Positions 1 to 55,348 of a DNA stretch of 55,348 nt are shown here, in pieces. Source of the DNA: a virus. Location of the stretch: positions 1 through 55,348 of the IMG/VR virus record IMGVR_UViG_3300010370_000047; one strand, written 5' to 3'. A model generated the notes under the pieces. That model ran no database searches. It saw only the letters and a list, made by a program, of their open reading frames with translations, and had not been told where the DNA came from. The stretch's first letter is position 1. Every line of letters starts with the position of its first letter. The translations under genes and the position numbers were made by a program.

Positions 1-72
1 CATCCGTTAATGTCGGCAACCAGCCGAATGTCTAACGCTAAAAATGCGACAAACCTGTTTCATTTTTATTAG
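1..72 (+). CDS. possible C-terminal end of an upstream gene (partial)
   Basis: One plus-strand frame is open from the first base to a TAG at 70-72, giving 23 residues that end in LFHFY. The other two plus frames close within 35 bases. It precedes the capsid gene, where a scaffold or portal-side gene would be expected. The tail is too short to identify and could be chance. Confidence 0.25.
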   Translation, partial: HPLMSATSRMSNAKNATNLFHFY

Positions 73-115
73 TACTTAGTTAAATTAAATACGTAGTTCT
101 TCGGAGGTTGACGCT

Positions 116-1231
116 TTGTTCGTCGACAATGATTTTCCGAAGCTGCTCGGTGCGGAGTTATACCGTCCCCATCCTGCGTATGTCGTAGAGATGGCAGCTG
201 AGCCGGTGGTTGTTCACGATTTCTCGAAGCAACCCGGCCAGACCGTACAGCTTGATCGTTACCGTTTCTGGGGCAATCCCGGCTCGAAAGAGTCTCGGGA
301 GCGCACCGCTGAGCAGACCATCGGTACTGCTAACAGCCGGAACATCGTCAAGGACAAGGTGCTCGTGACCCTCCGCGAGTACACCGGTCCTGCCGACCCG
401 ACTGATCCAACCCAGCCCAGCACCTTTAAGATTGCTCGCGAGACTCTGATCACCGCGCAGCGTCTTCTGCTGGACACCGGCAACCTGACTGCCTTCCACC
501 AGTCGATTGGTTCGCTGACCCTGCTCGACGACTATCGTCGGTGGCGCGACCGTGTATTCATCAACGAACTGCTGAAAGCCGTCTCTAAAGGCAAGGCTTC
601 CGACAGCCAAGGTGGATACTACTACCCCGGCGATCTCGCTGTTGGTAGCCTCACCTACGCCAACGCCGAGCAAGCTAAGTTCGACGTTAAGGACGACCTG
701 CTGCGCGTGGTGAAGAGCCTGCGTAAGCGTAACGTTCCTACCTACCAGGACGGTTTCTATCGCTGCGTTTGCGATCCTACCTTCCTGATGCACCTGCGTC
801 AGAACAGCGACTTCCGTGAAGTTGCTCGTTACCCTGGCAATGGTCAGATCAACCCGCTCATGTCGGCGATGCAGCCTAACGCTGCTATCTACATGGGTCA
901 GGGCTTCGGTCAAGCCACCTTTGTGGCGGGTGAGCCGATCATGCCCACCGGTTTCGTGTTTGAAGGCGTGCGATTCTTCGAATCCACCAACATGCCTACT
1001 CAAACCGCAACCGCAACCATCGCTGGTACCAATAAGTCTTACGACACCGCGATTGGTATGTTCTTCGGTCCCCAGAGCGTGGGCGTCGGTATCGGCGGCA
1101 ACAACGCTCAGGTGCTCCTGAACAACAACGACGACTTCAGCCGTTTCATCATGATGATTTGGAGCCTGTACGCAGGTTTCGAACTTCTGAACGCTGATTT
1201 CGCCACCATCGGCTACTCCTTTAGCGCTTGA
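116..1231 (+). CDS. putative major capsid protein (N4-gp56/HK97-like)
   Basis: 371 residues, the likely shell subunit. The N-terminal part holds a KQPGQTVQLDRYRFWG strand; the C-terminal half has the P-domain-like pattern of this family (a CDPTFLMHL stretch, then GFVFEGVRFFEST and GMFFGPQSVGVG). Codon choice is much more GC-rich than in the neighbours, as expected for a very highly expressed protein. The start is TTG at 116, supported by GGAGG at 103-107. It is followed 14 bp later by a second strongly codon-biased gene and then a strong terminator, so the two probably form one late transcript. The family call rests on motif recognition. Confidence 0.75.
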   Translation: MFVDNDFPKLLGAELYRPHPAYVVEMAAEPVVVHDFSKQPGQTVQLDRYRFWGNPGSKESRERTAEQTIGTANSRNIVKDKVLVTLREYTGPADPTDPTQPSTFKIARETLITAQRLLLDTGNLTAFHQSIGSLTLLDDYRRWRDRVFINELLKAVSKGKASDSQGGYYYPGDLAVGSLTYANAEQAKFDVKDDLLRVVKSLRKRNVPTYQDGFYRCVCDPTFLMHLRQNSDFREVARYPGNGQINPLMSAMQPNAAIYMGQGFGQATFVAGEPIMPTGFVFEGVRFFESTNMPTQTATATIAGTNKSYDTAIGMFFGPQSVGVGIGGNNAQVLLNNNDDFSRFIMMIWSLYAGFELLNADFATIGYSFSA

Positions 1232-1245
1232 GGAGGTAACTAACG

Positions 1246-2118
1246 ATGGCAATTAATCCCGCTCAGATCTCCGTTACCAAGATCTATCCTGGTAACTACA
1301 CGAACGTTCTTCGGTATTGGCACGAGTCCAAGTCCGTTGACTTTCTGAATGAAAACGGCAGCCCCGAGACGCTGGCTAACCAGCCTGTCGGTGGTCCCGT
1401 TGGTGTGATCTTCCGTCCCGGTTGGATCGCTCAGCAAGCTGTTGGTTACGTTGACCTGTCTTATCAGGCTCTGGGTACCAACAACCAGCTCGACTACTAC
1501 ACCACCCCTTGGGGTTCCGGTCAGAATGGTGCTCCCCAGCCCTTCCTGAACGGGAATGTGATCATTCCCTCCCCGGATTTCCACAAGGATATCCGTGCCG
1601 ACATCACCAACGGCATCACCGTTCCCTCCGGTGCCTATGTGTACCGTGTGGGCCTCCGTCTCGACGGCGGCGATGTGGTGAGCAGCGGTGTGGCCGGCGG
1701 TTCCGCTACCCCCACCCTGGGTCTCGGCCCGAACGTGGGCGTGGGTCTGTCCACCACCCCCAGCGTCAGCGGCTTCTTCGCCACTGTTGCAGGTTCGAAC
1801 AGCCGTATCGAAAACGGTTCGTTCAATTCCAGCAATGCCTGGAACCCTGCAAATATGCACGTGGTGACCGCTGACACCACCTACAAGCTGTACACCGTGG
1901 GCAATCTCGGTGGCACCGCTGCTTCAGGTCTGGCTCAAGCTTCCGGTGTGTACGATCCTCGTGCTCAGTCCGGTAAGCTTTCCGCCAAGAACAAAGCACT
2001 CGCTCTGTGCGAAGTGTGCTGGCTCGTCCCCGATGAGCCGCCCAAGCGCGACGATGTGGCCCTGCAGCCCGCTGGTCTGGTTGAGTCCAGCATCTACACC
2101 TCGACGACTCCGGCCTGA
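1246..2118 (+). CDS. abundant virion protein downstream of the capsid gene
   Basis: 290 residues, no family recognised. It is rich in Gly, Ser, Thr and Asn with probable beta strands and has no membrane segment. It has a perfect AGGAGG at 1231-1236, 9 bases before the ATG, and the same GC-rich codon bias as the capsid gene, so it is probably made in comparable amounts. Position and expression signals suggest a capsid decoration protein or a head or tail-tube structural protein. A Gly/Val/Thr-rich central linker (about residues 150-185) may join two domains. Confidence 0.6.
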   Translation: MAINPAQISVTKIYPGNYTNVLRYWHESKSVDFLNENGSPETLANQPVGGPVGVIFRPGWIAQQAVGYVDLSYQALGTNNQLDYYTTPWGSGQNGAPQPFLNGNVIIPSPDFHKDIRADITNGITVPSGAYVYRVGLRLDGGDVVSSGVAGGSATPTLGLGPNVGVGLSTTPSVSGFFATVAGSNSRIENGSFNSSNAWNPANMHVVTADTTYKLYTVGNLGGTAASGLAQASGVYDPRAQSGKLSAKNKALALCEVCWLVPDEPPKRDDVALQPAGLVESSIYTSTTPA

Positions 2119-2144
2119 TATAGTCAGGACGCGAACCACGGGGG

Positions 2145-2168
2145 CCCCCTCTTCGGAGGGGGTTTTTT
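2145..2168 (+). terminator. rho-independent terminator with UUCG tetraloop
   Basis: A seven-base-pair stem (2145-2151 with 2156-2162) closes on a C(UUCG)G tetraloop and is followed by six T. It lies 26 bp after the second capsid-region gene and should end the capsid transcript, letting these genes be expressed separately from the rest of the virion block. Confidence 0.9.
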
Positions 2169-2181
2169 ATTTGCGTGTAGC

Positions 2182-2187
2182 TATACT
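2182..2187 (+). promoter_or_regulatory. possible -10 box
   Basis: TATACT lies just after the capsid terminator and 23 bases before the ATG at 2211, where a new transcript would have to begin. No clear -35 element is visible. Confidence 0.35.
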
Positions 2188-2210
2188 GAGTGTCGATAAC
2201 TGATCACATA

Positions 2211-2645
2211 ATGGCAGTCGCCGAAATGAAGGAGTACACGTTCACCCCCAACGGTGTAAAAGTCTCCGTCATCAGTGTTCACGATGATGGTGAATACTAC
2301 ATGGTTAAGTCGGTAACTACCGGTAAAATCTTCTTCGCTCATAAGAATCAGATTGTCGAAAAAGAGGTAGAGGCGGAAGCAACCGAGAAATCAACAAAAC
2401 AGCGCCGTGGCCGCACTATCGCTAAACCAGAGGTTCCCGCTTTCAATCGAATCAATATCAACAGCGCTCCTCCTGAACTCCTAACTCAAGTCTTAAAAGG
2501 AGTCGGAATGAAAACTGCGGTTCAAATTAAAGAGCTGCAGCAAAGTATGCCTGGAGAGCGCTTCTCTAAACTTGAACAGCTTAAGGAAATCAAACACGTT
2601 GATTGGGATTCGGTTCTGGCCGACGATCACGTTTACGTAGAGTGA
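2211..2645 (+). CDS. small protein with helix-hairpin-helix domain
   Basis: About 144 residues. The N-terminal part looks like a small beta-barrel (KEYTFTPNGVKVSVISV, then KIFFAHKNQIV), followed by a charged Lys/Arg linker. Residues about 83-143 match the ComEA-type helix-hairpin-helix pattern (INSAPPELLTQVLKGVGMKTA, then GERFSKLEQLKEI), usually a non-specific DNA-binding unit. ATG 2211 was chosen over a GTG at 2190 because a likely -10 box sits at 2182-2187 and the extra residues would fall in the transcription start region. Its place among virion genes suggests a DNA-contacting head or neck protein. Confidence 0.65.
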   Translation: MAVAEMKEYTFTPNGVKVSVISVHDDGEYYMVKSVTTGKIFFAHKNQIVEKEVEAEATEKSTKQRRGRTIAKPEVPAFNRININSAPPELLTQVLKGVGMKTAVQIKELQQSMPGERFSKLEQLKEIKHVDWDSVLADDHVYVE

Positions 2646-2652
2646 TATAACT

Positions 2653-2693
2653 AGGAGCCCTAGAATGTAAAAAAATTAGGGTTCTGTTTTGTG
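2653..2693 (+). promoter_or_regulatory. hairpin that brings a distant Shine-Dalgarno close to a GTG start
   Basis: AGGAG (2653-2657) is 33 bases from the GTG at 2691, too far for normal initiation. CCCTA (2658-2662) can pair with TAGGG (2677-2681), extended by a G-U pair. Folding this out leaves AGGAG 9 nt from the GTG. No other Shine-Dalgarno is present, and the GTG is fixed by alignment with the downstream paralogue. T4 genes 25 and 38 are known to use such a hairpin. The loop also holds an ATG directly followed by TAA. Confidence 0.5.
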
Positions 2694-3323
2694 TCTCAGC
2701 TCCTGACCTCTCAGCTTCAGCAAATCGAGAGATTTCTCGCTGAGCAAGGGGTCATTTTTACTGACCAGATAACAGACGCAACTAAACGCGAAGTTGTATA
2801 TGCAGCAGTAAATCAATTAACCCGTAACGGTTTTGAAACAGAAAGTCATGCTTTATGTCAGTATGATTTTGATCGTGTCTGTTATCACTTAAATTACAAT
2901 ATAGCTTCGGTTGATCCTGCCGATTACTCTCGATTACTAGAAGCTTGTAATAACATTCCTAGTGAATTTTATTACGGTAAAGTTGTAGAGCAGATACAAC
3001 GCTGCGAGACAGCAGAACCCCTCTGTGAGCTAGCTAATAATCGCGCTACTAATCGTCAAGAAATAATTTTGGGTGACGGTACTGAAATCTTGAATCGTTC
3101 TATCGCGATTCAAGATAAACGTGTTGTTGCCCGCCTGTGGCGAGAAAACTATTTATTCGAATGTGACCGATTGTCTCACATTCTTCATGTCGTTAATTAT
3201 AAAGATCCGGTAATAGCCCAGTCCCGTTTTATCGAGACTGAGGGAGATTTTATTCAGGGTTATCCTGGTCCTCCTAATCCCGCTTTGGCGGATGATTTGT
3301 ATTTTTCTACCAATTGGCACTAA
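2691..3323 (+). CDS. virion-region protein, first copy of a tandem pair
   Basis: 210 residues, no recognised family. It is the paralogue of the next gene: the two align from the first residue (QQIERFLAEQG against EQIQSYLAQQG) to the last (YFSTNWH against YFYTNWR), with about half of the residues identical. Shared blocks include a Tyr-rich middle (DYSRL, ACN.IPSE), a DKR.....WRENY block and PGPP near the end. The end-to-end match fixes the GTG start, which lacks a nearby Shine-Dalgarno. A head-tail joining or tail role is possible from position only. Confidence 0.6.
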   Translation: MSQLLTSQLQQIERFLAEQGVIFTDQITDATKREVVYAAVNQLTRNGFETESHALCQYDFDRVCYHLNYNIASVDPADYSRLLEACNNIPSEFYYGKVVEQIQRCETAEPLCELANNRATNRQEIILGDGTEILNRSIAIQDKRVVARLWRENYLFECDRLSHILHVVNYKDPVIAQSRFIETEGDFIQGYPGPPNPALADDLYFSTNWH

Positions 3324-3353
3324 GTAGAATATTTATAACCAGGGAGAAGCAGC

Positions 3354-3974
3354 GTGGCTGATTTAACTACGCAAGAATTAGAACAGATCCAGAGTTATTT
3401 AGCTCAGCAGGGTATTGTTTTTCAACCGGATACGGTTGATGGTACTAAACGTGAAATAATATACGCAACGATTAATCAGCTTGCCAGAAACCCTGCCCAG
3501 GTTTTCGGATATCGTTTAGACGATTTTAACTTTAGTCGTGTCGCGTATCATCTTGGGTACAACATAGCCACGGTTCCTGCTGGCGATTATTCCCGCTTGA
3601 TGCAGGCTTGCAACAGTATTCCCAGCGAAGTTTACGTCGATAAAATTGTGCAGCAGATTGAGCGCTGTGAAGAAGCAGAGCGTCTAACTGAACTTGCAAC
3701 TGGGCGTGCCACAAGTCGTCAAGAAACGATTTTGGGTGACGTTAACCGCTCCATCAATATCCAAGACAAACGCGAAACAGCTCGTATCTGGCGCGAGAAT
3801 TATGTGTTTGAAACGGATCGTTTGGCCCAAATGTTGTACGTGGCTAACTATCGGAACCCGGTAACAAACAGATATCGGTTTGAACGTAGCGGAGCTTCAT
3901 TCGTTCAGGCTATTCCGGGACCTCCTACAGCATCTCGTGCTGATCGAATTTATTTTTATACGAACTGGCGCTAG
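3354..3974 (+). CDS. virion-region protein, second copy of a tandem pair
   Basis: 206 residues, closely related to the preceding gene along its whole length, so the pair arose by tandem duplication. Unlike the first copy, this GTG start has a normal Shine-Dalgarno (GGGAG just upstream). The copies differ by small indels near residue 130. Duplicated structural genes often form hetero-oligomeric rings or alternative subunits, but no specific role can be assigned. Confidence 0.6.
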   Translation: MADLTTQELEQIQSYLAQQGIVFQPDTVDGTKREIIYATINQLARNPAQVFGYRLDDFNFSRVAYHLGYNIATVPAGDYSRLMQACNSIPSEVYVDKIVQQIERCEEAERLTELATGRATSRQETILGDVNRSINIQDKRETARIWRENYVFETDRLAQMLYVANYRNPVTNRYRFERSGASFVQAIPGPPTASRADRIYFYTNWR

Positions 3975-4006
3975 ACTTCTCTTAGCTTAGAAATTACGTA
4001 GATCTA

Positions 4007-5587
4007 ATGGCTCCTAAACCTTTAACAGCCCAGGATCTTATGAACCTGGCAGGTGTTTTTGCTGGAGCCATAGGCGGTCAATTCCGTAAAGCCGCTGGGA
4101 GAGCTGGTGTTTTGCCTGCTGAAAGGCAGCTCCCTCGTGAAACCATTCAATCTGTCCAGGGAGTTTTTACCCCTCCCGCAAAACCGGCTGTTCGTGCAGG
4201 CGGTGGGTCAACATTTCGCATGGGCGCTGCAGAAACCCCTCCTGCTGCGCCTCCCGTTCGTCGTCCCGAGCCCCCCGTAGCTGGAATCTTCCAGCCTTCT
4301 TTAACTCCTGTTGTTCGTTCGACGGCTCAATCCTCTGTCCAAGCTCCTCCTGTTAACGTCCCGACTCCGAGTCAGGTCGTTACACGTCCTTCTGTAGAGA
4401 TTGATCCACGTCAAGTTTATGGTCCTTCTTTAGAGGCTCCTGCTCCGTCCGTTCAAGCCGAACGGTTTATCCCTAAAGGCGCCGAAATTTTTCAGCCTTC
4501 GTTGATGGGTCGATACAACCCCCAAACGCAGAACATGAGCCCCACCCAGATGAGTGGGAAATTCAGAAAAGGGTTTGCCAGCGAGTTTGAATACGCCCCC
4601 GGTGGTACTCGCACCTTTAGTGATGAAACCTTTGTTGGTCCTCTCCAGGCAGCCCCGACCCCCTCGGTCCGAGCTACTCCCGACGCTGCCGGTACTGTTT
4701 ACGATCAGCTTCCCTTGAATCTTCGTACCGACATTACCTCAGCGTGGACTCCTCAAGGTGCCGCACTTCGGAATGCGTTAACTAATCTGCAGGGGAAGCT
4801 TCCTCTCTTAGCTGGTCTGGGGACTGCGGGTATAACTGCGGCAGGTGTTACCGCTTATAACTTGTTTGGCGGTCAAGGAGAAGAAGCTCCTCTTGGCCCC
4901 ACAACATCCGCTCCACCGGTTTCTTTAGAGGAGGAAACTGCTCCTAATAATGTCGATGCTTCGCGAGCTGCCGCTCAAACTGAAACAGCCCGAGCCGCAG
5001 CCGCCGACCTAGCGGGTGGTGACCTGAGTGCCCGGACTCAACGCTTTAGTGACCGGGACAGCAACTTGACTCAAGCTCGGCAAGCTGCTGAAGCGAGCGC
5101 TCGTCTCGATCCTTCGCGGACAGGCGGTGCCGCGACAGCCCCCACACGATCCGACGTGGGCGCTCCTGCTGATTACAAACAGATCGCGCAATACTATGCG
5201 GCTCGCCGCCAGGAGGCTTTAAAGCCGAAAACTACTGATGAAACCCTCCTTGAGCTTCAAGCTACCGGCGCTCTGGATAAACCCGGTATTGCTCAATGGG
5301 CCGCCGCTAATCCTGTTCTCGCTTATGAGTTGAATCAGAAACTTCGCGCTCGCGATATTTCTCAGCAAAGTCAAAATAATGTTGGCGCAACAATTACGGC
5401 GCCTCTTGGTTCTAATGTTCAGAATCTCGTTCCTGGTAGTACTCAGGGATTAATTGATGCTGCTGAAGGTCGTGATCCTGCGATCAAAAACGTAACTGAT
5501 GCAACCGTGACAACAACTATTGCGCCGATGCCAAAGGAGCTGCAAGCTTTCTTCGCTCGTGCTGGTTTTCAGAACCGCGCCTACTGA
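4007..5587 (+). CDS. Pro/Ala-rich virion protein with one hydrophobic segment
   Basis: 526 residues of low-complexity Pro/Ala/Thr/Gln sequence. The N-terminal half repeats a short motif around FQPSL (GIFQPSL, EIFQPSL, with looser copies such as QVYGPSL). About residues 262-288 form a Gly/Ala-rich hydrophobic stretch (LPLLAGLGTAGITAAGVTAY), long enough to span or insert into a membrane. The C-terminal half is mostly helical. A long disordered protein with one membrane-like helix inside the virion block would fit an ejected internal protein, but that is inference. The ATG has only a weak Shine-Dalgarno. Confidence 0.55.
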   Translation: MAPKPLTAQDLMNLAGVFAGAIGGQFRKAAGRAGVLPAERQLPRETIQSVQGVFTPPAKPAVRAGGGSTFRMGAAETPPAAPPVRRPEPPVAGIFQPSLTPVVRSTAQSSVQAPPVNVPTPSQVVTRPSVEIDPRQVYGPSLEAPAPSVQAERFIPKGAEIFQPSLMGRYNPQTQNMSPTQMSGKFRKGFASEFEYAPGGTRTFSDETFVGPLQAAPTPSVRATPDAAGTVYDQLPLNLRTDITSAWTPQGAALRNALTNLQGKLPLLAGLGTAGITAAGVTAYNLFGGQGEEAPLGPTTSAPPVSLEEETAPNNVDASRAAAQTETARAAAADLAGGDLSARTQRFSDRDSNLTQARQAAEASARLDPSRTGGAATAPTRSDVGAPADYKQIAQYYAARRQEALKPKTTDETLLELQATGALDKPGIAQWAAANPVLAYELNQKLRARDISQQSQNNVGATITAPLGSNVQNLVPGSTQGLIDAAEGRDPAIKNVTDATVTTTIAPMPKELQAFFARAGFQNRAY

Positions 5588-5616
5588 GCTAAACTTTAAT
5601 TAACTAGGTTTTATCG

Positions 5617-5982
5617 ATGCCTAACCCTTATACCTGGGGAGATACAGCCGGTATAAATCCGATGAGCGGATTTGGGTTAGCCGATCCTATCGTCAATGTC
5701 CCTGTTCCCGGCACCGAGACAGGTGGTGGAATGGATTGGAACAAGACCCTGTTAGGTGCCGGTGCTTTATTTGAAGGCATCGGCCAATTAGCCCGTGGCA
5801 TAAGAGGGGAACCTCCAGCACCTATGGGTATGGCAACTAGGGCATTGAGCGATTATCTGAATCAGGGTCGGCAGGAATCTATGCTCGCCCGTTTATTAGA
5901 GCAATTATCCGAAGATAATACCGGGATAGCACTCACGTTAAAACCCGGTACTAAAGATATCACTAAAACAAGTGAGGGTTAA
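5617..5982 (+). CDS. small virion-region protein
   Basis: 121 residues, not recognised. A Gly-rich N-terminus is followed by a short hydrophobic helix (LLGAGALFEGIGQLARGI, about residues 46-63) and a helical segment with many Leu and Glu. It lies between two virion-type genes on the same strand and ends 2 bp before the next ATG, so it is probably co-translated with the structural operon. Confidence 0.5.
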   Translation: MPNPYTWGDTAGINPMSGFGLADPIVNVPVPGTETGGGMDWNKTLLGAGALFEGIGQLARGIRGEPPAPMGMATRALSDYLNQGRQESMLARLLEQLSEDNTGIALTLKPGTKDITKTSEG

Positions 5983-5984
5983 TC

Positions 5985-6554
5985 ATGAGCACGACAAGCA
6001 CTAACAAGCAGCCCTGTTTAATTGACCGCCCTTTTCTTCGGGGCGCTCGCATTAATAACAGCACTCCAACCTGTAACCCCACCAATCCGAACCTTACTGA
6101 TCTTATTCAGTTAGTCCGCGTGGGTGATCTCCCCTCGGAAGATGGTGCTTTGGTGGAGGATATCTCCATCGTAAGTAACGAAGATTATCCGGATAACAGT
6201 GGTATTCGTACCGCCGATATCGCTTTATATGTTTACGCTCCTAATCAGGCAGCGCCGTCCACGTCCGCTGCATTGATGGTCGGGCGGTTTGAAGTCGGTC
6301 TAAGTGGATCTACTTTTGGTTATCCGCAGCAAGTTCAATTACTAGGTATTAATGCTCCTGTTCCTCAAGTCGGGGATACAAGTTTGGTTGCTCCGATTCA
6401 GATCGGTAAGGGTGAGGGTTTGTATCTAGAAAAAGGTTACATTCTGTGTGCTGGTTACATCGGTACGGGCCCTGCCGGCGCTTCTGGTGTACGCGCCTCG
6501 GGTGGTCTGAGTCCCTCCGGCATTACGATTCTGGCTCAAGGCGGTTTTTATTAA
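5985..6554 (+). CDS. small virion-region protein, beta-rich
   Basis: 189 residues, no family recognised. The predicted strands (ADIALYVYAP, ALMVGRFEVGL) and the Gly-rich end (a GASGVRASGG stretch) resemble beta-sandwich tail or fibre-attachment proteins. The ATG is 2 bp after the previous stop, and the next gene begins 3 bp after this stop. The role is unknown. Confidence 0.5.
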   Translation: MSTTSTNKQPCLIDRPFLRGARINNSTPTCNPTNPNLTDLIQLVRVGDLPSEDGALVEDISIVSNEDYPDNSGIRTADIALYVYAPNQAAPSTSAALMVGRFEVGLSGSTFGYPQQVQLLGINAPVPQVGDTSLVAPIQIGKGEGLYLEKGYILCAGYIGTGPAGASGVRASGGLSPSGITILAQGGFY

Positions 6555-6557
6555 ACC

Positions 6558-8096
6558 GTGGCCCGGCGTAAAGGGTCGGATAATTTTGGTTTTAAAAGCT
6601 CGAAAGCTAATCCGAGCTTTGAAAAACCTCTAGGTATTACTGGTGCCGATAACCCTAATCAATTAATTAATCCTCTTCCGTTCAAACGTAGGTTTAGACC
6701 TGCAACGGGAACTAAGGATTTCAGCATCCTTAGTGATTACGATTACGCGTCGCTTTGGGTTCGTTGGCGACGTGGATATGAGCTTGCTATGTATTCGCAG
6801 CAAGCTTATGACGGTATGACATACAGCTTTAAATACTATTTATTAGGTACACCCGGTGTTGGTTTATTTCTACCGGGTATTGCCTTCATGTACCCATCCA
6901 CGCGGCCAGACATGCGGATGTGGATGGTAGGTATTCGACCTAGAGATTCCTTTAACTTCCTTAATTTTGGTTATGCTATCGCCGCCGTTACGGATTATGA
7001 CGCTGATACCTATGCTGTCAAACTAAATAGTAATTTTGGCGCACCTATTTCTTTTTTTACGGGAGAAGTCCTTTCAAATAGATTTACAGCAGCCGGTACT
7101 GATAAACAATATGGTTTTAACAACTATACAGTTAAGGCTATAGGAATAAATAACGTCCCTGTAAGTAATCCTGGTTACGCTCCTATATACAATACTTTAT
7201 TCTTATCACACGCGAAAGATAATAGCTGGGCTGTTATTAACGCAAACACAATGGCAGTTCCTGCCACTGGGCCTCCTGCTGTCGGAGAATATCTAACCAC
7301 GGAAATGAGGTCTCAATGTACTTGCCCGGATTTCCTCGGGCGAGAAGGTTTTAACCTGTACGATTTATCGATACGGCGAAAGTACCCCTATACGAGAGTT
7401 CAAAACTTTGATCCGGGTTTTTATGACGGTGGACCTGACTTAGGTTCTGAAAGAATTCAACAGTCTAGTGACAGTCCAGGTTGGGCTAGAACTTTTGGAT
7501 TTATCTACCTAAACCAGATATACAACATACCTGAGTACACCGAAGCTGTGTATTCAGACCCTAACGTTTATTATTATCAGCCGCGTTGGTGTAAGCACAT
7601 CTACGCGGCTATGTGGGATCTTAAATTTCGTTTTGGTCAGAATTCAACAAGTTCTCCTTGGTTGCCACAACCAAACGATGAACCAATGAACGAGTATTAC
7701 AGAGAGAAGTTTGACGTAGATCTAGCAAAACAATTTAGTTTCTTCAAACGGGAGCGCGACCTTGTTTGGTGGCAACGGTATAGTCCTGCTAAGGATTCTA
7801 TGCCGCAGCAGATGATGTATCCAGATATGTATAATATGATGTCTAAAACGTTAAATAGCGGGGGTGTTAATAGTACACAAACTCTAGAAGCTAACAGTTT
7901 TCAGATGTTTACCGTCGACGAGTTTGATCCATTCGCTCCGGTAAGCTTGGAAAATTTAAACGTATACGACGGAGGTACTTACGCTAATGGTGTTCTCGTT
8001 AATCAACCTGTTAACACATTTAACGGAGGACAGTATATTAATGGTCAGCTAGTCCCCGCTCCGAGTTTCCCGATTAACGGGGGCGTATACACATGA
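6558..8096 (+). CDS. large virion protein with a split SWIM-like zinc motif
   Basis: 512 residues, rich in Tyr, Trp and Asn, with no membrane segment. CTCPDF at about residue 254 and CKHIYA at about residue 345 resemble the two halves of a SWIM zinc finger (C-x-C ... C-x-H). The spacing is near 88 residues, far more than usual. The C-terminal 60 residues repeat NGG.Y.NG.LV (GGTYANGVLVNQP, GGQYINGQLVPAP). The GTG start follows the previous stop by 3 bp with no Shine-Dalgarno, and the stop overlaps the next ATG. Probably a structural tail or baseplate protein. Confidence 0.5.
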   Translation: MARRKGSDNFGFKSSKANPSFEKPLGITGADNPNQLINPLPFKRRFRPATGTKDFSILSDYDYASLWVRWRRGYELAMYSQQAYDGMTYSFKYYLLGTPGVGLFLPGIAFMYPSTRPDMRMWMVGIRPRDSFNFLNFGYAIAAVTDYDADTYAVKLNSNFGAPISFFTGEVLSNRFTAAGTDKQYGFNNYTVKAIGINNVPVSNPGYAPIYNTLFLSHAKDNSWAVINANTMAVPATGPPAVGEYLTTEMRSQCTCPDFLGREGFNLYDLSIRRKYPYTRVQNFDPGFYDGGPDLGSERIQQSSDSPGWARTFGFIYLNQIYNIPEYTEAVYSDPNVYYYQPRWCKHIYAAMWDLKFRFGQNSTSSPWLPQPNDEPMNEYYREKFDVDLAKQFSFFKRERDLVWWQRYSPAKDSMPQQMMYPDMYNMMSKTLNSGGVNSTQTLEANSFQMFTVDEFDPFAPVSLENLNVYDGGTYANGVLVNQPVNTFNGGQYINGQLVPAPSFPINGGVYT

Positions 8097-8767
8097 CTTC
8101 AACACCTGTTGTTCTTCTTCTTAAACGTTCGGGTCAATCTTCGGACAGACCTAGTGGAACTGTTGTTCAAAACGGTGAACTAGCTCTTGCTTTTGGCGCT
8201 TCAGATCCGGGTCTCTATTTCGAAGATTCTGCTGGTTCGATCCGTAAACTCGGCCCCAATCACTACGGAACTACAGCCCCTAACTCCTCTCCAGTCGGTC
8301 TAGCCGGGAATTCAATTGGGGAGACTTGGGTAGATAGTTCTACGACAAATTACTATTTAAAAGTATGGAACGGTACAGCGTGGGTCAAGGGAGGCGCCGG
8401 GTTTGCCGATTCCGCTACCACTGCCGGATCGGCTACAACAGCTGGCGTTGCTAATAGTGCTGTTGTAGCCTCAGGGGCCTTAGTAGCTTCTGGTTGCATT
8501 ACCGCATCTGGTGCTTTAATGGCCTCCGGTTGTATATCTGCGTCGGGTGCTCGAATGGCATCCGGGTGCATTTTGGCCTCGGGAGCTATTTCAGCTTCAG
8601 GGTGTATAACTGCGTCAGGAGCAGTTAGCGCAGCTACTGTTGTTTTGAGCGGATTACCTTCTCCCGCAAATTATCCTTCAGGAGCACTTTTTTATCAAAT
8701 ACAGTCCTCCGGAGTCTTCGCTGCCGGTCTTTATATCCAAGCGACGGGAGCGTGGCTTCTGACTTAA
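8093..8767 (+). CDS. tail-fibre-like protein with hexapeptide repeats
   Basis: 224 residues. The N-terminal half has the fibre pattern NGELALAFGASDPGLYFED, then an ETWVD......YYLKVWNGTAWVK module typical of phage fibres. Residues about 125-180 are nine hexapeptides of the form S-G-A/C-x-x-A, alternating Ala and Cys at the third place, so Cys recurs every 12 residues. The C-terminal 40 residues (PSGALFYQIQSSG) would cap the fibre. It starts with an ATGA overlap. The gene after it on the opposite strand overlaps its stop by 4 bp. Confidence 0.7.
   Translation: MTSTPVVLLLKRSGQSSDRPSGTVVQNGELALAFGASDPGLYFEDSAGSIRKLGPNHYGTTAPNSSPVGLAGNSIGETWVDSSTTNYYLKVWNGTAWVKGGAGFADSATTAGSATTAGVANSAVVASGALVASGCITASGALMASGCISASGARMASGCILASGAISASGCITASGAVSAATVVLSGLPSPANYPSGALFYQIQSSGVFAAGLYIQATGAWLLT
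8465..8635 (+). repeat. nine tandem 18-bp hexapeptide-coding repeats
   Basis: Imperfect 18-bp units encode S-G-A/C-x-x-A. Synonymous codons vary between units (tca, tct, tcc, tcg for Ser) while the protein pattern is kept, so selection acts on the peptide repeat. Confidence 0.75.
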
Positions 8768-9309
8768 TTTCTAAGTGTTGACTTTAGGAACCACGCTGCT
8801 TTAAACATCATTCCAACTAATTCGGCCATATAGTTTTCTACGTCAGGGGCCTGCACCTCTTTCGCGGTACATCCAACATCTTTAGCCATCATTCCGCAGG
8901 CTTCCAGATTTTTTGTATACGTAGTAAGCATCTCCCGCGCTTCGTAAGATTTTACGTGTTTAAATCCTTTGTATGCGGAGCTTAGCCCACGGTCGCACAT
9001 TGGCATTAAATAATCCATCGTCCGCACAAATTCAGCTACGGCATCAAACTGATTGATGTGTGCGTCGTACTGTTCTTTTAAAAATTCGTGAACAGGTAAA
9101 AACAGAGGACCTTCTATATTTAGATGAATTAGGTGAGACTGAGTGTAAAGTTGATTTAAATAGGAAGAAAGCGACACCAATTGAGTGATTAAGTCATCAA
9201 CCGATGCCGCTGGTTTTGTCTCAACTTCGCCGACAATCATGCCCTGAGGTTCTGGAGCCCCCTGTGGGACTACAGGCATCCCAGATTCGAATGCGGCGGA
9301 GTAAGTCAT
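8764..9309 (-). CDS. dps: Dps-like ferritin (DNA protection / iron storage)
   Basis: 181 residues. The four-helix Dps core starts near residue 36. The ferroxidase residues line up with E. coli Dps at identical spacing: H62, H74, D89 and E93 (12, 15 and 4 apart). The GP.F...HE pattern is present; the Trp after the first His is Leu. Dps stores iron with hydrogen peroxide as oxidant and can shield DNA. The start is uncertain: the ATG at 9309 overlaps the upstream HTH gene by 89 bp, while internal ATGs at 9279 or 9240 would reduce that to 59 or 20 bp without losing the core. It is on the minus strand inside a plus-strand virion block. Confidence 0.8.
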   Translation of the reverse strand: MTYSAAFESGMPVVPQGAPEPQGMIVGEVETKPAASVDDLITQLVSLSSYLNQLYTQSHLIHLNIEGPLFLPVHEFLKEQYDAHINQFDAVAEFVRTMDYLMPMCDRGLSSAYKGFKHVKSYEAREMLTTYTKNLEACGMMAKDVGCTAKEVQAPDVENYMAELVGMMFKAAWFLKSTLRN

Positions 9310-9580
9310 ATCTGAAGGAGCAAGCTGCAGCGGTAGAGGTGGCCTCCGCAGTTTCTACTTTAGCGCTAGTCGTGCCTTGAAGATATTCTTCGAGAGCAGA
9401 CTTGTTCACCCGATACAACGACTTTGCGCCGTTAGGTTGCAGGTTCACATACACGCTTTTAGGCCAACCGCCAGGCTGATTTGCTTCGGCGAGTGCGATG
9501 CGCTTCCGAACAAATCCACTACTGCAGTTAAGCAGCTCTGCTGTTTCTGCGATTGTAAGGAGAGTTTTACCGTCCGACAT
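9221..9580 (-). CDS. excisionase/MerR-type HTH protein
   Basis: 119 residues. Residues about 5-70 form a DNA-binding domain of the HTH_17/excisionase type (TIAETAELLNCSSGFVRKRI), with a wing ending in SLYRVNKSALEEYL. The last 45 residues are low-complexity and overlap the start of the Dps-like gene in another frame. The two genes form a small minus-strand unit, so this protein may regulate it. A frameshift fusion joining the HTH to Dps is conceivable, because the Dps frame stays open back to about 9354. Confidence 0.65.
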   Translation of the reverse strand: MSDGKTLLTIAETAELLNCSSGFVRKRIALAEANQPGGWPKSVYVNLQPNGAKSLYRVNKSALEEYLQGTTSAKVETAEATSTAAACSFRYDLLRRIRIWDACSPTGGSRTSGHDCRRS

Positions 9581-9699
9581 TTAGTGCTCTTGTAGAGAAG
9601 CAACGATGCCATGGTAACCCTATTTGTCTTCATCGCAACCAACTTTTTGGGGCGTAATACCTTCTTAATTTTTCAGTCGGTATGATTAGGGAGAGTCGA

Positions 9700-9957
9700 A
9701 TGAGTCTAGTGACCATCCGGATAGCTGGTGAAATTTTTAAAGGATACAATTCTCCAAAGCGTGATGTACAGAGTGGTAAGGAATATTCTGTAGCAGCTAA
9801 AGAAGGTGATGAGGTTCGCCTTGTTCGCTTCGGTGACCCTAATATGGAAAATCGGAGTGATGACCCAGCACGGCGAGCTGCTTTTCGTTCCAGGCATAGT
9901 TGCGACGAGAAGAAGAGCAAGCTGACTCCCGGCTACTGGAGCTGTAAAAACTGGTAA
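9700..9957 (+). CDS. conserved small phage protein (RFGD ... YWSCKNW family)
   Basis: About 85 residues. The pattern I-F-K-G-Y-N-S-P-K-R, then AKEGDEVRLVRFGD, then FRSRH and KLTPGYWSCKNW resembles a small protein I recall from T4-like cyanophages and other marine phages, where the function is unknown. ATG 9700 is chosen because AGGGAG at 9688-9693 sits 6 bases before it; an in-frame ATG at 9682 lacks one. It restarts the plus-strand virion block after the Dps/HTH insertion. Confidence 0.65.
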   Translation: MSLVTIRIAGEIFKGYNSPKRDVQSGKEYSVAAKEGDEVRLVRFGDPNMENRSDDPARRAAFRSRHSCDEKKSKLTPGYWSCKNW

Positions 9958-10004
9958 TATAGTGTTAATATATGCGCTATATGCTCTTTTAATTTTTACG
10001 GTTT

Positions 10005-10033
10005 AAAGCGGCTAAGCTAGGTGTAACCGCTTT
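10005..10033 (+). promoter_or_regulatory. hairpin abutting a start codon
   Basis: AAAGCGG (10005-10011) pairs perfectly with CCGCTTT (10027-10033), which is directly followed by the ATG at 10034. The 15-nt loop carries the only Shine-Dalgarno candidate (AGGTG). The structure could modulate translation of the NblA-like gene. Confidence 0.4.
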
Positions 10034-10303
10034 ATGGTCGTGGGCCGCCGTAAGCATCAGAGTCTGTCCGATATCAACTGCGGATTGACGCTAGAGGACG
10101 AGTTCGTTCTGACCCGTATTCGAGCTAAGGCTCATTCGCTTACCGACCCGAAGGACCGCGACCAGTATTTATGGACAACTGTTTTCAAACTAATCTGCCG
10201 TGAACGAGCGTTTAAAACAGTTATGAGCGAATGTGGGATTGCTGTAGAAACAAACATGAATTTGTTTGGCCCAGAGGAATCTACCGAAAACTCTGAAAGC
10301 TAA
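10034..10303 (+). CDS. NblA-like small protein (tentative)
   Basis: 89 residues. The central part follows the NblA/ycf18 pattern L-T-x-E-x-x-F-x-L ... L ... R-E-x-x-F-K (LTLEDEFVLTRIRAKA, then CRERAFKTVM). It aligns with Synechococcus NblA over about 43 residues with one gap. NblA adaptors deliver phycobilisomes to Clp protease, and phage copies are known. However, this gene lies in the virion block beside a tail lysin, and small proteins of this shape also occur in other phages, so a structural or chaperone role is possible. Confidence 0.4.
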   Translation: MVVGRRKHQSLSDINCGLTLEDEFVLTRIRAKAHSLTDPKDRDQYLWTTVFKLICRERAFKTVMSECGIAVETNMNLFGPEESTENSES

Positions 10304-10334
10304 AATTAAATAAATTGGTCTTACTGGTATAAAC

Positions 10335-11663
10335 ATGGCTGCTACCGACTATCGCTTAATAGCGCGTCAGAAAGCAGCCCAGTATGGTCTGATTCCTGAA
10401 GTTTTCGAGCGTCAGATACAAGCAGAGTCCGGCTTTAACCCGACAGCAGTTTCAGAGGCAGGGGCTATCGGTATTGCCCAAATAATGCCATCAACGGCAA
10501 AAGGTTGGGGGGTGGATCCACGTAATCCCGTCGCAGCCTTGGATGCTGCTGCCAAGAATATGGCGGCGTATATTAAAACGTATGGCGGCTTGGGTGTAGA
10601 TGATCCCGTAAAAGTACGATCTGCTTATGAGAAAGCTCTTCAGGCGTATAATGCAGGGCCTGGAAGTGTTGGTAAATACCTACCAAGCGAGACTAAGAAT
10701 TATATAAACAAAATTATTGGCCCCGATAAATTTAGTTTTACAGAAGCTCTAGCATCCGGTGCTGGTTCTGGTGGTTCGGTAACCGGCGAAACTCCAGAGG
10801 TCACTCCTGTGAGTCTCCCTCGCAGAGACTTCAGGAGCCTCATGCAGAGTGTTACGGAGGATTACTTAAAACGTTCTCTCGCTGAAAGTTCTGCGGCTGT
10901 CAGTTCACCAGAAGCAGACGCTTATTTAAAAGCTGCCGCTGAGTTACAAGACAGCTCTAATCCCGATGAGCAGATGCTTGCGGAAGAGTATTTAACGAAA
11001 GCTACGCAAATTCAAACCGAAAAAGCATTCAGTTCCGGATTCAATCCAATGGAACTCGCTAGCAAAATTGCTCAGACAGGTTTCGAAACTGAAGCATTTA
11101 ATAAAAAACAAGCCGAACTTGAACAGTATTTAAATACGGCAATAGGCGCTACACAAGCAGCAGATACTACAGATACAAGCAATTTACCCAGTGCAGGTAA
11201 AGGTGTTGCGTATAAAGGTGCCGTAATCACCTCGGCCAAAGACACAACAGGTGAGCCTGGCTTTGATTTTGTTATACCCGGCGGGCGTGGAGCAGCCTTC
11301 CGTGCTCCCTTTAATGCCCAGGTTGTTAAAGTCGTCGGCGATCAGAACTGGGAAACTAATCTGGAAAAAGGACCCGGCAAACGCGGTTATGGGAATTATG
11401 TCGATCTTCGATTTAAAACACCGGGAGGAACCTATGCCGATGTTCGCTTAGCCCACTTCGATAAAGTAAATCCGCAGTTAAAACCCGGAGCTGTAATAGG
11501 GCCTGGAACTTTTATAGGTACTCAGGGTCGGACGGGCTCAACCACGGGGGCGCATATTTCATGGGATATGTACGATCCGGGAAAAAATTCGACGAGTCCA
11601 GAAGTTCTTAAGTACCGTGATATTTTTGTCGATAGAATACGCAAAGGACAACCGTTACTCTGA
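10335..11663 (+). CDS. virion-associated lysin: SLT transglycosylase plus degenerate M23 domain
   Basis: 442 residues. Residues 5-125 form a soluble lytic transglycosylase domain with catalytic Glu31 in QAESGFNP, the AGAIGIAQIMPSTA motif and LQAYNAGPGSV. A helical linker follows. Residues about 300-425 have the fold signature of an M23 endopeptidase (GYGNYVDLRF, then GTQGRTGSTTGAHISWD), but the zinc ligands are altered: the first His is Glu before PGFD and HxH is H-I-S. The transglycosylase should cut peptidoglycan during entry; the M23 part is probably only for binding. It overlaps the next gene by 1 bp. Confidence 0.8.
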   Translation: MAATDYRLIARQKAAQYGLIPEVFERQIQAESGFNPTAVSEAGAIGIAQIMPSTAKGWGVDPRNPVAALDAAAKNMAAYIKTYGGLGVDDPVKVRSAYEKALQAYNAGPGSVGKYLPSETKNYINKIIGPDKFSFTEALASGAGSGGSVTGETPEVTPVSLPRRDFRSLMQSVTEDYLKRSLAESSAAVSSPEADAYLKAAAELQDSSNPDEQMLAEEYLTKATQIQTEKAFSSGFNPMELASKIAQTGFETEAFNKKQAELEQYLNTAIGATQAADTTDTSNLPSAGKGVAYKGAVITSAKDTTGEPGFDFVIPGGRGAAFRAPFNAQVVKVVGDQNWETNLEKGPGKRGYGNYVDLRFKTPGGTYADVRLAHFDKVNPQLKPGAVIGPGTFIGTQGRTGSTTGAHISWDMYDPGKNSTSPEVLKYRDIFVDRIRKGQPLL

Positions 11664-12199
11664 TGGGTCAATCACCTGCCCAAAAGGCTGCTGAGGCAGC
11701 TAAAAGCGCTGTGGAGGATGCCCTGCGACAGCAAAAACAATTAGTTAATCAATTACAAAACCGTACTAAAAGCTATACGAATAAATATGAAAGAACACTG
11801 GAGGATTTAAGCAATCTTACAGGCACGACAGCACAAGATTATATTCCTGGTGTAACTAAACAATTTTATGAGACTTTAGGCGGTGTTCGGGGTGAGTTTC
11901 AACCTAAGCTTGAAGATTTCCAGCCGGACCTTTTAAGTTCGTCCAGTTACGCCGGTTTAGCTGGACAACTTTTAGGTATGTCTTCAGAATATGAGAAAGG
12001 AATGAGCGCTGTTTCTGACGATATGAGTAAGCGCCTTTGGTCTACTTTGGAAGCACCTCAAGCATCCTTTACTGCTTCTTCGCTAAATCCAGCATTTGAA
12101 AACTTACTTAATCCTCAATATATGGCGTTAGCTACACGTCCTCCGACAGTTAAGAGTGACGTAGATTCTATGATGTACCTCACTAAATATAATGTTTAA
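11663..12199 (+). CDS. coiled-coil virion-region protein
   Basis: 178 residues, unrecognised. The first 60 residues are a charged helix rich in Ala, Gln and Lys with coiled-coil character. A Ser/Leu-rich segment and a Pro-containing end follow. The ATG overlaps the stop of the lysin gene by one base, so it is translationally coupled. It may belong to the same entry apparatus. Confidence 0.5.
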   Translation: MGQSPAQKAAEAAKSAVEDALRQQKQLVNQLQNRTKSYTNKYERTLEDLSNLTGTTAQDYIPGVTKQFYETLGGVRGEFQPKLEDFQPDLLSSSSYAGLAGQLLGMSSEYEKGMSAVSDDMSKRLWSTLEAPQASFTASSLNPAFENLLNPQYMALATRPPTVKSDVDSMMYLTKYNV

Positions 12200-12506
12200 C
12201 AAATGGAAGGCATCTAAACATGAGCGGAAGGTTGAGTTCCATGCTGATGCCCCTTCCGCTAAATATGACTATAAATACCGACAGCGCCGTGATATACGAC
12301 TAGCCGGTTCCGTGTGGGCGGAAAGTCCAGCAGACCGATCCTTCCGCCTAGCACGATCGCGAAGGTTTGATCGTATGCGCGGCGGTCCTGTCGGGTTAGG
12401 ATTCGGTGAACGTGATACTTACGGGCCCGATAACGATTATGGAACTGTAGAAAGTATTAAACAAATACCCGACCAAGGTTACTATAGAGAGAACAGAATT
12501 CAGTAA
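12192..12506 (+). CDS. small basic protein closing the first virion block
   Basis: 104 residues, unrecognised. Arg and Lys dominate the first 80 residues (YKYRQRRDIRLAG, FRLARSRRFDRMR), which suggests nucleic acid or capsid binding. It overlaps the preceding gene by 8 bp. Its last 50 bp overlap the 3' end of a convergent minus-strand gene. Confidence 0.5.
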   Translation: MFNKWKASKHERKVEFHADAPSAKYDYKYRQRRDIRLAGSVWAESPADRSFRLARSRRFDRMRGGPVGLGFGERDTYGPDNDYGTVESIKQIPDQGYYRENRIQ

Positions 12507-13035
12507 TTCTCTCTTCTGTATTATGTACGGACGGTAAGTAATACACAAAACCATAGCATCTAGTTTTAGGTATAGGAGTTAAATCGACGTTATCTATAAA
12601 TAATTTTGGATGTTCTTTTAACACACACAAAGGAAGATCTATGCCTATTTTTTGTGTCGTAATAAGCGCTACTTCACTTGAAGTTAAAAAAATAATACCT
12701 TCATCAAATTCTTGATGGAGGTATTTTCTATAGGCTTCTTCTAACCAGATGCGTTGAGCGGATTTCTGAAATCTCTTTCGTCTGTGATACAAAAGAGGGT
12801 CCGGGGGTTGCTCCCAACTTGTCAGAAAATCTCGCGGTGGGTATAGATAAATGTTTTTAGCTTTCCATTTTTGATTTAAGCCGTTGTCTTTGTGTGTGTA
12901 GTACCTATTAGCACTTACGATCGTATTTGCATGTTTACTCGAAGCCGGATCTAGGTCTATTGTTCCTCCGAAGAAAGTCGCTGTTATTGCAGCAACATCT
13001 ACTGGAGAAACAAAGTCATAGGTTGCTAGTGGCAT
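12457..13035 (-). CDS. Dam-like phage adenine methyltransferase homologue with altered catalytic motif
   Basis: 192 residues. The order of motifs matches phage DNA N6-adenine methyltransferases (PF05869-like): VSPVDVAAITATFFG, IDLDPASS, YYTHKDNGLNQKW, then the place where N-P-P-Y should stand, here Y-P-P-R. A normal enzyme needs Asn or Asp at the first position. It may be inactive, may have altered chemistry, or may bind SAM or DNA without methylating. The ATG lies 20 bp inside the upstream gene, so it belongs to the minus-strand regulatory operon. It overlaps the convergent virion block by 50 bp. Confidence 0.6.
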   Translation of the reverse strand: MPLATYDFVSPVDVAAITATFFGGTIDLDPASSKHANTIVSANRYYTHKDNGLNQKWKAKNIYLYPPRDFLTSWEQPPDPLLYHRRKRFQKSAQRIWLEEAYRKYLHQEFDEGIIFLTSSEVALITTQKIGIDLPLCVLKEHPKLFIDNVDLTPIPKTRCYGFVYYLPSVHNTEERITEFCSLYSNLGRVFV

Positions 13036-13441
13036 CTTCTAACCTTTTCGCGAGCATATCTTCCGCTAAATTTAAATCTATTACATGCACACTCATCCCT
13101 GATTGGTCAGTCATGACGACAACTGGGGAGTCGTTTTCCTGTTCTTTCTGGATTAAGTTTGTTAGTTTTTTAAAAAATGTAGCTAATTCTGCATTCATTA
13201 GCTCCTCAGCTAATGCCATGTCTTTATGGATATCTGAGAGTGTTAAATACTGGGACTCATCTGGTCGCTGTGGGTGAAAAAAGAGAGCACCAAGTCCCTC
13301 TGTATTACGAAATTCTGTGTACAGCGTAACTATATCGCCGATAATCATTTTCACAGCATTCATAGAGATTCTGTTCTGAACCTCTGATTTGCTGAAAAGA
13401 CTCTTAGCTAAACGCTTTGCTTTTTGATCGAAATCAGGCAT
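13016..13441 (-). CDS. unknown helical protein
   Basis: 141 residues from the ATG at 13441. A TTG further upstream (13495) is also possible, but the ATG overlaps the previous stop by only 8 bp, which fits coupling. The protein is mostly helical and charged, with a hydrophobic segment (MIIGDIVTLYTEF) and no known motif. Confidence 0.5.
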   Translation of the reverse strand: MPDFDQKAKRLAKSLFSKSEVQNRISMNAVKMIIGDIVTLYTEFRNTEGLGALFFHPQRPDESQYLTLSDIHKDMALAEELMNAELATFFKKLTNLIQKEQENDSPVVVMTDQSGMSVHVIDLNLAEDMLAKRLEDATSNL

Positions 13442-13760
13442 CTTGATAACCAGTGAAGTTTTTCCAGGCGTCAGAAAGAACTCTAGTCGAATCAAATAAA
13501 AAATTCGAGATGTTGTTTTCCGAAGGATCTAGTTTGCAATAATGTCTTCCTTCCACTAAGCCTGATGTGCCTCCTGAAGTTAAACCTTGGTATACTAATT
13601 TGTCTATTACTACAGGTTGCACCCCTAACCTCGCTGCGACGGCTTTCTTAGATATAAAAGCTGTAGTTACATTACCTGTTTTTGTGTTGGCGAGAATCTG
13701 AAGCGATGTGTCGATGCTCCGAATAATGTCGAGCAACTCTTTTGAAACAACTAAATCCAT
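13434..13760 (-). CDS. putative HTH protein
   Basis: About 108 residues from the ATG at 13760; a TTG at 13784 is an alternative but sits directly on a GGGGAG. Residues about 38-60 (ISKKAVAARLGVQPVVIDKLV) look like a helix-turn-helix, with a Gly/Ser-rich turn after it. It precedes two coupled genes and may regulate this operon. Confidence 0.45.
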   Translation of the reverse strand: MDLVVSKELLDIIRSIDTSLQILANTKTGNVTTAFISKKAVAARLGVQPVVIDKLVYQGLTSGGTSGLVEGRHYCKLDPSENNISNFLFDSTRVLSDAWKNFTGYQDA

Positions 13761-13771
13761 AAGAAATTGAA

Positions 13772-13881
13772 GTGAGGCCGCCAACTCCCCAGGTACCTGG
13801 CAAGTCGGTTCGCTTACGGGCCGCCGGAAACGAGAAAAACGACAGCCACCTCACAGTACCACCGTTTCGCTCGTTCTTGCC
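13772..13881 (-). ncRNA. possible structured leader RNA with pseudoknot pairing
   Basis: This 110-base GC-rich gap on the minus strand contains, in order, GGCAAG (13881-13876), GTGAGG (13854-13849), CTTGCC (13804-13799) and CCTCAC (13777-13772). The first pairs with the third and the second with the fourth, an H-type pseudoknot arrangement. A 12-bp palindrome, CCAGGTACCTGG, lies at 13789-13800. It ends just before the HTH gene start, so it could be a 5' regulatory structure. A broken coding segment is the alternative, because one frame is open through here. Confidence 0.3.
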
Positions 13882-13899
13882 CACGGTGACCTTAAAAGT

Positions 13900-14322
13900 C
13901 TAAGGTTCTCTTAGCCATTGTGTATCAGACAAATCTTTTACAGATGTTAATTTTTTGTTTAGCCCTACCCTTGTTTTTTTCGTTATAGATGGTGTTTCAA
14001 ATCGAGAGACGTGGTGACACGGGTTTACGCAACCTATGGTTCCACATATTCGTTTTAGAGTGTAATTTCCGATATCCGCTTTAAAAAAGCCATAATATAC
14101 ATTTTCTATCTTCATTTTATTTCCGTTTACCCTCAAAGTTTTGTACCCAGATTTCCAGCATTTATGGAGATCTGTCTCTTGAACTGTTATTTGTGTGAGT
14201 AGGGCTCTTAGTTCAGGTTCTAGCTTATTTAAATCGGGAAAGAAAACAGGATCATCTATAGTTAATAGACAATCCTGACATACTGTTTGAGTTTTTTTGT
14301 GTGTTCTGTCGCGTAAACACAT
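13900..14322 (-). CDS. His-Me/HNH-type zinc-finger protein
   Basis: 140 residues. ICGTIGCVNPCHH has the C-x4-C-x-N-P-x-H pattern of the zinc-binding loop of His-Me finger homing endonucleases, preceded by a CW..GYKTL strand typical of that fold. Two other genes here (near 15612 and 40294) carry the same spacing. The C-terminal 35 residues are basic and may bind DNA. It starts in a TGATG overlap with the upstream gene. Nuclease activity is uncertain. Confidence 0.55.
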   Translation of the reverse strand: MCLRDRTHKKTQTVCQDCLLTIDDPVFFPDLNKLEPELRALLTQITVQETDLHKCWKSGYKTLRVNGNKMKIENVYYGFFKADIGNYTLKRICGTIGCVNPCHHVSRFETPSITKKTRVGLNKKLTSVKDLSDTQWLREP

Positions 14323-14741
14323 CAGACAAGAGCTTCTAGCTGAGTAATAAAATCAGCCGGTTCTTCGATTAATAGATTAATTAAAGCATCCACTTTATGG
14401 GAAAGTTTGTCTTCACCTTCCTTTCGTTCATTTAAGAGCAGCCAGTAACTATACGCATTCAATAAATACATGTGTGTTTGTTTAGCTCGAAGAGCTTGCG
14501 TCCTCCATTTCTCGTACTCGTGGCTTGACTGATGTCGACTACTACCCGTCTTTAATTCGAGTTCCCGAATTTCAATTTGAAGCTCAATATCTTTAATTGT
14601 GTACTCGATAGACGATATTCGTGCCCTGCACTCGCTGATCGATGCAGGCTGCTGGTTATCGCTATAGATCCATACGGGAAGATTATCGATAATGTACTCT
14701 TTATCCCAAAGACAGGGCTTGGTTTCGGGAGTAAAAGTCAT
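14322..14741 (-). CDS. unknown coiled-coil protein
   Basis: 139 residues, not recognised. A long charged helix (about residues 40-75, with EYTIKDIELQIEIRELELK) suggests a coiled coil, followed by a Leu-rich C-terminal helix. It is joined to both neighbours by overlaps (ATGA upstream, TGATG downstream), so it belongs to the minus-strand operon. Confidence 0.5.
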   Translation of the reverse strand: MTFTPETKPCLWDKEYIIDNLPVWIYSDNQQPASISECRARISSIEYTIKDIELQIEIRELELKTGSSRHQSSHEYEKWRTQALRAKQTHMYLLNAYSYWLLLNERKEGEDKLSHKVDALINLLIEEPADFITQLEALV

Positions 14742-15070
14742 AAACTAAGGGTGTCTCTAATGAGTTTGTTAAAATTACCGTTAAGTACGTAAAGAGTGTG
14801 ACTCTCAAAAGAGATCTTTTTAACTAGATCCATTTTTATGAGTTGTTTGAGAGCCCGGAGAAGGCTGTCTTTTGGTAAATACAGCTCACTCCGTATCTCC
14901 TTAGTCGATAACGGCTGCCTGAAGGTTAGCAGCTGAACTAGATCTTCGTAAAGCCGGATTGCCGAAGCTCTTTTTTTATCAACTGAACCGTCCGTGCTGA
15001 GAACGATTTTCCGTATTTGATTTTGAGCAATCCCAAAATCGTCTGTGTGCTCGCGTTGTTGTTGCTCCAT
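14738..15070 (-). CDS. winged-helix regulator
   Basis: 110 residues. Residues about 40-105 have a winged-helix layout: LYEDLVQLLTF, then LSTKEIRSELYLPKDSLLRALKQLI as the HTH, then a beta wing ending in LYVLNG. This resembles MarR/ArsR-type regulators. Its first 44 codons overlap, out of frame, the end of the upstream zinc/HTH gene; no better start is visible. A transcriptional role in the early or middle switch is likely but inferred. Confidence 0.55.
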   Translation of the reverse strand: MEQQQREHTDDFGIAQNQIRKIVLSTDGSVDKKRASAIRLYEDLVQLLTFRQPLSTKEIRSELYLPKDSLLRALKQLIKMDLVKKISFESHTLYVLNGNFNKLIRDTLSL

Positions 15071-15612
15071 TGTTGGATGTCCAGTTTCATCTGTGGGCTC
15101 ACCTTACGCGCTGGGCTTTTACCTAGCATCATATGGTAAGGATTTAAACAGAATTGATCGTCGCATGTAGAAAGCACATGATCGTCGGATTTTAACTTGA
15201 CATTGAAGAAAACTTGATACACATAGCGTCTAGGACGCAGAAGCTGACCCTTCTCGGCGAACCGCTCAAGGGATTCAGGAAGATAAAGATGCTGAATCTT
15301 ATTGATGGCCTTTCGGCGACGGCGGATCCACGCTTCGACCATTTGGGTACGGGAGCGAGCGGATCGCGACTCGTGGACACAAAGAGGGCAAGCGAGCAAG
15401 CCTTGAACGGGCGACGCCTTCTCCAGGTCCTCAAGGGCTACTGGAATTGGCTCATGTCTTCCACAGGCGCAGTCGAGGACACCTCGCTGACCGAAGACCG
15501 CCAGTTCGAAGTTCCCCAGCTCTCGCCTGCCCTCAGGAGACCCCTCGGGAGGTTCGACGGTAGTGGGTTCAAGGATGCCTAGGTAAGCAGTAAGTAATAA
15601 GGATGTACTCAT
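14938..15612 (-). CDS. His-Me/HNH-type zinc protein with C-terminal HTH
   Basis: About 224 residues from the ATG at 15612; an upstream ATG at 15669 would add 19 residues. It carries CDDQFCLNPYH, the C-x4-C-x-N-P-x-H zinc loop shared with two other genes here, plus two CxxC-like pairs around residues 65-110 (CAC, CPLC). The C-terminal 45 residues form an HTH (STQTILGLLKIKYGKSFSA). A TATACT box at 15636-15641 on this strand would put the transcription start just upstream of 15612. Probably the first gene of the minus-strand regulatory operon. Confidence 0.55.
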   Translation of the reverse strand: MSTSLLLTAYLGILEPTTVEPPEGSPEGRRELGNFELAVFGQRGVLDCACGRHEPIPVALEDLEKASPVQGLLACPLCVHESRSARSRTQMVEAWIRRRRKAINKIQHLYLPESLERFAEKGQLLRPRRYVYQVFFNVKLKSDDHVLSTCDDQFCLNPYHMMLGKSPARKVSPQMKLDIQQWSNNNASTQTILGLLKIKYGKSFSARTVQLIKKELRQSGFTKI

Positions 15613-15722
15613 AAACCCGTTATCGGGTGTATCCAGTATAGCAGAGCGTACACAGCGCACACAGTGCATAGCTCGTCCGTCCGGACCCCTGAAAAGGGAT
15701 TTTCTATTTAAGGAGAGTTGGC

Positions 15723-15738
15723 TTAACGGAAATTTCGC
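15723..15738 (-). repeat. non-coding repeat motif, copy 1
   Basis: On the minus strand this reads GCGAAATTTCCGTTAA, upstream of the minus operon that starts at 15612. It differs at one base from the copy at 50525-50540 and is also related to the plus-oriented copy at 15840-15855. Confidence 0.5.
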
Positions 15739-15839
15739 TAGGAGTCCGTGATTTTTAACTTTTTGAACTTAGGCGAATTTCTGGTTAGGCGTAATACTGT
15801 ATAAATTTATTTTAAAGTATATAACTAAGGAAACTCAGA

Positions 15840-15855
15840 ACGAAATTCTCGTTAA
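15840..15855 (+). repeat. non-coding repeat motif, copy 2 (inverted)
   Basis: ACGAAATTCTCGTTAA, 13 of 16 bases shared with copy 1 when read in its own direction. It faces the plus-strand genes from 16011 onward. AACGA and TCGTT around AATTC also make a short hairpin here. Confidence 0.45.
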
Positions 15856-16010
15856 GTTTGCGGCCCTGAGACCTGTTTAGTGAGTAGCAGCCGCCAGAGT
15901 AACGACGTGGAACCCGGTATCCACTAATAGATAGCACGACTAAGAGCCCTCTTGGCATTTCTTAAGCATTGCTGTTAGTATGACGGCATACAGTGTTTTA
16001 AGGATTCGGA

Positions 16011-16166
16011 ATGTCCGCTGACACGGTTCGTACCTCAGAGGTTCTAGAAGCTGACTTTTGGGCTGAGTGCCGTAGGCGTTCTGTAGAGCTAAATATTCCT
16101 GCCTGGAAACTTGCTGAGGAACTGTACCGGCACTTTGAGGTTGACTCTCGAACAAGTGACCGCTAG
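16011..16166 (+). CDS. small protein (51 aa) at the head of the fibre block
   Basis: 51 residues with AAGGA about 7 bases before the ATG. It is charged, with a helical core (DFWAECRRRSVELNIPAWKLAEELYRHF shape) that could be a small HTH. It is the first plus-strand gene after the divergent control region and precedes the sigma region 4-like gene by 27 bp. A regulatory role is plausible from position. Confidence 0.5.
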   Translation: MSADTVRTSEVLEADFWAECRRRSVELNIPAWKLAEELYRHFEVDSRTSDR

Positions 16167-16193
16167 GGTCGATTCGCTGCGTTCTTTCTGATT

Positions 16194-16538
16194 GTGCTGA
16201 CGAAATCTCAGGTTGAGGAACGGATCTCCCGCTTTTCAGATATTTACGATATGTACTTGAGCGGGAGCACGTATTCCCAGATTGGTGCGAAATATAAAAT
16301 CTCGAAAGAGCGCGTCCGTCAAATTCTCGTTAGTTACTGCACTGCGCAGCAGTACGCGAAGGTTCGGGAACGTATTGAACGTCGCTGTTTATCGACCTAT
16401 TTGGGCAAGGAAATTATTGCTCAGTTAGAAGCAGGTCATTCGTGCAGCCAAGTCGCTAAAAATATGGGTTGCAGTTTGTCGCTAGTTAAACGAGTTTCTG
16501 CTAAGAAGAACAAAGAAAAGAATGATCAGTTAAACTGA
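16194..16538 (+). CDS. sigma-70 region 4-like HTH protein
   Basis: 114 residues with two HTH units. The first (about residues 26-45, TYSQIGAKYKISKERVRQIL) matches sigma factor region 4, which contacts the -35 element and beta flap. The second (about 73-97, IIAQLEAGHSCSQVAKNMGCS) is a generic HTH. No region 2 is present, so it is not a full sigma factor. It could be a late-transcription co-factor comparable in idea to T4 gp55 or gp33. It is placed at the start of the fibre block. GTG start without clear Shine-Dalgarno. Confidence 0.6.
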   Translation: MLTKSQVEERISRFSDIYDMYLSGSTYSQIGAKYKISKERVRQILVSYCTAQQYAKVRERIERRCLSTYLGKEIIAQLEAGHSCSQVAKNMGCSLSLVKRVSAKKNKEKNDQLN

Positions 16539-16563
16539 CTATACGGAGGGGTTTACGTTTTAA

Positions 16564-17571
16564 ATGGCCGAACTAAACGTACCTCCCTGTCCTACACACG
16601 GTGCAATACCTCGTGCCCTTCACTCCGAAAACTTCGAGGGTATCGTCACCGTCATTGAAGAAATTATCGCAACTGTAAGCGGCGTGGGAACTACAAGCTA
16701 CTCTCGGTGCCCTTACGGTTATCCTTGGAATTTTGAAGGTGTTGTAAGGGCTCTAGAGGATTTAAATACGTCTATAAGCGGTATTCAAAGTGGGGGCGGC
16801 GGAGGAGGTTCTGCTAGCGGTATTGCTGCTGGTTCTGGTATTTATATTACTGAAAGCGGGACTTTCCAGGTCATCAATGCGACTATAAGTAGCGCGTCTG
16901 GTGTTACTTACACGGCTGGTTCCGGTTTATATCTTTCTGACGGGGGTACTCGGTTTAACGCGGATTACAGCGCAATTTTCCAGGATTCTGCTGGCTCTGG
17001 TTTATATCTTTCTGACGGCGGTATTCGTCTTAACGCTAATTACGACGCAATTTTCCAAGGTTCTGTTTCTGGGCACCTTATTCCTCAAGGTGCTGTATCT
17101 ATTACCTATAGCGGTAATACCGCTGTTATTAGTGGTACCGACACCCAAGGTGGAGGCGGTGGAGGTTCTGCTGTTGTTATTTCTGGCGAACCCGGAACCG
17201 GTTACAGCGCAGGTAGTCTCTGGTTCGACACAAACGAAGGTCGTCTCTTCGTTTATGCCTCCGGTAATGGTGTGTCCGACCCCGCGTGGTACCAGACAAA
17301 TGCCGAAGCTATCGCAAGTAAAGGCGAAGCTCCTCCTTCAGGGACTGGACTTAATGCACCCCCGCGAGACGGAAGTATCTGGTTCAGCACTCTCCTCGGT
17401 TCGCTGTTTGTTTATGACGCGACCACTTCGGGTTGGTATGAGACCGGTCCATCCAGAAGTTTTGCTTATGGACCTAGTTCACCTGCACCTAGCGCACAGG
17501 GTGCTGGTTGGTACGATAGTGCTAATAATCATCTTCGTGTTTGGGATGGCAGTAACTGGATTCAGGTCTAA
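16564..17571 (+). CDS. tail-fibre/appendage protein
   Basis: 335 residues. The N-terminal 70 residues have two similar blocks around NFEG.V..(I/L)E (residues about 20 and 58). A poly-Gly hinge follows, then two copies of an AGSGLYLSDGG.R.NA.Y.AIFQ repeat, and in the second half three modules of the SLWFDT..GRLFVYASG type (SIWFST..GSLFVYDAT, GWYDS..NHLRVWDGSNW) common in cyanophage fibres. GGAGG lies about 14 bases before the ATG, a long spacing. Confidence 0.7.
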   Translation: MAELNVPPCPTHGAIPRALHSENFEGIVTVIEEIIATVSGVGTTSYSRCPYGYPWNFEGVVRALEDLNTSISGIQSGGGGGGSASGIAAGSGIYITESGTFQVINATISSASGVTYTAGSGLYLSDGGTRFNADYSAIFQDSAGSGLYLSDGGIRLNANYDAIFQGSVSGHLIPQGAVSITYSGNTAVISGTDTQGGGGGGSAVVISGEPGTGYSAGSLWFDTNEGRLFVYASGNGVSDPAWYQTNAEAIASKGEAPPSGTGLNAPPRDGSIWFSTLLGSLFVYDATTSGWYETGPSRSFAYGPSSPAPSAQGAGWYDSANNHLRVWDGSNWIQV

Positions 17572-17596
17572 GCTCTAGGCGCTGCTGCTTAGGCAC

Positions 17597-17722
17597 ATGG
17601 CCAAGCCCAAAACCACTCAACTAATCGAGCGTAAACCGAAAACCACTTCGATTGGACATAGCGTTCTTTCGCGACCCCGGCGACGCGGAAAAAAACGTTA
17701 CCGTGGACAGGGTAAAGGCTAA
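17597..17722 (+). CDS. very basic 41-residue protein
   Basis: 41 residues, about 40 percent Lys or Arg, ending in RRGKKRYRGQGKG. Short proteins with TTSIG ... LSRP ... KYRGQG-type sequence occur in the virion regions of other marine phages as I recall, without a known role. It could bind DNA, RNA or the capsid interior. It lies between two fibre genes on the same strand. Confidence 0.55.
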   Translation: MAKPKTTQLIERKPKTTSIGHSVLSRPRRRGKKRYRGQGKG

Positions 17723-17723
17723 A

Positions 17724-17732
17724 CTATAAATA
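17724..17732 (+). promoter_or_regulatory. possible late promoter (CTATAAATA)
   Basis: CTATAAATA fits the TATAAATA late-promoter consensus known from T4 and T4-like cyanophages. It lies 14 bases before the ATG at 17747. Use of this motif by this phage is not shown, as other late genes here lack it. Confidence 0.3.
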
Positions 17733-17746
17733 ACTAGTAGGTCGAG

Positions 17747-18226
17747 ATGGCGATTGCGAGTTTTAGAGCTGGTGAAGCCGTCTCGGCTGGTAACGCAATT
17801 TATGTAGGCTCGAACGGACTTATTTATAAAGCGTCCGCTTTTAATGCGACGCAGGCCAGCGTGGCTGGTGTCGCTATTGATAACGGTACTACCGGTGATC
17901 TGATTCGAGTCGATGTTGATGGGCTTTACACTGGTTTAAGTGGTTTGACCGCTGGTGAGTATCAGTATCTTTCCGTTACTACTTCTGGCGCTCTAGTTGA
18001 CTATGCAACTTGGTCTGCTGAATTAGCTACTGTTTCTACTGATGCTTATTTAACTAATGTAGGCCGTGCAACTAGCTCTACGCAACTAGCTGTTGAAATA
18101 GATCCACCAACTTTGGTCGCTAATCCGACATCAGTTCTTTTACTTGAGTCCAGCTCCGGTATAACAATCGATGCTATCCTGTTAGAGGATGGATCAGTTA
18201 TTGATCTAGAAACCGCTTCTGTGTAA
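17747..18226 (+). CDS. fibre or decoration protein
   Basis: 159 residues, beta-rich. The pattern AGEAVSAGNAIYVGSNGLIYKA followed by GLTAGEYQYLSVTTSG is the small barrel module seen in phage capsid decoration and fibre proteins; the TAGEYQYLS block recurs in other fibre genes of this window. It ends 5 bp before the next gene. Confidence 0.55.
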   Translation: MAIASFRAGEAVSAGNAIYVGSNGLIYKASAFNATQASVAGVAIDNGTTGDLIRVDVDGLYTGLSGLTAGEYQYLSVTTSGALVDYATWSAELATVSTDAYLTNVGRATSSTQLAVEIDPPTLVANPTSVLLLESSSGITIDAILLEDGSVIDLETASV

Positions 18227-18231
18227 TCGCA

Positions 18232-18789
18232 ATGGCAAGTCAGAAGATTTCCCAACTGACAGCGATTACAACAGTCGCTAGTGGTGATTATTTTCCTATT
18301 GTACGCGCATCAGGTGTAACTAACCAACGTGTCGAAGTTGGTGTATTGGATGAGCGTTATACTTTGGCGGCAAGCGGCGTAGCCGCTCAGAGCACGGCTA
18401 ATACCGCACTTGCTAGCGGTAATGCTGGTCTTTCAGCAGTCGGATCACGCTACGCCATTTCCGGTGGTCTTATTGATGGCCAGGTGCGTAGTGTAATTAC
18501 TACACTCGGTCTAAACGGTAGCGGTATCCCTTGCACATCAGGTAACTACTTCACCGCGATTCTTAGTGGTAATTCCTCCGTTTATTTCACTGGAGTTCCT
18601 GCGGCTTCTTATAGCTTGGCTTACGAAGTTCGCCATGATACAGGAACTATAACTTGGCCTACATCTGTTACCTGGCCTAGCGCTACTGCACCGACGTTAA
18701 CTACAGGGAAAACACATCTATTTATGTTCGTCACAGACGACAGCGGTACAACTTGGCGAGCTTCTTCTTTGATTAATTATACGACTTGA
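18232..18789 (+). CDS. fibre protein with Ala/Ser/Gly coiled segment
   Basis: 185 residues. It starts with the QKISQLT....VASGDYFPIVRASG module that opens many phage fibres. A short ASG..AQSTANTALASGNAG coiled segment and a beta-rich tip follow. The tip (SYSLAYEVRHDTGTITWPT) resembles the end domains of T7-like fibres. It precedes the large DUF7483-like fibre by 5 bp. Confidence 0.6.
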   Translation: MASQKISQLTAITTVASGDYFPIVRASGVTNQRVEVGVLDERYTLAASGVAAQSTANTALASGNAGLSAVGSRYAISGGLIDGQVRSVITTLGLNGSGIPCTSGNYFTAILSGNSSVYFTGVPAASYSLAYEVRHDTGTITWPTSVTWPSATAPTLTTGKTHLFMFVTDDSGTTWRASSLINYTT

Positions 18790-18794
18790 TATAA

Positions 18795-20765
18795 ATGGAT
18801 TCTACTACTCTCAGGCTTATGCAGGGTGCCGCTGGTGCAGCAAGTGCTGGCACTTACGTCGAAGATGTCTTCAGCACCTGGCTCTATACCGGCAACGGCA
18901 GCACGCAGACAATCACGAATGGGATTGATCTGGTCGGGAAGGGGGGATTGGTTTGGATTAAAAGCAGAAATATTGCTGGGTCTGCTCAGGTTAATTCGCA
19001 GATCCCGCAATACAATCATTTTCTTTTCGATACTTTAAGAACCAATCAAAACGCCTTAAACACAGCTTCTAATTTTGGCCAAGATTCTACCTGGGGCGCT
19101 CTGTACTTAAATTTTTTATCCACTGGTTTTAATGTCGGAAACGCATCAAACATTTATACCAATGAATCCGCTACTACATACGCCTCCTGGACTTTCCGCG
19201 AGGCGGAGAAGTTCTTTGATGTCTGCACGTGGACCGGTTCGGGCGCGAACCGCACCATCAGCCACAACCTAGGCAGCGTGCCCGGCTGCATCATTGTCAA
19301 GCGCACGGATACCACTGGTGACTGGCAGGTTTACCACCGCAGCCTCGCCAACACCGAATACATGGTGCTGAACAGCACCGCTGCTAAAGCAACAGGCGCC
19401 ACCCGCTGGAATAGCACCACACCGACCAGCACGGTCTTCAGTCTTGGCACTGATGCCACTGTGAACGCCTCCGGCGGCACCTACGTCGCCTACCTGTTCG
19501 CGCACGACGCTGGCGGGTTTGGCGATAGTGGCAATGACAGTGTGGTGAGTTGCGGGACTTTTACGACAGACGGAAGTGGCACTGCCACAGTCACGCTGGG
19601 CTGGGAACCGCAGTGGTTGCTAATAAAAAGTCCTAGTATCGCAGGGAATTGGTTATTAATAGATAACATGCGCGGATGGAGTGCCGGTAACGACGCATTT
19701 TCGTTTGCAAATACTTCCGGCGCTGAAGCAACAGGAAGCGATTTTGGTGAATGCAACTCTACGGGGTTTAGCATGAAAAGTATTGGGGCTAACCTCAGTG
19801 TGGTCTACATCGCCATCCGCCGTGGGCCGATGAAGACGCCCACCGATGCCACGAAGGTGTTTGGCTTAAACGCACGAACTGGAACAGGAGCAGACGCAAC
19901 AGTTACTGGCGGTCAACTTGCGGATTCGGTACTAATTAAAAACCGTGGCGCAGCAGTGGGCGATTTATTTGCTGCAAGACTAACTGGCACGGGTTACCTA
20001 GAAACCTCATCCACTGCGACAGAAGTGGCAGCTGGGACCACAATTTTGCAGGCTAATCCGTGGGATGTGATGGATGGCGTGAAAGTTGGAACAACGTCAA
20101 CCATTACCAACGCCTCTGCCAATACGTTTATCAATTATTTGTTCCGCCGTGCTCCCGGCTTCCTCGATGTGGTCGCTTATACGGGGAACGGCATTTCTGG
20201 AAGTACTGTTACGCATAATTTAGGCGTCCCTCCTGGCTTTATTTTTGCAAAAGGCAGAGACGCAGGATTTAACTGGATTGTCTACAATGAAAGCCTAGGT
20301 GGGACGACGGCTCTAAATCTCGATACCACTGATGCGGGTCTAGTAAGCAGTACATATTGGGGCAACACAAATCCCACATCCTCTGTTTTTACAGTTGGTA
20401 CCCTTACAACAAACAACTCGGGCTCAAAATACATCGCCTATCTCTTCGCCTCCTGTCCCGGCGTGAGCAAAGTCGGAAACTACATCGGCACTGGCACCAC
20501 GCTTAACATTAACTGCGGCTTCACAGCAGGCGCACGGTTCGTGTTGATTAAACGCACGGATTCCACAGGTGACTGGTACGTCTGGGACACCGCACGAGGC
20601 ATTGTTAGCGGTAACGACCCCTATTTGCTACTCAACTCCAGCGCTGCCGAAGTCACCAATACCGACTACATCGACCCGCTGAGTTCTGGCTTCCAGATCA
20701 GCTCCACTGCCCCTGCCGCCATCAATGCAAACGGCGGGAGCTTCATTTATCTCGCTATTGCCTGA
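18795..20765 (+). CDS. large fibre protein with DUF7483-like repeats
   Basis: 656 residues with at least three copies of one module: (F/L)DVVAYTGNG......HNLG..PG.I..K.....W.VY..S...YIAYLFA. The copies begin near residues 139, 450 and 555. This resembles the DUF7483 repeats found in cyanophage fibres, probably a receptor-binding surface. Parts of the gene, especially 19200-19520, are clearly more GC-rich than the flanking fibres, and the downstream chaperone shares that bias, which suggests a cassette acquired from another phage. Confidence 0.7.
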   Translation: MDSTTLRLMQGAAGAASAGTYVEDVFSTWLYTGNGSTQTITNGIDLVGKGGLVWIKSRNIAGSAQVNSQIPQYNHFLFDTLRTNQNALNTASNFGQDSTWGALYLNFLSTGFNVGNASNIYTNESATTYASWTFREAEKFFDVCTWTGSGANRTISHNLGSVPGCIIVKRTDTTGDWQVYHRSLANTEYMVLNSTAAKATGATRWNSTTPTSTVFSLGTDATVNASGGTYVAYLFAHDAGGFGDSGNDSVVSCGTFTTDGSGTATVTLGWEPQWLLIKSPSIAGNWLLIDNMRGWSAGNDAFSFANTSGAEATGSDFGECNSTGFSMKSIGANLSVVYIAIRRGPMKTPTDATKVFGLNARTGTGADATVTGGQLADSVLIKNRGAAVGDLFAARLTGTGYLETSSTATEVAAGTTILQANPWDVMDGVKVGTTSTITNASANTFINYLFRRAPGFLDVVAYTGNGISGSTVTHNLGVPPGFIFAKGRDAGFNWIVYNESLGGTTALNLDTTDAGLVSSTYWGNTNPTSSVFTVGTLTTNNSGSKYIAYLFASCPGVSKVGNYIGTGTTLNINCGFTAGARFVLIKRTDSTGDWYVWDTARGIVSGNDPYLLLNSSAAEVTNTDYIDPLSSGFQISSTAPAAINANGGSFIYLAIA

Positions 20766-20770
20766 TCACC

Positions 20771-21280
20771 ATGGAACTCCGCAACCGCACAACCGGCGCC
20801 GTCATCACTGAAGACGAGTTTCGCCGCTCTAACCCCAACACCAGCTTCCCACCGCAGCTGACCGCCGAGATCATCGACGATTTCGGCTACGACCCCGTGC
20901 TGGAAGGCCCCCAAGCCACCACCATTCCCCCCTACCAGTACAGCCAGCGTGACGGCGTGGTTGAGGTGGACGGCCAGTGGTTCACGCACTACATCGCTGG
21001 TCCTGTCTTCCAGGACTACACCGACGACGAAGGCGTGGTACACACCGCTGCTGAGCAGTATGAGGCGTACTGTTTCGCCAAGGATGCTGAGCAGGGCAAG
21101 GCTGTCCGCGAGGATCGCAACCGCCGTTTAGCTGAATGCGACTGGACCCAGCTTGCTGACAGTCCCCTCGATCCTGATGGCAAAGGTGCCTGGGCGCTCT
21201 ACCGCGAAACCCTTCGCATGGTGCCGCAACAGGCTGGCTTCCCCTGGAACGTGCAGTGGCCCCCTAAGCCCGGAAGCTGA
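20771..21280 (+). CDS. tail-fibre assembly chaperone
   Basis: 169 residues. The C-terminal part has the classic phage pattern RNRRLAECDWTQLADSPL, then WALYRETLRMVPQQAGFPWNVQWP, seen in tail-fibre assembly and tail assembly chaperones. It follows the DUF7483-like fibre by 5 bp and has the same GC-rich codons, so it probably folds or trimerises that fibre. It overlaps the next small ORF in a TGATG. Confidence 0.8.
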   Translation: MELRNRTTGAVITEDEFRRSNPNTSFPPQLTAEIIDDFGYDPVLEGPQATTIPPYQYSQRDGVVEVDGQWFTHYIAGPVFQDYTDDEGVVHTAAEQYEAYCFAKDAEQGKAVREDRNRRLAECDWTQLADSPLDPDGKGAWALYRETLRMVPQQAGFPWNVQWPPKPGS

Positions 21281-21369
21281 TGCTATCTATTTTTGCCCTT
21301 GGGTCTTTAGGTTTCCTGTTGCTAATGGGGTATAGCCTTATGGCAATTAATCCCCGCGATGACGACTGA
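21280..21369 (+). CDS. 29-residue membrane micropeptide (tentative)
   Basis: The ATG overlaps the chaperone stop (TGATG). The frame encodes 29 residues with one hydrophobic stretch of about 19 (LSIFALGSLGFLLLMGYSL) and ends in Asp-Asp-Asp. Coupled translation and a clean membrane segment suggest a real peptide, but a chance ORF this short cannot be excluded. Confidence 0.3.
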   Translation: MLSIFALGSLGFLLLMGYSLMAINPRDDD

Positions 21370-21386
21370 TTTTTTTGAGTCGTTTA
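21362..21386 (+). terminator. weak terminator-like hairpin
   Basis: ACGACT (21362-21367) pairs with AGTCGT (21378-21383) across a T-rich 10-nt loop and is followed by TTTATAATTT. It would close the fibre/chaperone cassette; strength is doubtful. Confidence 0.3.
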
Positions 21387-21390
21387 TAAT
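21385..21390 (+). promoter_or_regulatory. consensus -10 box
   Basis: TATAAT lies 30 bases before the GTG of the next gene, just after a hairpin. No good -35 box is visible 17 bases upstream. Confidence 0.4.
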
Positions 21391-21419
21391 TTAGGTAATA
21401 GAAGTCTGGGTTTTAAATA

Positions 21420-21923
21420 GTGACGGAACGCGCCATTTTTAACCGAAAGTATACGGACTTCACACCCGGCGGCACACAGGTGTGGCTCATTAACGGGGCG
21501 GGTGTAACCACTAATGCCGTGTCGACTCAGACCTTTACGGCTGGTTCAAATTTAATCCAGGGACAGGTCGTATATGTTAGTGGTGTCTATGCGTTACCTG
21601 CAACAGCTGCTAGTGGCGTAGACCCCGCGTGGTATCAAGCTATCGGTATTACAGCGGCGAGCGCTGGGGTGTCGAGTGGCGTCACAGTTAATCTTGACGA
21701 TATAGCTGTTGTTAGCGCTGACAATATTACCGCTGAGTCCTCTTTAACTCCTGGACAATATTATTATTTATCGAAGTACACCGGACAGTTAGTTAAATAT
21801 TTGACTGCCTCTGGTACCGTCACTGCGTCCGGAGGTTATGCTGCTCTCGTGCTTGTCGGTAAGGCATTAAGTTCTTCCGAGATACACGTAGAGATTGAGC
21901 CTCCTGTTACACTCACCACCTGA
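21420..21923 (+). CDS. fibre/decoration protein
   Basis: 167 residues, beta-rich. It contains the SLTPGQYYYLSKYTGQLVKY module and an Ile-Glu-Pro-Pro end (HVEIEPPV) that also closes the protein at 17747 (AVEIDPPT), so the two are relatives. The GTG start lacks a Shine-Dalgarno. Probably a small subunit of the fibre complex. Confidence 0.55.
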   Translation: MTERAIFNRKYTDFTPGGTQVWLINGAGVTTNAVSTQTFTAGSNLIQGQVVYVSGVYALPATAASGVDPAWYQAIGITAASAGVSSGVTVNLDDIAVVSADNITAESSLTPGQYYYLSKYTGQLVKYLTASGTVTASGGYAALVLVGKALSSSEIHVEIEPPVTLTT

Positions 21924-21941
21924 ATTTTACCGGACTGATAT

Positions 21942-23813
21942 ATGACCACTTACCGTCCTCTTGTTATTGTTAGCGGGCTCGTCTCCGCATTACCTGCAGG
22001 CGATTCGTTTTCTGCTGGTTCTGCATCCTCTTCGCAGCTTATCGGCACAAGCGGCCTTGTGGGCAGTGGGTCAGTTAATGGTGCTGTTCGTTTAGACGTA
22101 CAACCCGCTGTTGCTTCCAGCGGAGTTATTTTTACAGATTCGGCTTTAGGTTGTGACGGCGCTGCTTTTGCAACCGCAACAACCGCTCAGGCGTCAGGTA
22201 CTGCAGCTCTTAGTTTAAGTAGTACTGCTCAAGCCAGCGGTAATGCCGCTATTTCGCTGGCTCTTACTGCACAAGCTTCGGGTAATGCCGCTTTAGCCGG
22301 AGCCGCCGGGACATCTACTAATGGACCCACGGCAACCTTTACAGCTGGAGTCACATTTAGTGCAGGCGTTGTTCCGGCTGGGTTAAATAATGCGAATCTT
22401 ATTGAGCCTATAAGAGTTGCCACAACTCCCACTGTATCTCAATCTGTCACTACCTTCCCTAGTGGGAATACCCCGATGGGATCAACCTGTACTTATCATT
22501 CTGCTCAAAACAGAACTGTTAATGTCTTTGCTTTTCCAGGCACTTATTATCCCGCAGCTAACGTATGCCAAGTCGTCTCGGGATCTGGGACCTGGACTAC
22601 TCCCGTTATTCTTGAATCTGTTGGTGTAGGCACCGCTCAAGTAGTTTCCACTTATGAACCTACAAGTCAACGCATATTAGTTACCTATGCCTCCGGTGGC
22701 ACTAGTCTTAGGGGCATAGTATTATCTTTAACTGGTTCTACTATAACCGCATTTTCACAGGGTGCATTTCTTAGTGGTGCTTATATCTACTATGTGGATC
22801 AGGCAAGTAATTCCGCTGGCTCTAATATTGTATTAGCTTATACAGATAATACTACTCTTTCAGCCCGTATTGTTACCATAAGTGGCAACACCGCTACTTA
22901 TGGTACAGCTGTTGTAGTACGCAGTTCAAATAATCCATATCCTGTTAGATTAGCTGTTTTAACATCTACTAAATTCTTTATAATGTATTCTACAACCGTT
23001 GGCATTTTGGCTAACGTTTGCACAACCGCAGGCACTACTATAACAGTAAATAGTACTTATACACTTTTTTCTTATCCCGCTCAAGGACCTGACTATTTCG
23101 GTTTAGCTTATCATGTATCCGGTGACTATTTACTAGCAGCTTTTTACATTAATACGGATACGTATCCAGTTCCTTTTGAGTATAACTGTTTGTATATTAC
23201 TGTTAGTGGCACTGTTATTTCCGTTGTTAACTATACAAATCTTGGATCGTATGGAAATTTTTCTAGTTTTGCTTATCTAACGTATTCGTCTAATTTAAAC
23301 CGCATACTTCTTATAGACTGTTACTATAATCGTGTTGCACAATTTTATTTATATGGAACTGTTCCTTATTTAAGCAATGTGCAGGGCGGCGCCGGGTATA
23401 CTTACAGGTGTATTCAACCTGCCTATGACTCTACTTCTAATACCTACATTACTGCTGGGGATAATCTTACTTCTACTAATACTGGTAATGGCATCGTTAC
23501 TTCAATCAGTGGAAATTATTCCATTTTACCGACCAGAAACGGTTTTAATAACTTTATAGGTTTAGTCAATACTGCGGCTGGTGTTCCTAGTGGAACTTCT
23601 ACAACAGTAACGCTGCCGGGGGGCTACGTAAGACGAAACGCTACCACATTCAGTTCTAACCAAAAAATATATTTGGGTGACGCCTCTGTACAGTATTCTG
23701 ACACTTACAACTTATTACCTAATAATTTGCCGGGTTGGAACTCAGATCTTCCCTGGACCAACATCGGCTATTCAGCTACTGCGAGCGGTATTCTGGTTCT
23801 AAAATCTATCTAA
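21942..23813 (+). CDS. long tail fibre, member 1 of a three-gene family
   Basis: 623 residues in three parts. The N-terminal module (PLVIVSGLVSALPAGDSF) is shared with the genes at 23844 and 26052. Residues about 85-125 are 14-residue repeats of the form TAQASGNAALSLAL, two heptads each, probably a trimeric coiled coil. The middle has blade-like repeats (ILVTYASGG, IVLAYTDNT, FIMYSTTVG) resembling a beta-propeller, and the end carries an NGFNNFIGL tip module. It is more AT-rich than the chaperone cassette. Likely receptor-binding fibre. Confidence 0.7.
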   Translation: MTTYRPLVIVSGLVSALPAGDSFSAGSASSSQLIGTSGLVGSGSVNGAVRLDVQPAVASSGVIFTDSALGCDGAAFATATTAQASGTAALSLSSTAQASGNAAISLALTAQASGNAALAGAAGTSTNGPTATFTAGVTFSAGVVPAGLNNANLIEPIRVATTPTVSQSVTTFPSGNTPMGSTCTYHSAQNRTVNVFAFPGTYYPAANVCQVVSGSGTWTTPVILESVGVGTAQVVSTYEPTSQRILVTYASGGTSLRGIVLSLTGSTITAFSQGAFLSGAYIYYVDQASNSAGSNIVLAYTDNTTLSARIVTISGNTATYGTAVVVRSSNNPYPVRLAVLTSTKFFIMYSTTVGILANVCTTAGTTITVNSTYTLFSYPAQGPDYFGLAYHVSGDYLLAAFYINTDTYPVPFEYNCLYITVSGTVISVVNYTNLGSYGNFSSFAYLTYSSNLNRILLIDCYYNRVAQFYLYGTVPYLSNVQGGAGYTYRCIQPAYDSTSNTYITAGDNLTSTNTGNGIVTSISGNYSILPTRNGFNNFIGLVNTAAGVPSGTSTTVTLPGGYVRRNATTFSSNQKIYLGDASVQYSDTYNLLPNNLPGWNSDLPWTNIGYSATASGILVLKSI

Positions 23814-23843
23814 AGGAAGTATTTCTGATTTAAATTTTTAATT

Positions 23844-25709
23844 ATGGCTAGTCGCATCCCTGTTGTTACCATTAGTGGGCAAATCTCACAGTTGCCTCCT
23901 GGGGATTCCGTTTCAGGAGCTTCCTTTGGATCTTTTGTAGCTGGTAGCGGATTAGCAGGCTCTGCGGCTTTTGGTTCCAATTTAACTCCTTCTATATCAC
24001 TCAGTTCTAATCCGAGTGGATTATTCATTAGTTCAGGTAGCCTCGCCAATAACGGATCTGATTTAGTCGCAGCTTCCTCCGCCCTTGCCAGTGGCGTTGC
24101 TGCTAATTCGGCTGCCACTGTCGCACTTGCCAGTGGGAATGCCGCTTTCCCCATCGCAAACTCCGCTTTAGCCAGCGGTAATGCGGCGTTATCCACTATC
24201 GCTTCCGCGCCTGCTGGAGTATTTCAAGCATACACAGCATCGTCTACTGTTATATCCGGATCTCCCGTTGGCGTGGACAACTCAAATCGAATTCAAACGA
24301 TCCGTACTGTTCCAACAGATTTTCCAACATTTTCTTCTCAAGGTACTCTTACCACCGGGGGCGGGAATTCTAACAATAATAACACTGCTTACGATTCTAC
24401 AAATAACCAAACTATATTAGTTTATCAAAATTCTTCTGGTTATCCAACGGCTGTTGCTTACACAGTAACAGGGACAACTGCAACAGCGGGTACACCCGTT
24501 GTTATGGAGTCTTTTTCTGGTTTTCCTAGTATTGTTTCTATAAATAGTACACAGTCTGTCGTAGTTTACACTCGATCGGCAGGTAGTGCAGGTACTATTA
24601 GAGCCGCTGTTCTTACATCGTCAGCTGGTAGAACTGTTTCTTTTGGGGTTGTTGGTACTGCGGCGACAAATGTGTACAGTTATGCCGGGTATAACCTTAC
24701 TCCTATTGGCTACGATGTTTCTACATCTAGAGTAGTTGTAGCCTATCTTCGTAGTACTACTATTGATTTATTTGGAATTGTAGGTAGTATTTCCGGTACA
24801 ACTATAACATGGGGCACTCCTACTGCAATTGACGCTAATAATAATAATTACAGTACATACGCATCCTTTGTCTATTTTTCTTCCCAGAGTAAATTATTAA
24901 TTGTATATTATGACAGTGCTGTTACTGGCACTGGGCTTGTACGATACCTTACAATTTCGGGTTTAACTCTTACGCCATCTACTGCTTCTACGTTTTATTC
25001 AGGTACATCTTATTTTATATCTACTGCTTATTCTACTGTCGCAAACAAGTGTGCCATCTTCTTTGAGAGCTACGCTAATGGAGTTTCTGCCGTTGTCTTA
25101 GATTTCAATGGGTCCACTTTTAGTGCAGGCTCCCGCACTGTATCTCCATCTTTATATAACGCTGATTATTATTACTATATGAGTTCTGCCTATTATTCTT
25201 CTTCGGATAAGTTTATTGTTACTGCTGGTTATACTAATTCTGGCGCTGTTGTTTGTAGCATCGTAGGCACCTCCATCATCTTCGGTCCGTTTCGTGCCTT
25301 TCCCGACTATTACAACACCGCTAATTATACATCAGTATCTTTATTTTCAAGTTTAGGGGTATTTGTCGTTGTAAGATTGATCGCGAGCGGTGCAATAGCT
25401 TATTACGTTGTAACGTCTTTATCATCTAATTTGCTACAACCCACTAAAAATGGCTACCCTAATTATATTGGGGTCGCTCAAAGCACCGTTGCTAGTGGAT
25501 CTTCTATTAATGTTAGGTTGCCTGGGTCTGTCGACAAGAATCAAACCGGATTAACTACTGGTTCTTTCTATTATTTAAATCCCACGACTAGCGGCATAAC
25601 GACAGCCTCTGGCCAGCCCGCAACCTGGAGTGGGAGTTACCCCGAGAGCTGGCAACCAGTAGGAAAGGCTATAAACTCTTCGAGTTTGATTTTAACTGGT
25701 ATACTTTAA
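23844..25709 (+). CDS. long tail fibre, member 2 of a three-gene family
   Basis: 621 residues with the same plan as the gene before it: the PVVTISGQISQLPPGDS head, coiled repeats around ALASGNAAL, a propeller-like middle with VVYT, VVAYL, IVYYDS strands, and an end module NGYPNYIGVAQ ... TGLTTGSFYYLNPTTSG. The middle differs strongly from member 1, as expected where receptor specificity diversifies. The head and end are shared. Confidence 0.7.
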   Translation: MASRIPVVTISGQISQLPPGDSVSGASFGSFVAGSGLAGSAAFGSNLTPSISLSSNPSGLFISSGSLANNGSDLVAASSALASGVAANSAATVALASGNAAFPIANSALASGNAALSTIASAPAGVFQAYTASSTVISGSPVGVDNSNRIQTIRTVPTDFPTFSSQGTLTTGGGNSNNNNTAYDSTNNQTILVYQNSSGYPTAVAYTVTGTTATAGTPVVMESFSGFPSIVSINSTQSVVVYTRSAGSAGTIRAAVLTSSAGRTVSFGVVGTAATNVYSYAGYNLTPIGYDVSTSRVVVAYLRSTTIDLFGIVGSISGTTITWGTPTAIDANNNNYSTYASFVYFSSQSKLLIVYYDSAVTGTGLVRYLTISGLTLTPSTASTFYSGTSYFISTAYSTVANKCAIFFESYANGVSAVVLDFNGSTFSAGSRTVSPSLYNADYYYYMSSAYYSSSDKFIVTAGYTNSGAVVCSIVGTSIIFGPFRAFPDYYNTANYTSVSLFSSLGVFVVVRLIASGAIAYYVVTSLSSNLLQPTKNGYPNYIGVAQSTVASGSSINVRLPGSVDKNQTGLTTGSFYYLNPTTSGITTASGQPATWSGSYPESWQPVGKAINSSSLILTGIL

Positions 25710-25739
25710 TAGCGTGTCGTTTAAGTTCTCACGCAATCT

Positions 25740-26018
25740 ATGAAAACAATTTGTCGGCTTCCGGATTTTGAAGTTCCTAACGTCAGTCTGTATCTTTATT
25801 CGGACGACACCCCCATCTCTGTGGAAAGCGATCGAACCATCATCGGGGATCCCGCTAACCCCAGTTTATATATCTTAGATTGCAAGACATCTAACTGTGT
25901 TCTTCACGAAGATGTTTCGGAACCCTCGGATTGGTACGGGTGGAAGTACACGTACACGGATGAGGACGGCTGGGAATTAAACCCTCAATGGGAACCTCCT
26001 ATCCCTCCTCGTCAGTAA
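25740..26018 (+). CDS. small protein between fibre genes
   Basis: 92 residues, not recognised. It is acidic, with many Asp, Trp, Tyr and Pro; four Cys; ends in a Pro-rich tail (WEPPIPPRQ). It lies between two fibre-family members, so a small fibre chaperone or capping subunit is possible. Confidence 0.45.
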   Translation: MKTICRLPDFEVPNVSLYLYSDDTPISVESDRTIIGDPANPSLYILDCKTSNCVLHEDVSEPSDWYGWKYTYTDEDGWELNPQWEPPIPPRQ

Positions 26019-26051
26019 TCAGATAAACTAAAGGAATAACGGGCGGTTAAT

Positions 26052-26795
26052 GTGACTGAATACTCTCCTCTTGTCTTAATAAGCGGGGCGTATAGTCAAC
26101 TTCCGCCCGGTGATTTCATTGAGGGAGTGAGTCCGGGGACCGTTACCCCCGTAAGTGGTTTAGGCGGCGGTGGAGACCTAAACGCTGGGAATGTTTCCGT
26201 TTTTATTCAATTAAGTGCTAACCCTAGTGGACTCATCTTCGCCAACAACCGGTTAGGTTTTGATGGTGTTTCGCTTGTTAATTCTGCCGCAGCTTCGGCT
26301 TCTGGGAACGTAGCCCTTAGTACCGCCAGTCGAGCTTTGGCAAGCGGTAATTCCGCTCTGTCTCTTGCTTCTACAGCTCTAGCGAGCGGGAATGCGGCTC
26401 TCTCAGCTGCGGCAGCCGCAGGTACGGGCGCTGCCAATAGCGCTACTTTTACAGCAAGTGGTCCCCTTCTTTCTGGTACTCCAGTCGGCTTTGACAATCG
26501 CGGCTTTGTACAGGCGGTCTTTGGAAGCTCTCCGACTAATAACGGATTCAATAATTTTTTAGGAGTAGCTCGTTCTGCAGCAGCTAGCGGCGGAACCGTT
26601 ACTGTCGATTTTGCCGATACTGTCGTTACTAATCAAACAGGGTTAACCACTGGATCTACTTATTACGTAAATCCCACCACGAGCGGCTTTACTACAGCTT
26701 CTGGTCGACCTGCTTCCTGGACCGGCGCTATCCCGTGGGCACCAGTAGGTCGGGCTGTGTCTACTTCGGGGCTACTTCTTTTCAATATTATTTAA
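26052..26795 (+). CDS. short tail fibre, member 3 of a three-gene family (lacks the middle domain)
   Basis: 247 residues. The head (PLVLISGAYSQLPPGDF), the 14-residue coiled repeats (ALASGNSALSLAST) and the end module (NGFNNFLGVARS ... TGLTTGSTYYVNPTTSG) all match members 1 and 2, but the roughly 300-residue propeller-like middle is missing. It looks like a deletion derivative that could act as a short alternative fibre or as an end piece for the longer ones. The GTG start has AAAGGAA upstream. Confidence 0.7.
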   Translation: MTEYSPLVLISGAYSQLPPGDFIEGVSPGTVTPVSGLGGGGDLNAGNVSVFIQLSANPSGLIFANNRLGFDGVSLVNSAAASASGNVALSTASRALASGNSALSLASTALASGNAALSAAAAAGTGAANSATFTASGPLLSGTPVGFDNRGFVQAVFGSSPTNNGFNNFLGVARSAAASGGTVTVDFADTVVTNQTGLTTGSTYYVNPTTSGFTTASGRPASWTGAIPWAPVGRAVSTSGLLLFNII

Positions 26796-26832
26796 ATCCC
26801 TAACTTATCGTTATATTCTTTTACACGTAAAG

Positions 26833-26862
26833 AGTAACTTTAATCCTGTTACTTCTTTCCGC
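26833..26862 (+). terminator. weak terminator-like hairpin after the fibre block
   Basis: AGTAAC (26833-26838) pairs with GTTACT (26848-26853), followed by a T-rich tail. It lies between the last fibre and speD. Confidence 0.3.
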
Positions 26863-26882
26863 ATTACAATTAAAAAGTTTGA

Positions 26883-27251
26883 ATGCTATCGATGAGCAAC
26901 GGTAAGCACTGCATTTTGGAGCTATATCGCGCTAGTGCTGCCAAACTAAATGATGAGGCGCTGATCCGGAATATCCTTGAGGAGGCTGCTCGGGTTTCAA
27001 ACGCCACTCTGTTAGATATAAAAACGCATCCATTTATCCCTCAAGGTGTAACGGGATTTGCCCTTCTAGCTGAGTCTCATATATCAATTCATACTTGGCC
27101 TGAGAACGGTTACGCGGCGGTAGACGTTTTTACCTGCGGTGAGAAGACTGATCCAGAAATTGCCTGTAAGTTTTTAGCAGAAACTTTTGAGGCTAAATCG
27201 CATCACATCATTACTCTTGACCGTTATTTACCCGACCTTATTACTGCCTGA
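26883..27251 (+). CDS. speD: S-adenosylmethionine decarboxylase proenzyme
   Basis: 122 residues, the normal length for the small bacterial and archaeal SpeD type. The self-cleavage site ESHISIHTWPE is complete, with cleavage expected between E64 and S65 so that Ser becomes the pyruvoyl group. His70 and Cys85 (FTCG) are the catalytic partners. The enzyme makes decarboxylated SAM for spermidine synthesis. speD is a known cyanophage auxiliary gene, and polyamines may help DNA packing or host physiology. An in-frame ATG at 26892 is an alternative start. Confidence 0.95.
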   Translation: MLSMSNGKHCILELYRASAAKLNDEALIRNILEEAARVSNATLLDIKTHPFIPQGVTGFALLAESHISIHTWPENGYAAVDVFTCGEKTDPEIACKFLAETFEAKSHHIITLDRYLPDLITA

Positions 27252-27294
27252 CATCATTTCCCACCTAAAATAGTAGTCAGGCGCACACTTCTGA

Positions 27295-27690
27295 GTGAGC
27301 GAACAAGATCTACTGTTCGAACTCAAGTGTTTACAAAGAAGTTCTGCCCGTAAACGATTCAGAAAAGATATTTTTGAAGCGTGGGGACACTGCGCTTACT
27401 GCGGTTCCGATAGAGCTACCACGTTAGATCATGTTGTACCGCGAGCTAAGGGCGGATCTACTTGCCGTAGTAATCTAGTAGCTTCCTGTGCTACCTGTAA
27501 TTTACAAAAGTCAGACTCTATCTGGTTTACTTGGTTTAGGGCACAGGAATTCTGGTTACCAGAGCGCGAAGATCGCTTACTCGAATGGGTCAATCAAGAT
27601 CATATGAAAGTGGAGTCTGCTAGAGAGTACACACAGCTCTGTCAGACTCCACTAATTAGTCCAGCTTTTACTGCTTCGCCAGACGGGTGA
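27295..27690 (+). CDS. HNH endonuclease
   Basis: 131 residues. CAYCGS....TLDHVVPRAKGG......NLVASCATCN is a full HNH motif with the paired CxxC zinc ligands and catalytic His in LDHV. It could be a free-standing homing nuclease or take part in DNA processing. The GTG start follows TTCTGA closely. Its last 23 bp overlap the convergent holin-like gene. Confidence 0.85.
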   Translation: MSEQDLLFELKCLQRSSARKRFRKDIFEAWGHCAYCGSDRATTLDHVVPRAKGGSTCRSNLVASCATCNLQKSDSIWFTWFRAQEFWLPEREDRLLEWVNQDHMKVESAREYTQLCQTPLISPAFTASPDG

Positions 27691-27844
27691 TGATACCTGC
27701 CAGTATTTCGATCACTCGGTAATACTTGGCAACAGCGTCGTTATCCCGTTGCGTTGGCGTAAGGTTTACGATCAGGACTGCCAACGCGTGGATGGCGAAT
27801 AAGATTTCAAGCAGGGTTTTAGCGTTGGCTAATAGGTTGTCCAT
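27668..27844 (-). CDS. holin-like small membrane protein
   Basis: 58 residues with a strong AGGAGG Shine-Dalgarno 6 bases before the ATG. A hydrophobic helix (about residues 11-28, LLEILFAIHALAVLIVNL) is followed by a Pro-Thr turn, a polar stretch, a second amphipathic helix and a basic end. Size, topology and closeness to the endolysin suggest a holin or lysis accessory. It overlaps the HNH gene by 23 bp and is last in a short minus-strand unit. Confidence 0.5.
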   Translation of the reverse strand: MDNLLANAKTLLEILFAIHALAVLIVNLTPTQRDNDAVAKYYRVIEILAGIITRLAKQ

Positions 27845-27890
27845 AAGACCTCCTGGATACTTTTATCTTAAATGGTCTCCGAGTTTGTTC

Positions 27891-28205
27891 CTATTCTCTT
27901 TTGAAGTTGCTTTTTATTTCTAACATCCCGCCTAAGAGTTCTTGAGCTTTCGAGCCGTCAGGCCGGTGCTCTATATATGTACTTTTAGGGGGCTCCAGTT
28001 TATCCCATTCTCTTTTTATTTGTTCTACTTGTTTGTCTACGTCGTTTAAGGTTGTATCTATTTTCCATAGTACCCAGTCGTGTTTACAGTAACGCAGTAC
28101 TAATTTTAGTATTTTATATTTTTTGAGTATAGGGAAGTGGTCAGCAAAGTCTCGTATAACTTCGTAAATAAGTGCAAACCAAAAATTGTACTCAATTTTT
28201 TTCAT
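27891..28205 (-). CDS. unknown protein in the minus-strand lysis-side unit
   Basis: 104 residues, unrecognised. An aromatic-rich N-terminus (FWFALIYEVI) could be membrane associated. A helix with heptad-like spacing (VDKQVEQIKREWDKL) follows. It overlaps the upstream membrane gene by 14 bp. Confidence 0.45.
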   Translation of the reverse strand: MKKIEYNFWFALIYEVIRDFADHFPILKKYKILKLVLRYCKHDWVLWKIDTTLNDVDKQVEQIKREWDKLEPPKSTYIEHRPDGSKAQELLGGMLEIKSNFKRE

Positions 28206-28461
28206 TGATCTTACTTAGGATCAACTGATCTAATTTATCATTTATGTGGTTAAGCCTATCTTTAATCTCTGTTAAGCCTGAATTTAAATCGGCTTTTGAA
28301 GCGTAGTTAATTGGGAATTCAGCTACAGTTTTTTCTACGTCATCTAATCGTTTTTTTACGGAATTAAAGCGATCATTTAATATCGTTTGTCGCTGTTGGT
28401 GAGACCAAGTAAATAAGCCGAGTACAGTGGCGGCTATGGCTACAAGTGCTTCGGCTCCCAT
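28192..28461 (-). CDS. membrane-anchored coiled-coil protein (spanin- or holin-like)
   Basis: 89 residues: one N-terminal membrane helix (about 5-22, ALVAIAATVLGLFTWSH) followed by about 60 residues of coiled coil (VKKRLDDVEKTVAEF, LTEIKDRLNHINDKLDQLI). This is the layout of i-spanins and some lysis accessories. It starts a minus-strand unit opposite the endolysin operon. No outer-membrane partner was recognised. Confidence 0.5.
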   Translation of the reverse strand: MGAEALVAIAATVLGLFTWSHQQRQTILNDRFNSVKKRLDDVEKTVAEFPINYASKADLNSGLTEIKDRLNHINDKLDQLILSKINEKN

Positions 28462-28555
28462 TCATCCGATTTCTATCTTTTTGAATTTTAGATCTTCTGT
28501 ATTCTTACCGACCATAAAATATCGTTTAAACTAACAATATTCAGGGGGCTTAAAA

Positions 28556-28993
28556 GTGAGCCAATTTACTAAAAATCTTGAACTCGATAACCTCCTTGCG
28601 AGTGGTGTGTCGACGACGAGTTATCGGTCATGTTCTACCTCTTTTGATCAGCGCCGTACTCTCGACGCAAGCGGCGTGGTAGTTGTTACCTCTTCTCAGC
28701 GTGAATACGCAGCTGACGGTGTATACGGTATCTCCGATTACTACGAGATGACCGTTAATGCTACCGGCGTTCTTCGTGTCAATATTCGTGAAGTTAATTC
28801 TTGCGGAAATATTATTGTTCTGGATGCTTCAGGTACCGAAGTTTTAACTGCTGCTCCTTCTAAGTTCAGCTCCCGCGCTAACTCAGTTACAACCACTAAT
28901 ATTAATTCCTCCGGTGTTTACTATACCTATATTCAACTGAAGGGTCGTAGTGGCGCTCAATATAAAGTCGGTCTGGATGTGACGCCGGCCTAA
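28556..28993 (+). CDS. beta-sandwich protein before the endolysin
   Basis: 145 residues. The pattern of strands with a Gly/Asn-rich turn (GVLRVNIREVNSCGNIIVLDASG ... YYTYIQLKGRSGAQYKVGLDV) resembles pre-peptidase C-terminal or adhesion-type sandwiches. It overlaps the endolysin ATG by one base. It may be a minor virion or surface-binding protein. GTG start with CAGGGGG upstream. Confidence 0.5.
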   Translation: MSQFTKNLELDNLLASGVSTTSYRSCSTSFDQRRTLDASGVVVVTSSQREYAADGVYGISDYYEMTVNATGVLRVNIREVNSCGNIIVLDASGTEVLTAAPSKFSSRANSVTTTNINSSGVYYTYIQLKGRSGAQYKVGLDVTPA

Positions 28994-30231
28994 TGCACAT
29001 CTCCCAAAAGGGAGTCGATCTCGTCAAACGTTTCGAAGGTCTAAGCCTGACCTCCTATCAGTGTGAGGCGCGCGTGTGGACTATCGGGTATGGTACGACG
29101 GGTTCTGAAGTCGGCCCCAATCAGACGATTACAGAGCAACAGGCTGAGAGTCTCCTGCGTAGGGACTTATCTTACTTTGAATCCAAAGTTTCGGATTCAT
29201 TAAAAGTATCTGTTAATCAGAATGAGTTTGATGCCCTTGTAAGTTTTACGTTTAACGTTGGTATCTCGGCGTTTAGAGGCTCCACCCTTTTAAAACTCTT
29301 AAATGACCGAGCTGATAGACAGATCGTTGCCTCAGAGTTTTTAAAGTGGGTAAAAGTGGGAGAAAAGATTAGCGAAGGATTAAAGAATCGGCGCGAGCAG
29401 GAGAAATCGCTATTCTTAGCCAAGCCTCTCCACCCTCTTTTGAGTTCGTCCATCGTTGCGAAACAAGACACGTGGTTGAAACGGGAGTCGAAGCAGGCTT
29501 CTGATCTGCCTGCTGAGAAGAAACTTTTTGTTCCCAAAGGTTCCGCTCACGCCTGGGATCTTATATCTATTGTTCCTGGGTGTTCGGATTACAAAATCAA
29601 ACTGTCCGCCCAACCTGATCGTGACTGGTGGTTCTATCCCGATCATTGGAAGATAATAAACGATATCAAAGAGGAAGTACACGAAGACTTCAAACACCCA
29701 ACTAAATTAGTACTTGATGTTCCTTATTACAGTCAGAGGGATAACAAAGTAGATCCAATGCGGACCTGCTTTAGTAGTAGTTGTGCGATGCTACTTAAGT
29801 ACCTGAAACCGGCTAGCATCGCTAACGATGACGAGTACATAAAAGTTGTCTACGCTTATGGTGACACCACGGATGCTTCCGTCCAAGTAAAAGCTTTGAA
29901 GGACTTCGGTGTCCGCGCCGAGTTTCACCAGGATTTTGGCTGGAGCGACATTGATTCCCAGCTAGCCCGTGGCATTCCCGTCCCTATTGGTGTTTTGCAC
30001 AAGGGTTCTGTACAAAATCCCACAGGCGGAGGCCATTGGCTTGTAGTCATAGGTAGAAATGAAGATAATACAAAGTATGTTGTGAACGATCCGTTTGGGG
30101 AGATGGACTTAATAAATGGAGGATATGTTTCCTCTAACGGAAAACATTTGTTGTATTCCAAGAAAAATCTAGGACCTCGATTTATGGTTGAGGGACCTGG
30201 GACCGGTTGGGTTATTAAGGCATTCGTATGA
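28993..30231 (+). CDS. two-domain endolysin: GH24 lysozyme plus C39-like peptidase
   Basis: 412 residues. Residues 1-145 are a GH24 phage lysozyme with E15, C24 and T30 in the E-x8-C/D-x5-T arrangement. A linker follows (KQDTWLKRESKQ ... PKGSAHAWDLI), perhaps an SH3-like wall binder. Residues about 238-400 match a C39-like peptidase: Cys near 257 (RTCFSSSCAML), His near 346 (GGHWLVV) and Asp near 363 (VNDPFG). It should hydrolyse glycan strands and perhaps peptide bonds at lysis. No signal peptide is visible, so it needs a holin. Confidence 0.85.
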   Translation: MHISQKGVDLVKRFEGLSLTSYQCEARVWTIGYGTTGSEVGPNQTITEQQAESLLRRDLSYFESKVSDSLKVSVNQNEFDALVSFTFNVGISAFRGSTLLKLLNDRADRQIVASEFLKWVKVGEKISEGLKNRREQEKSLFLAKPLHPLLSSSIVAKQDTWLKRESKQASDLPAEKKLFVPKGSAHAWDLISIVPGCSDYKIKLSAQPDRDWWFYPDHWKIINDIKEEVHEDFKHPTKLVLDVPYYSQRDNKVDPMRTCFSSSCAMLLKYLKPASIANDDEYIKVVYAYGDTTDASVQVKALKDFGVRAEFHQDFGWSDIDSQLARGIPVPIGVLHKGSVQNPTGGGHWLVVIGRNEDNTKYVVNDPFGEMDLINGGYVSSNGKHLLYSKKNLGPRFMVEGPGTGWVIKAFV

Positions 30232-30428
30232 ACTCGACCGCGTGGGACAACGTAGCCCGGTGCGCTGACATCCGTGCCCAGGAGAAAACCTTTAATTGGG
30301 ATGAAGATTCCAGTCCTCTAGGGGATTTAACAACCCGCGAGATGGCCCGGATGCTAAGTTATCGATCTGCGCTAATTGAAAATCTTGTCCGAGACTTCCA
30401 AGAGCATTACGAATTTCCAAGGATTTGA
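30228..30428 (+). CDS. small protein coupled to the endolysin
   Basis: 66 residues, unrecognised, helical and acidic. It starts in an ATGA overlap with the endolysin. The next gene overlaps its end by up to 53 bp in another frame and has no good start of its own, so a frameshift product is possible. Confidence 0.45.
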   Translation: MNSTAWDNVARCADIRAQEKTFNWDEDSSPLGDLTTREMARMLSYRSALIENLVRDFQEHYEFPRI

Positions 30429-30657
30429 CTGGCAATCTGTTCTTGATACTTGGGATGTTAAAGAAGAGCAAATTAAAGCTGACTTTTTAGAAGTTTTATA
30501 TGACTTGTATAAACCTGAAGACCATACTTATACCGGTCTTTGGCAGCGTTTTGAAAAAGATGCTGCGGTGACTCTCCGTGATTATTGGGCTGAGGGTAAT
30601 GTTAAGACTTTTCGTTTAGATACTGATGAACCTAAAATAGAAACATCTACTAAGTAA
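30376..30657 (+). CDS. small acidic protein, start uncertain
   Basis: Up to 93 residues from a TTG at 30376 (second TTG at 30385). No Shine-Dalgarno supports either, and the first 18 codons overlap the previous gene. The core (FDWQSVLDTWDVKEEQIKAD, then LYDLYKPEDHTYTG) is unrecognised. It may be read by frameshift from the preceding gene. Confidence 0.45.
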   Translation: MKILSETSKSITNFQGFDWQSVLDTWDVKEEQIKADFLEVLYDLYKPEDHTYTGLWQRFEKDAAVTLRDYWAEGNVKTFRLDTDEPKIETSTK

Positions 30658-30659
30658 TT

Positions 30660-30881
30660 GTGTCTAGAAATTACGATCAAGAATATAAGAATTACCAGGG
30701 TACAGACGCTCAAAAAAAGCGTAGGGCTGCGCGTAACAAAGCTCGCCGTCGTTTGGAACGAGAAGGTCGTGTTCGTAAGGGCGACGGTAAGGATGTGGAT
30801 CACCGCGATGGTAATCCCCTGAATAATTCTGACGCTAATATAAGAGTAATGAGCCGTAGTCAGAACCGGAGCGAACATTAG
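30660..30881 (+). CDS. small HNH-like basic protein
   Basis: 73 residues. DVDHRDGNPLNNSDANIRVMS.SQNRS is the HNH core (D-H ... N ... N-R) of a small conserved protein that I recall from T4-like cyanophages; the N-terminal 40 residues are strongly basic. The GTG start is 2 bp after the previous stop and the stop abuts the next ATG. It may nick or bind DNA. Confidence 0.65.
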   Translation: MSRNYDQEYKNYQGTDAQKKRRAARNKARRRLEREGRVRKGDGKDVDHRDGNPLNNSDANIRVMSRSQNRSEH

Positions 30882-31376
30882 ATGGCGATCGTACCTGGAT
30901 CAGATGCCTCAGGAAAGGCCCCTGAAGCCTTCGGCGGCTTGATGCTGCCTCCAGGTTTGAATGGCTATAACGTCGAGCCTCTACTGGGTGTTCGTCGCGT
31001 CATGCAGCTTGATGACGCAAACCGAATTGCGGCCCAGCTGGAAAAAGATCGCGGCGCTTATATAAGGCCCCCTATCGGTCCGGTTGAATACGCCGAATCA
31101 AATATTAAAAAGTCGACGGCGCTTACCGGAGTTGCCGGTTATAACCAACGGAATATCCCTATTCCGGACAGTGCCGATGATATGAGCCAGGCGCAGTACA
31201 TGCAGGCCACGCTCCAGAGCACTCCTGAGCAACGTATGCGTATGAGGCAGGCTCTCGCTGTGGGCAAACAGAACTTCTTAAATAATCATCCAGTTTCTCG
31301 GGAGTATCCTTTAAACACACATAATATGATGAATAATCTTTTAGCCTTAGCTAAGCAAAAAATACAATCAAAGTAA
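30882..31376 (+). CDS. unknown virion-region protein
   Basis: 164 residues, not recognised. Pro/Gly-rich N-terminus (MLPPGLNGYNVEPLLG), Gln/Met-rich helix in the C-terminal half (RMRMRQALAVGKQNFLNN). The ATG directly follows the HNH-like stop, and its stop overlaps the ATG of a 43-residue ORF. Confidence 0.45.
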   Translation: MAIVPGSDASGKAPEAFGGLMLPPGLNGYNVEPLLGVRRVMQLDDANRIAAQLEKDRGAYIRPPIGPVEYAESNIKKSTALTGVAGYNQRNIPIPDSADDMSQAQYMQATLQSTPEQRMRMRQALAVGKQNFLNNHPVSREYPLNTHNMMNNLLALAKQKIQSK

Positions 31377-31507
31377 TGAGAGATTCTGATTTTCCTGTTC
31401 GTTTAGCCGGTCAGCGGTTAGGTCTTGAAGCCTATAAACTGACTGGTATAACTCCAACGGAGATTACCCGTCGTCTCCGTTATCAAGAAACTTTTCCCCG
31501 TACCTGA
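31376..31507 (+). CDS. 43-residue protein (tentative)
   Basis: ATG overlaps the upstream stop (TAATG). The 43 residues are basic with a possible HTH-like core (EAYKLTGITPTEITRRL). It ends 2 bp before another small ORF. Overlaps and packing favour a real gene. Confidence 0.4.
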   Translation: MRDSDFPVRLAGQRLGLEAYKLTGITPTEITRRLRYQETFPRT

Positions 31508-31509
31508 TC

Positions 31510-31677
31510 ATGCGCTTCGCTGGCCCGATGCTCGACCTGCAGCCTGAGGAGATGCCTTACGTGTCGCAGCGCTACGCCGGCAGCGTGGCCAAGGAAAACC
31601 CTGGTCTTGTCGAACGCATCACTGCTGCTATCGTTCCGGGACAGCAAGCCGCCGAGCATGAGCGTCCCGCTCGATAG
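31510..31677 (+). CDS. 55-residue protein before thyX (tentative)
   Basis: 55 residues, GC-rich, ending in EHERPAR. It starts 2 bp after the previous stop and overlaps thyX by 20 bp. Its GC-rich codons differ from the upstream genes. Unrecognised. Confidence 0.4.
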   Translation: MRFAGPMLDLQPEEMPYVSQRYAGSVAKENPGLVERITAAIVPGQQAAEHERPAR

Positions 31678-32389
31678 TCTTCATCGCGTAACCCTCGACT
31701 GGATAACTCCGCAGGCTGAGCGGGTTATTGCAAGACATGCTCGGGCCTCCACGATTGATCCGGATCGTTCGGAGTATCTCGGGCTTTTAAAGTACTGCAT
31801 TTCTCACGGACATTACAGTGTCTTTGAGCAAGCTTGTGCCGCCTTCGAGATTATTACTTCCCGAGGTATCTCGGCTCAAATTATTCGCCATCGTTCTTTC
31901 TGTTTCCAGGAGACAAGTCAGCGATACTGCAATCCACTCGATGTACTTGGACATCACGTAGACGATATATCAGAGTTTGAACTGCGTTCGCAAGACCTTA
32001 AGAACAGGCAAAATAGCGAGCCCTATACGGATGACGTTATTGAGTCCAAATACAGGAACCGTATTCGAGATGTATTTTCGGATGTAACCAAGCTGTACGA
32101 CGACATGCTCGCGGACGGCGTGGCCAAAGAAACAGCTCGAAACATCCTCCCTATGTGTTCGCCCACCCGGCTGCACGCGCAAGGCAATATGCGCAGTTGG
32201 CTCTTTTACGTTGGGCTCCGTTCTGTCCCTGGTACGCAACGAGAGCATCGATACATTTCTAACTGCGTTGGCCGAGAGCTACGCGATTTGATGCCAGATC
32301 TGATCGGTGCTGTCGTTCGAGCCGCTATGGACAACCCTGCTTCTGGGCTCGAAGGTTGGAAATTTATTGATACCTTGCAAGCTGGCTAA
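31658..32389 (+). CDS. thyX: FAD-dependent thymidylate synthase
   Basis: 243 residues from the ATG at 31658; a TTG at 31607 would add 17 residues that are not needed. The ThyX signature RHRSFCFQETSQRY (residues 77-90) is complete, with GHYSVFEQ before it and an Arg-rich C-terminal substrate site (GTQREHRYIS). It methylates dUMP using methylene-tetrahydrofolate, NADPH and FAD, supplying dTMP for phage DNA. It ends the plus-strand block, followed by a hairpin terminator. Confidence 0.95.
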   Translation: MSVPLDSLHRVTLDWITPQAERVIARHARASTIDPDRSEYLGLLKYCISHGHYSVFEQACAAFEIITSRGISAQIIRHRSFCFQETSQRYCNPLDVLGHHVDDISEFELRSQDLKNRQNSEPYTDDVIESKYRNRIRDVFSDVTKLYDDMLADGVAKETARNILPMCSPTRLHAQGNMRSWLFYVGLRSVPGTQREHRYISNCVGRELRDLMPDLIGAVVRAAMDNPASGLEGWKFIDTLQAG

Positions 32390-32395
32390 AGGAAA

Positions 32396-32416
32396 GCCGG
32401 GGTTCATGGCCCCGGC
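32396..32416. terminator. bidirectional hairpin between convergent genes
   Basis: GCCGGGG (32396-32402) pairs perfectly with CCCCGGC (32410-32416). T-rich sequence follows on the plus side. It separates thyX from the convergent minus-strand replication block. Confidence 0.7.
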
Positions 32417-32441
32417 TCTATTTCCTTACGCGCATTCCTAA

Positions 32442-33032
32442 TTATAACAGATTATTCCAGGGATCTACTGCGTTCGCCGGAGCTTTTACTTCATTAGGTA
32501 CAGCAGGAGTAGGGACAAACGGCGCCGGACGCATGTTGCTCACAGCGGTTGGTTGCTGCATCGCAGTTAATGCTTTTTTAAGTTCAGTGTTTTGTAGCGC
32601 TAGAGGTTCGACCTGCGCTCGTGCCCATTCCTGAGCGTTAGCCGTCAATTGATCAAGGGCGTTTTGCGGATGTGGGAATGTGTAGATCGTTCCGGCTGGC
32701 GTGTCTACTTTGTTTCCGTTCTGTACGGCTATAAGTTCGTCCAGGAACTGTGCTGTCCGATCAAGAGGAACCTCTGCCTGGAATGAAAGTTCCTGCGGAC
32801 TGATTATTCCTCTGTATTTTTCATATAAATATTTGAACGCTTGAGCGACCTTCACCGCCTCCGCCCTCTTCTCCTGTTTGCTTCTTTGCGTTTCATAGAC
32901 AGATGTCGCCGCGATCATCGCTGCCCCCGTGGCAGCCAGAGCAGTTTTAATTTCACTTGGGTTTACAGCTGCCGCCCCTATCGTTCCGGCGCACCCTGCG
33001 ACCAAAATCGCAGCAAATACCTTTTTACTCAT
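32442..33032 (-). CDS. membrane-anchored protein after the primase-helicase
   Basis: 196 residues. Two hydrophobic Ala/Gly-rich segments (about residues 5-23 and 28-45) suggest a hairpin anchor; VAGC could also be a lipobox. A charged helix and a domain with ISPQELSFQAEVPLDRTAQFLDELI, like a small winged helix, follow, then a Pro-rich tail. It overlaps the primase-helicase gene by 8 bp. Possibly it tethers replication to a membrane; that is inference. Confidence 0.5.
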   Translation of the reverse strand: MSKKVFAAILVAGCAGTIGAAAVNPSEIKTALAATGAAMIAATSVYETQRSKQEKRAEAVKVAQAFKYLYEKYRGIISPQELSFQAEVPLDRTAQFLDELIAVQNGNKVDTPAGTIYTFPHPQNALDQLTANAQEWARAQVEPLALQNTELKKALTAMQQPTAVSNMRPAPFVPTPAVPNEVKAPANAVDPWNNLL

Positions 33033-35817
33033 CTGATTGATTTTTTGGTTGATCGTGTTCTTCGAAAGCTGTGTCCCAGCTGTTCGGTGAGCTGGCCCAG
33101 TCTATCGGTGATGGCAATCTATTTTTACCAGAGGCAGCTCGATCTGTAGATGGATCGAAAGGCTTTAGTCGTATTCCGGTGACAACAGCTTTTCCGTTGA
33201 TGTACTTAGCCGCGATTCCGGGGATCTTCAATACGTTGTTAGTTGTCTCTTTGAGTCGATCCACAAACCGTGGCTTAGCGCTGTGCTTGTATCCGTTTGA
33301 TTTGCAGTAATTTACGTAGGAAGCGTACACTTCTGTATAGGCGTTCTTTACATAAAGTCCTCGTTCGGATTCGTCGATGGTTGGCCTAAAAGCGCCGCCA
33401 CCTAACTGGGTATTGCTGTTGGGAGCGTAGAGAGCACAATCAGCCAACCATGCGCAGATCGGGTTGTTGAATACCAGAGCATCCAAGTTGGAAGCGTTCA
33501 GGTCTGGGCAGTACTTAACTGGGTTTGCCAGAACGTCCCTCATCAGGTCGTAGGGCATCTCCAGTAGCCACGTGGCAATACCCGGTAGTTCATCCGTGAA
33601 CTCTCCCTCAATCCGATCAGGGAACACACTGATGAGGTTGCGTCGCTTCGATGGGTCGATTACCTGATCCATCACGATTGTGAGTCGCCGCCGCTCTAGA
33701 CCAGAGCTGATATCAGAGCTGCTGATGTGCTCGTTACTAGCAATCGATACAAGCAGCTCTGGCTTGAAGTTGACTACTTCCTTTCCGTATTTTCTCTCGG
33801 CGCGAAGGGTGTCACTTGAAGACGTTAGTTTCTTCAACGTATCCAGTCGCTTACTGAAGGAAGCTTCGTCCGTAAGCAGCAGTAACCGCTTACCGATCAA
33901 GCTGTGACACTCGAACCGGTTGGTTTCTATCGTTTCTAAGTCCGACGTGTGGGTACCCGTGTACCCTGCGAGTGCAATCAAGATCTGCTGCATCGTCGAC
34001 TTACCCGAGCCGCCGGGTCCGATCAAGTGCAGGAAGCGTTCTCCCGTTGTGTACCCGGTAAGGACCGCACGGCAGAAAGCCCGGATAATCGGAGTCTTGT
34101 CTTTGCCTACCGCCCATTCCAGCCAGCTGAGGAAGTTGGGGCACTTTGCATTTCTGCTGTAGTCAAACAGCAGTTTGGTTTGGAAATAAAGGTCTTTCTG
34201 GTTGCCCTCGGTGAACTCCAGAGTCTCTGCATCTAAGACACCATTACGGAATGGAATCTTCCCTCGGTTGGATTGCCAGATCGATGCTCGACCAGCTCTA
34301 ACAGACTTGAGCAGTTTTGCTTTGAGTAGCTGGTAGACAGAGTTAACCGTCGCGGAAGTGTACTTAGAAAGTACCCCAGCTCGCACAAAGGTATCTAATG
34401 TTTTGATTACCCTACGTTTAATATGCTGCTCATCGTTTATAAACCAAACACCTTCGTCCTGATCGTAATGGAAGAACTCGTCAAGACCAGAATCGAATAA
34501 AAAGGTGTCTCCATAATTGTTTACGATAATATCAGCAATATCGTTTTCGCTGAACTGTCTATTGTTATTCTGGATCTGTATTAGTTGTGTCGGGGTATTT
34601 GGTGTCGATTGCGGTTGTGTCATTTGTTTTTGTTTTGATGTTGATGTTGTTTTTTTAGGTGCGGGGGTCGGGGGTTCATCCCGCATGAACTGATCCAAGG
34701 TAAGGACCGAGTTGGCCGGCGTGGGCTTCGTAGCCTTTATCTGTTCCTGTACTTCTGCAGGACAGAATGAATCGAAGATGTCTCGGTTGTAGTACTTAAC
34801 TTTTTTCCAGACCGCTAGTTCACCTGCTTCAGATGCGACCGCAATAGCGGGCTTGAGGTTCGGGGCATCGTAGATGCTGCCTAGGATCCGGTTGAATTTG
34901 CCATCCAGCTCTGGGTCATACTCGTATATACAGTAGAAGACTTGGTTCGAAATGTCAAGAGGTGACTCCGAGAGGGGGATCCCCTTCTCCTGAGTCCAAT
35001 TGCTCCACCCGATCAGTTCCTTCAGGGCCATAGCCATCGCGAAGGATCGATCCTCTACTGAGCCCCCTTCTAGGATGTGCCGAACCTGAGCGCTTAACAG
35101 GGGTTCAAGCTGTAGCCCACCGGCTACAGGGGTCACGCTGAGGCAGACGGTAGGATCTAAATCCTCTTTCTCAGTTTTCGGTAAAGTTAAATATTTTTGA
35201 TACGCTTCCTGGATTTTTTCCTTTGGTATGTATTTATCTGTTACGCGAATGAGATCCTTGGTATTTTTTGCGCCATAAAATAAATTCACCGTCGAAGTGG
35301 CTCTCATGTCCGAGCCGGGAATCTGCCGCGCTATTTCTTGCGTGAGCCATCTGTGGAAACCAGGCTCGATGATCGGCTGCTCTAAGCCGAATACCAATCG
35401 AAATCGGGGCCAGTTATCAGTGCTGCTGGGCGAGTAGTAAGCAAAAGATAGATATTTCTGACAAATTTCTAAATTATCTAGATCTGTTACCTCTAATTCT
35501 TGTTTCTGTATTTTGTCACCATTATCGTCTTTACCGTCTGCTTGATTATCGATATCAATAATAATTAAACCAGCTTTTATTGCGTTTGTTTCTCCCTTAC
35601 TTCGTTTGCCTCCAATTAAATGCCAAGCGCAGAGTCCTGCGCCATTGATTGTTAGATCAGCAATCGCTTCTATATCGTCTTCTTTTTCTTCCCAGTTGCT
35701 ATTAAAAGCCGTGAAGTTTCCTCCTGCTGCAATCTTGCCCGCCTTGGGGTTGATATGTTTTTTAACTTCTTTGTTGCAGGAGAAAAAGAAATTCATGGCT
35801 TGAGCGCGTGGTGCCAT
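33025..35817 (-). CDS. primase-helicase (AEP-like primase, SF3 D5-type helicase)
   Basis: 930 residues. The N-terminal third contains IIIDIDN near residue 87 and YYSPSS....WPRFRLVF, as in archaeo-eukaryotic primase/PrimPol domains. A linker rich in Thr, Gln and Pro (about 370-420) joins the helicase: Walker A GPGGSGKS near 600, Walker B LLLLTDEASF, and SIASNEH ... GLERRRL as sensor and arginine finger. It should unwind and prime the phage genome. Its neighbours are the nuclease, SSB-like and polymerase genes. Confidence 0.85.
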   Translation of the reverse strand: MAPRAQAMNFFFSCNKEVKKHINPKAGKIAAGGNFTAFNSNWEEKEDDIEAIADLTINGAGLCAWHLIGGKRSKGETNAIKAGLIIIDIDNQADGKDDNGDKIQKQELEVTDLDNLEICQKYLSFAYYSPSSTDNWPRFRLVFGLEQPIIEPGFHRWLTQEIARQIPGSDMRATSTVNLFYGAKNTKDLIRVTDKYIPKEKIQEAYQKYLTLPKTEKEDLDPTVCLSVTPVAGGLQLEPLLSAQVRHILEGGSVEDRSFAMAMALKELIGWSNWTQEKGIPLSESPLDISNQVFYCIYEYDPELDGKFNRILGSIYDAPNLKPAIAVASEAGELAVWKKVKYYNRDIFDSFCPAEVQEQIKATKPTPANSVLTLDQFMRDEPPTPAPKKTTSTSKQKQMTQPQSTPNTPTQLIQIQNNNRQFSENDIADIIVNNYGDTFLFDSGLDEFFHYDQDEGVWFINDEQHIKRRVIKTLDTFVRAGVLSKYTSATVNSVYQLLKAKLLKSVRAGRASIWQSNRGKIPFRNGVLDAETLEFTEGNQKDLYFQTKLLFDYSRNAKCPNFLSWLEWAVGKDKTPIIRAFCRAVLTGYTTGERFLHLIGPGGSGKSTMQQILIALAGYTGTHTSDLETIETNRFECHSLIGKRLLLLTDEASFSKRLDTLKKLTSSSDTLRAERKYGKEVVNFKPELLVSIASNEHISSSDISSGLERRRLTIVMDQVIDPSKRRNLISVFPDRIEGEFTDELPGIATWLLEMPYDLMRDVLANPVKYCPDLNASNLDALVFNNPICAWLADCALYAPNSNTQLGGGAFRPTIDESERGLYVKNAYTEVYASYVNYCKSNGYKHSAKPRFVDRLKETTNNVLKIPGIAAKYINGKAVVTGIRLKPFDPSTDRAASGKNRLPSPIDWASSPNSWDTAFEEHDQPKNQSDE

Positions 35818-35865
35818 TGTGGCACGCCTACCCAGTTCCTGCAGTGGAAGTGGGCCTTAAGTTAC

Positions 35866-36636
35866 CTAGTTTGATTCGTAAAATTTCCTGAGGACCTGCA
35901 TCCACTGCTCTTTATGTTTTTCGACTTGCTCTTTTCCGAAAGTAAAAACTTGTACTGAATACTCTTTTACTGGAGTCGACACAATTATCTGTGTTTTATC
36001 TATTTTTATTCCTAGGCACGTCTCTGCTGCGATCGTGTATGCAGCTAGTTGAAGTTGAGTTTTCTTTAACTTGAAGACTCCACTAATTAGAGCCTTTCTA
36101 GTTTGCTCCGGGATGTCGGCTTTGGCCTTCGGGAAGTTAGCTGAATAAGGTCCGACACTGGTCTTGAAGTCACCTAAGATTATTTCTCCGTTACTGTCCC
36201 GGTAGATGACATCACAGCAGCCGGCGTAACCCCATCCTGTTACGTCGTCGTAATAGTGAATTCTCCCTACACCGTCATCTCCTACATAGTTAGACCACTG
36301 CGGCTGATTAAATGGCTTCTCACTCCATAGCACTTTTCCATTGCTAAATAGTTCATCCAGCTTCTCCGGCATATTATCCCAGTACGGCATATAGTCTGCC
36401 GGAGGGTACACCTGTAGTCCTCTAATATGATTCTCTACCGCGTTGTGAATCCAGCTTCCCCTTTCAGCTGCTTTTTCCATCGCGCCTGGGTTCATGACGT
36501 TCCAGTGCGCTAATTTTTTTCGTGTCTCATCCGTTTGAGTTGCGGATAAGACACTTGTTACAGACGGCAGCGGTCTGGGCACACCGTCACAGATGTAATG
36601 CCGTAAACCGTTGACAGTTAATCGTGTTTGGGACAC
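35866..36636 (-). CDS. PD-(D/E)XK nuclease (RecB/Cas4-like)
   Basis: 256 residues. The nuclease core is YAGCCDVIYRD......ILGDFKT.....Q..AAYTIAAE, with catalytic Asp in GCCD, Asp and Lys in GDFKT, and the Gln-Tyr of motif IV. No Fe-S cysteine cluster is visible, so it is closer to RecB-type phage exonucleases than to classical Cas4. Probably recombination or DNA end processing. GTG start. Confidence 0.75.
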   Translation of the reverse strand: MSQTRLTVNGLRHYICDGVPRPLPSVTSVLSATQTDETRKKLAHWNVMNPGAMEKAAERGSWIHNAVENHIRGLQVYPPADYMPYWDNMPEKLDELFSNGKVLWSEKPFNQPQWSNYVGDDGVGRIHYYDDVTGWGYAGCCDVIYRDSNGEIILGDFKTSVGPYSANFPKAKADIPEQTRKALISGVFKLKKTQLQLAAYTIAAETCLGIKIDKTQIIVSTPVKEYSVQVFTFGKEQVEKHKEQWMQVLRKFYESN

Positions 36637-36670
36637 ATTATTGTGTCGAATTAATTACATACTAGCGGAA

Positions 36671-37033
36671 TCAGAAAAAACTAACTGGTGACCTCGGCTC
36701 TTCATCCTCCTCATCTTCATCGCCATCCTCATCATCTTCCTCTGCTTCATCCTCTTCACCCTCTATAAAGAATTCGGAAACGTGATAAGCGAACTCGCGT
36801 TGATGGCTATTCAGATCTTCTGAAAGACATAAGCCAGCACTAAATGAGTCAGTAACGATTCCTGCGCACGTCTCAGCATCCCGTGGGACCCCTTCGGGAT
36901 CGATGCACTCTTGCAGGAGTTGATCAGAAACGAGTAGGGCACAGATTTTGTCCAGTTTTTGGTTGGTTGCGACGAGTTGTTCGAGTACATGGCGTTGAAA
37001 ATCTTCGAATTTCTGTGACCGTGATTTTGTCAT
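36671..37033 (-). CDS. small protein with SSB-like acidic C-terminal tail
   Basis: 120 residues from an ATGA overlap with the upstream gene. The N-terminal half is helical (FEDFQRHVLEQLVATNQKLDKI). The last 35 residues are almost all Asp and Glu (GEEDEAEEDDEDGDEDEEDE) and finish with PVSFF. Acidic tails ending in an aromatic residue occur on SSB and T7 gp2.5, where they recruit replication partners. A role as replication adaptor or DNA mimic is inferred from this and from its neighbours. Confidence 0.5.
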   Translation of the reverse strand: MTKSRSQKFEDFQRHVLEQLVATNQKLDKICALLVSDQLLQECIDPEGVPRDAETCAGIVTDSFSAGLCLSEDLNSHQREFAYHVSEFFIEGEEDEAEEDDEDGDEDEEDEEPRSPVSFF

Positions 37034-37590
37034 TGGAGTGGCGGTAAAGGGTCTACACGGTCCCAATCAAGTCCAAACGTGACTTGGGTTCCGTCGTGCC
37101 AGTTGTCCGGTCGCTGGAACACGAACCAACAGGACGTTACCGAATCCCGTGTGGATCCGATAGCCCTGAATTTAGGTCGCGGGCTGAGGACAATCATATT
37201 CGAAAGCTTATTTTTCAGTAAGAAAGTACGCCTTTTAGTGACCGGCTCTATGAATGAAAGTCTGTCTAGAATTGCTATACCCTTTTGTGCTATCTGTATT
37301 CCGTATTCCAGTATGTACTCATTGAACTCATATGATCCTAGTGTAGAAGCTACAACCCAGTCGTAATTCTTTGAGCGTTCCCCAACCCACCAGACGGGAT
37401 CCATCAGGTTCTCTGGATCCTGGTTTGTCGTCACACTGAAGTTATGGGCACGCAGCTGATCCGACAGCACGTTAAGCGGATCGTGTGGGACCAGGATCGA
37501 GCCTTGGATATACGAGTGTTTGATCAGGGCATGGGTGACCCCTTTGGGAATGCTGTAGAAGGTGTCCACAAAAACCTGTTTTGATTCCAA
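37030..37590 (-). CDS. methyltransferase-like protein without catalytic motif
   Basis: 186 residues. The layout follows phage N6-adenine methyltransferases: an N-terminal unit ending in LRAHNFSVTTNQ, a strand DWVVASTLGSYEFNEYI where D-x-x-x-x-N-P-P-F is normal, then ILDRLSFIEPVTKRRTF and VLSPRPKFRAIGSTRDS..SCWFVFQ, which match the C-terminal half of such enzymes. The N-P-P-F/Y catalytic motif is replaced by S-T-L-G. TTG start, just after a GC hairpin. Probably a non-catalytic homologue; its exact role is unknown. Confidence 0.5.
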   Translation of the reverse strand: MESKQVFVDTFYSIPKGVTHALIKHSYIQGSILVPHDPLNVLSDQLRAHNFSVTTNQDPENLMDPVWWVGERSKNYDWVVASTLGSYEFNEYILEYGIQIAQKGIAILDRLSFIEPVTKRRTFLLKNKLSNMIVLSPRPKFRAIGSTRDSVTSCWFVFQRPDNWHDGTQVTFGLDWDRVDPLPPLQ

Positions 37591-37598
37591 AGTTTACC

Positions 37599-37613
37599 GG
37601 GGCCGCCCCGGCT
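37599..37613. repeat. perfect GC hairpin between divergent genes
   Basis: CCGGGG and CCCCGG flank CCG. It lies between the start of the methyltransferase-like gene (minus) and the NblA-like gene (plus). No T run follows, so it is not a plain terminator. Confidence 0.5.
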
Positions 37614-37658
37614 GCGCGTTCATTATGTAACTAATATGAGGGATATGCCTCTTAAGAA

Positions 37659-37934
37659 ATGCTGAATCTTCAGTGGCGTACACCCGAACAGGATTTTTTA
37701 CATCGCCGTGTTCTGGCGGATGCGAAGAAGTTAGATAAGGATCAACTTTTAGAGATTTTTGCTGAAGTTCACAGCCAATACTTGTTACGTAGTCACCTCT
37801 TCGCTCGACTTTCTGCTTGGTGCGCTCGCACCGGCGTCATCCTTCCGAGTTTTCAGGAGTTACTAGAACCCAGAACTGTTGACCATCCGCTTGAGTCGGA
37901 ACGAAACCCAAACGTTGGATGTACTGACTCATAG
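37659..37934 (+). CDS. nblA: NblA-like phycobilisome degradation protein
   Basis: 91 residues. Residues about 8-52 align without a gap to Synechococcus NblA: PEQDFLHRRVLADAKKL against VEQQFDLQKYRQQVRDI, then DQLLEIFAEVHSQYLLRSHLFARL against EDLEDLFIEVVRQKMAHENIFKGM. NblA dimers bind phycobiliproteins and bring them to Clp protease, freeing amino acids. The C-terminal 30 residues extend beyond the family and overlap an opposite-strand gene by 98 bp. It is the only plus-strand gene in the replication block, so it may have its own promoter. Confidence 0.65.
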   Translation: MLNLQWRTPEQDFLHRRVLADAKKLDKDQLLEIFAEVHSQYLLRSHLFARLSAWCARTGVILPSFQELLEPRTVDHPLESERNPNVGCTDS

Positions 37935-38235
37935 CGCTACGCCGTGTGGAGGTAGGCATAGAGACAATCGAGTGTCCTGCGGGTATCTCTCGAATTGCTC
38001 TCTGGGTTAGAACGAAGGCTGCTCGAAGGTGATGCAATCCTCTCGATTGTTTTCCGGATGCGGCTGAAGCTGCTCTCCTGTTTTTTCTACGCCAGTACCA
38101 ATCCCTGGCAGCTCGTTCGGAAGGAGTAATTACTAAAGCTATATTCCAAATCTTGTCATCAAACTTTTCTAAGAATATAAAAACCCAAGAATTTTTAACT
38201 TTGGTTTTATAAGTTCGAAATTTGTTCTTATTCAT
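37837..38235 (-). CDS. unknown protein, possibly GNAT-like
   Basis: 132 residues. The N-terminal strands (NSWVFIFLEKFDDKIWNIALVITPSE) and the end (RSAMSQYIQRLGFVPTQ....FWVLV) vaguely resemble an acetyltransferase-type fold, but no acetyl-CoA loop is clear. The middle is Arg-rich. Its last 98 bp overlap the NblA-like gene on the other strand. It starts just after a strong minus-strand terminator. Confidence 0.4.
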   Translation of the reverse strand: MNKNKFRTYKTKVKNSWVFIFLEKFDDKIWNIALVITPSERAARDWYWRRKNRRAASAASGKQSRGLHHLRAAFVLTQRAIREIPAGHSIVSMPTSTRRSAMSQYIQRLGFVPTQADGQQFWVLVTPENSEG

Positions 38236-38241
38236 AAGGCA

Positions 38242-38268
38242 GAAAAAAAAGGGCAGCTTTCGCTGCCC
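38242..38268 (-). terminator. rho-independent terminator
   Basis: On the minus strand GGGCAGC, a GAAA loop and GCTGCCC are followed by eight or more T. It lies 26 bp after the gene ending at 38295 and ends the SSB-side transcript. Confidence 0.9.
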
Positions 38269-38294
38269 TACTTGGCTTTCGATTGAAGTCTAAG

Positions 38295-39101
38295 TCAGAA
38301 ATCAATTCCTAAAGCTTTCGCTTGTTCTTCGGTTAACTCCACCGCCTTCTTACCCGCTGCTGGGGGCTCTGGTTTTTCTGTTTTGGCAGCGCTCGGAAGA
38401 CTCGCCTTAACATCAACAGATGCGAAGGTTCGATCAAGTCCGGATGGATTCGCTGCTGCAAATTGAGCTTTGATCTCCGTGTGGTCAGCACCGAGAGGAA
38501 GCTCGACCAGATTGGCCCCAGGAATGTGCGAACGGAGCGCCGCCGCGATGAGATTCGTTCCATCCCCTTTAATCCAGGCGTTGATATCCTCGATCAGTTT
38601 GGCTTCCTTTTCGTCGGCAGCGGGACGATCGGAGAATTCCAGTGCGTTGAAATTAATCTTGGCACCATCCGCCCCCGTCATCGGGTCGCGTTCATTAAAA
38701 GATTTTGTGACAAATTTGGACGTTGTAATAACAGAGGCGCAATTGATGCGATTGTTGTACAGAGTCTGGAAGTAGGAGATAAAGTTCTTTTGACTCGATT
38801 TACCCGAGATCATAGAAGTCGTCACACACCGAGGCGGTAGCAACCTGTGGTTAGGACTGACTCCAATGTAGGCAATCCGAAGGAATTCCTCCTGGTTGCG
38901 CATCCCGAGATTCCCGAAGAAAGGGGTGAATCCGAGCAGGATGAACTCGATGGGAATACCGTTATCATTCCGATCGACAATGGCGGAGTCAGGGTCTACG
39001 TCGGACTTCCAGCGCCGGGCTTGTAAGTCAATGCGAAGAGTGTGAGGAGGGACATTACAGAGAATTTCATCCTCGGAAAATTGGCCAGCGATAAACACCA
39101 T
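38295..39101 (-). CDS. unknown replication-block protein next to the SSB-like gene
   Basis: 268 residues, not recognised. The N-terminal 200 residues are mixed alpha/beta (FILLGFTPFFGNLGMRNQEEF, RIAYIGVSP). The C-terminal 60 residues are an Ala/Pro/Lys linker ending in LTEEQAKALGIDF. An acidic or hydrophobic tip after a flexible tail is also seen on the two neighbouring replication proteins, so it may act in the same complex. Confidence 0.45.
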   Translation of the reverse strand: MVFIAGQFSEDEILCNVPPHTLRIDLQARRWKSDVDPDSAIVDRNDNGIPIEFILLGFTPFFGNLGMRNQEEFLRIAYIGVSPNHRLLPPRCVTTSMISGKSSQKNFISYFQTLYNNRINCASVITTSKFVTKSFNERDPMTGADGAKINFNALEFSDRPAADEKEAKLIEDINAWIKGDGTNLIAAALRSHIPGANLVELPLGADHTEIKAQFAAANPSGLDRTFASVDVKASLPSAAKTEKPEPPAAGKKAVELTEEQAKALGIDF

Positions 39102-39117
39102 TGGTAGTTACCAGGAA

Positions 39118-39762
39118 TCAGAGGGAGAAGTCGATTGAACCAAGAGCAGCGGTTGCCACTTTCCCTTTTTCGGGATCGGCTGCTTTTTTCGGAGCAGTCC
39201 GCGTGGACTTCGGCAGATAAAGGATCTTTGAGACGTTGTAGTTAAGGTATTGCTTATCGTCCTTTTCACTCGTGTTTACGTTGCCCACTGCGATTGTTGG
39301 GGTTCCGGGGGCTAACTCAGATAACTGTTTCGAAAGCTCAGCCCAGGCAGTGAGCTTGAACCACGATGTCTCATTATCTTCTGTTTGCCAGGCGAGAGAA
39401 CGGTTGGTGACTGTTGTGTCAGACAACTCAACTTCATCTGCTTTAGGACCCAGACCTCCCGTAGCTACAAACAGATTTACCGCAAGAAGATCGTCAAAGT
39501 TTTCTTTCGTAACGATCAGAATTGGTTGCATCTGTAGCACACCGTCCGGCGTTGCCCGCGTAGGACCAATCGCTAGAAATGTTTCGTCTTCGGTCAGCTT
39601 CTTAATTAACTTTCCGACGTAGTGATCTTTAGTCTGGATTAGTTGAATCTTCGTAGGTACACGCTTGTCGTTTGACGGAAGAGCTTCCGCCAACGCGTTT
39701 ACTTTTTCATCGTCTATTTCTGCTTCAGCAGTTAGTCGCAGTCCCAGGATGAAAACGTTCAT
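39118..39762 (-). CDS. ssb: single-stranded DNA-binding protein (OB fold)
   Basis: 214 residues. Residues about 95-190 follow the SSB pattern: VNLFVATGGLG..ADE, then RSLAWQTEDNETSWFKLTAWAELSKQLSEL, then IAVGNVNTSEKDDKQYLNYNVSKILYL. The N-terminal 90 residues form a second domain of the same flavour (MNVFILGLRL). The linker is Lys/Ala-rich and ends GSIDFSL, a variant of the SSB tip. Likely coats ssDNA during phage replication. Confidence 0.6.
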   Translation of the reverse strand: MNVFILGLRLTAEAEIDDEKVNALAEALPSNDKRVPTKIQLIQTKDHYVGKLIKKLTEDETFLAIGPTRATPDGVLQMQPILIVTKENFDDLLAVNLFVATGGLGPKADEVELSDTTVTNRSLAWQTEDNETSWFKLTAWAELSKQLSELAPGTPTIAVGNVNTSEKDDKQYLNYNVSKILYLPKSTRTAPKKAADPEKGKVATAALGSIDFSL

Positions 39763-40294
39763 CTTTTAGTTTTCGGTAGATGGTCGATCGGTGGACGTTA
39801 AATACCTCAGCGAGCTGCTGGACGCAGGCGCCTTGGCGTCGGTAGGCTAACAGGAGTTTGAAGTCTCCGTTAGATATTTTTGTATTTCTTCCTAAAACAT
39901 AGCTGAAATGATATGGATTCACGCATTTTACGTTCTTGCAGCTAGTTTTAGACGTGTAGGCTTCTCTTGGTACATCTAAATATTTTAGAATAACGTCTCT
40001 AATGTAAAATCGTTTACTGAATGCGTAAAGACATGGGTTGTTGTTGCATACGGATCCCTCCCACAGTTTACACTCGTTTTGTTTGAAGTTATTAAAAGCT
40101 AGATCGAAGAACAACTTAGAAATATAAGAGTTCTGTGTTTCTTTATAAGTTAGAAAGAATTTATCTGGGTCAAAAACCCGAGCGATGTCGCACGCTTGGG
40201 CCTGCGCGTGGTTATTATCGTGAGCACAGATAGCTAAGTCTATACTCTTATTATTCTTAGTTATTACCAGTAAGTGGTTTGTCAGTTTATTCAA
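39725..40294 (-). CDS. His-Me/HNH-type zinc protein with resolvase-like HTH
   Basis: 189 residues. CKLWEGSV with Tyr-rich strands, then CKNVKCVNPYH (C-x4-C-x-N-P-x-H), matches the zinc loop of His-Me homing nucleases. The C-terminal 45 residues form an HTH (LAYRRQGACVQQLAEVFNVHRSTIYRKL) like those of resolvases. Two other genes in the window share the zinc loop. Its end overlaps the SSB-like start by 38 bp. TTG start without clear Shine-Dalgarno. Confidence 0.6.
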   Translation of the reverse strand: MNKLTNHLLVITKNNKSIDLAICAHDNNHAQAQACDIARVFDPDKFFLTYKETQNSYISKLFFDLAFNNFKQNECKLWEGSVCNNNPCLYAFSKRFYIRDVILKYLDVPREAYTSKTSCKNVKCVNPYHFSYVLGRNTKISNGDFKLLLAYRRQGACVQQLAEVFNVHRSTIYRKLKDERFHPGTATNC

Positions 40295-40306
40295 CGGTAA
40301 CCAATA

Positions 40307-40358
40307 AAAAGCTGCTGCACTTTAACTCGTCATTCCGAGTCTTCGGCAAGCAGCTTTT
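40307..40358. terminator. long bidirectional hairpin
   Basis: AAAAGCTGCT (40307-40316) pairs with AGCAGCTTTT (40349-40358), with an inner stem ACTCG/CGAGT. A short T run follows on both sides. It ends the minus-strand repeat protein at 40378. Confidence 0.7.
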
Positions 40359-40377
40359 ATTTTATCTTGATCTATTC

Positions 40378-41202
40378 TCAAGTCATAGTGTTCAGCAACT
40401 GCACAGCTTTAGGTCCGAAGGAAATACCTTGTTCCTTAGCTTGCGTCAAGATCTGTGTTTTATTCAGACCTGAGGCTAACGCTCGCTTAATAGCGTTTTC
40501 ACCGAGTGCGCCGGCTGTTCCTTGGGCGTCCACGAACTGGTTAAGGGATCCCTTCGGGTTGTAAGAGGCAGAGGGAGCGCCAGTCCAGACACCAGCCGAC
40601 AGTGAAGCTACGGGAGCAGACGGTGTTTTGTAGAACTCGCTTTCTTTTGCTTGTACTGCCTTGGCAGCTTCGGGTCCGAACTTTAAGTTCTGTTGGAAAG
40701 CCAGATCTCGGATTGCCGCATCTGATAATCCTGCTGCCCTTGCGTTTTGAACTGCCGTCAAACCGAGAGCGCCTGCTGTTGCCAAAGGCCCTGTGTAGGT
40801 TTGTAGGCTTCCTAAACCTAAACTCTTGCCTGCTTCTGCTCCGAACTTGAGTCCTTCGGTTGTCGCCATCTTCTTGATGTCTGCATCTGTGTATCCGGAC
40901 GCCCTTGCTTTGTTCAGTCCCTCAAGACCGAGGATTCCAGTGGTACCCTGTGGACCAATGTATTCGCTAAGCAATTTTTTAGCACCGTCGCTAACTTGTG
41001 CTCCGGGTGTCATAGTTACTTCCCTCGTTACTTGTGAGGATGTACGACCTAGGCGACCTCCTCGGCGATCCTTGGGAGCGAAAGTTAGTTTTAACTCGGG
41101 AAAATACTGGGCAAGTACGGACTGAGTTGCTTCACGACCCTCTCTATTGGTATACGGCAACGTGAACCCAAAGTTTTCACCAGCAAAACCGTAATCAGCC
41201 AC
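40378..41202 (-). CDS. protein with three tandem 48-residue repeats
   Basis: 274 residues. After a 75-residue head come three related repeats: GPQGTTGILGLEGLNKARASGYTD (residue about 82), GPLATAGALGLTAVQNARAAGLSD (about 136) and DAQGTAGALGENAIKRALASGLNK (about 224). Each ends in LKFGAEA or a similar FGP.A. A Ser/Pro linker separates the last repeat. The repeats look like small helical bundles. No known family; a scaffold or DNA-binding role is possible. Confidence 0.5.
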   Translation of the reverse strand: MADYGFAGENFGFTLPYTNREGREATQSVLAQYFPELKLTFAPKDRRGGRLGRTSSQVTREVTMTPGAQVSDGAKKLLSEYIGPQGTTGILGLEGLNKARASGYTDADIKKMATTEGLKFGAEAGKSLGLGSLQTYTGPLATAGALGLTAVQNARAAGLSDAAIRDLAFQQNLKFGPEAAKAVQAKESEFYKTPSAPVASLSAGVWTGAPSASYNPKGSLNQFVDAQGTAGALGENAIKRALASGLNKTQILTQAKEQGISFGPKAVQLLNTMT

Positions 41203-41240
41203 GTTACTTTTTAGGAATCTGTTTTGATTATAGGTTAACT

Positions 41241-41744
41241 CTACTCGTTGTTAGTTTCCTCAAAAAATCTTTTAAGTTCGTGACCTTTACGTATAACCAT
41301 ATCCAAAGTGTTCAAAGCTAATCGAGCTTCTTCATACGTTCGAAATACTTGCGCTTTATCTTGTCCGGGTACGTATGTTACTACCGATTTATCCGCCAAA
41401 ATTTTGCTAGCATACTTCCCATCAGGGTTGATGACGAGCCATACCTCGCGGAACCTTAAATGGGTGTGCGAGGCCATCTCGCTCTCTAAGTAGAGTCTGT
41501 TTTTCTTCGATATTTTAGGCGTATTTTTAGATACGCTTGTAGTTTGTTGTTTCTTAATGTTTACGGTGATTTTTTGTTGACGCTTCACTGAGCGAGCGTG
41601 GTTACTCGCCTTCAGCGGAGAGTCGAATGCCTCTGAGATTACGAAGACGCTTTCTTCGCCTGTAATAGCTCCGTAGTATTTACCGTCGCTTTTAACTGTA
41701 AAAACTTCCTTAGATGGATTTAACGGGATCTCAATGAGGTTCAT
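41241..41744 (-). CDS. unknown protein coupled to DNA polymerase
   Basis: 167 residues, unrecognised. The N-terminal strands (FTVKSDGKYYGAITGEESVFVI) and a later, similar unit (VWLVINPDGKYASKILADKSVVTYV) look like two copies of a small beta domain joined by a Lys/Ser/Thr linker. The ATG follows the polymerase stop directly, so expression is tied to replication. Confidence 0.45.
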   Translation of the reverse strand: MNLIEIPLNPSKEVFTVKSDGKYYGAITGEESVFVISEAFDSPLKASNHARSVKRQQKITVNIKKQQTTSVSKNTPKISKKNRLYLESEMASHTHLRFREVWLVINPDGKYASKILADKSVVTYVPGQDKAQVFRTYEEARLALNTLDMVIRKGHELKRFFEETNNE

Positions 41745-43640
41745 TTACTTAGCTGCCCAGGAGTCACCAATACTTGCATCCGCCGAAGCGGGAACTGCTT
41801 TAAGAACTGTTTTAGCTGCGCGAACCATAGCATCCTCCAGGATATTTTTGTACTCTTCTGCCTTATCCTCACGTACTTCGAGAACGAGTTCATCGTGAAC
41901 ACAAGCGATCAGATGAGCGTCATCATTCAAGTGCTCGTTTAAGTTGCCGATAGATATTTTTAAAATGTCAGCTCCTGATCCTTGGATCAATGTGTTTGCG
42001 CACGCCATCATCGTGGCGTCGTCATAACTCAACAGTCGGCGTCGTCCTAACGCTGTTCTGGTATACGTCCATCCGTCTTCTACCAACGCCGCTCTTTCTT
42101 TGTGCCACTGACGCAACCGTGGGTATGCGTTGTGAAACGCCATGTGCGCCACTTTTGCCTCAGACAGAGATATTACTTTCCCTGATTGTGCAGCATATGT
42201 TTTATATTTTCTGTAGCCCATGCCGTATAGTAATGCAAAATTAAGTGTTTTACCGTCTTGCCGCTCATCTTTAGTTACATCGCTTATATCCTTCTTATAA
42301 ATTAAACTAGCCGTAAGTGTGTGCAGATCTATATCCTCATTGAATGCTTTGCGCATTTGCGGTATGTTTACTAGCTCAGCTCCGAGTCGCAATTCAATCT
42401 GCGAGAAGTCACAAATAACAAGTTTGAAGCCCGGTTCTGCTACAAAGCATTCTCTAAAGTCCTTCGAGCGCGGTATCTGCTGAATATTTACAGCAAAAAC
42501 TGTTTTTTGTTTTGTTTTAGCCGTCTTGGGGGATCCACTGGACGTGAACCGACCGGAGTTAGCACCCATCTGGTTGTACCCAGAGTGAATCCTGTTTGTC
42601 AGAGGGTTTAAATTATCTATTAATTTATTCACGTGCTCTAGTCTTGTCTCTATTTTTACTCGTTCGCGGTACAGAATTACCGTAGGGTTATCACTATCGA
42701 ACTCAGCTAGTGCAATCTGACTTAAGGTTGCTTTTTCAGATTTAGCATCGGTCGGTAACGCGATACCCGCTGCTTTAAAAGCTTTTACAACCTGCGCTGT
42801 GGATCCTGGGTTGAATTCCTTCTTCGGGTTCTTACCTACAGCTGGTTTCCCGTCTATCCCTCGCGGCAGCTTGCTCTCTTCTGGCAGTGCCGCATCTAGG
42901 GATTCAATAAATTCCCTGGTTTTACTTTCTAAATCTTCCTCGATCTTTGCTCTTAAATTCTTAAGTTTGGTTACATCAGCAGCGAATCCCTTATAACACA
43001 TACGTGCTACAGGTCGTACACACTTACTCTCTATCGAATAGATACCAAGAAGTTCTTCTTCTTTTAATTCATTCAGTTGATCTGCTGCAATCTTCGGCAG
43101 GATATCCACGTCGCGTGCTGCATATTCGATTTGTTCTAATGTCAGCTCTTCTGCTGACCAATCGGTCATCCGCTGTTCCTTACTGATCTCCAGCTGTAAT
43201 CTTCTTTCCGCTACAGCTTTTAATCCGCATGAAACATCCGCAAAGTATGGTTTGCCGATCTTCGGACTAAACTTCTTCTCCTTAAACCCGGCCCTGAGGA
43301 CCCTTTCCGCAATATACGTATCGAAAATCTTATTATTGAAGTCTATTCCTAGGTAATAAAAAAACTGTAGATCAAAATTTAGATTGTGCCCGATTAACAT
43401 TCCTCGGGTTTCAATTAGCTGTTTTAGCTCCTTAGTGATATCGAATTTGAACAAATCAAATACGTAAATAGTTCTGTTCTCTTTGGTTGGATCCGCATCA
43501 CACAGTTGGAGCAGGCGCGGTTTGGCAATGCCCGCCTGCAACCCCGTGGTTTCAAAGTCCGCGCAGAGTTTTTCGTAGTTCTTCAGGTCTTCGACGGCCT
43601 TTAACGCCGCTTCTGCTTCTGTGAGGTACTGGGTGTTCAT
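41745..43640 (-). CDS. polA: family A DNA polymerase with 3'-5' exonuclease
   Basis: 631 residues. The exonuclease domain has ADFETTG (D28, E30), GHNLNFDLQF and YAARDVDIL, all three Exo motifs. The polymerase has motif A (VICDFSQIELRLGAEL), motif B (RQDGKTLNFALLYGMG) and motif C (ACVHDELVLEV). The residue equivalent to E. coli Phe762 is Phe. There is no 5'-3' exonuclease domain. It is the main replicative polymerase candidate. The gene begins 20 bp after a terminator hairpin on the same strand. Confidence 0.95.
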   Translation of the reverse strand: MNTQYLTEAEAALKAVEDLKNYEKLCADFETTGLQAGIAKPRLLQLCDADPTKENRTIYVFDLFKFDITKELKQLIETRGMLIGHNLNFDLQFFYYLGIDFNNKIFDTYIAERVLRAGFKEKKFSPKIGKPYFADVSCGLKAVAERRLQLEISKEQRMTDWSAEELTLEQIEYAARDVDILPKIAADQLNELKEEELLGIYSIESKCVRPVARMCYKGFAADVTKLKNLRAKIEEDLESKTREFIESLDAALPEESKLPRGIDGKPAVGKNPKKEFNPGSTAQVVKAFKAAGIALPTDAKSEKATLSQIALAEFDSDNPTVILYRERVKIETRLEHVNKLIDNLNPLTNRIHSGYNQMGANSGRFTSSGSPKTAKTKQKTVFAVNIQQIPRSKDFRECFVAEPGFKLVICDFSQIELRLGAELVNIPQMRKAFNEDIDLHTLTASLIYKKDISDVTKDERQDGKTLNFALLYGMGYRKYKTYAAQSGKVISLSEAKVAHMAFHNAYPRLRQWHKERAALVEDGWTYTRTALGRRRLLSYDDATMMACANTLIQGSGADILKISIGNLNEHLNDDAHLIACVHDELVLEVREDKAEEYKNILEDAMVRAAKTVLKAVPASADASIGDSWAAK

Positions 43641-43659
43641 AAAAAACAGAAGAAAAAGA

Positions 43660-43681
43660 AAGCCCCAGAGGGCTGGGGCTT
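43660..43681 (-). terminator. rho-independent terminator
   Basis: On the minus strand AAGCCCCAG and CTGGGGCTT form a nine-pair stem with a 4-nt loop, followed by TCTTTTTCTT. It ends the gene stopping at 43714 and precedes the polymerase. Confidence 0.85.
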
Positions 43682-43713
43682 GATGATAGTAGTTTTATTT
43701 GGGCTTGTCTAGT

Positions 43714-44523
43714 TCAAGCCATTCGGCTTTTAAAGAAGTTGAGTAGATAGCTATCGATATCAGCCCACATCTCCTTCATCATCTCTCCCTTTTCGGTAGC
43801 TCTAATTTTGTAGTAGACACGTTGCATACTTTCGGCTCGTCCACTCGTGTTCGAACGTGAGGATCCGACTGAGATCCCGCTTTTTTGCTCCACGAGATTA
43901 TGCTTGCCGCACCACTTGAGTCCTTCCCGGAGGCCAATGTAGATAGGGCTCACGTGGAATGTATGCTTTCGCTCGACACCCGGCTGTAATTCCAAGGGCT
44001 CCCAACTGTATGTGCCTGCTTTACTTACTTCGCGGAAACCTTTGAAAAGAACAGAAGCGCTAGTGATATCTGTTGTTTCCCAACAGGAGTTCGCATATTT
44101 TACTGCGATGTCTTTGAGTGTTGTCCATTCGTCATTTCGTACCGAGGTGATCAACAGAGCCGCTCCGGTTGCCCAGTAGCCGTTTGCACTGCAGAGCGTT
44201 TCGATCAGCTCTTCTACGCCTGTCTCGACGGTAGGTTCAGGTGCCTTCATCCTGGGGGCTCGTACAGCACGTACAGCAGCCTTCTCGGTCGCATCACCGC
44301 CTTTGTGGGTCACCGACATCTTGAAAGCAAGAGACGCCAGAGTCGGGTTCTCGTGCTTAACAGCCATATCAAACAGCTTCTTACTGTCGATGGTGCTGAC
44401 GTTGATTACCTTGGCGAGATCGATCTCGAAAGGTTTCCGCCGTTCCGGGTGAGCTACCTCCATGAGGGCCATTGCCTCATTGTGCTCGATTGGTGTGCTT
44501 TGCAAAAGAAATTGAAAGGTCAT
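43714..44523 (-). CDS. unknown replication-block protein
   Basis: 269 residues, unrecognised. The first 80 residues are helical. The C-terminal part (about residues 190-245) has a wing-like pattern (LREGLKWCGKHNLVEQKSG ... RVYYKIRATEKG) that could be a winged-helix DNA-binding unit. It is the last gene of its transcript, which ends at the hairpin at 43660. A 14-bp palindrome just upstream may control it. Confidence 0.45.
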   Translation of the reverse strand: MTFQFLLQSTPIEHNEAMALMEVAHPERRKPFEIDLAKVINVSTIDSKKLFDMAVKHENPTLASLAFKMSVTHKGGDATEKAAVRAVRAPRMKAPEPTVETGVEELIETLCSANGYWATGAALLITSVRNDEWTTLKDIAVKYANSCWETTDITSASVLFKGFREVSKAGTYSWEPLELQPGVERKHTFHVSPIYIGLREGLKWCGKHNLVEQKSGISVGSSRSNTSGRAESMQRVYYKIRATEKGEMMKEMWADIDSYLLNFFKSRMA

Positions 44524-44533
44524 GTCTATGAGC

Positions 44534-44547
44534 CTTGACCGGTCAAG
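44534..44547. promoter_or_regulatory. perfect 14-bp palindrome, possible operator
   Basis: CTTGACCGGTCAAG lies 11 bp before the ATG of the minus-strand gene at 44523. Perfect dyad symmetry of this length suggests a dimeric repressor site. It contains TTGACC, close to a -35 box. Confidence 0.45.
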
Positions 44548-44601
44548 ACTAACGAAGAACCTTTGACAGGTAAAGGTCCTAATAATTTTTTAAGGTTTGG
44601 T

Positions 44602-45183
44602 TTACCCTTTTGTCTTACCGCATACACCCGTTGTCTTTATCGCTTCTGCGCTCTCGACATTGGCTTTTCCTTTCCGGTCCCTGTCGATGACCTCTAACCA
44701 AGCTTTTATATCTTTCAGTATCTCGCAGCTAATTTCTTGTAGGTCTTGGGATTCCAGAATTACGTTGTTGTAGAGATCAGATAACTCGTGGATACCAAAC
44801 GCTTCCTTTAAATATTTTTTTACAGGTATACATATGTCGTAACTAATACCCTGCTGTACAGGGGATACAATTGATATTACTTTAGGTCTATCTATTAGCT
44901 GTATTATGGTGTCTTCAAACCAAACTTTCGTAATCGTATTTTCTTGTACTAGGATATGACTGGGAGCATAGAACTCCTTTAATAGGTATACTTCTATCTT
45001 TACTTCTAGTTCTGATTCAGTAATATTACAAGAACAGTAATGTTCTACTACCTTTTCGAAGTCCTCGTTAGTTGTCTGGTAACCTGTCGTCAACTCTTCT
45101 CCACAAAGGTTTTCCGTCGATTTTTCCGTAACAAACGAACAATCCGGTGCCCGTAGCATACAGGGATCCGAGGGAAGCTTCAT
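44602..45183 (-). CDS. unknown protein of the MoxR/VWA operon
   Basis: Up to 193 residues, unrecognised. The first 39 codons overlap the preceding gene in another frame, so the true start may be later. The rest is mixed alpha/beta with many Glu, Ile and Val (ELEVKIEVYLL, KVISIVSPVQQGISYDI). It is the last gene of the operon. Confidence 0.4.
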   Translation of the reverse strand: MKLPSDPCMLRAPDCSFVTEKSTENLCGEELTTGYQTTNEDFEKVVEHYCSCNITESELEVKIEVYLLKEFYAPSHILVQENTITKVWFEDTIIQLIDRPKVISIVSPVQQGISYDICIPVKKYLKEAFGIHELSDLYNNVILESQDLQEISCEILKDIKAWLEVIDRDRKGKANVESAEAIKTTGVCGKTKG

Positions 45184-45325
45184 GATAAAACTCAGGAGGA
45201 ACCTTGAAGAATGGACCGATATCTATAGCTTCTATAGCTTTTAGCGTTCTCCTGAGTTTATACTCGTCTTTAATTTTTTCGATTTCGTCTGCGGGGTCTG
45301 ACCCCATCGTAGTTACCGCAAACAT
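45068..45325 (-). CDS. small unknown protein after the VWA gene
   Basis: 85 residues. Its ATG overlaps the VWA stop by 13 bp, so the two are coupled. A charged helix (DEIEKIKDEYKLRRTLKAIE) precedes a short beta domain (GLFVCYGKIDGKPLWRRV). No family recognised. Confidence 0.45.
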   Translation of the reverse strand: MFAVTTMGSDPADEIEKIKDEYKLRRTLKAIEAIDIGPFFKVPPEFYHEASLGSLYATGTGLFVCYGKIDGKPLWRRVDDRLPDN

Positions 45326-46863
45326 TTCTGAATGGAGTCTACAGTTGTTTCGTTGTTACGTAGGTCCACGGAGTAAACCTCATCACTGAAGTCCTTACAT
45401 ACACTCGGAACTTGCATGTTGATACAGATCGTAGACCACTGTGTTCCAGTATCATTTTTAAACTTGGTTAGTCTCCTTTTAAAGTTTTCATTTACTTCTG
45501 AGTTACCGTCAGTAATTAAAAGAACATCGGCCCGATCCCCCACAACACCTTTATCTACCGCGTGGGCTATTACGGCGTTGAAACTGGTCCCGCCACCTAG
45601 AGTCCAGTCGCCAATAAAATCAATTAGTTCCTTGTTATTCTTTCTATCCGCTAAAAGCACTACGGATTCTTGTATGCGTGTATCGAACAAGTGAATTCGA
45701 ACTTCACGCTTTTCTCTGAGAGCTTCTTCAGTCACAACAAAAGCTATTGCTTTACTCCAGATTTCTGCGTCTCCCGACATCGAACCTGAAACGTCCACAT
45801 AGAGAACAATCGGCCCCTTACCCTGCTCTTTTAAATTTGCCGTGTAGTCTTTAGTTAATAAAGTTTTTTGGGAATACTTCAGAGCAAAGAGAGCACGTCC
45901 CTGCGGTGTGTTTGCTAACGCAATCTCTGTCGGGAATGCTCGGGTCAGATCGTCGCTAAACTTTGCTCCAGTTATCGCTTCATAATTAGCTGCTGTCTTC
46001 TTAGCTCGTTTACGTTCGTGCCACACACGACGCAACGCACCAAGTTTTTTAATGATTGCTTTTAGATTTCGGTTACTCTTTAGTTTCTTCGCCAACTCTC
46101 TCTTCTCCGCGAGGTTACCTGTTGAGTGCCCTTGGCCAGCCTCGGTTCCGAACAGATTACTAATGCTCTCATCCGTATCGTCATTGTTCTTAACTGCATC
46201 GTCAATCACCTTGTGGGTTTGAGGTTGGATTGCTTCCCTTGCTTTCTGGAGTGCTTCGTTAATCGCTTGATTCAATGCCTTGCCGGCCATTCTCGCTTTT
46301 TGGGCGGCATCTTTATCTCCTTCGCTCACAGCTTTTTGATACTGTTCGCGAAGTTTCTGTAGTTCTTCGCTGCCGTTCGTAAGTAGTTGTACGTCGAACT
46401 GCTTTTCTTCTATAGCCTCTTCGATAATCTCAGAGATACTATTGATAACGTTGACAGCGTTGTTTCCAGCATTGAACTGCATACCTACGCTTCTGCGTAG
46501 AAGTTCCGGCCATGCCGCAGCCTGAGTCAGGTCGCTCATAATCGCCCACCAGATACCGTTTTCTGGTTTGTAGCCTTCTGGTATCGCTGTTGTGTCTCCG
46601 TTGCACACCTTTCGGTAATACTCCTCATAGGCATCCTCGGAGATCAACCACGTAACGTTATCTGCGTTATACAATCTTTCAAACAACTCCTTACCAAAGC
46701 GTGAAAGTTGTTTGATGTTGTAATGATCTACCAGGTAATGCACTGTTGGGCGAGCATCCCTAACGAAATCTCCCCACAGGAAATCCGCCAGCGCGGAGCA
46801 GGCTAAAGTCAGAGGCTCATTGTTGACGAGCCTTACAAGCTCGCTTTGTTTTGTGAATTCCAT
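45313..46863 (-). CDS. VWA-domain protein (CobT/ViaA-like partner of MoxR)
   Basis: 516 residues from an ATG one base after the MoxR stop. The N-terminal 170 residues are helical with Trp-rich spots, followed by a long charged coiled segment (about 150-230). The last 180 residues are a von Willebrand A domain with the MIDAS motif DVSGSMS near residue 357, a Thr in GGGTSFN and Asp in LLITDGNSE. CobT, ViaA and related proteins share this helical-plus-VWA plan and work with MoxR ATPases. It should recruit substrate for the adjacent ATPase. Confidence 0.75.
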   Translation of the reverse strand: MEFTKQSELVRLVNNEPLTLACSALADFLWGDFVRDARPTVHYLVDHYNIKQLSRFGKELFERLYNADNVTWLISEDAYEEYYRKVCNGDTTAIPEGYKPENGIWWAIMSDLTQAAAWPELLRRSVGMQFNAGNNAVNVINSISEIIEEAIEEKQFDVQLLTNGSEELQKLREQYQKAVSEGDKDAAQKARMAGKALNQAINEALQKAREAIQPQTHKVIDDAVKNNDDTDESISNLFGTEAGQGHSTGNLAEKRELAKKLKSNRNLKAIIKKLGALRRVWHERKRAKKTAANYEAITGAKFSDDLTRAFPTEIALANTPQGRALFALKYSQKTLLTKDYTANLKEQGKGPIVLYVDVSGSMSGDAEIWSKAIAFVVTEEALREKREVRIHLFDTRIQESVVLLADRKNNKELIDFIGDWTLGGGTSFNAVIAHAVDKGVVGDRADVLLITDGNSEVNENFKRRLTKFKNDTGTQWSTICINMQVPSVCKDFSDEVYSVDLRNNETTVDSIQKCLR

Positions 46864-46864
46864 G

Positions 46865-48052
46865 TTACTTAGTGATGTCATTGATTGCTCTAGCGAGGGT
46901 CTCGCAGTGTGTTTGTAACTGTTGGACAAGCTTTACGCCTTTTGCCCGCGTGGACACACTCATCTTGAAGTTCTTACCATCAAGAATTTCATTTACTTTT
47001 TCGACAACTGTAGTCATGTCTCGGTGATACTTCCGCATCGAGATAACGTCATCATTTAGCTCTGACAGTCCGCGACTCTGGAGTCTGTGATTACGGCTAG
47101 AGTACTCAGCCATAATCCCAGCGGCTGCTCGTTTCGCATCGGCAAAGATACGATCAGCCGTAGGCACTTCCTGCTCTAACACTTCCTGAATAATTTTCTG
47201 ATCCTCCTGTGTTTGGTATACGATATGGATTATAGAATTGTGCATGTGTTCTGGGTGAAGAATATCGTCCCCCTGAACAATCGCCCACGCTTTCAGGAAC
47301 TTAAGAATTTGTACACGCCTGCGGTCTGAAATTACAATGCTCCGTTGTTCGAGTGCTTGCCAAACACAGCTAAACTCTTCTAGAAACTCGTCAGAGATTT
47401 TGATTGTCGCTGCCTGATCTTGCAGTTCTTTAAGTTCTTCTAGAGTTAAATGCTCTCCTACGTTTGGTCTATCCTCCATCCCCAGCGCCCAGGCATCCAA
47501 CAATCCTTTCGATGCTGGCTTCTTAAGCGGTTCCACCGTGGGCCTAAACAGGAATCGATCAGCAAATGCCTGGAGTGATTCCTCATCAGGCCAACTGTTT
47601 GTTGCTGCGATTATAGATTGAATAGGTGTTTCTACATTTGTCTTACCGTTATTAAACGTTCGCTCATTCAGGAGCGTTAGCAGCGAGTTTAGAATCGCTG
47701 AGCTTCCCCTAAATAGTTCGTCGATAAACGCAATATGGGCTGACGGTAAGTAACCATCGATATCCCTCGTGTACTCATCGTTTAGGAGTTTGCTCACCGC
47801 CACTGGGCCAAACACTTCTGATGGGTCAGTGGTCGGGGTAAGCAAGTAACCAAAGTAACTGGCCTCCGTAATACCTTTACAGAGATTTCGAACCAAGTCA
47901 GACTTACCTGTTCCGGGCTTTCCTAGCAGAAAGGCATTCTGTTTGCTGAGTAGGGAAGCCAGCAAACCGTCGACAATGTGTTCCCTTTCGAGTGTTGCTG
48001 CGTTCAGCGCACCACGAAATGATTGAAGCTTCTGGAAAAGTTGATCCTGCAT
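46865..48052 (-). CDS. MoxR-family AAA+ ATPase (CobS/RavA-like)
   Basis: 395 residues from the ATG at 48052. Walker A GKPGTGKS (about 44-51), Walker B HIAFIDEL (D111, E112), sensor 1 in IIAATNSWP, and ADRFLFR as the arginine-finger region identify a MoxR-type AAA+ protein. T4-like cyanophages often carry a CobS gene of this family; CobS with CobT inserts cobalt in cobalamin synthesis, while RavA/ViaA remodel other complexes. Its VWA partner follows one base later. Confidence 0.8.
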   Translation of the reverse strand: MQDQLFQKLQSFRGALNAATLEREHIVDGLLASLLSKQNAFLLGKPGTGKSDLVRNLCKGITEASYFGYLLTPTTDPSEVFGPVAVSKLLNDEYTRDIDGYLPSAHIAFIDELFRGSSAILNSLLTLLNERTFNNGKTNVETPIQSIIAATNSWPDEESLQAFADRFLFRPTVEPLKKPASKGLLDAWALGMEDRPNVGEHLTLEELKELQDQAATIKISDEFLEEFSCVWQALEQRSIVISDRRRVQILKFLKAWAIVQGDDILHPEHMHNSIIHIVYQTQEDQKIIQEVLEQEVPTADRIFADAKRAAAGIMAEYSSRNHRLQSRGLSELNDDVISMRKYHRDMTTVVEKVNEILDGKNFKMSVSTRAKGVKLVQQLQTHCETLARAINDITK

Positions 48053-48063
48053 GATGATTGTTT

Positions 48064-48273
48064 TTAAAGTTCGACAGGTTTTGGACGTGGGAAAGGGAGG
48101 TAGGCAACGTCTACCCAACAAGTTTCAGTGAGTCTTTTTCTGACAGTTGTTAGCCGTTCGACTGCAACCTCAAAACTTACAAACGTTACGGCTTCAACTA
48201 TGTCTTCTGTGTACCGTTCCAAATCACTCAAATAACCCTTCTCAGATTCAATCACGTGAACTAATCTCTGCAT
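48064..48273 (-). CDS. small protein in the MoxR operon
   Basis: 69 residues, unrecognised, helical with an Arg/Lys-rich middle and a Pro-rich end (YLPFPRPKPVEL). It begins in a TAATG overlap with the upstream coiled-coil gene and ends 11 bp before the MoxR start, which indicates a fixed operon member. Confidence 0.5.
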   Translation of the reverse strand: MQRLVHVIESEKGYLSDLERYTEDIVEAVTFVSFEVAVERLTTVRKRLTETCWVDVAYLPFPRPKPVEL

Positions 48274-49478
48274 TAGAAGTCCACCTCGATATCTGATACA
48301 TCTTTGTTGTTCTCTGCTACTTCAGCTATAAGTTCATCTAACTTTCCTCCAGCGGTTTCGATGAGTTCCCTACGCTGTTCCATTAGTTTCTTCAGTTTCT
48401 TGGATCGTTGTTCATAAATGTCAACCTCCAGATTTACATCCTTCATCAGAAGATTGAGACTGTTGGAATTCTCAGCCGATTTAATACGCTCGCACAAAGT
48501 CTTGTAAGACGACGAGAGAGCCAAGGACTGTTTGAGCTTTTCGAGTCCTTTCGAAGTGTCCCGTGAGTTACAAATCGATTCCAGCTCCTCGCGTATCTCA
48601 GTTTGAATCTGATAGAAGCTTTCCGTAGCGTTCTGCCGCGAGGCCGCGTGGGTAGATTGCAGTCCCGCTCCACTTTCAAGGAGTCGACCCGCCAACTCTG
48701 CGAGCTTATCGAAGCCAGCAACTGAGTCACTAATAAGTTGTAGTTTCTCTGCTGTGATCTGCCAGCTGCCACGTTTCTTCTCCGATCCTGTTTGTTGTTT
48801 ACCTACTTTGCTAGCGATTCGAATATCCAGGTCATCCAACAGTTCAGCTCCAATCGTTAGAGCTTTATCAGCTGCTCCTTGTTTCGCTGCCTCTAAAACT
48901 TTCTGAGTGTTGATGGTGTTTTCGAACTGAATAAAAGAATCGATATCGCCTTCAACAGGCTTGTCGACTTTCTGAAGTGAGATCGGAAGTGGCCCCAAGA
49001 CGCTAACTCTGATGGGAGTTTTGTATTCATCTTTTGTTGGAAAAATACGCATGTAAGCATCGAACGCCACCGCATACTCTTGGTCGTCTTCAAACAGTGG
49101 TTTGAGGATATTTTCTGTAGTTGTCTGCCACTTGGTGAACTCTTCTTCCCAAAGATCCTTTAACCTCGCGTTAGCGTCTTCGGCCTGCGCCTTAATTGTT
49201 TTAATCAGAGCGTTAGCGTCAGAAAAATAGTTAGCAGTGACAAAATGATTATCGCCGTAGTGAATGCAATAGCTATCGTACAGTTCACGCTGAAGAACAC
49301 GTAGTCCATCAAGTTCTTTCTTGAGAGCATTACTCAGGTGAGGACGAATGCTAACAGTGTTACTGGCTTCCAGCGTATCAATAACCGATTGCGGAAGTTT
49401 TAGGTCGTCGAACTTGAGTTGAACTGATTGCCTTACATCAGCTCCGATTTGACATGAAAGCAAATAATGCGTTGTCAT
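48273..49478 (-). CDS. long helical protein of the MoxR/VWA operon (DUF3150-like)
   Basis: 401 residues from the ATG at 49478 (a TTG at 49511 is possible). It is almost entirely helical with coiled-coil stretches (SKKLKKLMEQRRELIE, AELAGRLLESGAG). Length, composition and position beside a MoxR ATPase and VWA protein resemble the DUF3150 proteins that accompany such pairs in bacteria. The family match is from memory and needs profile search. It heads the operon and might be a substrate adaptor or scaffold. Confidence 0.5.
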   Translation of the reverse strand: MTTHYLLSCQIGADVRQSVQLKFDDLKLPQSVIDTLEASNTVSIRPHLSNALKKELDGLRVLQRELYDSYCIHYGDNHFVTANYFSDANALIKTIKAQAEDANARLKDLWEEEFTKWQTTTENILKPLFEDDQEYAVAFDAYMRIFPTKDEYKTPIRVSVLGPLPISLQKVDKPVEGDIDSFIQFENTINTQKVLEAAKQGAADKALTIGAELLDDLDIRIASKVGKQQTGSEKKRGSWQITAEKLQLISDSVAGFDKLAELAGRLLESGAGLQSTHAASRQNATESFYQIQTEIREELESICNSRDTSKGLEKLKQSLALSSSYKTLCERIKSAENSNSLNLLMKDVNLEVDIYEQRSKKLKKLMEQRRELIETAGGKLDELIAEVAENNKDVSDIEVDF

Positions 49479-49517
49479 TGTGTTAGTTAAATGTTTGTTC
49501 AGGGTGGACAAAGTGGA

Positions 49518-49537
49518 AGCCCCTCTTAGCGAGGGGC
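49518..49537. repeat. GC hairpin upstream of the MoxR operon
   Basis: GCCCCTC pairs with GAGGGGC around TTAGC. No T run follows on the minus strand, so it would be a weak terminator or a processing site between the flanking genes. Confidence 0.45.
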
Positions 49538-49577
49538 AATCCAGAATAGCTCTATGCGTTGTGTGCGCAAGGTAGCT

Positions 49578-50006
49578 TCAGGATTTCTTTAGACGATTGA
49601 AAGCCAGGGTGATCTTCTCAGTCAGCTCGTCGCATTCTTGCGACGCAACCAGCTGTTCTGCCGTGTGCTTCAGCTGCATCTTCGCCAACTTCAGCTCGCT
49701 TTCGAGCTTCTCCACCTTGGCTGCCAGCTTCTCCAGCTTGCTGTGCGGTGTGGGTTTACGGTGAATGCGTACAACGATATTCGTATTAAATTGAGGGAAC
49801 TTGAATCGGCTAGTCTCACCAGAGAACACTGAAAGATCTAAGCCTTCTGTATCTGCGATCTTCACATCACGGAGTAGGTTATCTTTTGCGGCGTCATAAG
49901 GTACGCCGAAGGATTGCGTTAGCTGGGCATTAGCTTCGTCAAACTCAGAGAAGCACTCGGCAGCGATCTGGCCGAGATCAATCAAGTCTGATGTACGGAT
50001 GGTCAT
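49578..50006 (-). CDS. unknown protein with C-terminal coiled coil
   Basis: 142 residues from the ATG at 50006. The N-terminal part (LGQIAAECFSEFDEANAQLTQSFG) is helical, the middle has strands (FNTNIVVRIHRK), and residues about 95-135 form a coiled coil (KLEKLAAKVEKLESELKLAKMQL). No family recognised. The leader before the ATG is C/A-rich without a Shine-Dalgarno. Confidence 0.5.
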   Translation of the reverse strand: MTIRTSDLIDLGQIAAECFSEFDEANAQLTQSFGVPYDAAKDNLLRDVKIADTEGLDLSVFSGETSRFKFPQFNTNIVVRIHRKPTPHSKLEKLAAKVEKLESELKLAKMQLKHTAEQLVASQECDELTEKITLAFNRLKKS

Positions 50007-50110
50007 GGGGTTTGGATGTTGATGTTGTTGCGCACCACGTTTTAAAGGGCTCGTGTGCCGCCCTGTGTGCAAACTATAGCACTATGGGAGTTTCCTGTAA
50101 AGTCCTGAGT

Positions 50111-50187
50111 CGGTGCCGAGGGATCGAACCCACACGTGTTGTGCCCAAACTCCCACGTAAAAAGCACAACAGCCACCAGGCGCACCG
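50111..50187 (-). ncRNA. tRNA-like structured element, not a canonical tRNA
   Basis: 77 bases whose ends pair over six bases (CGGTGC with GCACCG), with a T-arm-like GGGTTCGATCCC near the 3' end and an internal stem GTTGTGC/GCACAAC. A normal D-arm and five-pair T stem cannot be drawn, so this is a three-way-junction or degenerate tRNA rather than a working tRNA. It lies 5 bases after the stop of the gene at 50193. Confidence 0.35.
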
Positions 50188-50192
50188 TTACC

Positions 50193-50372
50193 TCAGCGAC
50201 GTGGGTACACAGCCACCCACGAGGCGTATATGTCGCGGTTCTCCTTAAGGAAAACTTTCTTAGCTTGCTCCTGTGTATCAGCGGCTACACGAGAATCATA
50301 CTTCCAACCGTCTTTACCCCTACGAACAAACACGTCGAATTCGTGAATGATTTCAGGGCGTTGCGACTGCAT
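50193..50372 (-). CDS. small conserved-looking protein (59 aa)
   Basis: 59 residues: EFDVFVRRGKDGWKYDSRVAAD, then EQAKKVFLKENRDIYASWVAVYPRR. Regular alternation of strand, helix and strand suggests a folded domain. The stop is followed after 5 bases by the tRNA-like element. A TGnTATGAT extended -10 box lies 26 bases upstream. Confidence 0.55.
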   Translation of the reverse strand: MQSQRPEIIHEFDVFVRRGKDGWKYDSRVAADTQEQAKKVFLKENRDIYASWVAVYPRR

Positions 50373-50397
50373 TGATTGCGGCTAACTCAGCCCCGAA

Positions 50398-50406
50398 ATC
50401 ATAACA
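50398..50406 (-). promoter_or_regulatory. extended -10 promoter box
   Basis: TGTTATGAT on the minus strand has the TG extension and five of six consensus -10 bases. It would start transcripts about 20 bases before the ATG at 50372. Confidence 0.4.
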
Positions 50407-50524
50407 AACGACAGGACATACTCTCACATATTTAAAAGCTTATGGTTTGTTCTAGTGTTTACCGCAGCTAAGGCTCGTCCGTTTCTCTGTTATAAAAGGA
50501 TTACCTTATTAACATTTGGTTTAC

Positions 50525-50540
50525 TTAACGTAAATTTCGC
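50525..50540 (-). repeat. non-coding repeat motif, copy 3
   Basis: On the minus strand GCGAAATTTACGTTAA, one base different from the copy at 15723-15738, 35 kb away. As there, it lies upstream of a leftward transcript. Confidence 0.5.
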
Positions 50541-50554
50541 GACGCTGGGAAAAT

Positions 50555-50573
50555 AAAACCCCATCGGGGGCGT
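50555..50573 (-). terminator. rho-independent terminator
   Basis: On the minus strand CCCC, a CGAT loop and GGGG are followed by TTTTATTTT, just after the stop of the gene at 50584. Confidence 0.7.
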
Positions 50574-50583
50574 GGACATAGGT

Positions 50584-50787
50584 TTATTCCACAGGGTTAT
50601 CCTCTCGGTAAGAGAGATGTTCCTCTGCTGCTTTGGTGTAAGTGAGCCCTCGTTTATAACTGAGTTGGATTGATGGACTCAGCTGTAGAGCGTTCTCATT
50701 TTCGAAATGTTTGTAGCGGATCATTAGTTCGTCTCTCACTCTGCCCATGAACTTGTAGTAGTTAGGGTCTAGCAGTGTGTCGGACAT
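50584..50787 (-). CDS. small unknown protein of the right arm
   Basis: 67 residues, unrecognised, charged and helical (FMGRVRDELMIRYKHFENEN). It precedes a terminator, so it ends a transcript. No Shine-Dalgarno. Confidence 0.45.
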   Translation of the reverse strand: MSDTLLDPNYYKFMGRVRDELMIRYKHFENENALQLSPSIQLSYKRGLTYTKAAEEHLSYREDNPVE

Positions 50788-50814
50788 AATTTAAAGTGAT
50801 GTCGTTAAAGGTTG

Positions 50815-51039
50815 TTACTTGCTGTACTTTGAGTGCTCTTTGGTTAACTCATTAAATCGAGTTTTTAGATCATAATAGTACTTGATGTCTTTTGAGATTG
50901 CCTCCTTGATTCTTAAGTCGTCAGTGTCGTTTAGTGCTGTGTTGTATTCTCTGATGATGTTGGATAGCTGAGCACTGATGCTTTCGGACTCTTCCTTATT
51001 TAAATAAATCGGAAGCTTGTAGTCATGAAATTGAAGCAT
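50815..51039 (-). CDS. small helical protein of the right arm
   Basis: 74 residues from the ATG at 51039; an upstream start at 51090 would run into a GC hairpin. Mostly helix with coiled-coil character (ESISAQLSNIIREYNTAL, KYYYDLKTRFNEL). Unrecognised. Confidence 0.45.
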   Translation of the reverse strand: MLQFHDYKLPIYLNKEESESISAQLSNIIREYNTALNDTDDLRIKEAISKDIKYYYDLKTRFNELTKEHSKYSK

Positions 51040-51078
51040 TGCAGTCAGTTGGTGCCACGTTAGTGTAGTGTGTGCGGC

Positions 51079-51095
51079 GGCCCCGCGCAAGCGGG
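51079..51095 (-). repeat. recurring intergenic GC hairpin, copy A
   Basis: CCCGC (51082-51086) and GCGGG (51091-51095) around GCAA, preceded by GGC on the plus strand. One of four such hairpins between right-arm genes. Confidence 0.55.
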
Positions 51096-51099
51096 AGCA

Positions 51100-51309
51100 T
51101 CAAGATTCCCGGTGGATTCTCGCGATCACATCCTGATGCCTTGGCTTCAGTTCGATCACGTCTCCCCGGTCATACCTGTTACACCGCACACCATTCCAAC
51201 CTATAAGATTCTTAGCTCGGCGAACCACACTTTTATCATCTGCTTGGATGTAGTGCTTTTCGACCCAGCTTTTATCCGTGTCTGATACTTCGATGAAATA
51301 ACCGATCAT
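51100..51309 (-). CDS. small unknown protein of the right arm
   Basis: 69 residues with beta-rich ends (MIGYFIEVSDTDKSWVEKHYI, DVIELKPRHQDVIARI). Unrecognised; the leader is AC-rich without a Shine-Dalgarno. Confidence 0.45.
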   Translation of the reverse strand: MIGYFIEVSDTDKSWVEKHYIQADDKSVVRRAKNLIGWNGVRCNRYDRGDVIELKPRHQDVIARIHRES

Positions 51310-51346
51310 TGTACAAGTTTATGTAAGTTTGATTTGATGTGTGTTG

Positions 51347-51496
51347 TTAGATCTTATCTGTTGGGACTAGGAACCACGCTATAAAGAACCCGATCAGGAT
51401 GCAAATTGGCGACAGCGGAGGCTGCGTGGTGCCACCCACTGCCATCAGAATTGCAGCCAGAACAAAAAAGAGATTGTCGCGTTGAGTTTTAGTCAT
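51347..51496 (-). CDS. small two-helix membrane protein
   Basis: 49 residues with two hydrophobic helices (about 9-22 and 31-44) joined by a Pro-rich turn. It overlaps the upstream gene's stop by 8 bp. Could alter the host membrane or act in superinfection exclusion or lysis; no direct evidence. Confidence 0.5.
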   Translation of the reverse strand: MTKTQRDNLFFVLAAILMAVGGTTQPPLSPICILIGFFIAWFLVPTDKI

Positions 51497-51671
51497 CTTC
51501 ATGGTCGAAACTAAAGTTCTCGTGCAGTTCACCCATGATGCAGTTTGTGATGTTTTCAATGATGTGCTCCTCAGTGGGGTTCTCTGTATGTTTGCGGGCT
51601 CGGGCATACCCTCGGCGGGCCCCGTCCTCTATGGATTGTTCGAGCAGTTTGTAAAAACGGGGCTTCATCAT
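51489..51671 (-). CDS. small unknown protein of the right arm
   Basis: 60 residues from the ATG pair at 51671/51668. Basic N-terminal half (EDGARRGYARARKH) and acidic end (FSFDHEDD). Overlaps the next membrane-protein gene by 8 bp. Confidence 0.45.
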   Translation of the reverse strand: MMKPRFYKLLEQSIEDGARRGYARARKHTENPTEEHIIENITNCIMGELHENFSFDHEDD

Positions 51672-51703
51672 GGCGCGAGAGAAGTGATGATAGTAGTTTG
51701 ATT

Positions 51704-52027
51704 TTACTGAGAGAGTACAGGAAGCTTTGGCGCTGTGGACACCTTTACTGTGTCGTTGTGTATTCTCAGTGCCCACCGATTGAACTCAGAGACTGTAACG
51801 TTAATTCGTACAGCATGGAGGTTCGACCATTGCGCGAAACTTTCGTTAAGTTCCCAGAGGTTTCCCCAGTTCTCTCCTTCAGCGAATGTTGCAACTGACT
51901 GCCCATATTGATCAAGGCAGACAATCAAACAACGTCGTTTGCCATTGGCATCGTTGCTTGTACAAATGTGTAGGACGTTAGTTACCTTGTAGATGTTTGC
52001 TCTGTCGCTGTGGATGTAGAAGGCCAT
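51704..52027 (-). CDS. unknown protein, NDANG family copy 1
   Basis: 107 residues. HICTSNDANGKRRCLIVCLDQYGQSVATFAEGE resembles HLCARNDANGNPQRLYVLSFEGEMLAAWDEG in the gene at 54678; the two are divergent paralogues. Beta strands with an Asp-Ala-Asn-Gly turn. Function unknown. Confidence 0.5.
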   Translation of the reverse strand: MAFYIHSDRANIYKVTNVLHICTSNDANGKRRCLIVCLDQYGQSVATFAEGENWGNLWELNESFAQWSNLHAVRINVTVSEFNRWALRIHNDTVKVSTAPKLPVLSQ

Positions 52028-52041
52028 AAATTCAATTGCTC

Positions 52042-52392
52042 TTAGTGAGTTTGTTTGTGTTTGAAGTCAATGGATACCTTTCGTTCACTCCTAAGTTTGT
52101 ATATGAATTCTTCTAGTTCAGCCTCGCTGCCTGCAATCGAAACTGTTATCTCTGTGTGTTTAGGTTTGGGCCTGCGTGCTTCTGTCAGCTTCCTTACCAG
52201 TATCTTTCGCTGAAACTTTGTGCCGCAACAGGGATCAGGAAGTATAAAGTCACTGCAGCACTTAAGTTCTTCATCTGCTCCCCACTTGACGGCTTCGAGC
52301 AAGACTTCATTCAGCGTATTGCGTTCGCTGTAGAAGTTATCCCGCCAACGTTCTAGAACATCCCACGGTGGGACGATTGCGTTGTCTTTCAT
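52042..52392 (-). CDS. small unknown protein of the right arm
   Basis: 116 residues, unrecognised. A Trp/Glu-rich helix at the start, a Cys pair (LKCCSDFILPDPCC) in the middle that might bind metal, and an alternating C-terminal strand (HTEITVSIAGSEAEL). Confidence 0.45.
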   Translation of the reverse strand: MKDNAIVPPWDVLERWRDNFYSERNTLNEVLLEAVKWGADEELKCCSDFILPDPCCGTKFQRKILVRKLTEARRPKPKHTEITVSIAGSEAELEEFIYKLRSERKVSIDFKHKQTH

Positions 52393-52438
52393 TGTCTGAG
52401 GTTACCGATGGAATTGGTTTACTGTGTAGCTTTAGTTG

Positions 52439-52636
52439 TTAATCCAAGCGCTCAATAACAGGAGATTGTGTGTCATGAATCTGTGAGGTTACTACAGTTC
52501 GTTCACACAATGCGTTGTAGGCTGCAGGACAATCGCGCATGAGCTTACGTCGCATATCGCTGTCCATGTAGTATTTGACCGCCATGAGGATTTGATCCTT
52601 GTGGTATTCAGTCATGTTCTTGGGGATGGTAACCAT
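52439..52636 (-). CDS. small unknown protein of the right arm
   Basis: 65 residues, helical N-terminal part (EYHKDQILMAVKYYMDSDMRRKLM) and a polar end. Unrecognised; a long CA-rich leader precedes the ATG. Confidence 0.45.
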   Translation of the reverse strand: MVTIPKNMTEYHKDQILMAVKYYMDSDMRRKLMRDCPAAYNALCERTVVTSQIHDTQSPVIERLD

Positions 52637-52674
52637 GAGAGTTTGTTGTGCTGTTGGTGTTAGTTAGTGAAGGC

Positions 52675-52690
52675 GGCCCAGCGTAGCTGG
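52675..52690 (-). repeat. recurring intergenic GC hairpin, copy B
   Basis: CCAGC (52678-52682) and GCTGG (52686-52690) around GTA, preceded by GGC. The C-to-A change in one arm is compensated by C-to-T in the other compared with copies A and C, so the pairing is conserved. Confidence 0.55.
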
Positions 52691-52696
52691 AGAGAA

Positions 52697-53044
52697 TCAA
52701 CCACGAACAAATACGTGGCGACTCTTAAGTTCAATCTCCCAGTCAGATTCTTCGATTGCTGTGCCGTACCATTTGCGCGCCTTCTGATAAATACCAGCGC
52801 CACAGAGTTCATGCAGGATTGCATTTAGCCTGCTCTTAGTAGTTGTCGTCTGCCATCCACAGTCACACACAGTTACACAATCATGTGTGATCTCAGCGAT
52901 AGGATTGCCGTGCAGAAAGACGTTAATACGTTCAATTGGTCGGGCAGCGTGGGCGAAGTAAGTAACCACGACCTCAGTATTGTCCGACTTCCAATCCTTA
53001 CGGCTAAGGATTGCGGTGAGCATTTGCTTTTCGATCTTGCGCAT
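52697..53044 (-). CDS. unknown protein with a CDCGW motif
   Basis: 115 residues. CVTVCDCGWQTTTTKSRLNAILHELCG suggests a small metal-binding or DNA-contacting element. The N-terminal strands (TEVVVTYFAHA, INVFLHGNPIAEI) are regular. Not identified. Similar small proteins occur in cyanobacterial mobile elements as I recall. Confidence 0.5.
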   Translation of the reverse strand: MRKIEKQMLTAILSRKDWKSDNTEVVVTYFAHAARPIERINVFLHGNPIAEITHDCVTVCDCGWQTTTTKSRLNAILHELCGAGIYQKARKWYGTAIEESDWEIELKSRHVFVRG

Positions 53045-53079
53045 GATTGTGTCCTGTGAATGTGTGTGTGTTGGTTTAG

Positions 53080-53301
53080 TTAAAAGACTCCGCGTGATTC
53101 AATGTGTTCACGGATGTCATCATCTGTAGGTTCCCAACCTTCGATATATTCGAGTGCGGGAATGATCTCATCCTCAATCTTGTCGATAATGTCGGACGGT
53201 AACAGTTCACTTTGTATCAGTTGCTTGAACCTTGCGAGTGCATGGTACGACAAACTGTAGCTGCTGAGAGTGTAGATGTCGTAAGGGAATCGGTTGCTCA
53301 T
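53080..53301 (-). CDS. small unknown protein of the right arm
   Basis: 73 residues, helical, acidic C-terminal half (IDKIEDEIIPALEYIEGWEPTDDDI shape). Ends 35 bp before the next ATG. Unrecognised. Confidence 0.45.
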   Translation of the reverse strand: MSNRFPYDIYTLSSYSLSYHALARFKQLIQSELLPSDIIDKIEDEIIPALEYIEGWEPTDDDIREHIESRGVF

Positions 53302-53305
53302 TGTG

Positions 53306-53518
53306 TTAGTTGTCCTGTTGTTCGTTAGCTTCGTGTTCTTGAATCTGTTCGCGTAGCTGAGAGATTAGATCTTGTAGGTAGTAAGAGCGGGAGGCTGACA
53401 TTGAATCATCAAGGGCACACTCTAAGTTGTAGAGTGCATCCTTAGCATCTTCAATTGTTAGAAACGTGTCGGTGCAGAAGGTAACACCGTATTCATCCAC
53501 TTGCTGAAGTTCAATCAT
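53306..53518 (-). CDS. small unknown protein of the right arm
   Basis: 70 residues from the ATG at 53518; a start at 53632 would overlap the upstream gene by 77 bp. Acidic and helical (IEDAKDALYNLECALDDSM, LISQLREQIQEHEANEQ). Unrecognised. Confidence 0.45.
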   Translation of the reverse strand: MIELQQVDEYGVTFCTDTFLTIEDAKDALYNLECALDDSMSASRSYYLQDLISQLREQIQEHEANEQQDN

Positions 53519-53555
53519 GGTTGAGTGTGCGTGTTGATTGTTGATGCCGGCGTGG

Positions 53556-53840
53556 TTACATCTCAGGCCATTCGTATCCATCGGGAACCTCCCACAGATC
53601 GCCATCCTGATGTAGCCGCCAGGTAACACCATCGCTGGTGATGTTAGCGTTATCTAGAATGTTCTGCCATGCTTCCCAATACCATTCAGTATCAGGGCCA
53701 GCCTGACAAGTAAGCACGTCGTTGTAGTCAACGCCTACACACTTAGCCCAGTGTTCGTCAGCATCGCTGCAATACAGTTGGGGAATGTAGACACCGTGAG
53801 TATCTAACAGGACAAGGTTAGGCTCGAAACGTGTTGTCAT
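53556..53840 (-). CDS. small acidic Trp-rich protein of the right arm
   Basis: 94 residues, six Trp and many Asp. TWRLHQDGDLWEVPDGYEW forms the end. It resembles no family that I can name. Strong negative charge and early position would fit an inhibitor of a DNA-binding host protein, but this is speculation. Confidence 0.45.
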   Translation of the reverse strand: MTTRFEPNLVLLDTHGVYIPQLYCSDADEHWAKCVGVDYNDVLTCQAGPDTEWYWEAWQNILDNANITSDGVTWRLHQDGDLWEVPDGYEWPEM

Positions 53841-53864
53841 GGTGTTAAGAGGATTGTGTGAGTT

Positions 53865-53881
53865 GGCCCCGCGTTAGCGGG
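53865..53881 (-). repeat. recurring intergenic GC hairpin, copy C
   Basis: CCCGC (53868-53872) and GCGGG (53877-53881) around GTTA, preceded by TGTGTGAGTTGGC, which is shared with copy D. Confidence 0.55.
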
Positions 53882-53887
53882 AAAAGA

Positions 53888-54058
53888 TCAAGATTCGCGC
53901 CAAGCTTTGCAGCATCGTGAGCTGATGTAGTAGTGAGCTGAATAGTCACAGATCTGATACTCATGCAGCGCGGTGTTAGCCTCCTTGCGAGACTCGAATT
54001 CATCCACAGTTTCTAAGTAGTTGTGGTTGATTGAGCGTCGTTGGATGTAGTAGGTCAT
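53888..54058 (-). CDS. small conserved-looking protein (56 aa)
   Basis: 56 residues: YYIQRRSI.HNYLETVDEFESRKEA, then HEYQICDYSAHYYISSRCCKAWRES. I recall similar short proteins in cyanobacteria and cyanophages. It is linked to the upstream gene by an ATGA overlap. Function unknown. Confidence 0.55.
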   Translation of the reverse strand: MTYYIQRRSINHNYLETVDEFESRKEANTALHEYQICDYSAHYYISSRCCKAWRES

Positions 54059-54252
54059 GATTCTGTGTAAGTAACTGAGTAAGGATGGTGTTGGCTGTTG
54101 GGGAAGTCTTCATCAATCTCCGGCAGGATGAAGTTGTAGAACCCAGCCTCTGTGGGGATGATGTTATTCTCCTGGCAGTATTCCAAATAATCTGAAGGTT
54201 CGTAGTAGTAGGTGTGCGTTACTGCAATTTGTGCAACATTAAAAGGCTGCAT
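54055..54252 (-). CDS. small unknown protein of the right arm
   Basis: 65 residues from the ATG at 54252, which has GGAGG 5 bases upstream, one of the few good Shine-Dalgarno sites in this arm. Tyr-rich N-terminal half (VTHTYYYEPSDYLEY). It overlaps the upstream small membrane gene by 14 bp. Confidence 0.5.
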   Translation of the reverse strand: MQPFNVAQIAVTHTYYYEPSDYLEYCQENNIIPTEAGFYNFILPEIDEDFPNSQHHPYSVTYTES

Positions 54253-54418
54253 AAGTCCTCCGGTTGCAGTAGGAATCGTTGAGGTTAGACAATCCAGCTT
54301 CATACTTACAACTAGCAACAGTTAAGTGCTGGTTGATTGCGTTAATTGACGTAACTGCCACGCCAAGAATGCTGGCGTTGACTGCTACTGCGGCACTGAT
54401 GATAGCGATTGTTCGCAT
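54239..54418 (-). CDS. small protein with N-terminal hydrophobic segment
   Basis: 59 residues. Residues 3-24 are hydrophobic (TIAIISAAVAVNASILGVAV), either a signal peptide or a membrane anchor, followed by a polar part with two Cys. Its frame overlaps the next gene's start. Possibly exported or membrane bound. Confidence 0.45.
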   Translation of the reverse strand: MRTIAIISAAVAVNASILGVAVTSINAINQHLTVASCKYEAGLSNLNDSYCNRRTYAAF

Positions 54419-54445
54419 GGTGATGATAAGGTAACTGTGTGAGTT

Positions 54446-54460
54446 GGCCTTGCGTAGCGG
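54446..54460 (-). repeat. recurring intergenic GC hairpin, copy D (weakened)
   Basis: Shares TGTGTGAGTTGGC with copy C, but the stem (TTGC/GCGG) depends on two G-U pairs. It lies between two right-arm genes. Confidence 0.4.
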
Positions 54461-54670
54461 TTAGGTTGCACTCTCTCCGAACATTTGTTCAAACAGAGAT
54501 GGTTCGGACTCATACTTAATCTGTTCACGCACACGATTAAGCTCAGCCAGTAAAGCTTCGTGCTTAAGTTTCATCTTGTGCAGTTCATTCCAGCTGTGGA
54601 GAATGTCACGCTGCAGGGTGAATTGTTTGTTCACAAGATCATCCAGGAAGTCGAATGTTTCGTTTGTCAT
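54461..54670 (-). CDS. small coiled-coil protein of the right arm
   Basis: 69 residues from the ATG at 54670. Almost fully helical with heptads (NELHKMKLKHEALLAELNRVREQI). The leader CAACATC before the ATG recurs in this arm. Unrecognised. Confidence 0.45.
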   Translation of the reverse strand: MTNETFDFLDDLVNKQFTLQRDILHSWNELHKMKLKHEALLAELNRVREQIKYESEPSLFEQMFGESAT

Positions 54671-54677
54671 GATGTTG

Positions 54678-54968
54678 TCAGTAAAGGGGATAATCGACAG
54701 TATGCACGCGGAGATGTTCATAACCAGGAACATCGTGCGCCCAGTCTGGTGACGGTAACGTGCGGAGAAGTTTGCGATACATTGTCACGCTGCATTCAAC
54801 ACGTTCGGCATTGTATGCAGCATCCCGCCAGATACCTGGCACAGCATGATGCCCTAAGTAGCCCTCATCCCACGCTGCGAGCATCTCACCTTCAAAACTT
54901 AAAACATACAAACGCTGTGGGTTGCCGTTTGCATCATTGCGAGCACAAAGGTGTTGAATAGTTGCCAT
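54678..54968 (-). CDS. unknown protein, NDANG family copy 2
   Basis: 96 residues, related to the gene at 51704 through HLCARNDANGNPQRLYVLSFEGE. The rest (RDAAYNAERVECSVTMYRKL) is helical. Typical early small gene with a CAACAACATC leader. Confidence 0.5.
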   Translation of the reverse strand: MATIQHLCARNDANGNPQRLYVLSFEGEMLAAWDEGYLGHHAVPGIWRDAAYNAERVECSVTMYRKLLRTLPSPDWAHDVPGYEHLRVHTVDYPLY

Positions 54969-55005
54969 GATGTTGTTGCGATTGTGCTGAGTTAGTTACA
55001 GTTAA

Positions 55006-55314
55006 TCAGGAGCAATAGCGGCCAACGACAACACGGTCGCAGTCACCTTCCACCAGACGTACAACTGTTCCGCTGAAGTATGAGTCGGAACTATATCCTT
55101 CCCAGTGCTGAAGTTCGCTGGTGGATTCTGCAGGTGTGCGGATAAAGTCGCACAAGTGGTAGAACTCACCGCGATACTTAAAGAACCCGTAGTTATACTC
55201 AATGCTATCGGGGTGCATCCAATCAAATTGTTTGCGGATCTTATCTTGATCTGATTGGCTGAAGTCGCACAAGTGCATCAGATCGCGTGGCTGATTGTTC
55301 GTGATGATGTTCAT
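55006..55314 (-). CDS. unknown protein with HLCDF repeats
   Basis: About 102 residues from the ATG at 55314. HLCDFSQSDQDKIRKQFDWMHPDSIEYNYGFFKYRGEFYHLCDF holds two H-L-C-D-F motifs about 38 residues apart. I recall similar proteins in cyanophages. The Cys and His could bind metal. Function unknown. Confidence 0.5.
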   Translation of the reverse strand: MNIITNNQPRDLMHLCDFSQSDQDKIRKQFDWMHPDSIEYNYGFFKYRGEFYHLCDFIRTPAESTSELQHWEGYSSDSYFSGTVVRLVEGDCDRVVVGRYCS

Positions 55315-55348
55315 AACATTCACCAGCAATAGAGCTGGCAGCTGACAA

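Follow-up and report, generated by a model that had tools for sequence, protein, structure and literature searches.

MoxR/VWA machines are frequent on phages and plasmids, and the substrates of almost all of them are unknown; the phage copies of CobS/CobT type are usually taken as cobalamin genes. The DNA considered here, 55,348 nucleotides of the IMG/VR record IMGVR_UViG_3300010370_000047 (hereafter the window), carries a MoxR and a VWA gene in a compact block on the minus strand, where all the features given below with coordinates lie. This raises the question of what kind of machine these genes encode, which partners belong to it and on what it acts. Tentatively, we favour a remodelling machine of mobile DNA elements that is driven by ATP and has three parts; its most likely target is a replication/recombination complex. 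The window belongs to an uncultured phage, the host of which is probably a cyanobacterium. A search with small ORFs, aimed at the host, gave one contig-end match and one marginal match in 386 cyanobacterial genomes, too weak to weigh much, and none in 369 genomes of gammaproteobacteria.

Extent and conservation of the gene block

Six touching or overlapping genes had been described at positions 44602–49478 in an earlier sequence-only reading, and all of these ORFs were found there. In the direction of transcription, they are P401 (48273–49478), P69 (48064–48273), the MoxR AAA+ ATPase (46865–48052), the ViaA-like VWA protein (45313–46863), P79 (45068–45307) and P193 (44602–45183). The start of P69 overlaps the stop of P401 (TAATG), 11 bases separate P69 from MoxR, one base separates MoxR from VWA, and P79 and P193 share 116 bases. 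The retention of the gene order in 36 viral contigs in the first scan and the dN/dS of about 0.04 for P401 (window against L002) show that the block is not a product of chance; for MoxR and VWA, the synonymous sites in the same comparison were saturated.

The order p142–P401–(P69)–MoxR–VWA is conserved across 67 distinct MoxR sequences. VWA adjoins MoxR in all 63 loci where this could be tested. Upstream sequence is available for 58 distinct phage MoxR loci, of which 51 have P401, the same number have p142, and 40 have P69, a small accessory protein missing in divergent phages; in five, DUF6744 takes the place of P401. In one in-clade contig (L018), MoxR and VWA are present and P401 was not detected. 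The conserved unit is p142, P401, (P69), MoxR and VWA. This corrects the extent of the block as first delimited. The p142 gene (49578–50006), located outside the original interval, belongs to the block and leads it. On the other side, P79 was found in some relatives only, mostly at 31–38%, and P193 is mostly matched as fragments. Both are fast-evolving and probably stay outside the machine, and the earlier idea that these two small 3' genes are parts of it is unsupported because they are barely conserved in relatives.

The p142 protein is small and matches no known family. Its AlphaFold2 model is mostly helical; four of the five p142 models were poor, and nothing was matched in the fold search. 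Between the cassette and the DNA polymerase gene lies p269 (43714–44523), recognised at 31–64% in nearly all relatives. It is followed by the strongest terminator-like hairpin along the direction of transcription (43681–43660), with a 9-pair stem and a T-rich tail, which ends the cassette before DNA polymerase A; therefore, the transcription unit probably begins at about 50.1 kb and ends at 43.66 kb. Promoter-like sites showed no excess over shuffled sequences.

Motor pair and third protein

The intact Walker A and B motifs noted earlier were recovered in MoxR. Walker A (GKPGTGKS, 47900–47923, residues 44–51), Walker B (FIDE, D111 and E112), the sensor N152 and the DR pair (D165, R166) are fully or almost fully conserved among 21 relatives. 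The protein matches the Pfam family bpMoxR (E 1e-56), named after the MoxR-vWA ternary systems, as well as AAA_lid_8 (6e-6). Among curated families, its AAA+ core is closest to RavA: the NCBIfam RavA model gave E 1.4e-41 and 143 bits, below the equivalog cut-off of 681 bits, and RavA was the sole solved relative found in the PDB (3e-35, residues 7–268 only). Beyond residue 268, the C-terminal triple-helical and LARA region of RavA is unmatched, and MoxR is 395 residues long versus 498 in RavA.

The VWA protein consists of a helical N-terminal part and a C-terminal VWA domain. Its MIDAS motif DVSGSMS (45775–45795) is completed by T426 and D452, and the five residues D357, S359, S361, T426 and D452 show no variation among 24 relatives, so that the MIDAS is complete, as had been proposed. 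It matches the NCBIfam ViaA model (1.7e-15) and VWA_CoxE (2e-8); hhalign aligned it with Salmonella ViaA (E 6e-14) over 264 columns, covering the middle region and the C-terminal VWA, and gave no alignment to ViaA for the first approximately 230 residues. Judging by these profile matches, the motor pair is of the RavA/ViaA type, not of the CobS/CobT type.

P401 matched no Pfam or PHROG family. It is similar over its full length to proteins of cyanobacterial plasmids (hhalign E 2e-15; E 1e-9 to 1e-12 with a phage-only HMM). Its homologues are situated immediately upstream of MoxR–VWA on Acaryochloris and Chroococcidiopsis plasmids and directly upstream of this pair in Nostoc, at a locus retrieved with a MoxR query. 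In 386 cyanobacterial genomes, a clear P401 was found in Nostoc only, together with two weak partial matches of about 120 residues; no tblastn match was obtained in cultured phages, and the P401 peptide pattern was not met in bacterial genomes. Because it adjoins MoxR–VWA on phages, on plasmids and in Nostoc, P401 can be considered a working part. The proposal that the MoxR/VWA pair has a third protein of its own is strengthened by the plasmid homologues, which accompany the pair as an adaptor should. Neither of the adverse outcomes named beforehand, the placing of P401 and VWA in unrelated families or the lack of co-occurrence in related phages, arose.

The AlphaFold2 model of P401 (pLDDT 79) has a mixed alpha/beta N-terminal half, long helices and a predicted disordered acidic tail. 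Foldseek related this model to viral DUF3150-type proteins with a probability of 1.00 and a modest TM-score of 0.35–0.42 for the best matches. With hhalign, P401 and DUF3150 gave a sub-threshold probability of 56% (E 1e-4), decoys being at far lower probabilities. The Pfam DUF3150 model had no match in the window or in the 26 members of the P401 alignment, and no PDB fold was found with E below 0.001. Thus, the kinship of P401 with DUF3150, as suggested by a modest structural match and sub-threshold profile scores, would be remote. The identity of P401 with DUF6744 was rejected (hhalign probability 0.4%).

The C-terminal Val-Asp-Phe of P401 is encoded at 48276–48284, and a terminal [DG]F was found in every relative. 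In 53 distinct tails, the ending is DF in 52 and GF in one; GF also ends the homologues from Nostoc, Acaryochloris and Chroococcidiopsis. The two terminal residues are preceded by an acidic, variable stretch. A dedicated third protein common to phages and cyanobacterial plasmids and having a simple tail motif offers a handle on the targets of these machines, and the presence of the three-gene set on the plasmids makes a new partner of a common, poorly understood machine accessible to testing.

Proposed action and alternative explanations

In the proposed machine, the MoxR ATPase, presumably a hexameric ring of RavA type, would be the motor. The ViaA-like VWA protein would dock onto this ring, and its MIDAS would grip an acidic ligand. 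P401 would join the motor to the target, with its tail serving as a docking element. We infer mutual binding of MoxR, VWA and P401 and an adaptor role for P401, which could also be a client. The target would most likely be a replication or recombination nucleoprotein complex of the phage because the cassette sits in the replication/recombination module. Its neighbours in the window are DNA polymerase A, a D5-type primase, an exonuclease and the SSB-like p214, and the VWA gene of the Aphanizomenon phage CL131 is directly next to a sliding-clamp gene. In haloviruses, AAA+/VWA genes are also located in the replication module, and their role is likewise unknown (PMC7911831). Gene neighbourhood alone is no proof of function.

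It is unlikely, in our opinion, that MoxR and VWA are a virion-assembly chaperone remodelling a structural protein in head or tail maturation. The experimental precedent is the MoxR/VWA pair p618/p892 of Acidianus two-tailed virus, reportedly shown by experiment to have a role in tail development, and we know of no other experimentally studied viral pair. MoxR proteins of this type are detectably related to the phage MoxR, and for jumbo phages of group 2.2, an assembly function has been proposed (Iyer et al., PMC7824862). However, the cassette and the structural genes are on opposite strands, DNA polymerase A lies downstream of the cassette in the relatives that have both, and homologous triads occur on conjugative plasmids, which form no virions.

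A role in host takeover or counter-defence, where the motor would disassemble or inhibit a host complex, for example a defence complex, and P401 would recognise the target, also seems improbable. The same module travels on both phages and plasmids, which alike gain from evading host defence; takeover functions are often found among replication-side genes, and MoxR-vWA ternary systems of multicellular bacteria, cyanobacteria among them, were proposed to act in conflicts (PMC7159879). However, PADLOC gave no meaningful match to a known defence protein, so that a known defence system was rejected, and nothing in the cassette resembles a VMAP third component or effector domains. Moreover, P401 is about as conserved as the DNA polymerase, which is unusual for a protein in an arms race.

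Ordinary RavA/ViaA action on a respiratory or metabolic complex of the host, with P401 as a mere neighbour, is suggested by the family resemblance of the phage pair, and is quite improbable in view of the unmatched RavA region past residue 268, LARA included, and the constancy with which P401 stays beside MoxR–VWA on phages, plasmids and in Nostoc. Finally, the idea that MoxR and VWA replace CobS/CobT and use the host CobN, raising cobalamin for phage replication, as CobST clusters of phages and archaeal viruses were interpreted (PMC8651126) and as the sequence-only reading had allowed, is scarcely credible and was rejected, since RavA and ViaA models match strongly and no NCBIfam CobS or CobT model does (the same library recovers both from the DUF3150 loci L292 and L299), the PHROG porphyrin-biosynthesis family phrog_249 is matched at E 0.006 only, and a very long branch separates the phage proteins from CobS-like sequences in the MoxR tree. 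For RavA-type phage copies, this argues against an annotation as cobaltochelatase.

Comparison with known systems

The preferred remodelling machine has several parallels. The RavA–ViaA system of enterobacteria has the same AAA+ core, AAA_lid_8 and a helical protein with a C-terminal MIDAS VWA, encoded by neighbouring genes in identical order. The differences concern the LARA-containing C-terminal part of RavA and the N-terminal part of ViaA, which have no counterparts recognisable by alignment, and the phage block adds P401, P69 and p142. Binding of LdcI and of respiratory complexes is a further trait of RavA. The pair p618/p892 and the jumbo-phage MoxR-vWA are likewise viral, but these were described as virion assembly factors, whereas the present cassette is part of a replication module; in addition, the jumbo-phage VWA carries a metallopeptidase fusion (PMC7824862). 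The VMAP, iSTAND and FtsH ternary systems (Kaur et al. 2020, PMC7159879) also combine MoxR and vWA with a third protein, but Pfam revealed neither a component of the VMAP, STAND or FtsH kind nor a variable effector domain in the cassette proteins. Systems with DUF6744, known from plasmids and other phages, comprise a RavA-like motor, a VWA and a third gene upstream or downstream, which differs from P401 in having no profile similarity to it.

The three-part layout is shared with the AAA+ (CobS-like)/DUF3150/VWA (CobT-like) triads of Gammaproteobacteria, the third protein of which also ends in an aromatic residue and may resemble P401 in its predicted fold. DUF3150 adjoins the CobS-like and CobT-like genes in all nine bacterial loci inspected; six of these contain a YqaJ recombinase, one a primase and one an SSB. 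In one stretch of an IncC plasmid, DUF3150 was absent. Unlike the phage pair, the motor and VWA of these triads are of another lineage, recognised by CobS/CobT models, and HExxH, not present in the phage VWA, occurs in the two VWA partners that were fully read. It is conceivable, if rather doubtful, that P401 and DUF3150, and perhaps DUF6744 as well, can replace one another as the third subunit in a class of AAA+/VWA machines not recognised before, which would remodel replication/recombination complexes across mobile elements. P401 and DUF3150 might then dock via a conserved C-terminal aromatic tip, by analogy with the acidic tips at the C-termini of single-strand-DNA-binding proteins.

Composition and conservation of the cassette

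The minus-strand cassette at 44602-49478 consists of the genes of P401 (48273-49478), P69 (48064-48273), a MoxR AAA+ ATPase (46865-48052), a VWA protein (45313-46863), P79 (45068-45307) and P193 (44602-45183). The near-zero spacing of these six genes, the intact Walker A/B of MoxR and the complete MIDAS of the VWA protein, described in the sequence-only reading, were all borne out. Using MoxR as a query, 36 viral contigs were found (64-91% identity, all uncultured), in which the gene order p142-P401-P69-MoxR-VWA-...-p269-DNA polymerase A is kept; p142 (49578-50006, minus strand) opens this block and p269 (43714-44523, minus strand) precedes the polymerase. After addition of a P401-led scan and a second MoxR-led scan, 67 distinct MoxR sequences were obtained in total. 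The VWA gene adjoins that of MoxR in 63 of 63 loci with sufficient downstream sequence. P401 and p142 were each found in 51 of the 58 loci with sufficient upstream sequence and P69 in 40 of these, counts that are biased upward by the P401-led scan; the MoxR-led loci alone agree with them. Against the closest relative, P401 has a dN/dS of about 0.04; for MoxR and VWA, the synonymous sites are saturated. In L005, L014, L022, L028 and some other relatives, the genes are spaced less tightly, with several hundred bases separating P69 from MoxR or MoxR from VWA.

DUF6744 is an alternative third gene of MoxR-VWA in phage and plasmid loci (L271, L272, L273, L275, L278, L038, L045, L047 and L048), and the first five of these are among the seven loci without P401, where it is encoded upstream of MoxR. 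The other two are L277 and L018. The latter, a clade member on a 45.8-kb contig, carries MoxR-VWA, and P401, p142 and P69 were not found in the 6 kb upstream, which hold several small repeated ORFs, beginning like HPITPPPELVQQW. P79 and P193, included earlier in the six-gene operon, are not counted as parts of the machine, because matches to them were confined to some of the relatives and were mostly weak.

P401 and its acidic tail

No family match above the cut-off and no match among cultured phages were found for P401. Immediately upstream of plasmid MoxR-VWA in Acaryochloris and Chroococcidiopsis lies a hypothetical gene of 442-469 residues, the product of which is homologous to P401 over its full length (hhalign E 2e-15; single-pair BLASTP E 1e-10). 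The plasmid copies are recovered by a phage-only model of P401 (1e-9 to 1e-12), as is a copy in Nostoc sp. S4, at a locus for which MoxR rather than P401 had served as the query. The family is rare, with a clear match in Nostoc only among 386 cyanobacterial genomes sampled.

The AF2 model of P401 is fair (pLDDT 79, pTM 0.65) and gave seven significant viral Foldseek matches, all of probability 1.00, followed by a steep fall in score; one of them carries the name DUF3150. Against a profile of nine DUF3150 proteins, the probability was 56% (E 1e-4), and at slightly changed settings 61%; other pairings did not exceed 1%, and the highest-scoring reversed-self decoy reached 19%. P401 is thus probably a remote relative of DUF3150 and not its member.

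DF terminates 52 of the 53 distinct P401 tails and GF the remaining one; GF is also found at the end of the Nostoc, Acaryochloris and Chroococcidiopsis homologues, and F or W ends all nine DUF3150 proteins. As a background, F is terminal in 12% of the longer ORFs of the examined loci with P401 counted, or about 4-5% without it by subtraction. The final 25 residues are acidic (means of 7.2 acidic and 1.1 basic) and hardly conserved, and model confidence is low at the extreme end. Acidic tails with a partner-binding terminal Phe also occur in bacterial SSB and T7 gp2.5, which we take as a lead only. The SSB-like protein p214 of the window (39118-39762; Pfam SSB E 0.002, below cut-off) ends in GSIDFSL, invariant among its relatives. 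GF is also C-terminal in two DUF6744 proteins (L271, L048). In the literature searched, neither a description of the P401 family or the common tail nor mentions of DUF3150 or DUF6744 were found.

The motor pair and its counterparts

MoxR matched bpMoxR (1e-56) and AAA_lid_8 in Pfam and RavA in NCBIfam (1.4e-41); RavA was also the sole solved relative found (3e-35, residues 7-268). The VWA protein matched ViaA in NCBIfam (1.7e-15), and its alignment with ViaA of Salmonella spans 264 columns (E 6e-14). MoxR and VWA score under the RavA and ViaA equivalog cut-offs, no similarity to RavA was found for MoxR past residue 268, and the phage VWA protein does not align with the N-terminal portion of ViaA; therefore, judged by sequence, the pair are RavA/ViaA-type and not RavA and ViaA themselves. 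The CobS/CobT relationship considered earlier was not upheld, as neither model matched MoxR or VWA in the NCBIfam search, a meaningful negative because DUF3150 loci did yield CobS and CobT matches in the identical search. In the MoxR tree, the P401-linked phage proteins form one group (support 93/85) that is separate from RavA of enterobacteria; in this unrooted topology, they lie close to sequences from cyanobacterial plasmids.

In nine gammaproteobacterial loci (L292-L300), DUF3150 lies in every case near genes for an ATPase with Walker A and for a VWA protein with MIDAS, the VWA gene adjoining it; the single ATPase tested matches CobS, and both VWA proteins tested match CobT. A YqaJ-type recombinase is present in six of the nine, one of which also has SSB, and a primase in one of the nine. 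Thus, motors of two separate lineages occur in this layout of motor, VWA and third protein, and that of the DUF3150 loci is tied to recombination genes. Close to their N-termini, both fully read VWA proteins of these loci have an HExxH motif resembling that of metallopeptidases.

Host, target and known systems

The window is an IMG/VR virus record of 55,348 bases. Its first 31 kb, mostly on the plus strand, carry structural genes (major head protein, minor tail protein, fibres, endolysin). Two adjoining genes (2691-3323 and 3354-3974), each of about 210 residues and visibly alike, form a tandem duplication. Three successive proteins (21942-23813, 23844-25709 and 26052-26795, a small gene intervening before the last) share an N-terminal motif of type SGxxSxLPxGDxxxG and are probably repeated fibre or appendage proteins. 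The minus strand at 33-44 kb encodes a D5-type primase, an exonuclease, the SSB-like protein and DNA polymerase A, and the cassette lies upstream of the latter, separated by p269 alone. The host is likely a cyanobacterium, since the nearest relatives of this polymerase are those of Pseudanabaena phages PA-SR01 and Pam2 (27-28% identity across the whole protein) and cellular homologues of P401 are known from cyanobacteria only.

MoxR proteins are ATP-driven chaperone-like motors with VWA proteins as adaptors (RavA-ViaA, CbbQO; PMC10585395, PMC9489729, PMC4660213). P401 would be the part specific for the target, and its tail may be offered to MoxR or to the MIDAS of the VWA protein. In our opinion, a DNA-replication or recombination target is favoured because of the position in the replication module, the linkage of DUF3150 with YqaJ and the case of CL131, where a sliding-clamp gene abuts the VWA gene. 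A role in virion assembly, for which Acidianus two-tailed virus offers an experimental precedent and which was suggested for jumbo phages (PMC7824862), is less likely, as plasmids with the three homologous genes build no virions. A counter-host role seems about as probable as one in assembly. Among published systems, MoxR of cyanophage S-CREM1 belongs to another subfamily, CGN (PMC9964418), viral cobST clusters were reported as cobaltochelatase (PMC8651126), and ternary MoxR-vWA systems have been proposed as conflict systems (PMC7159879).
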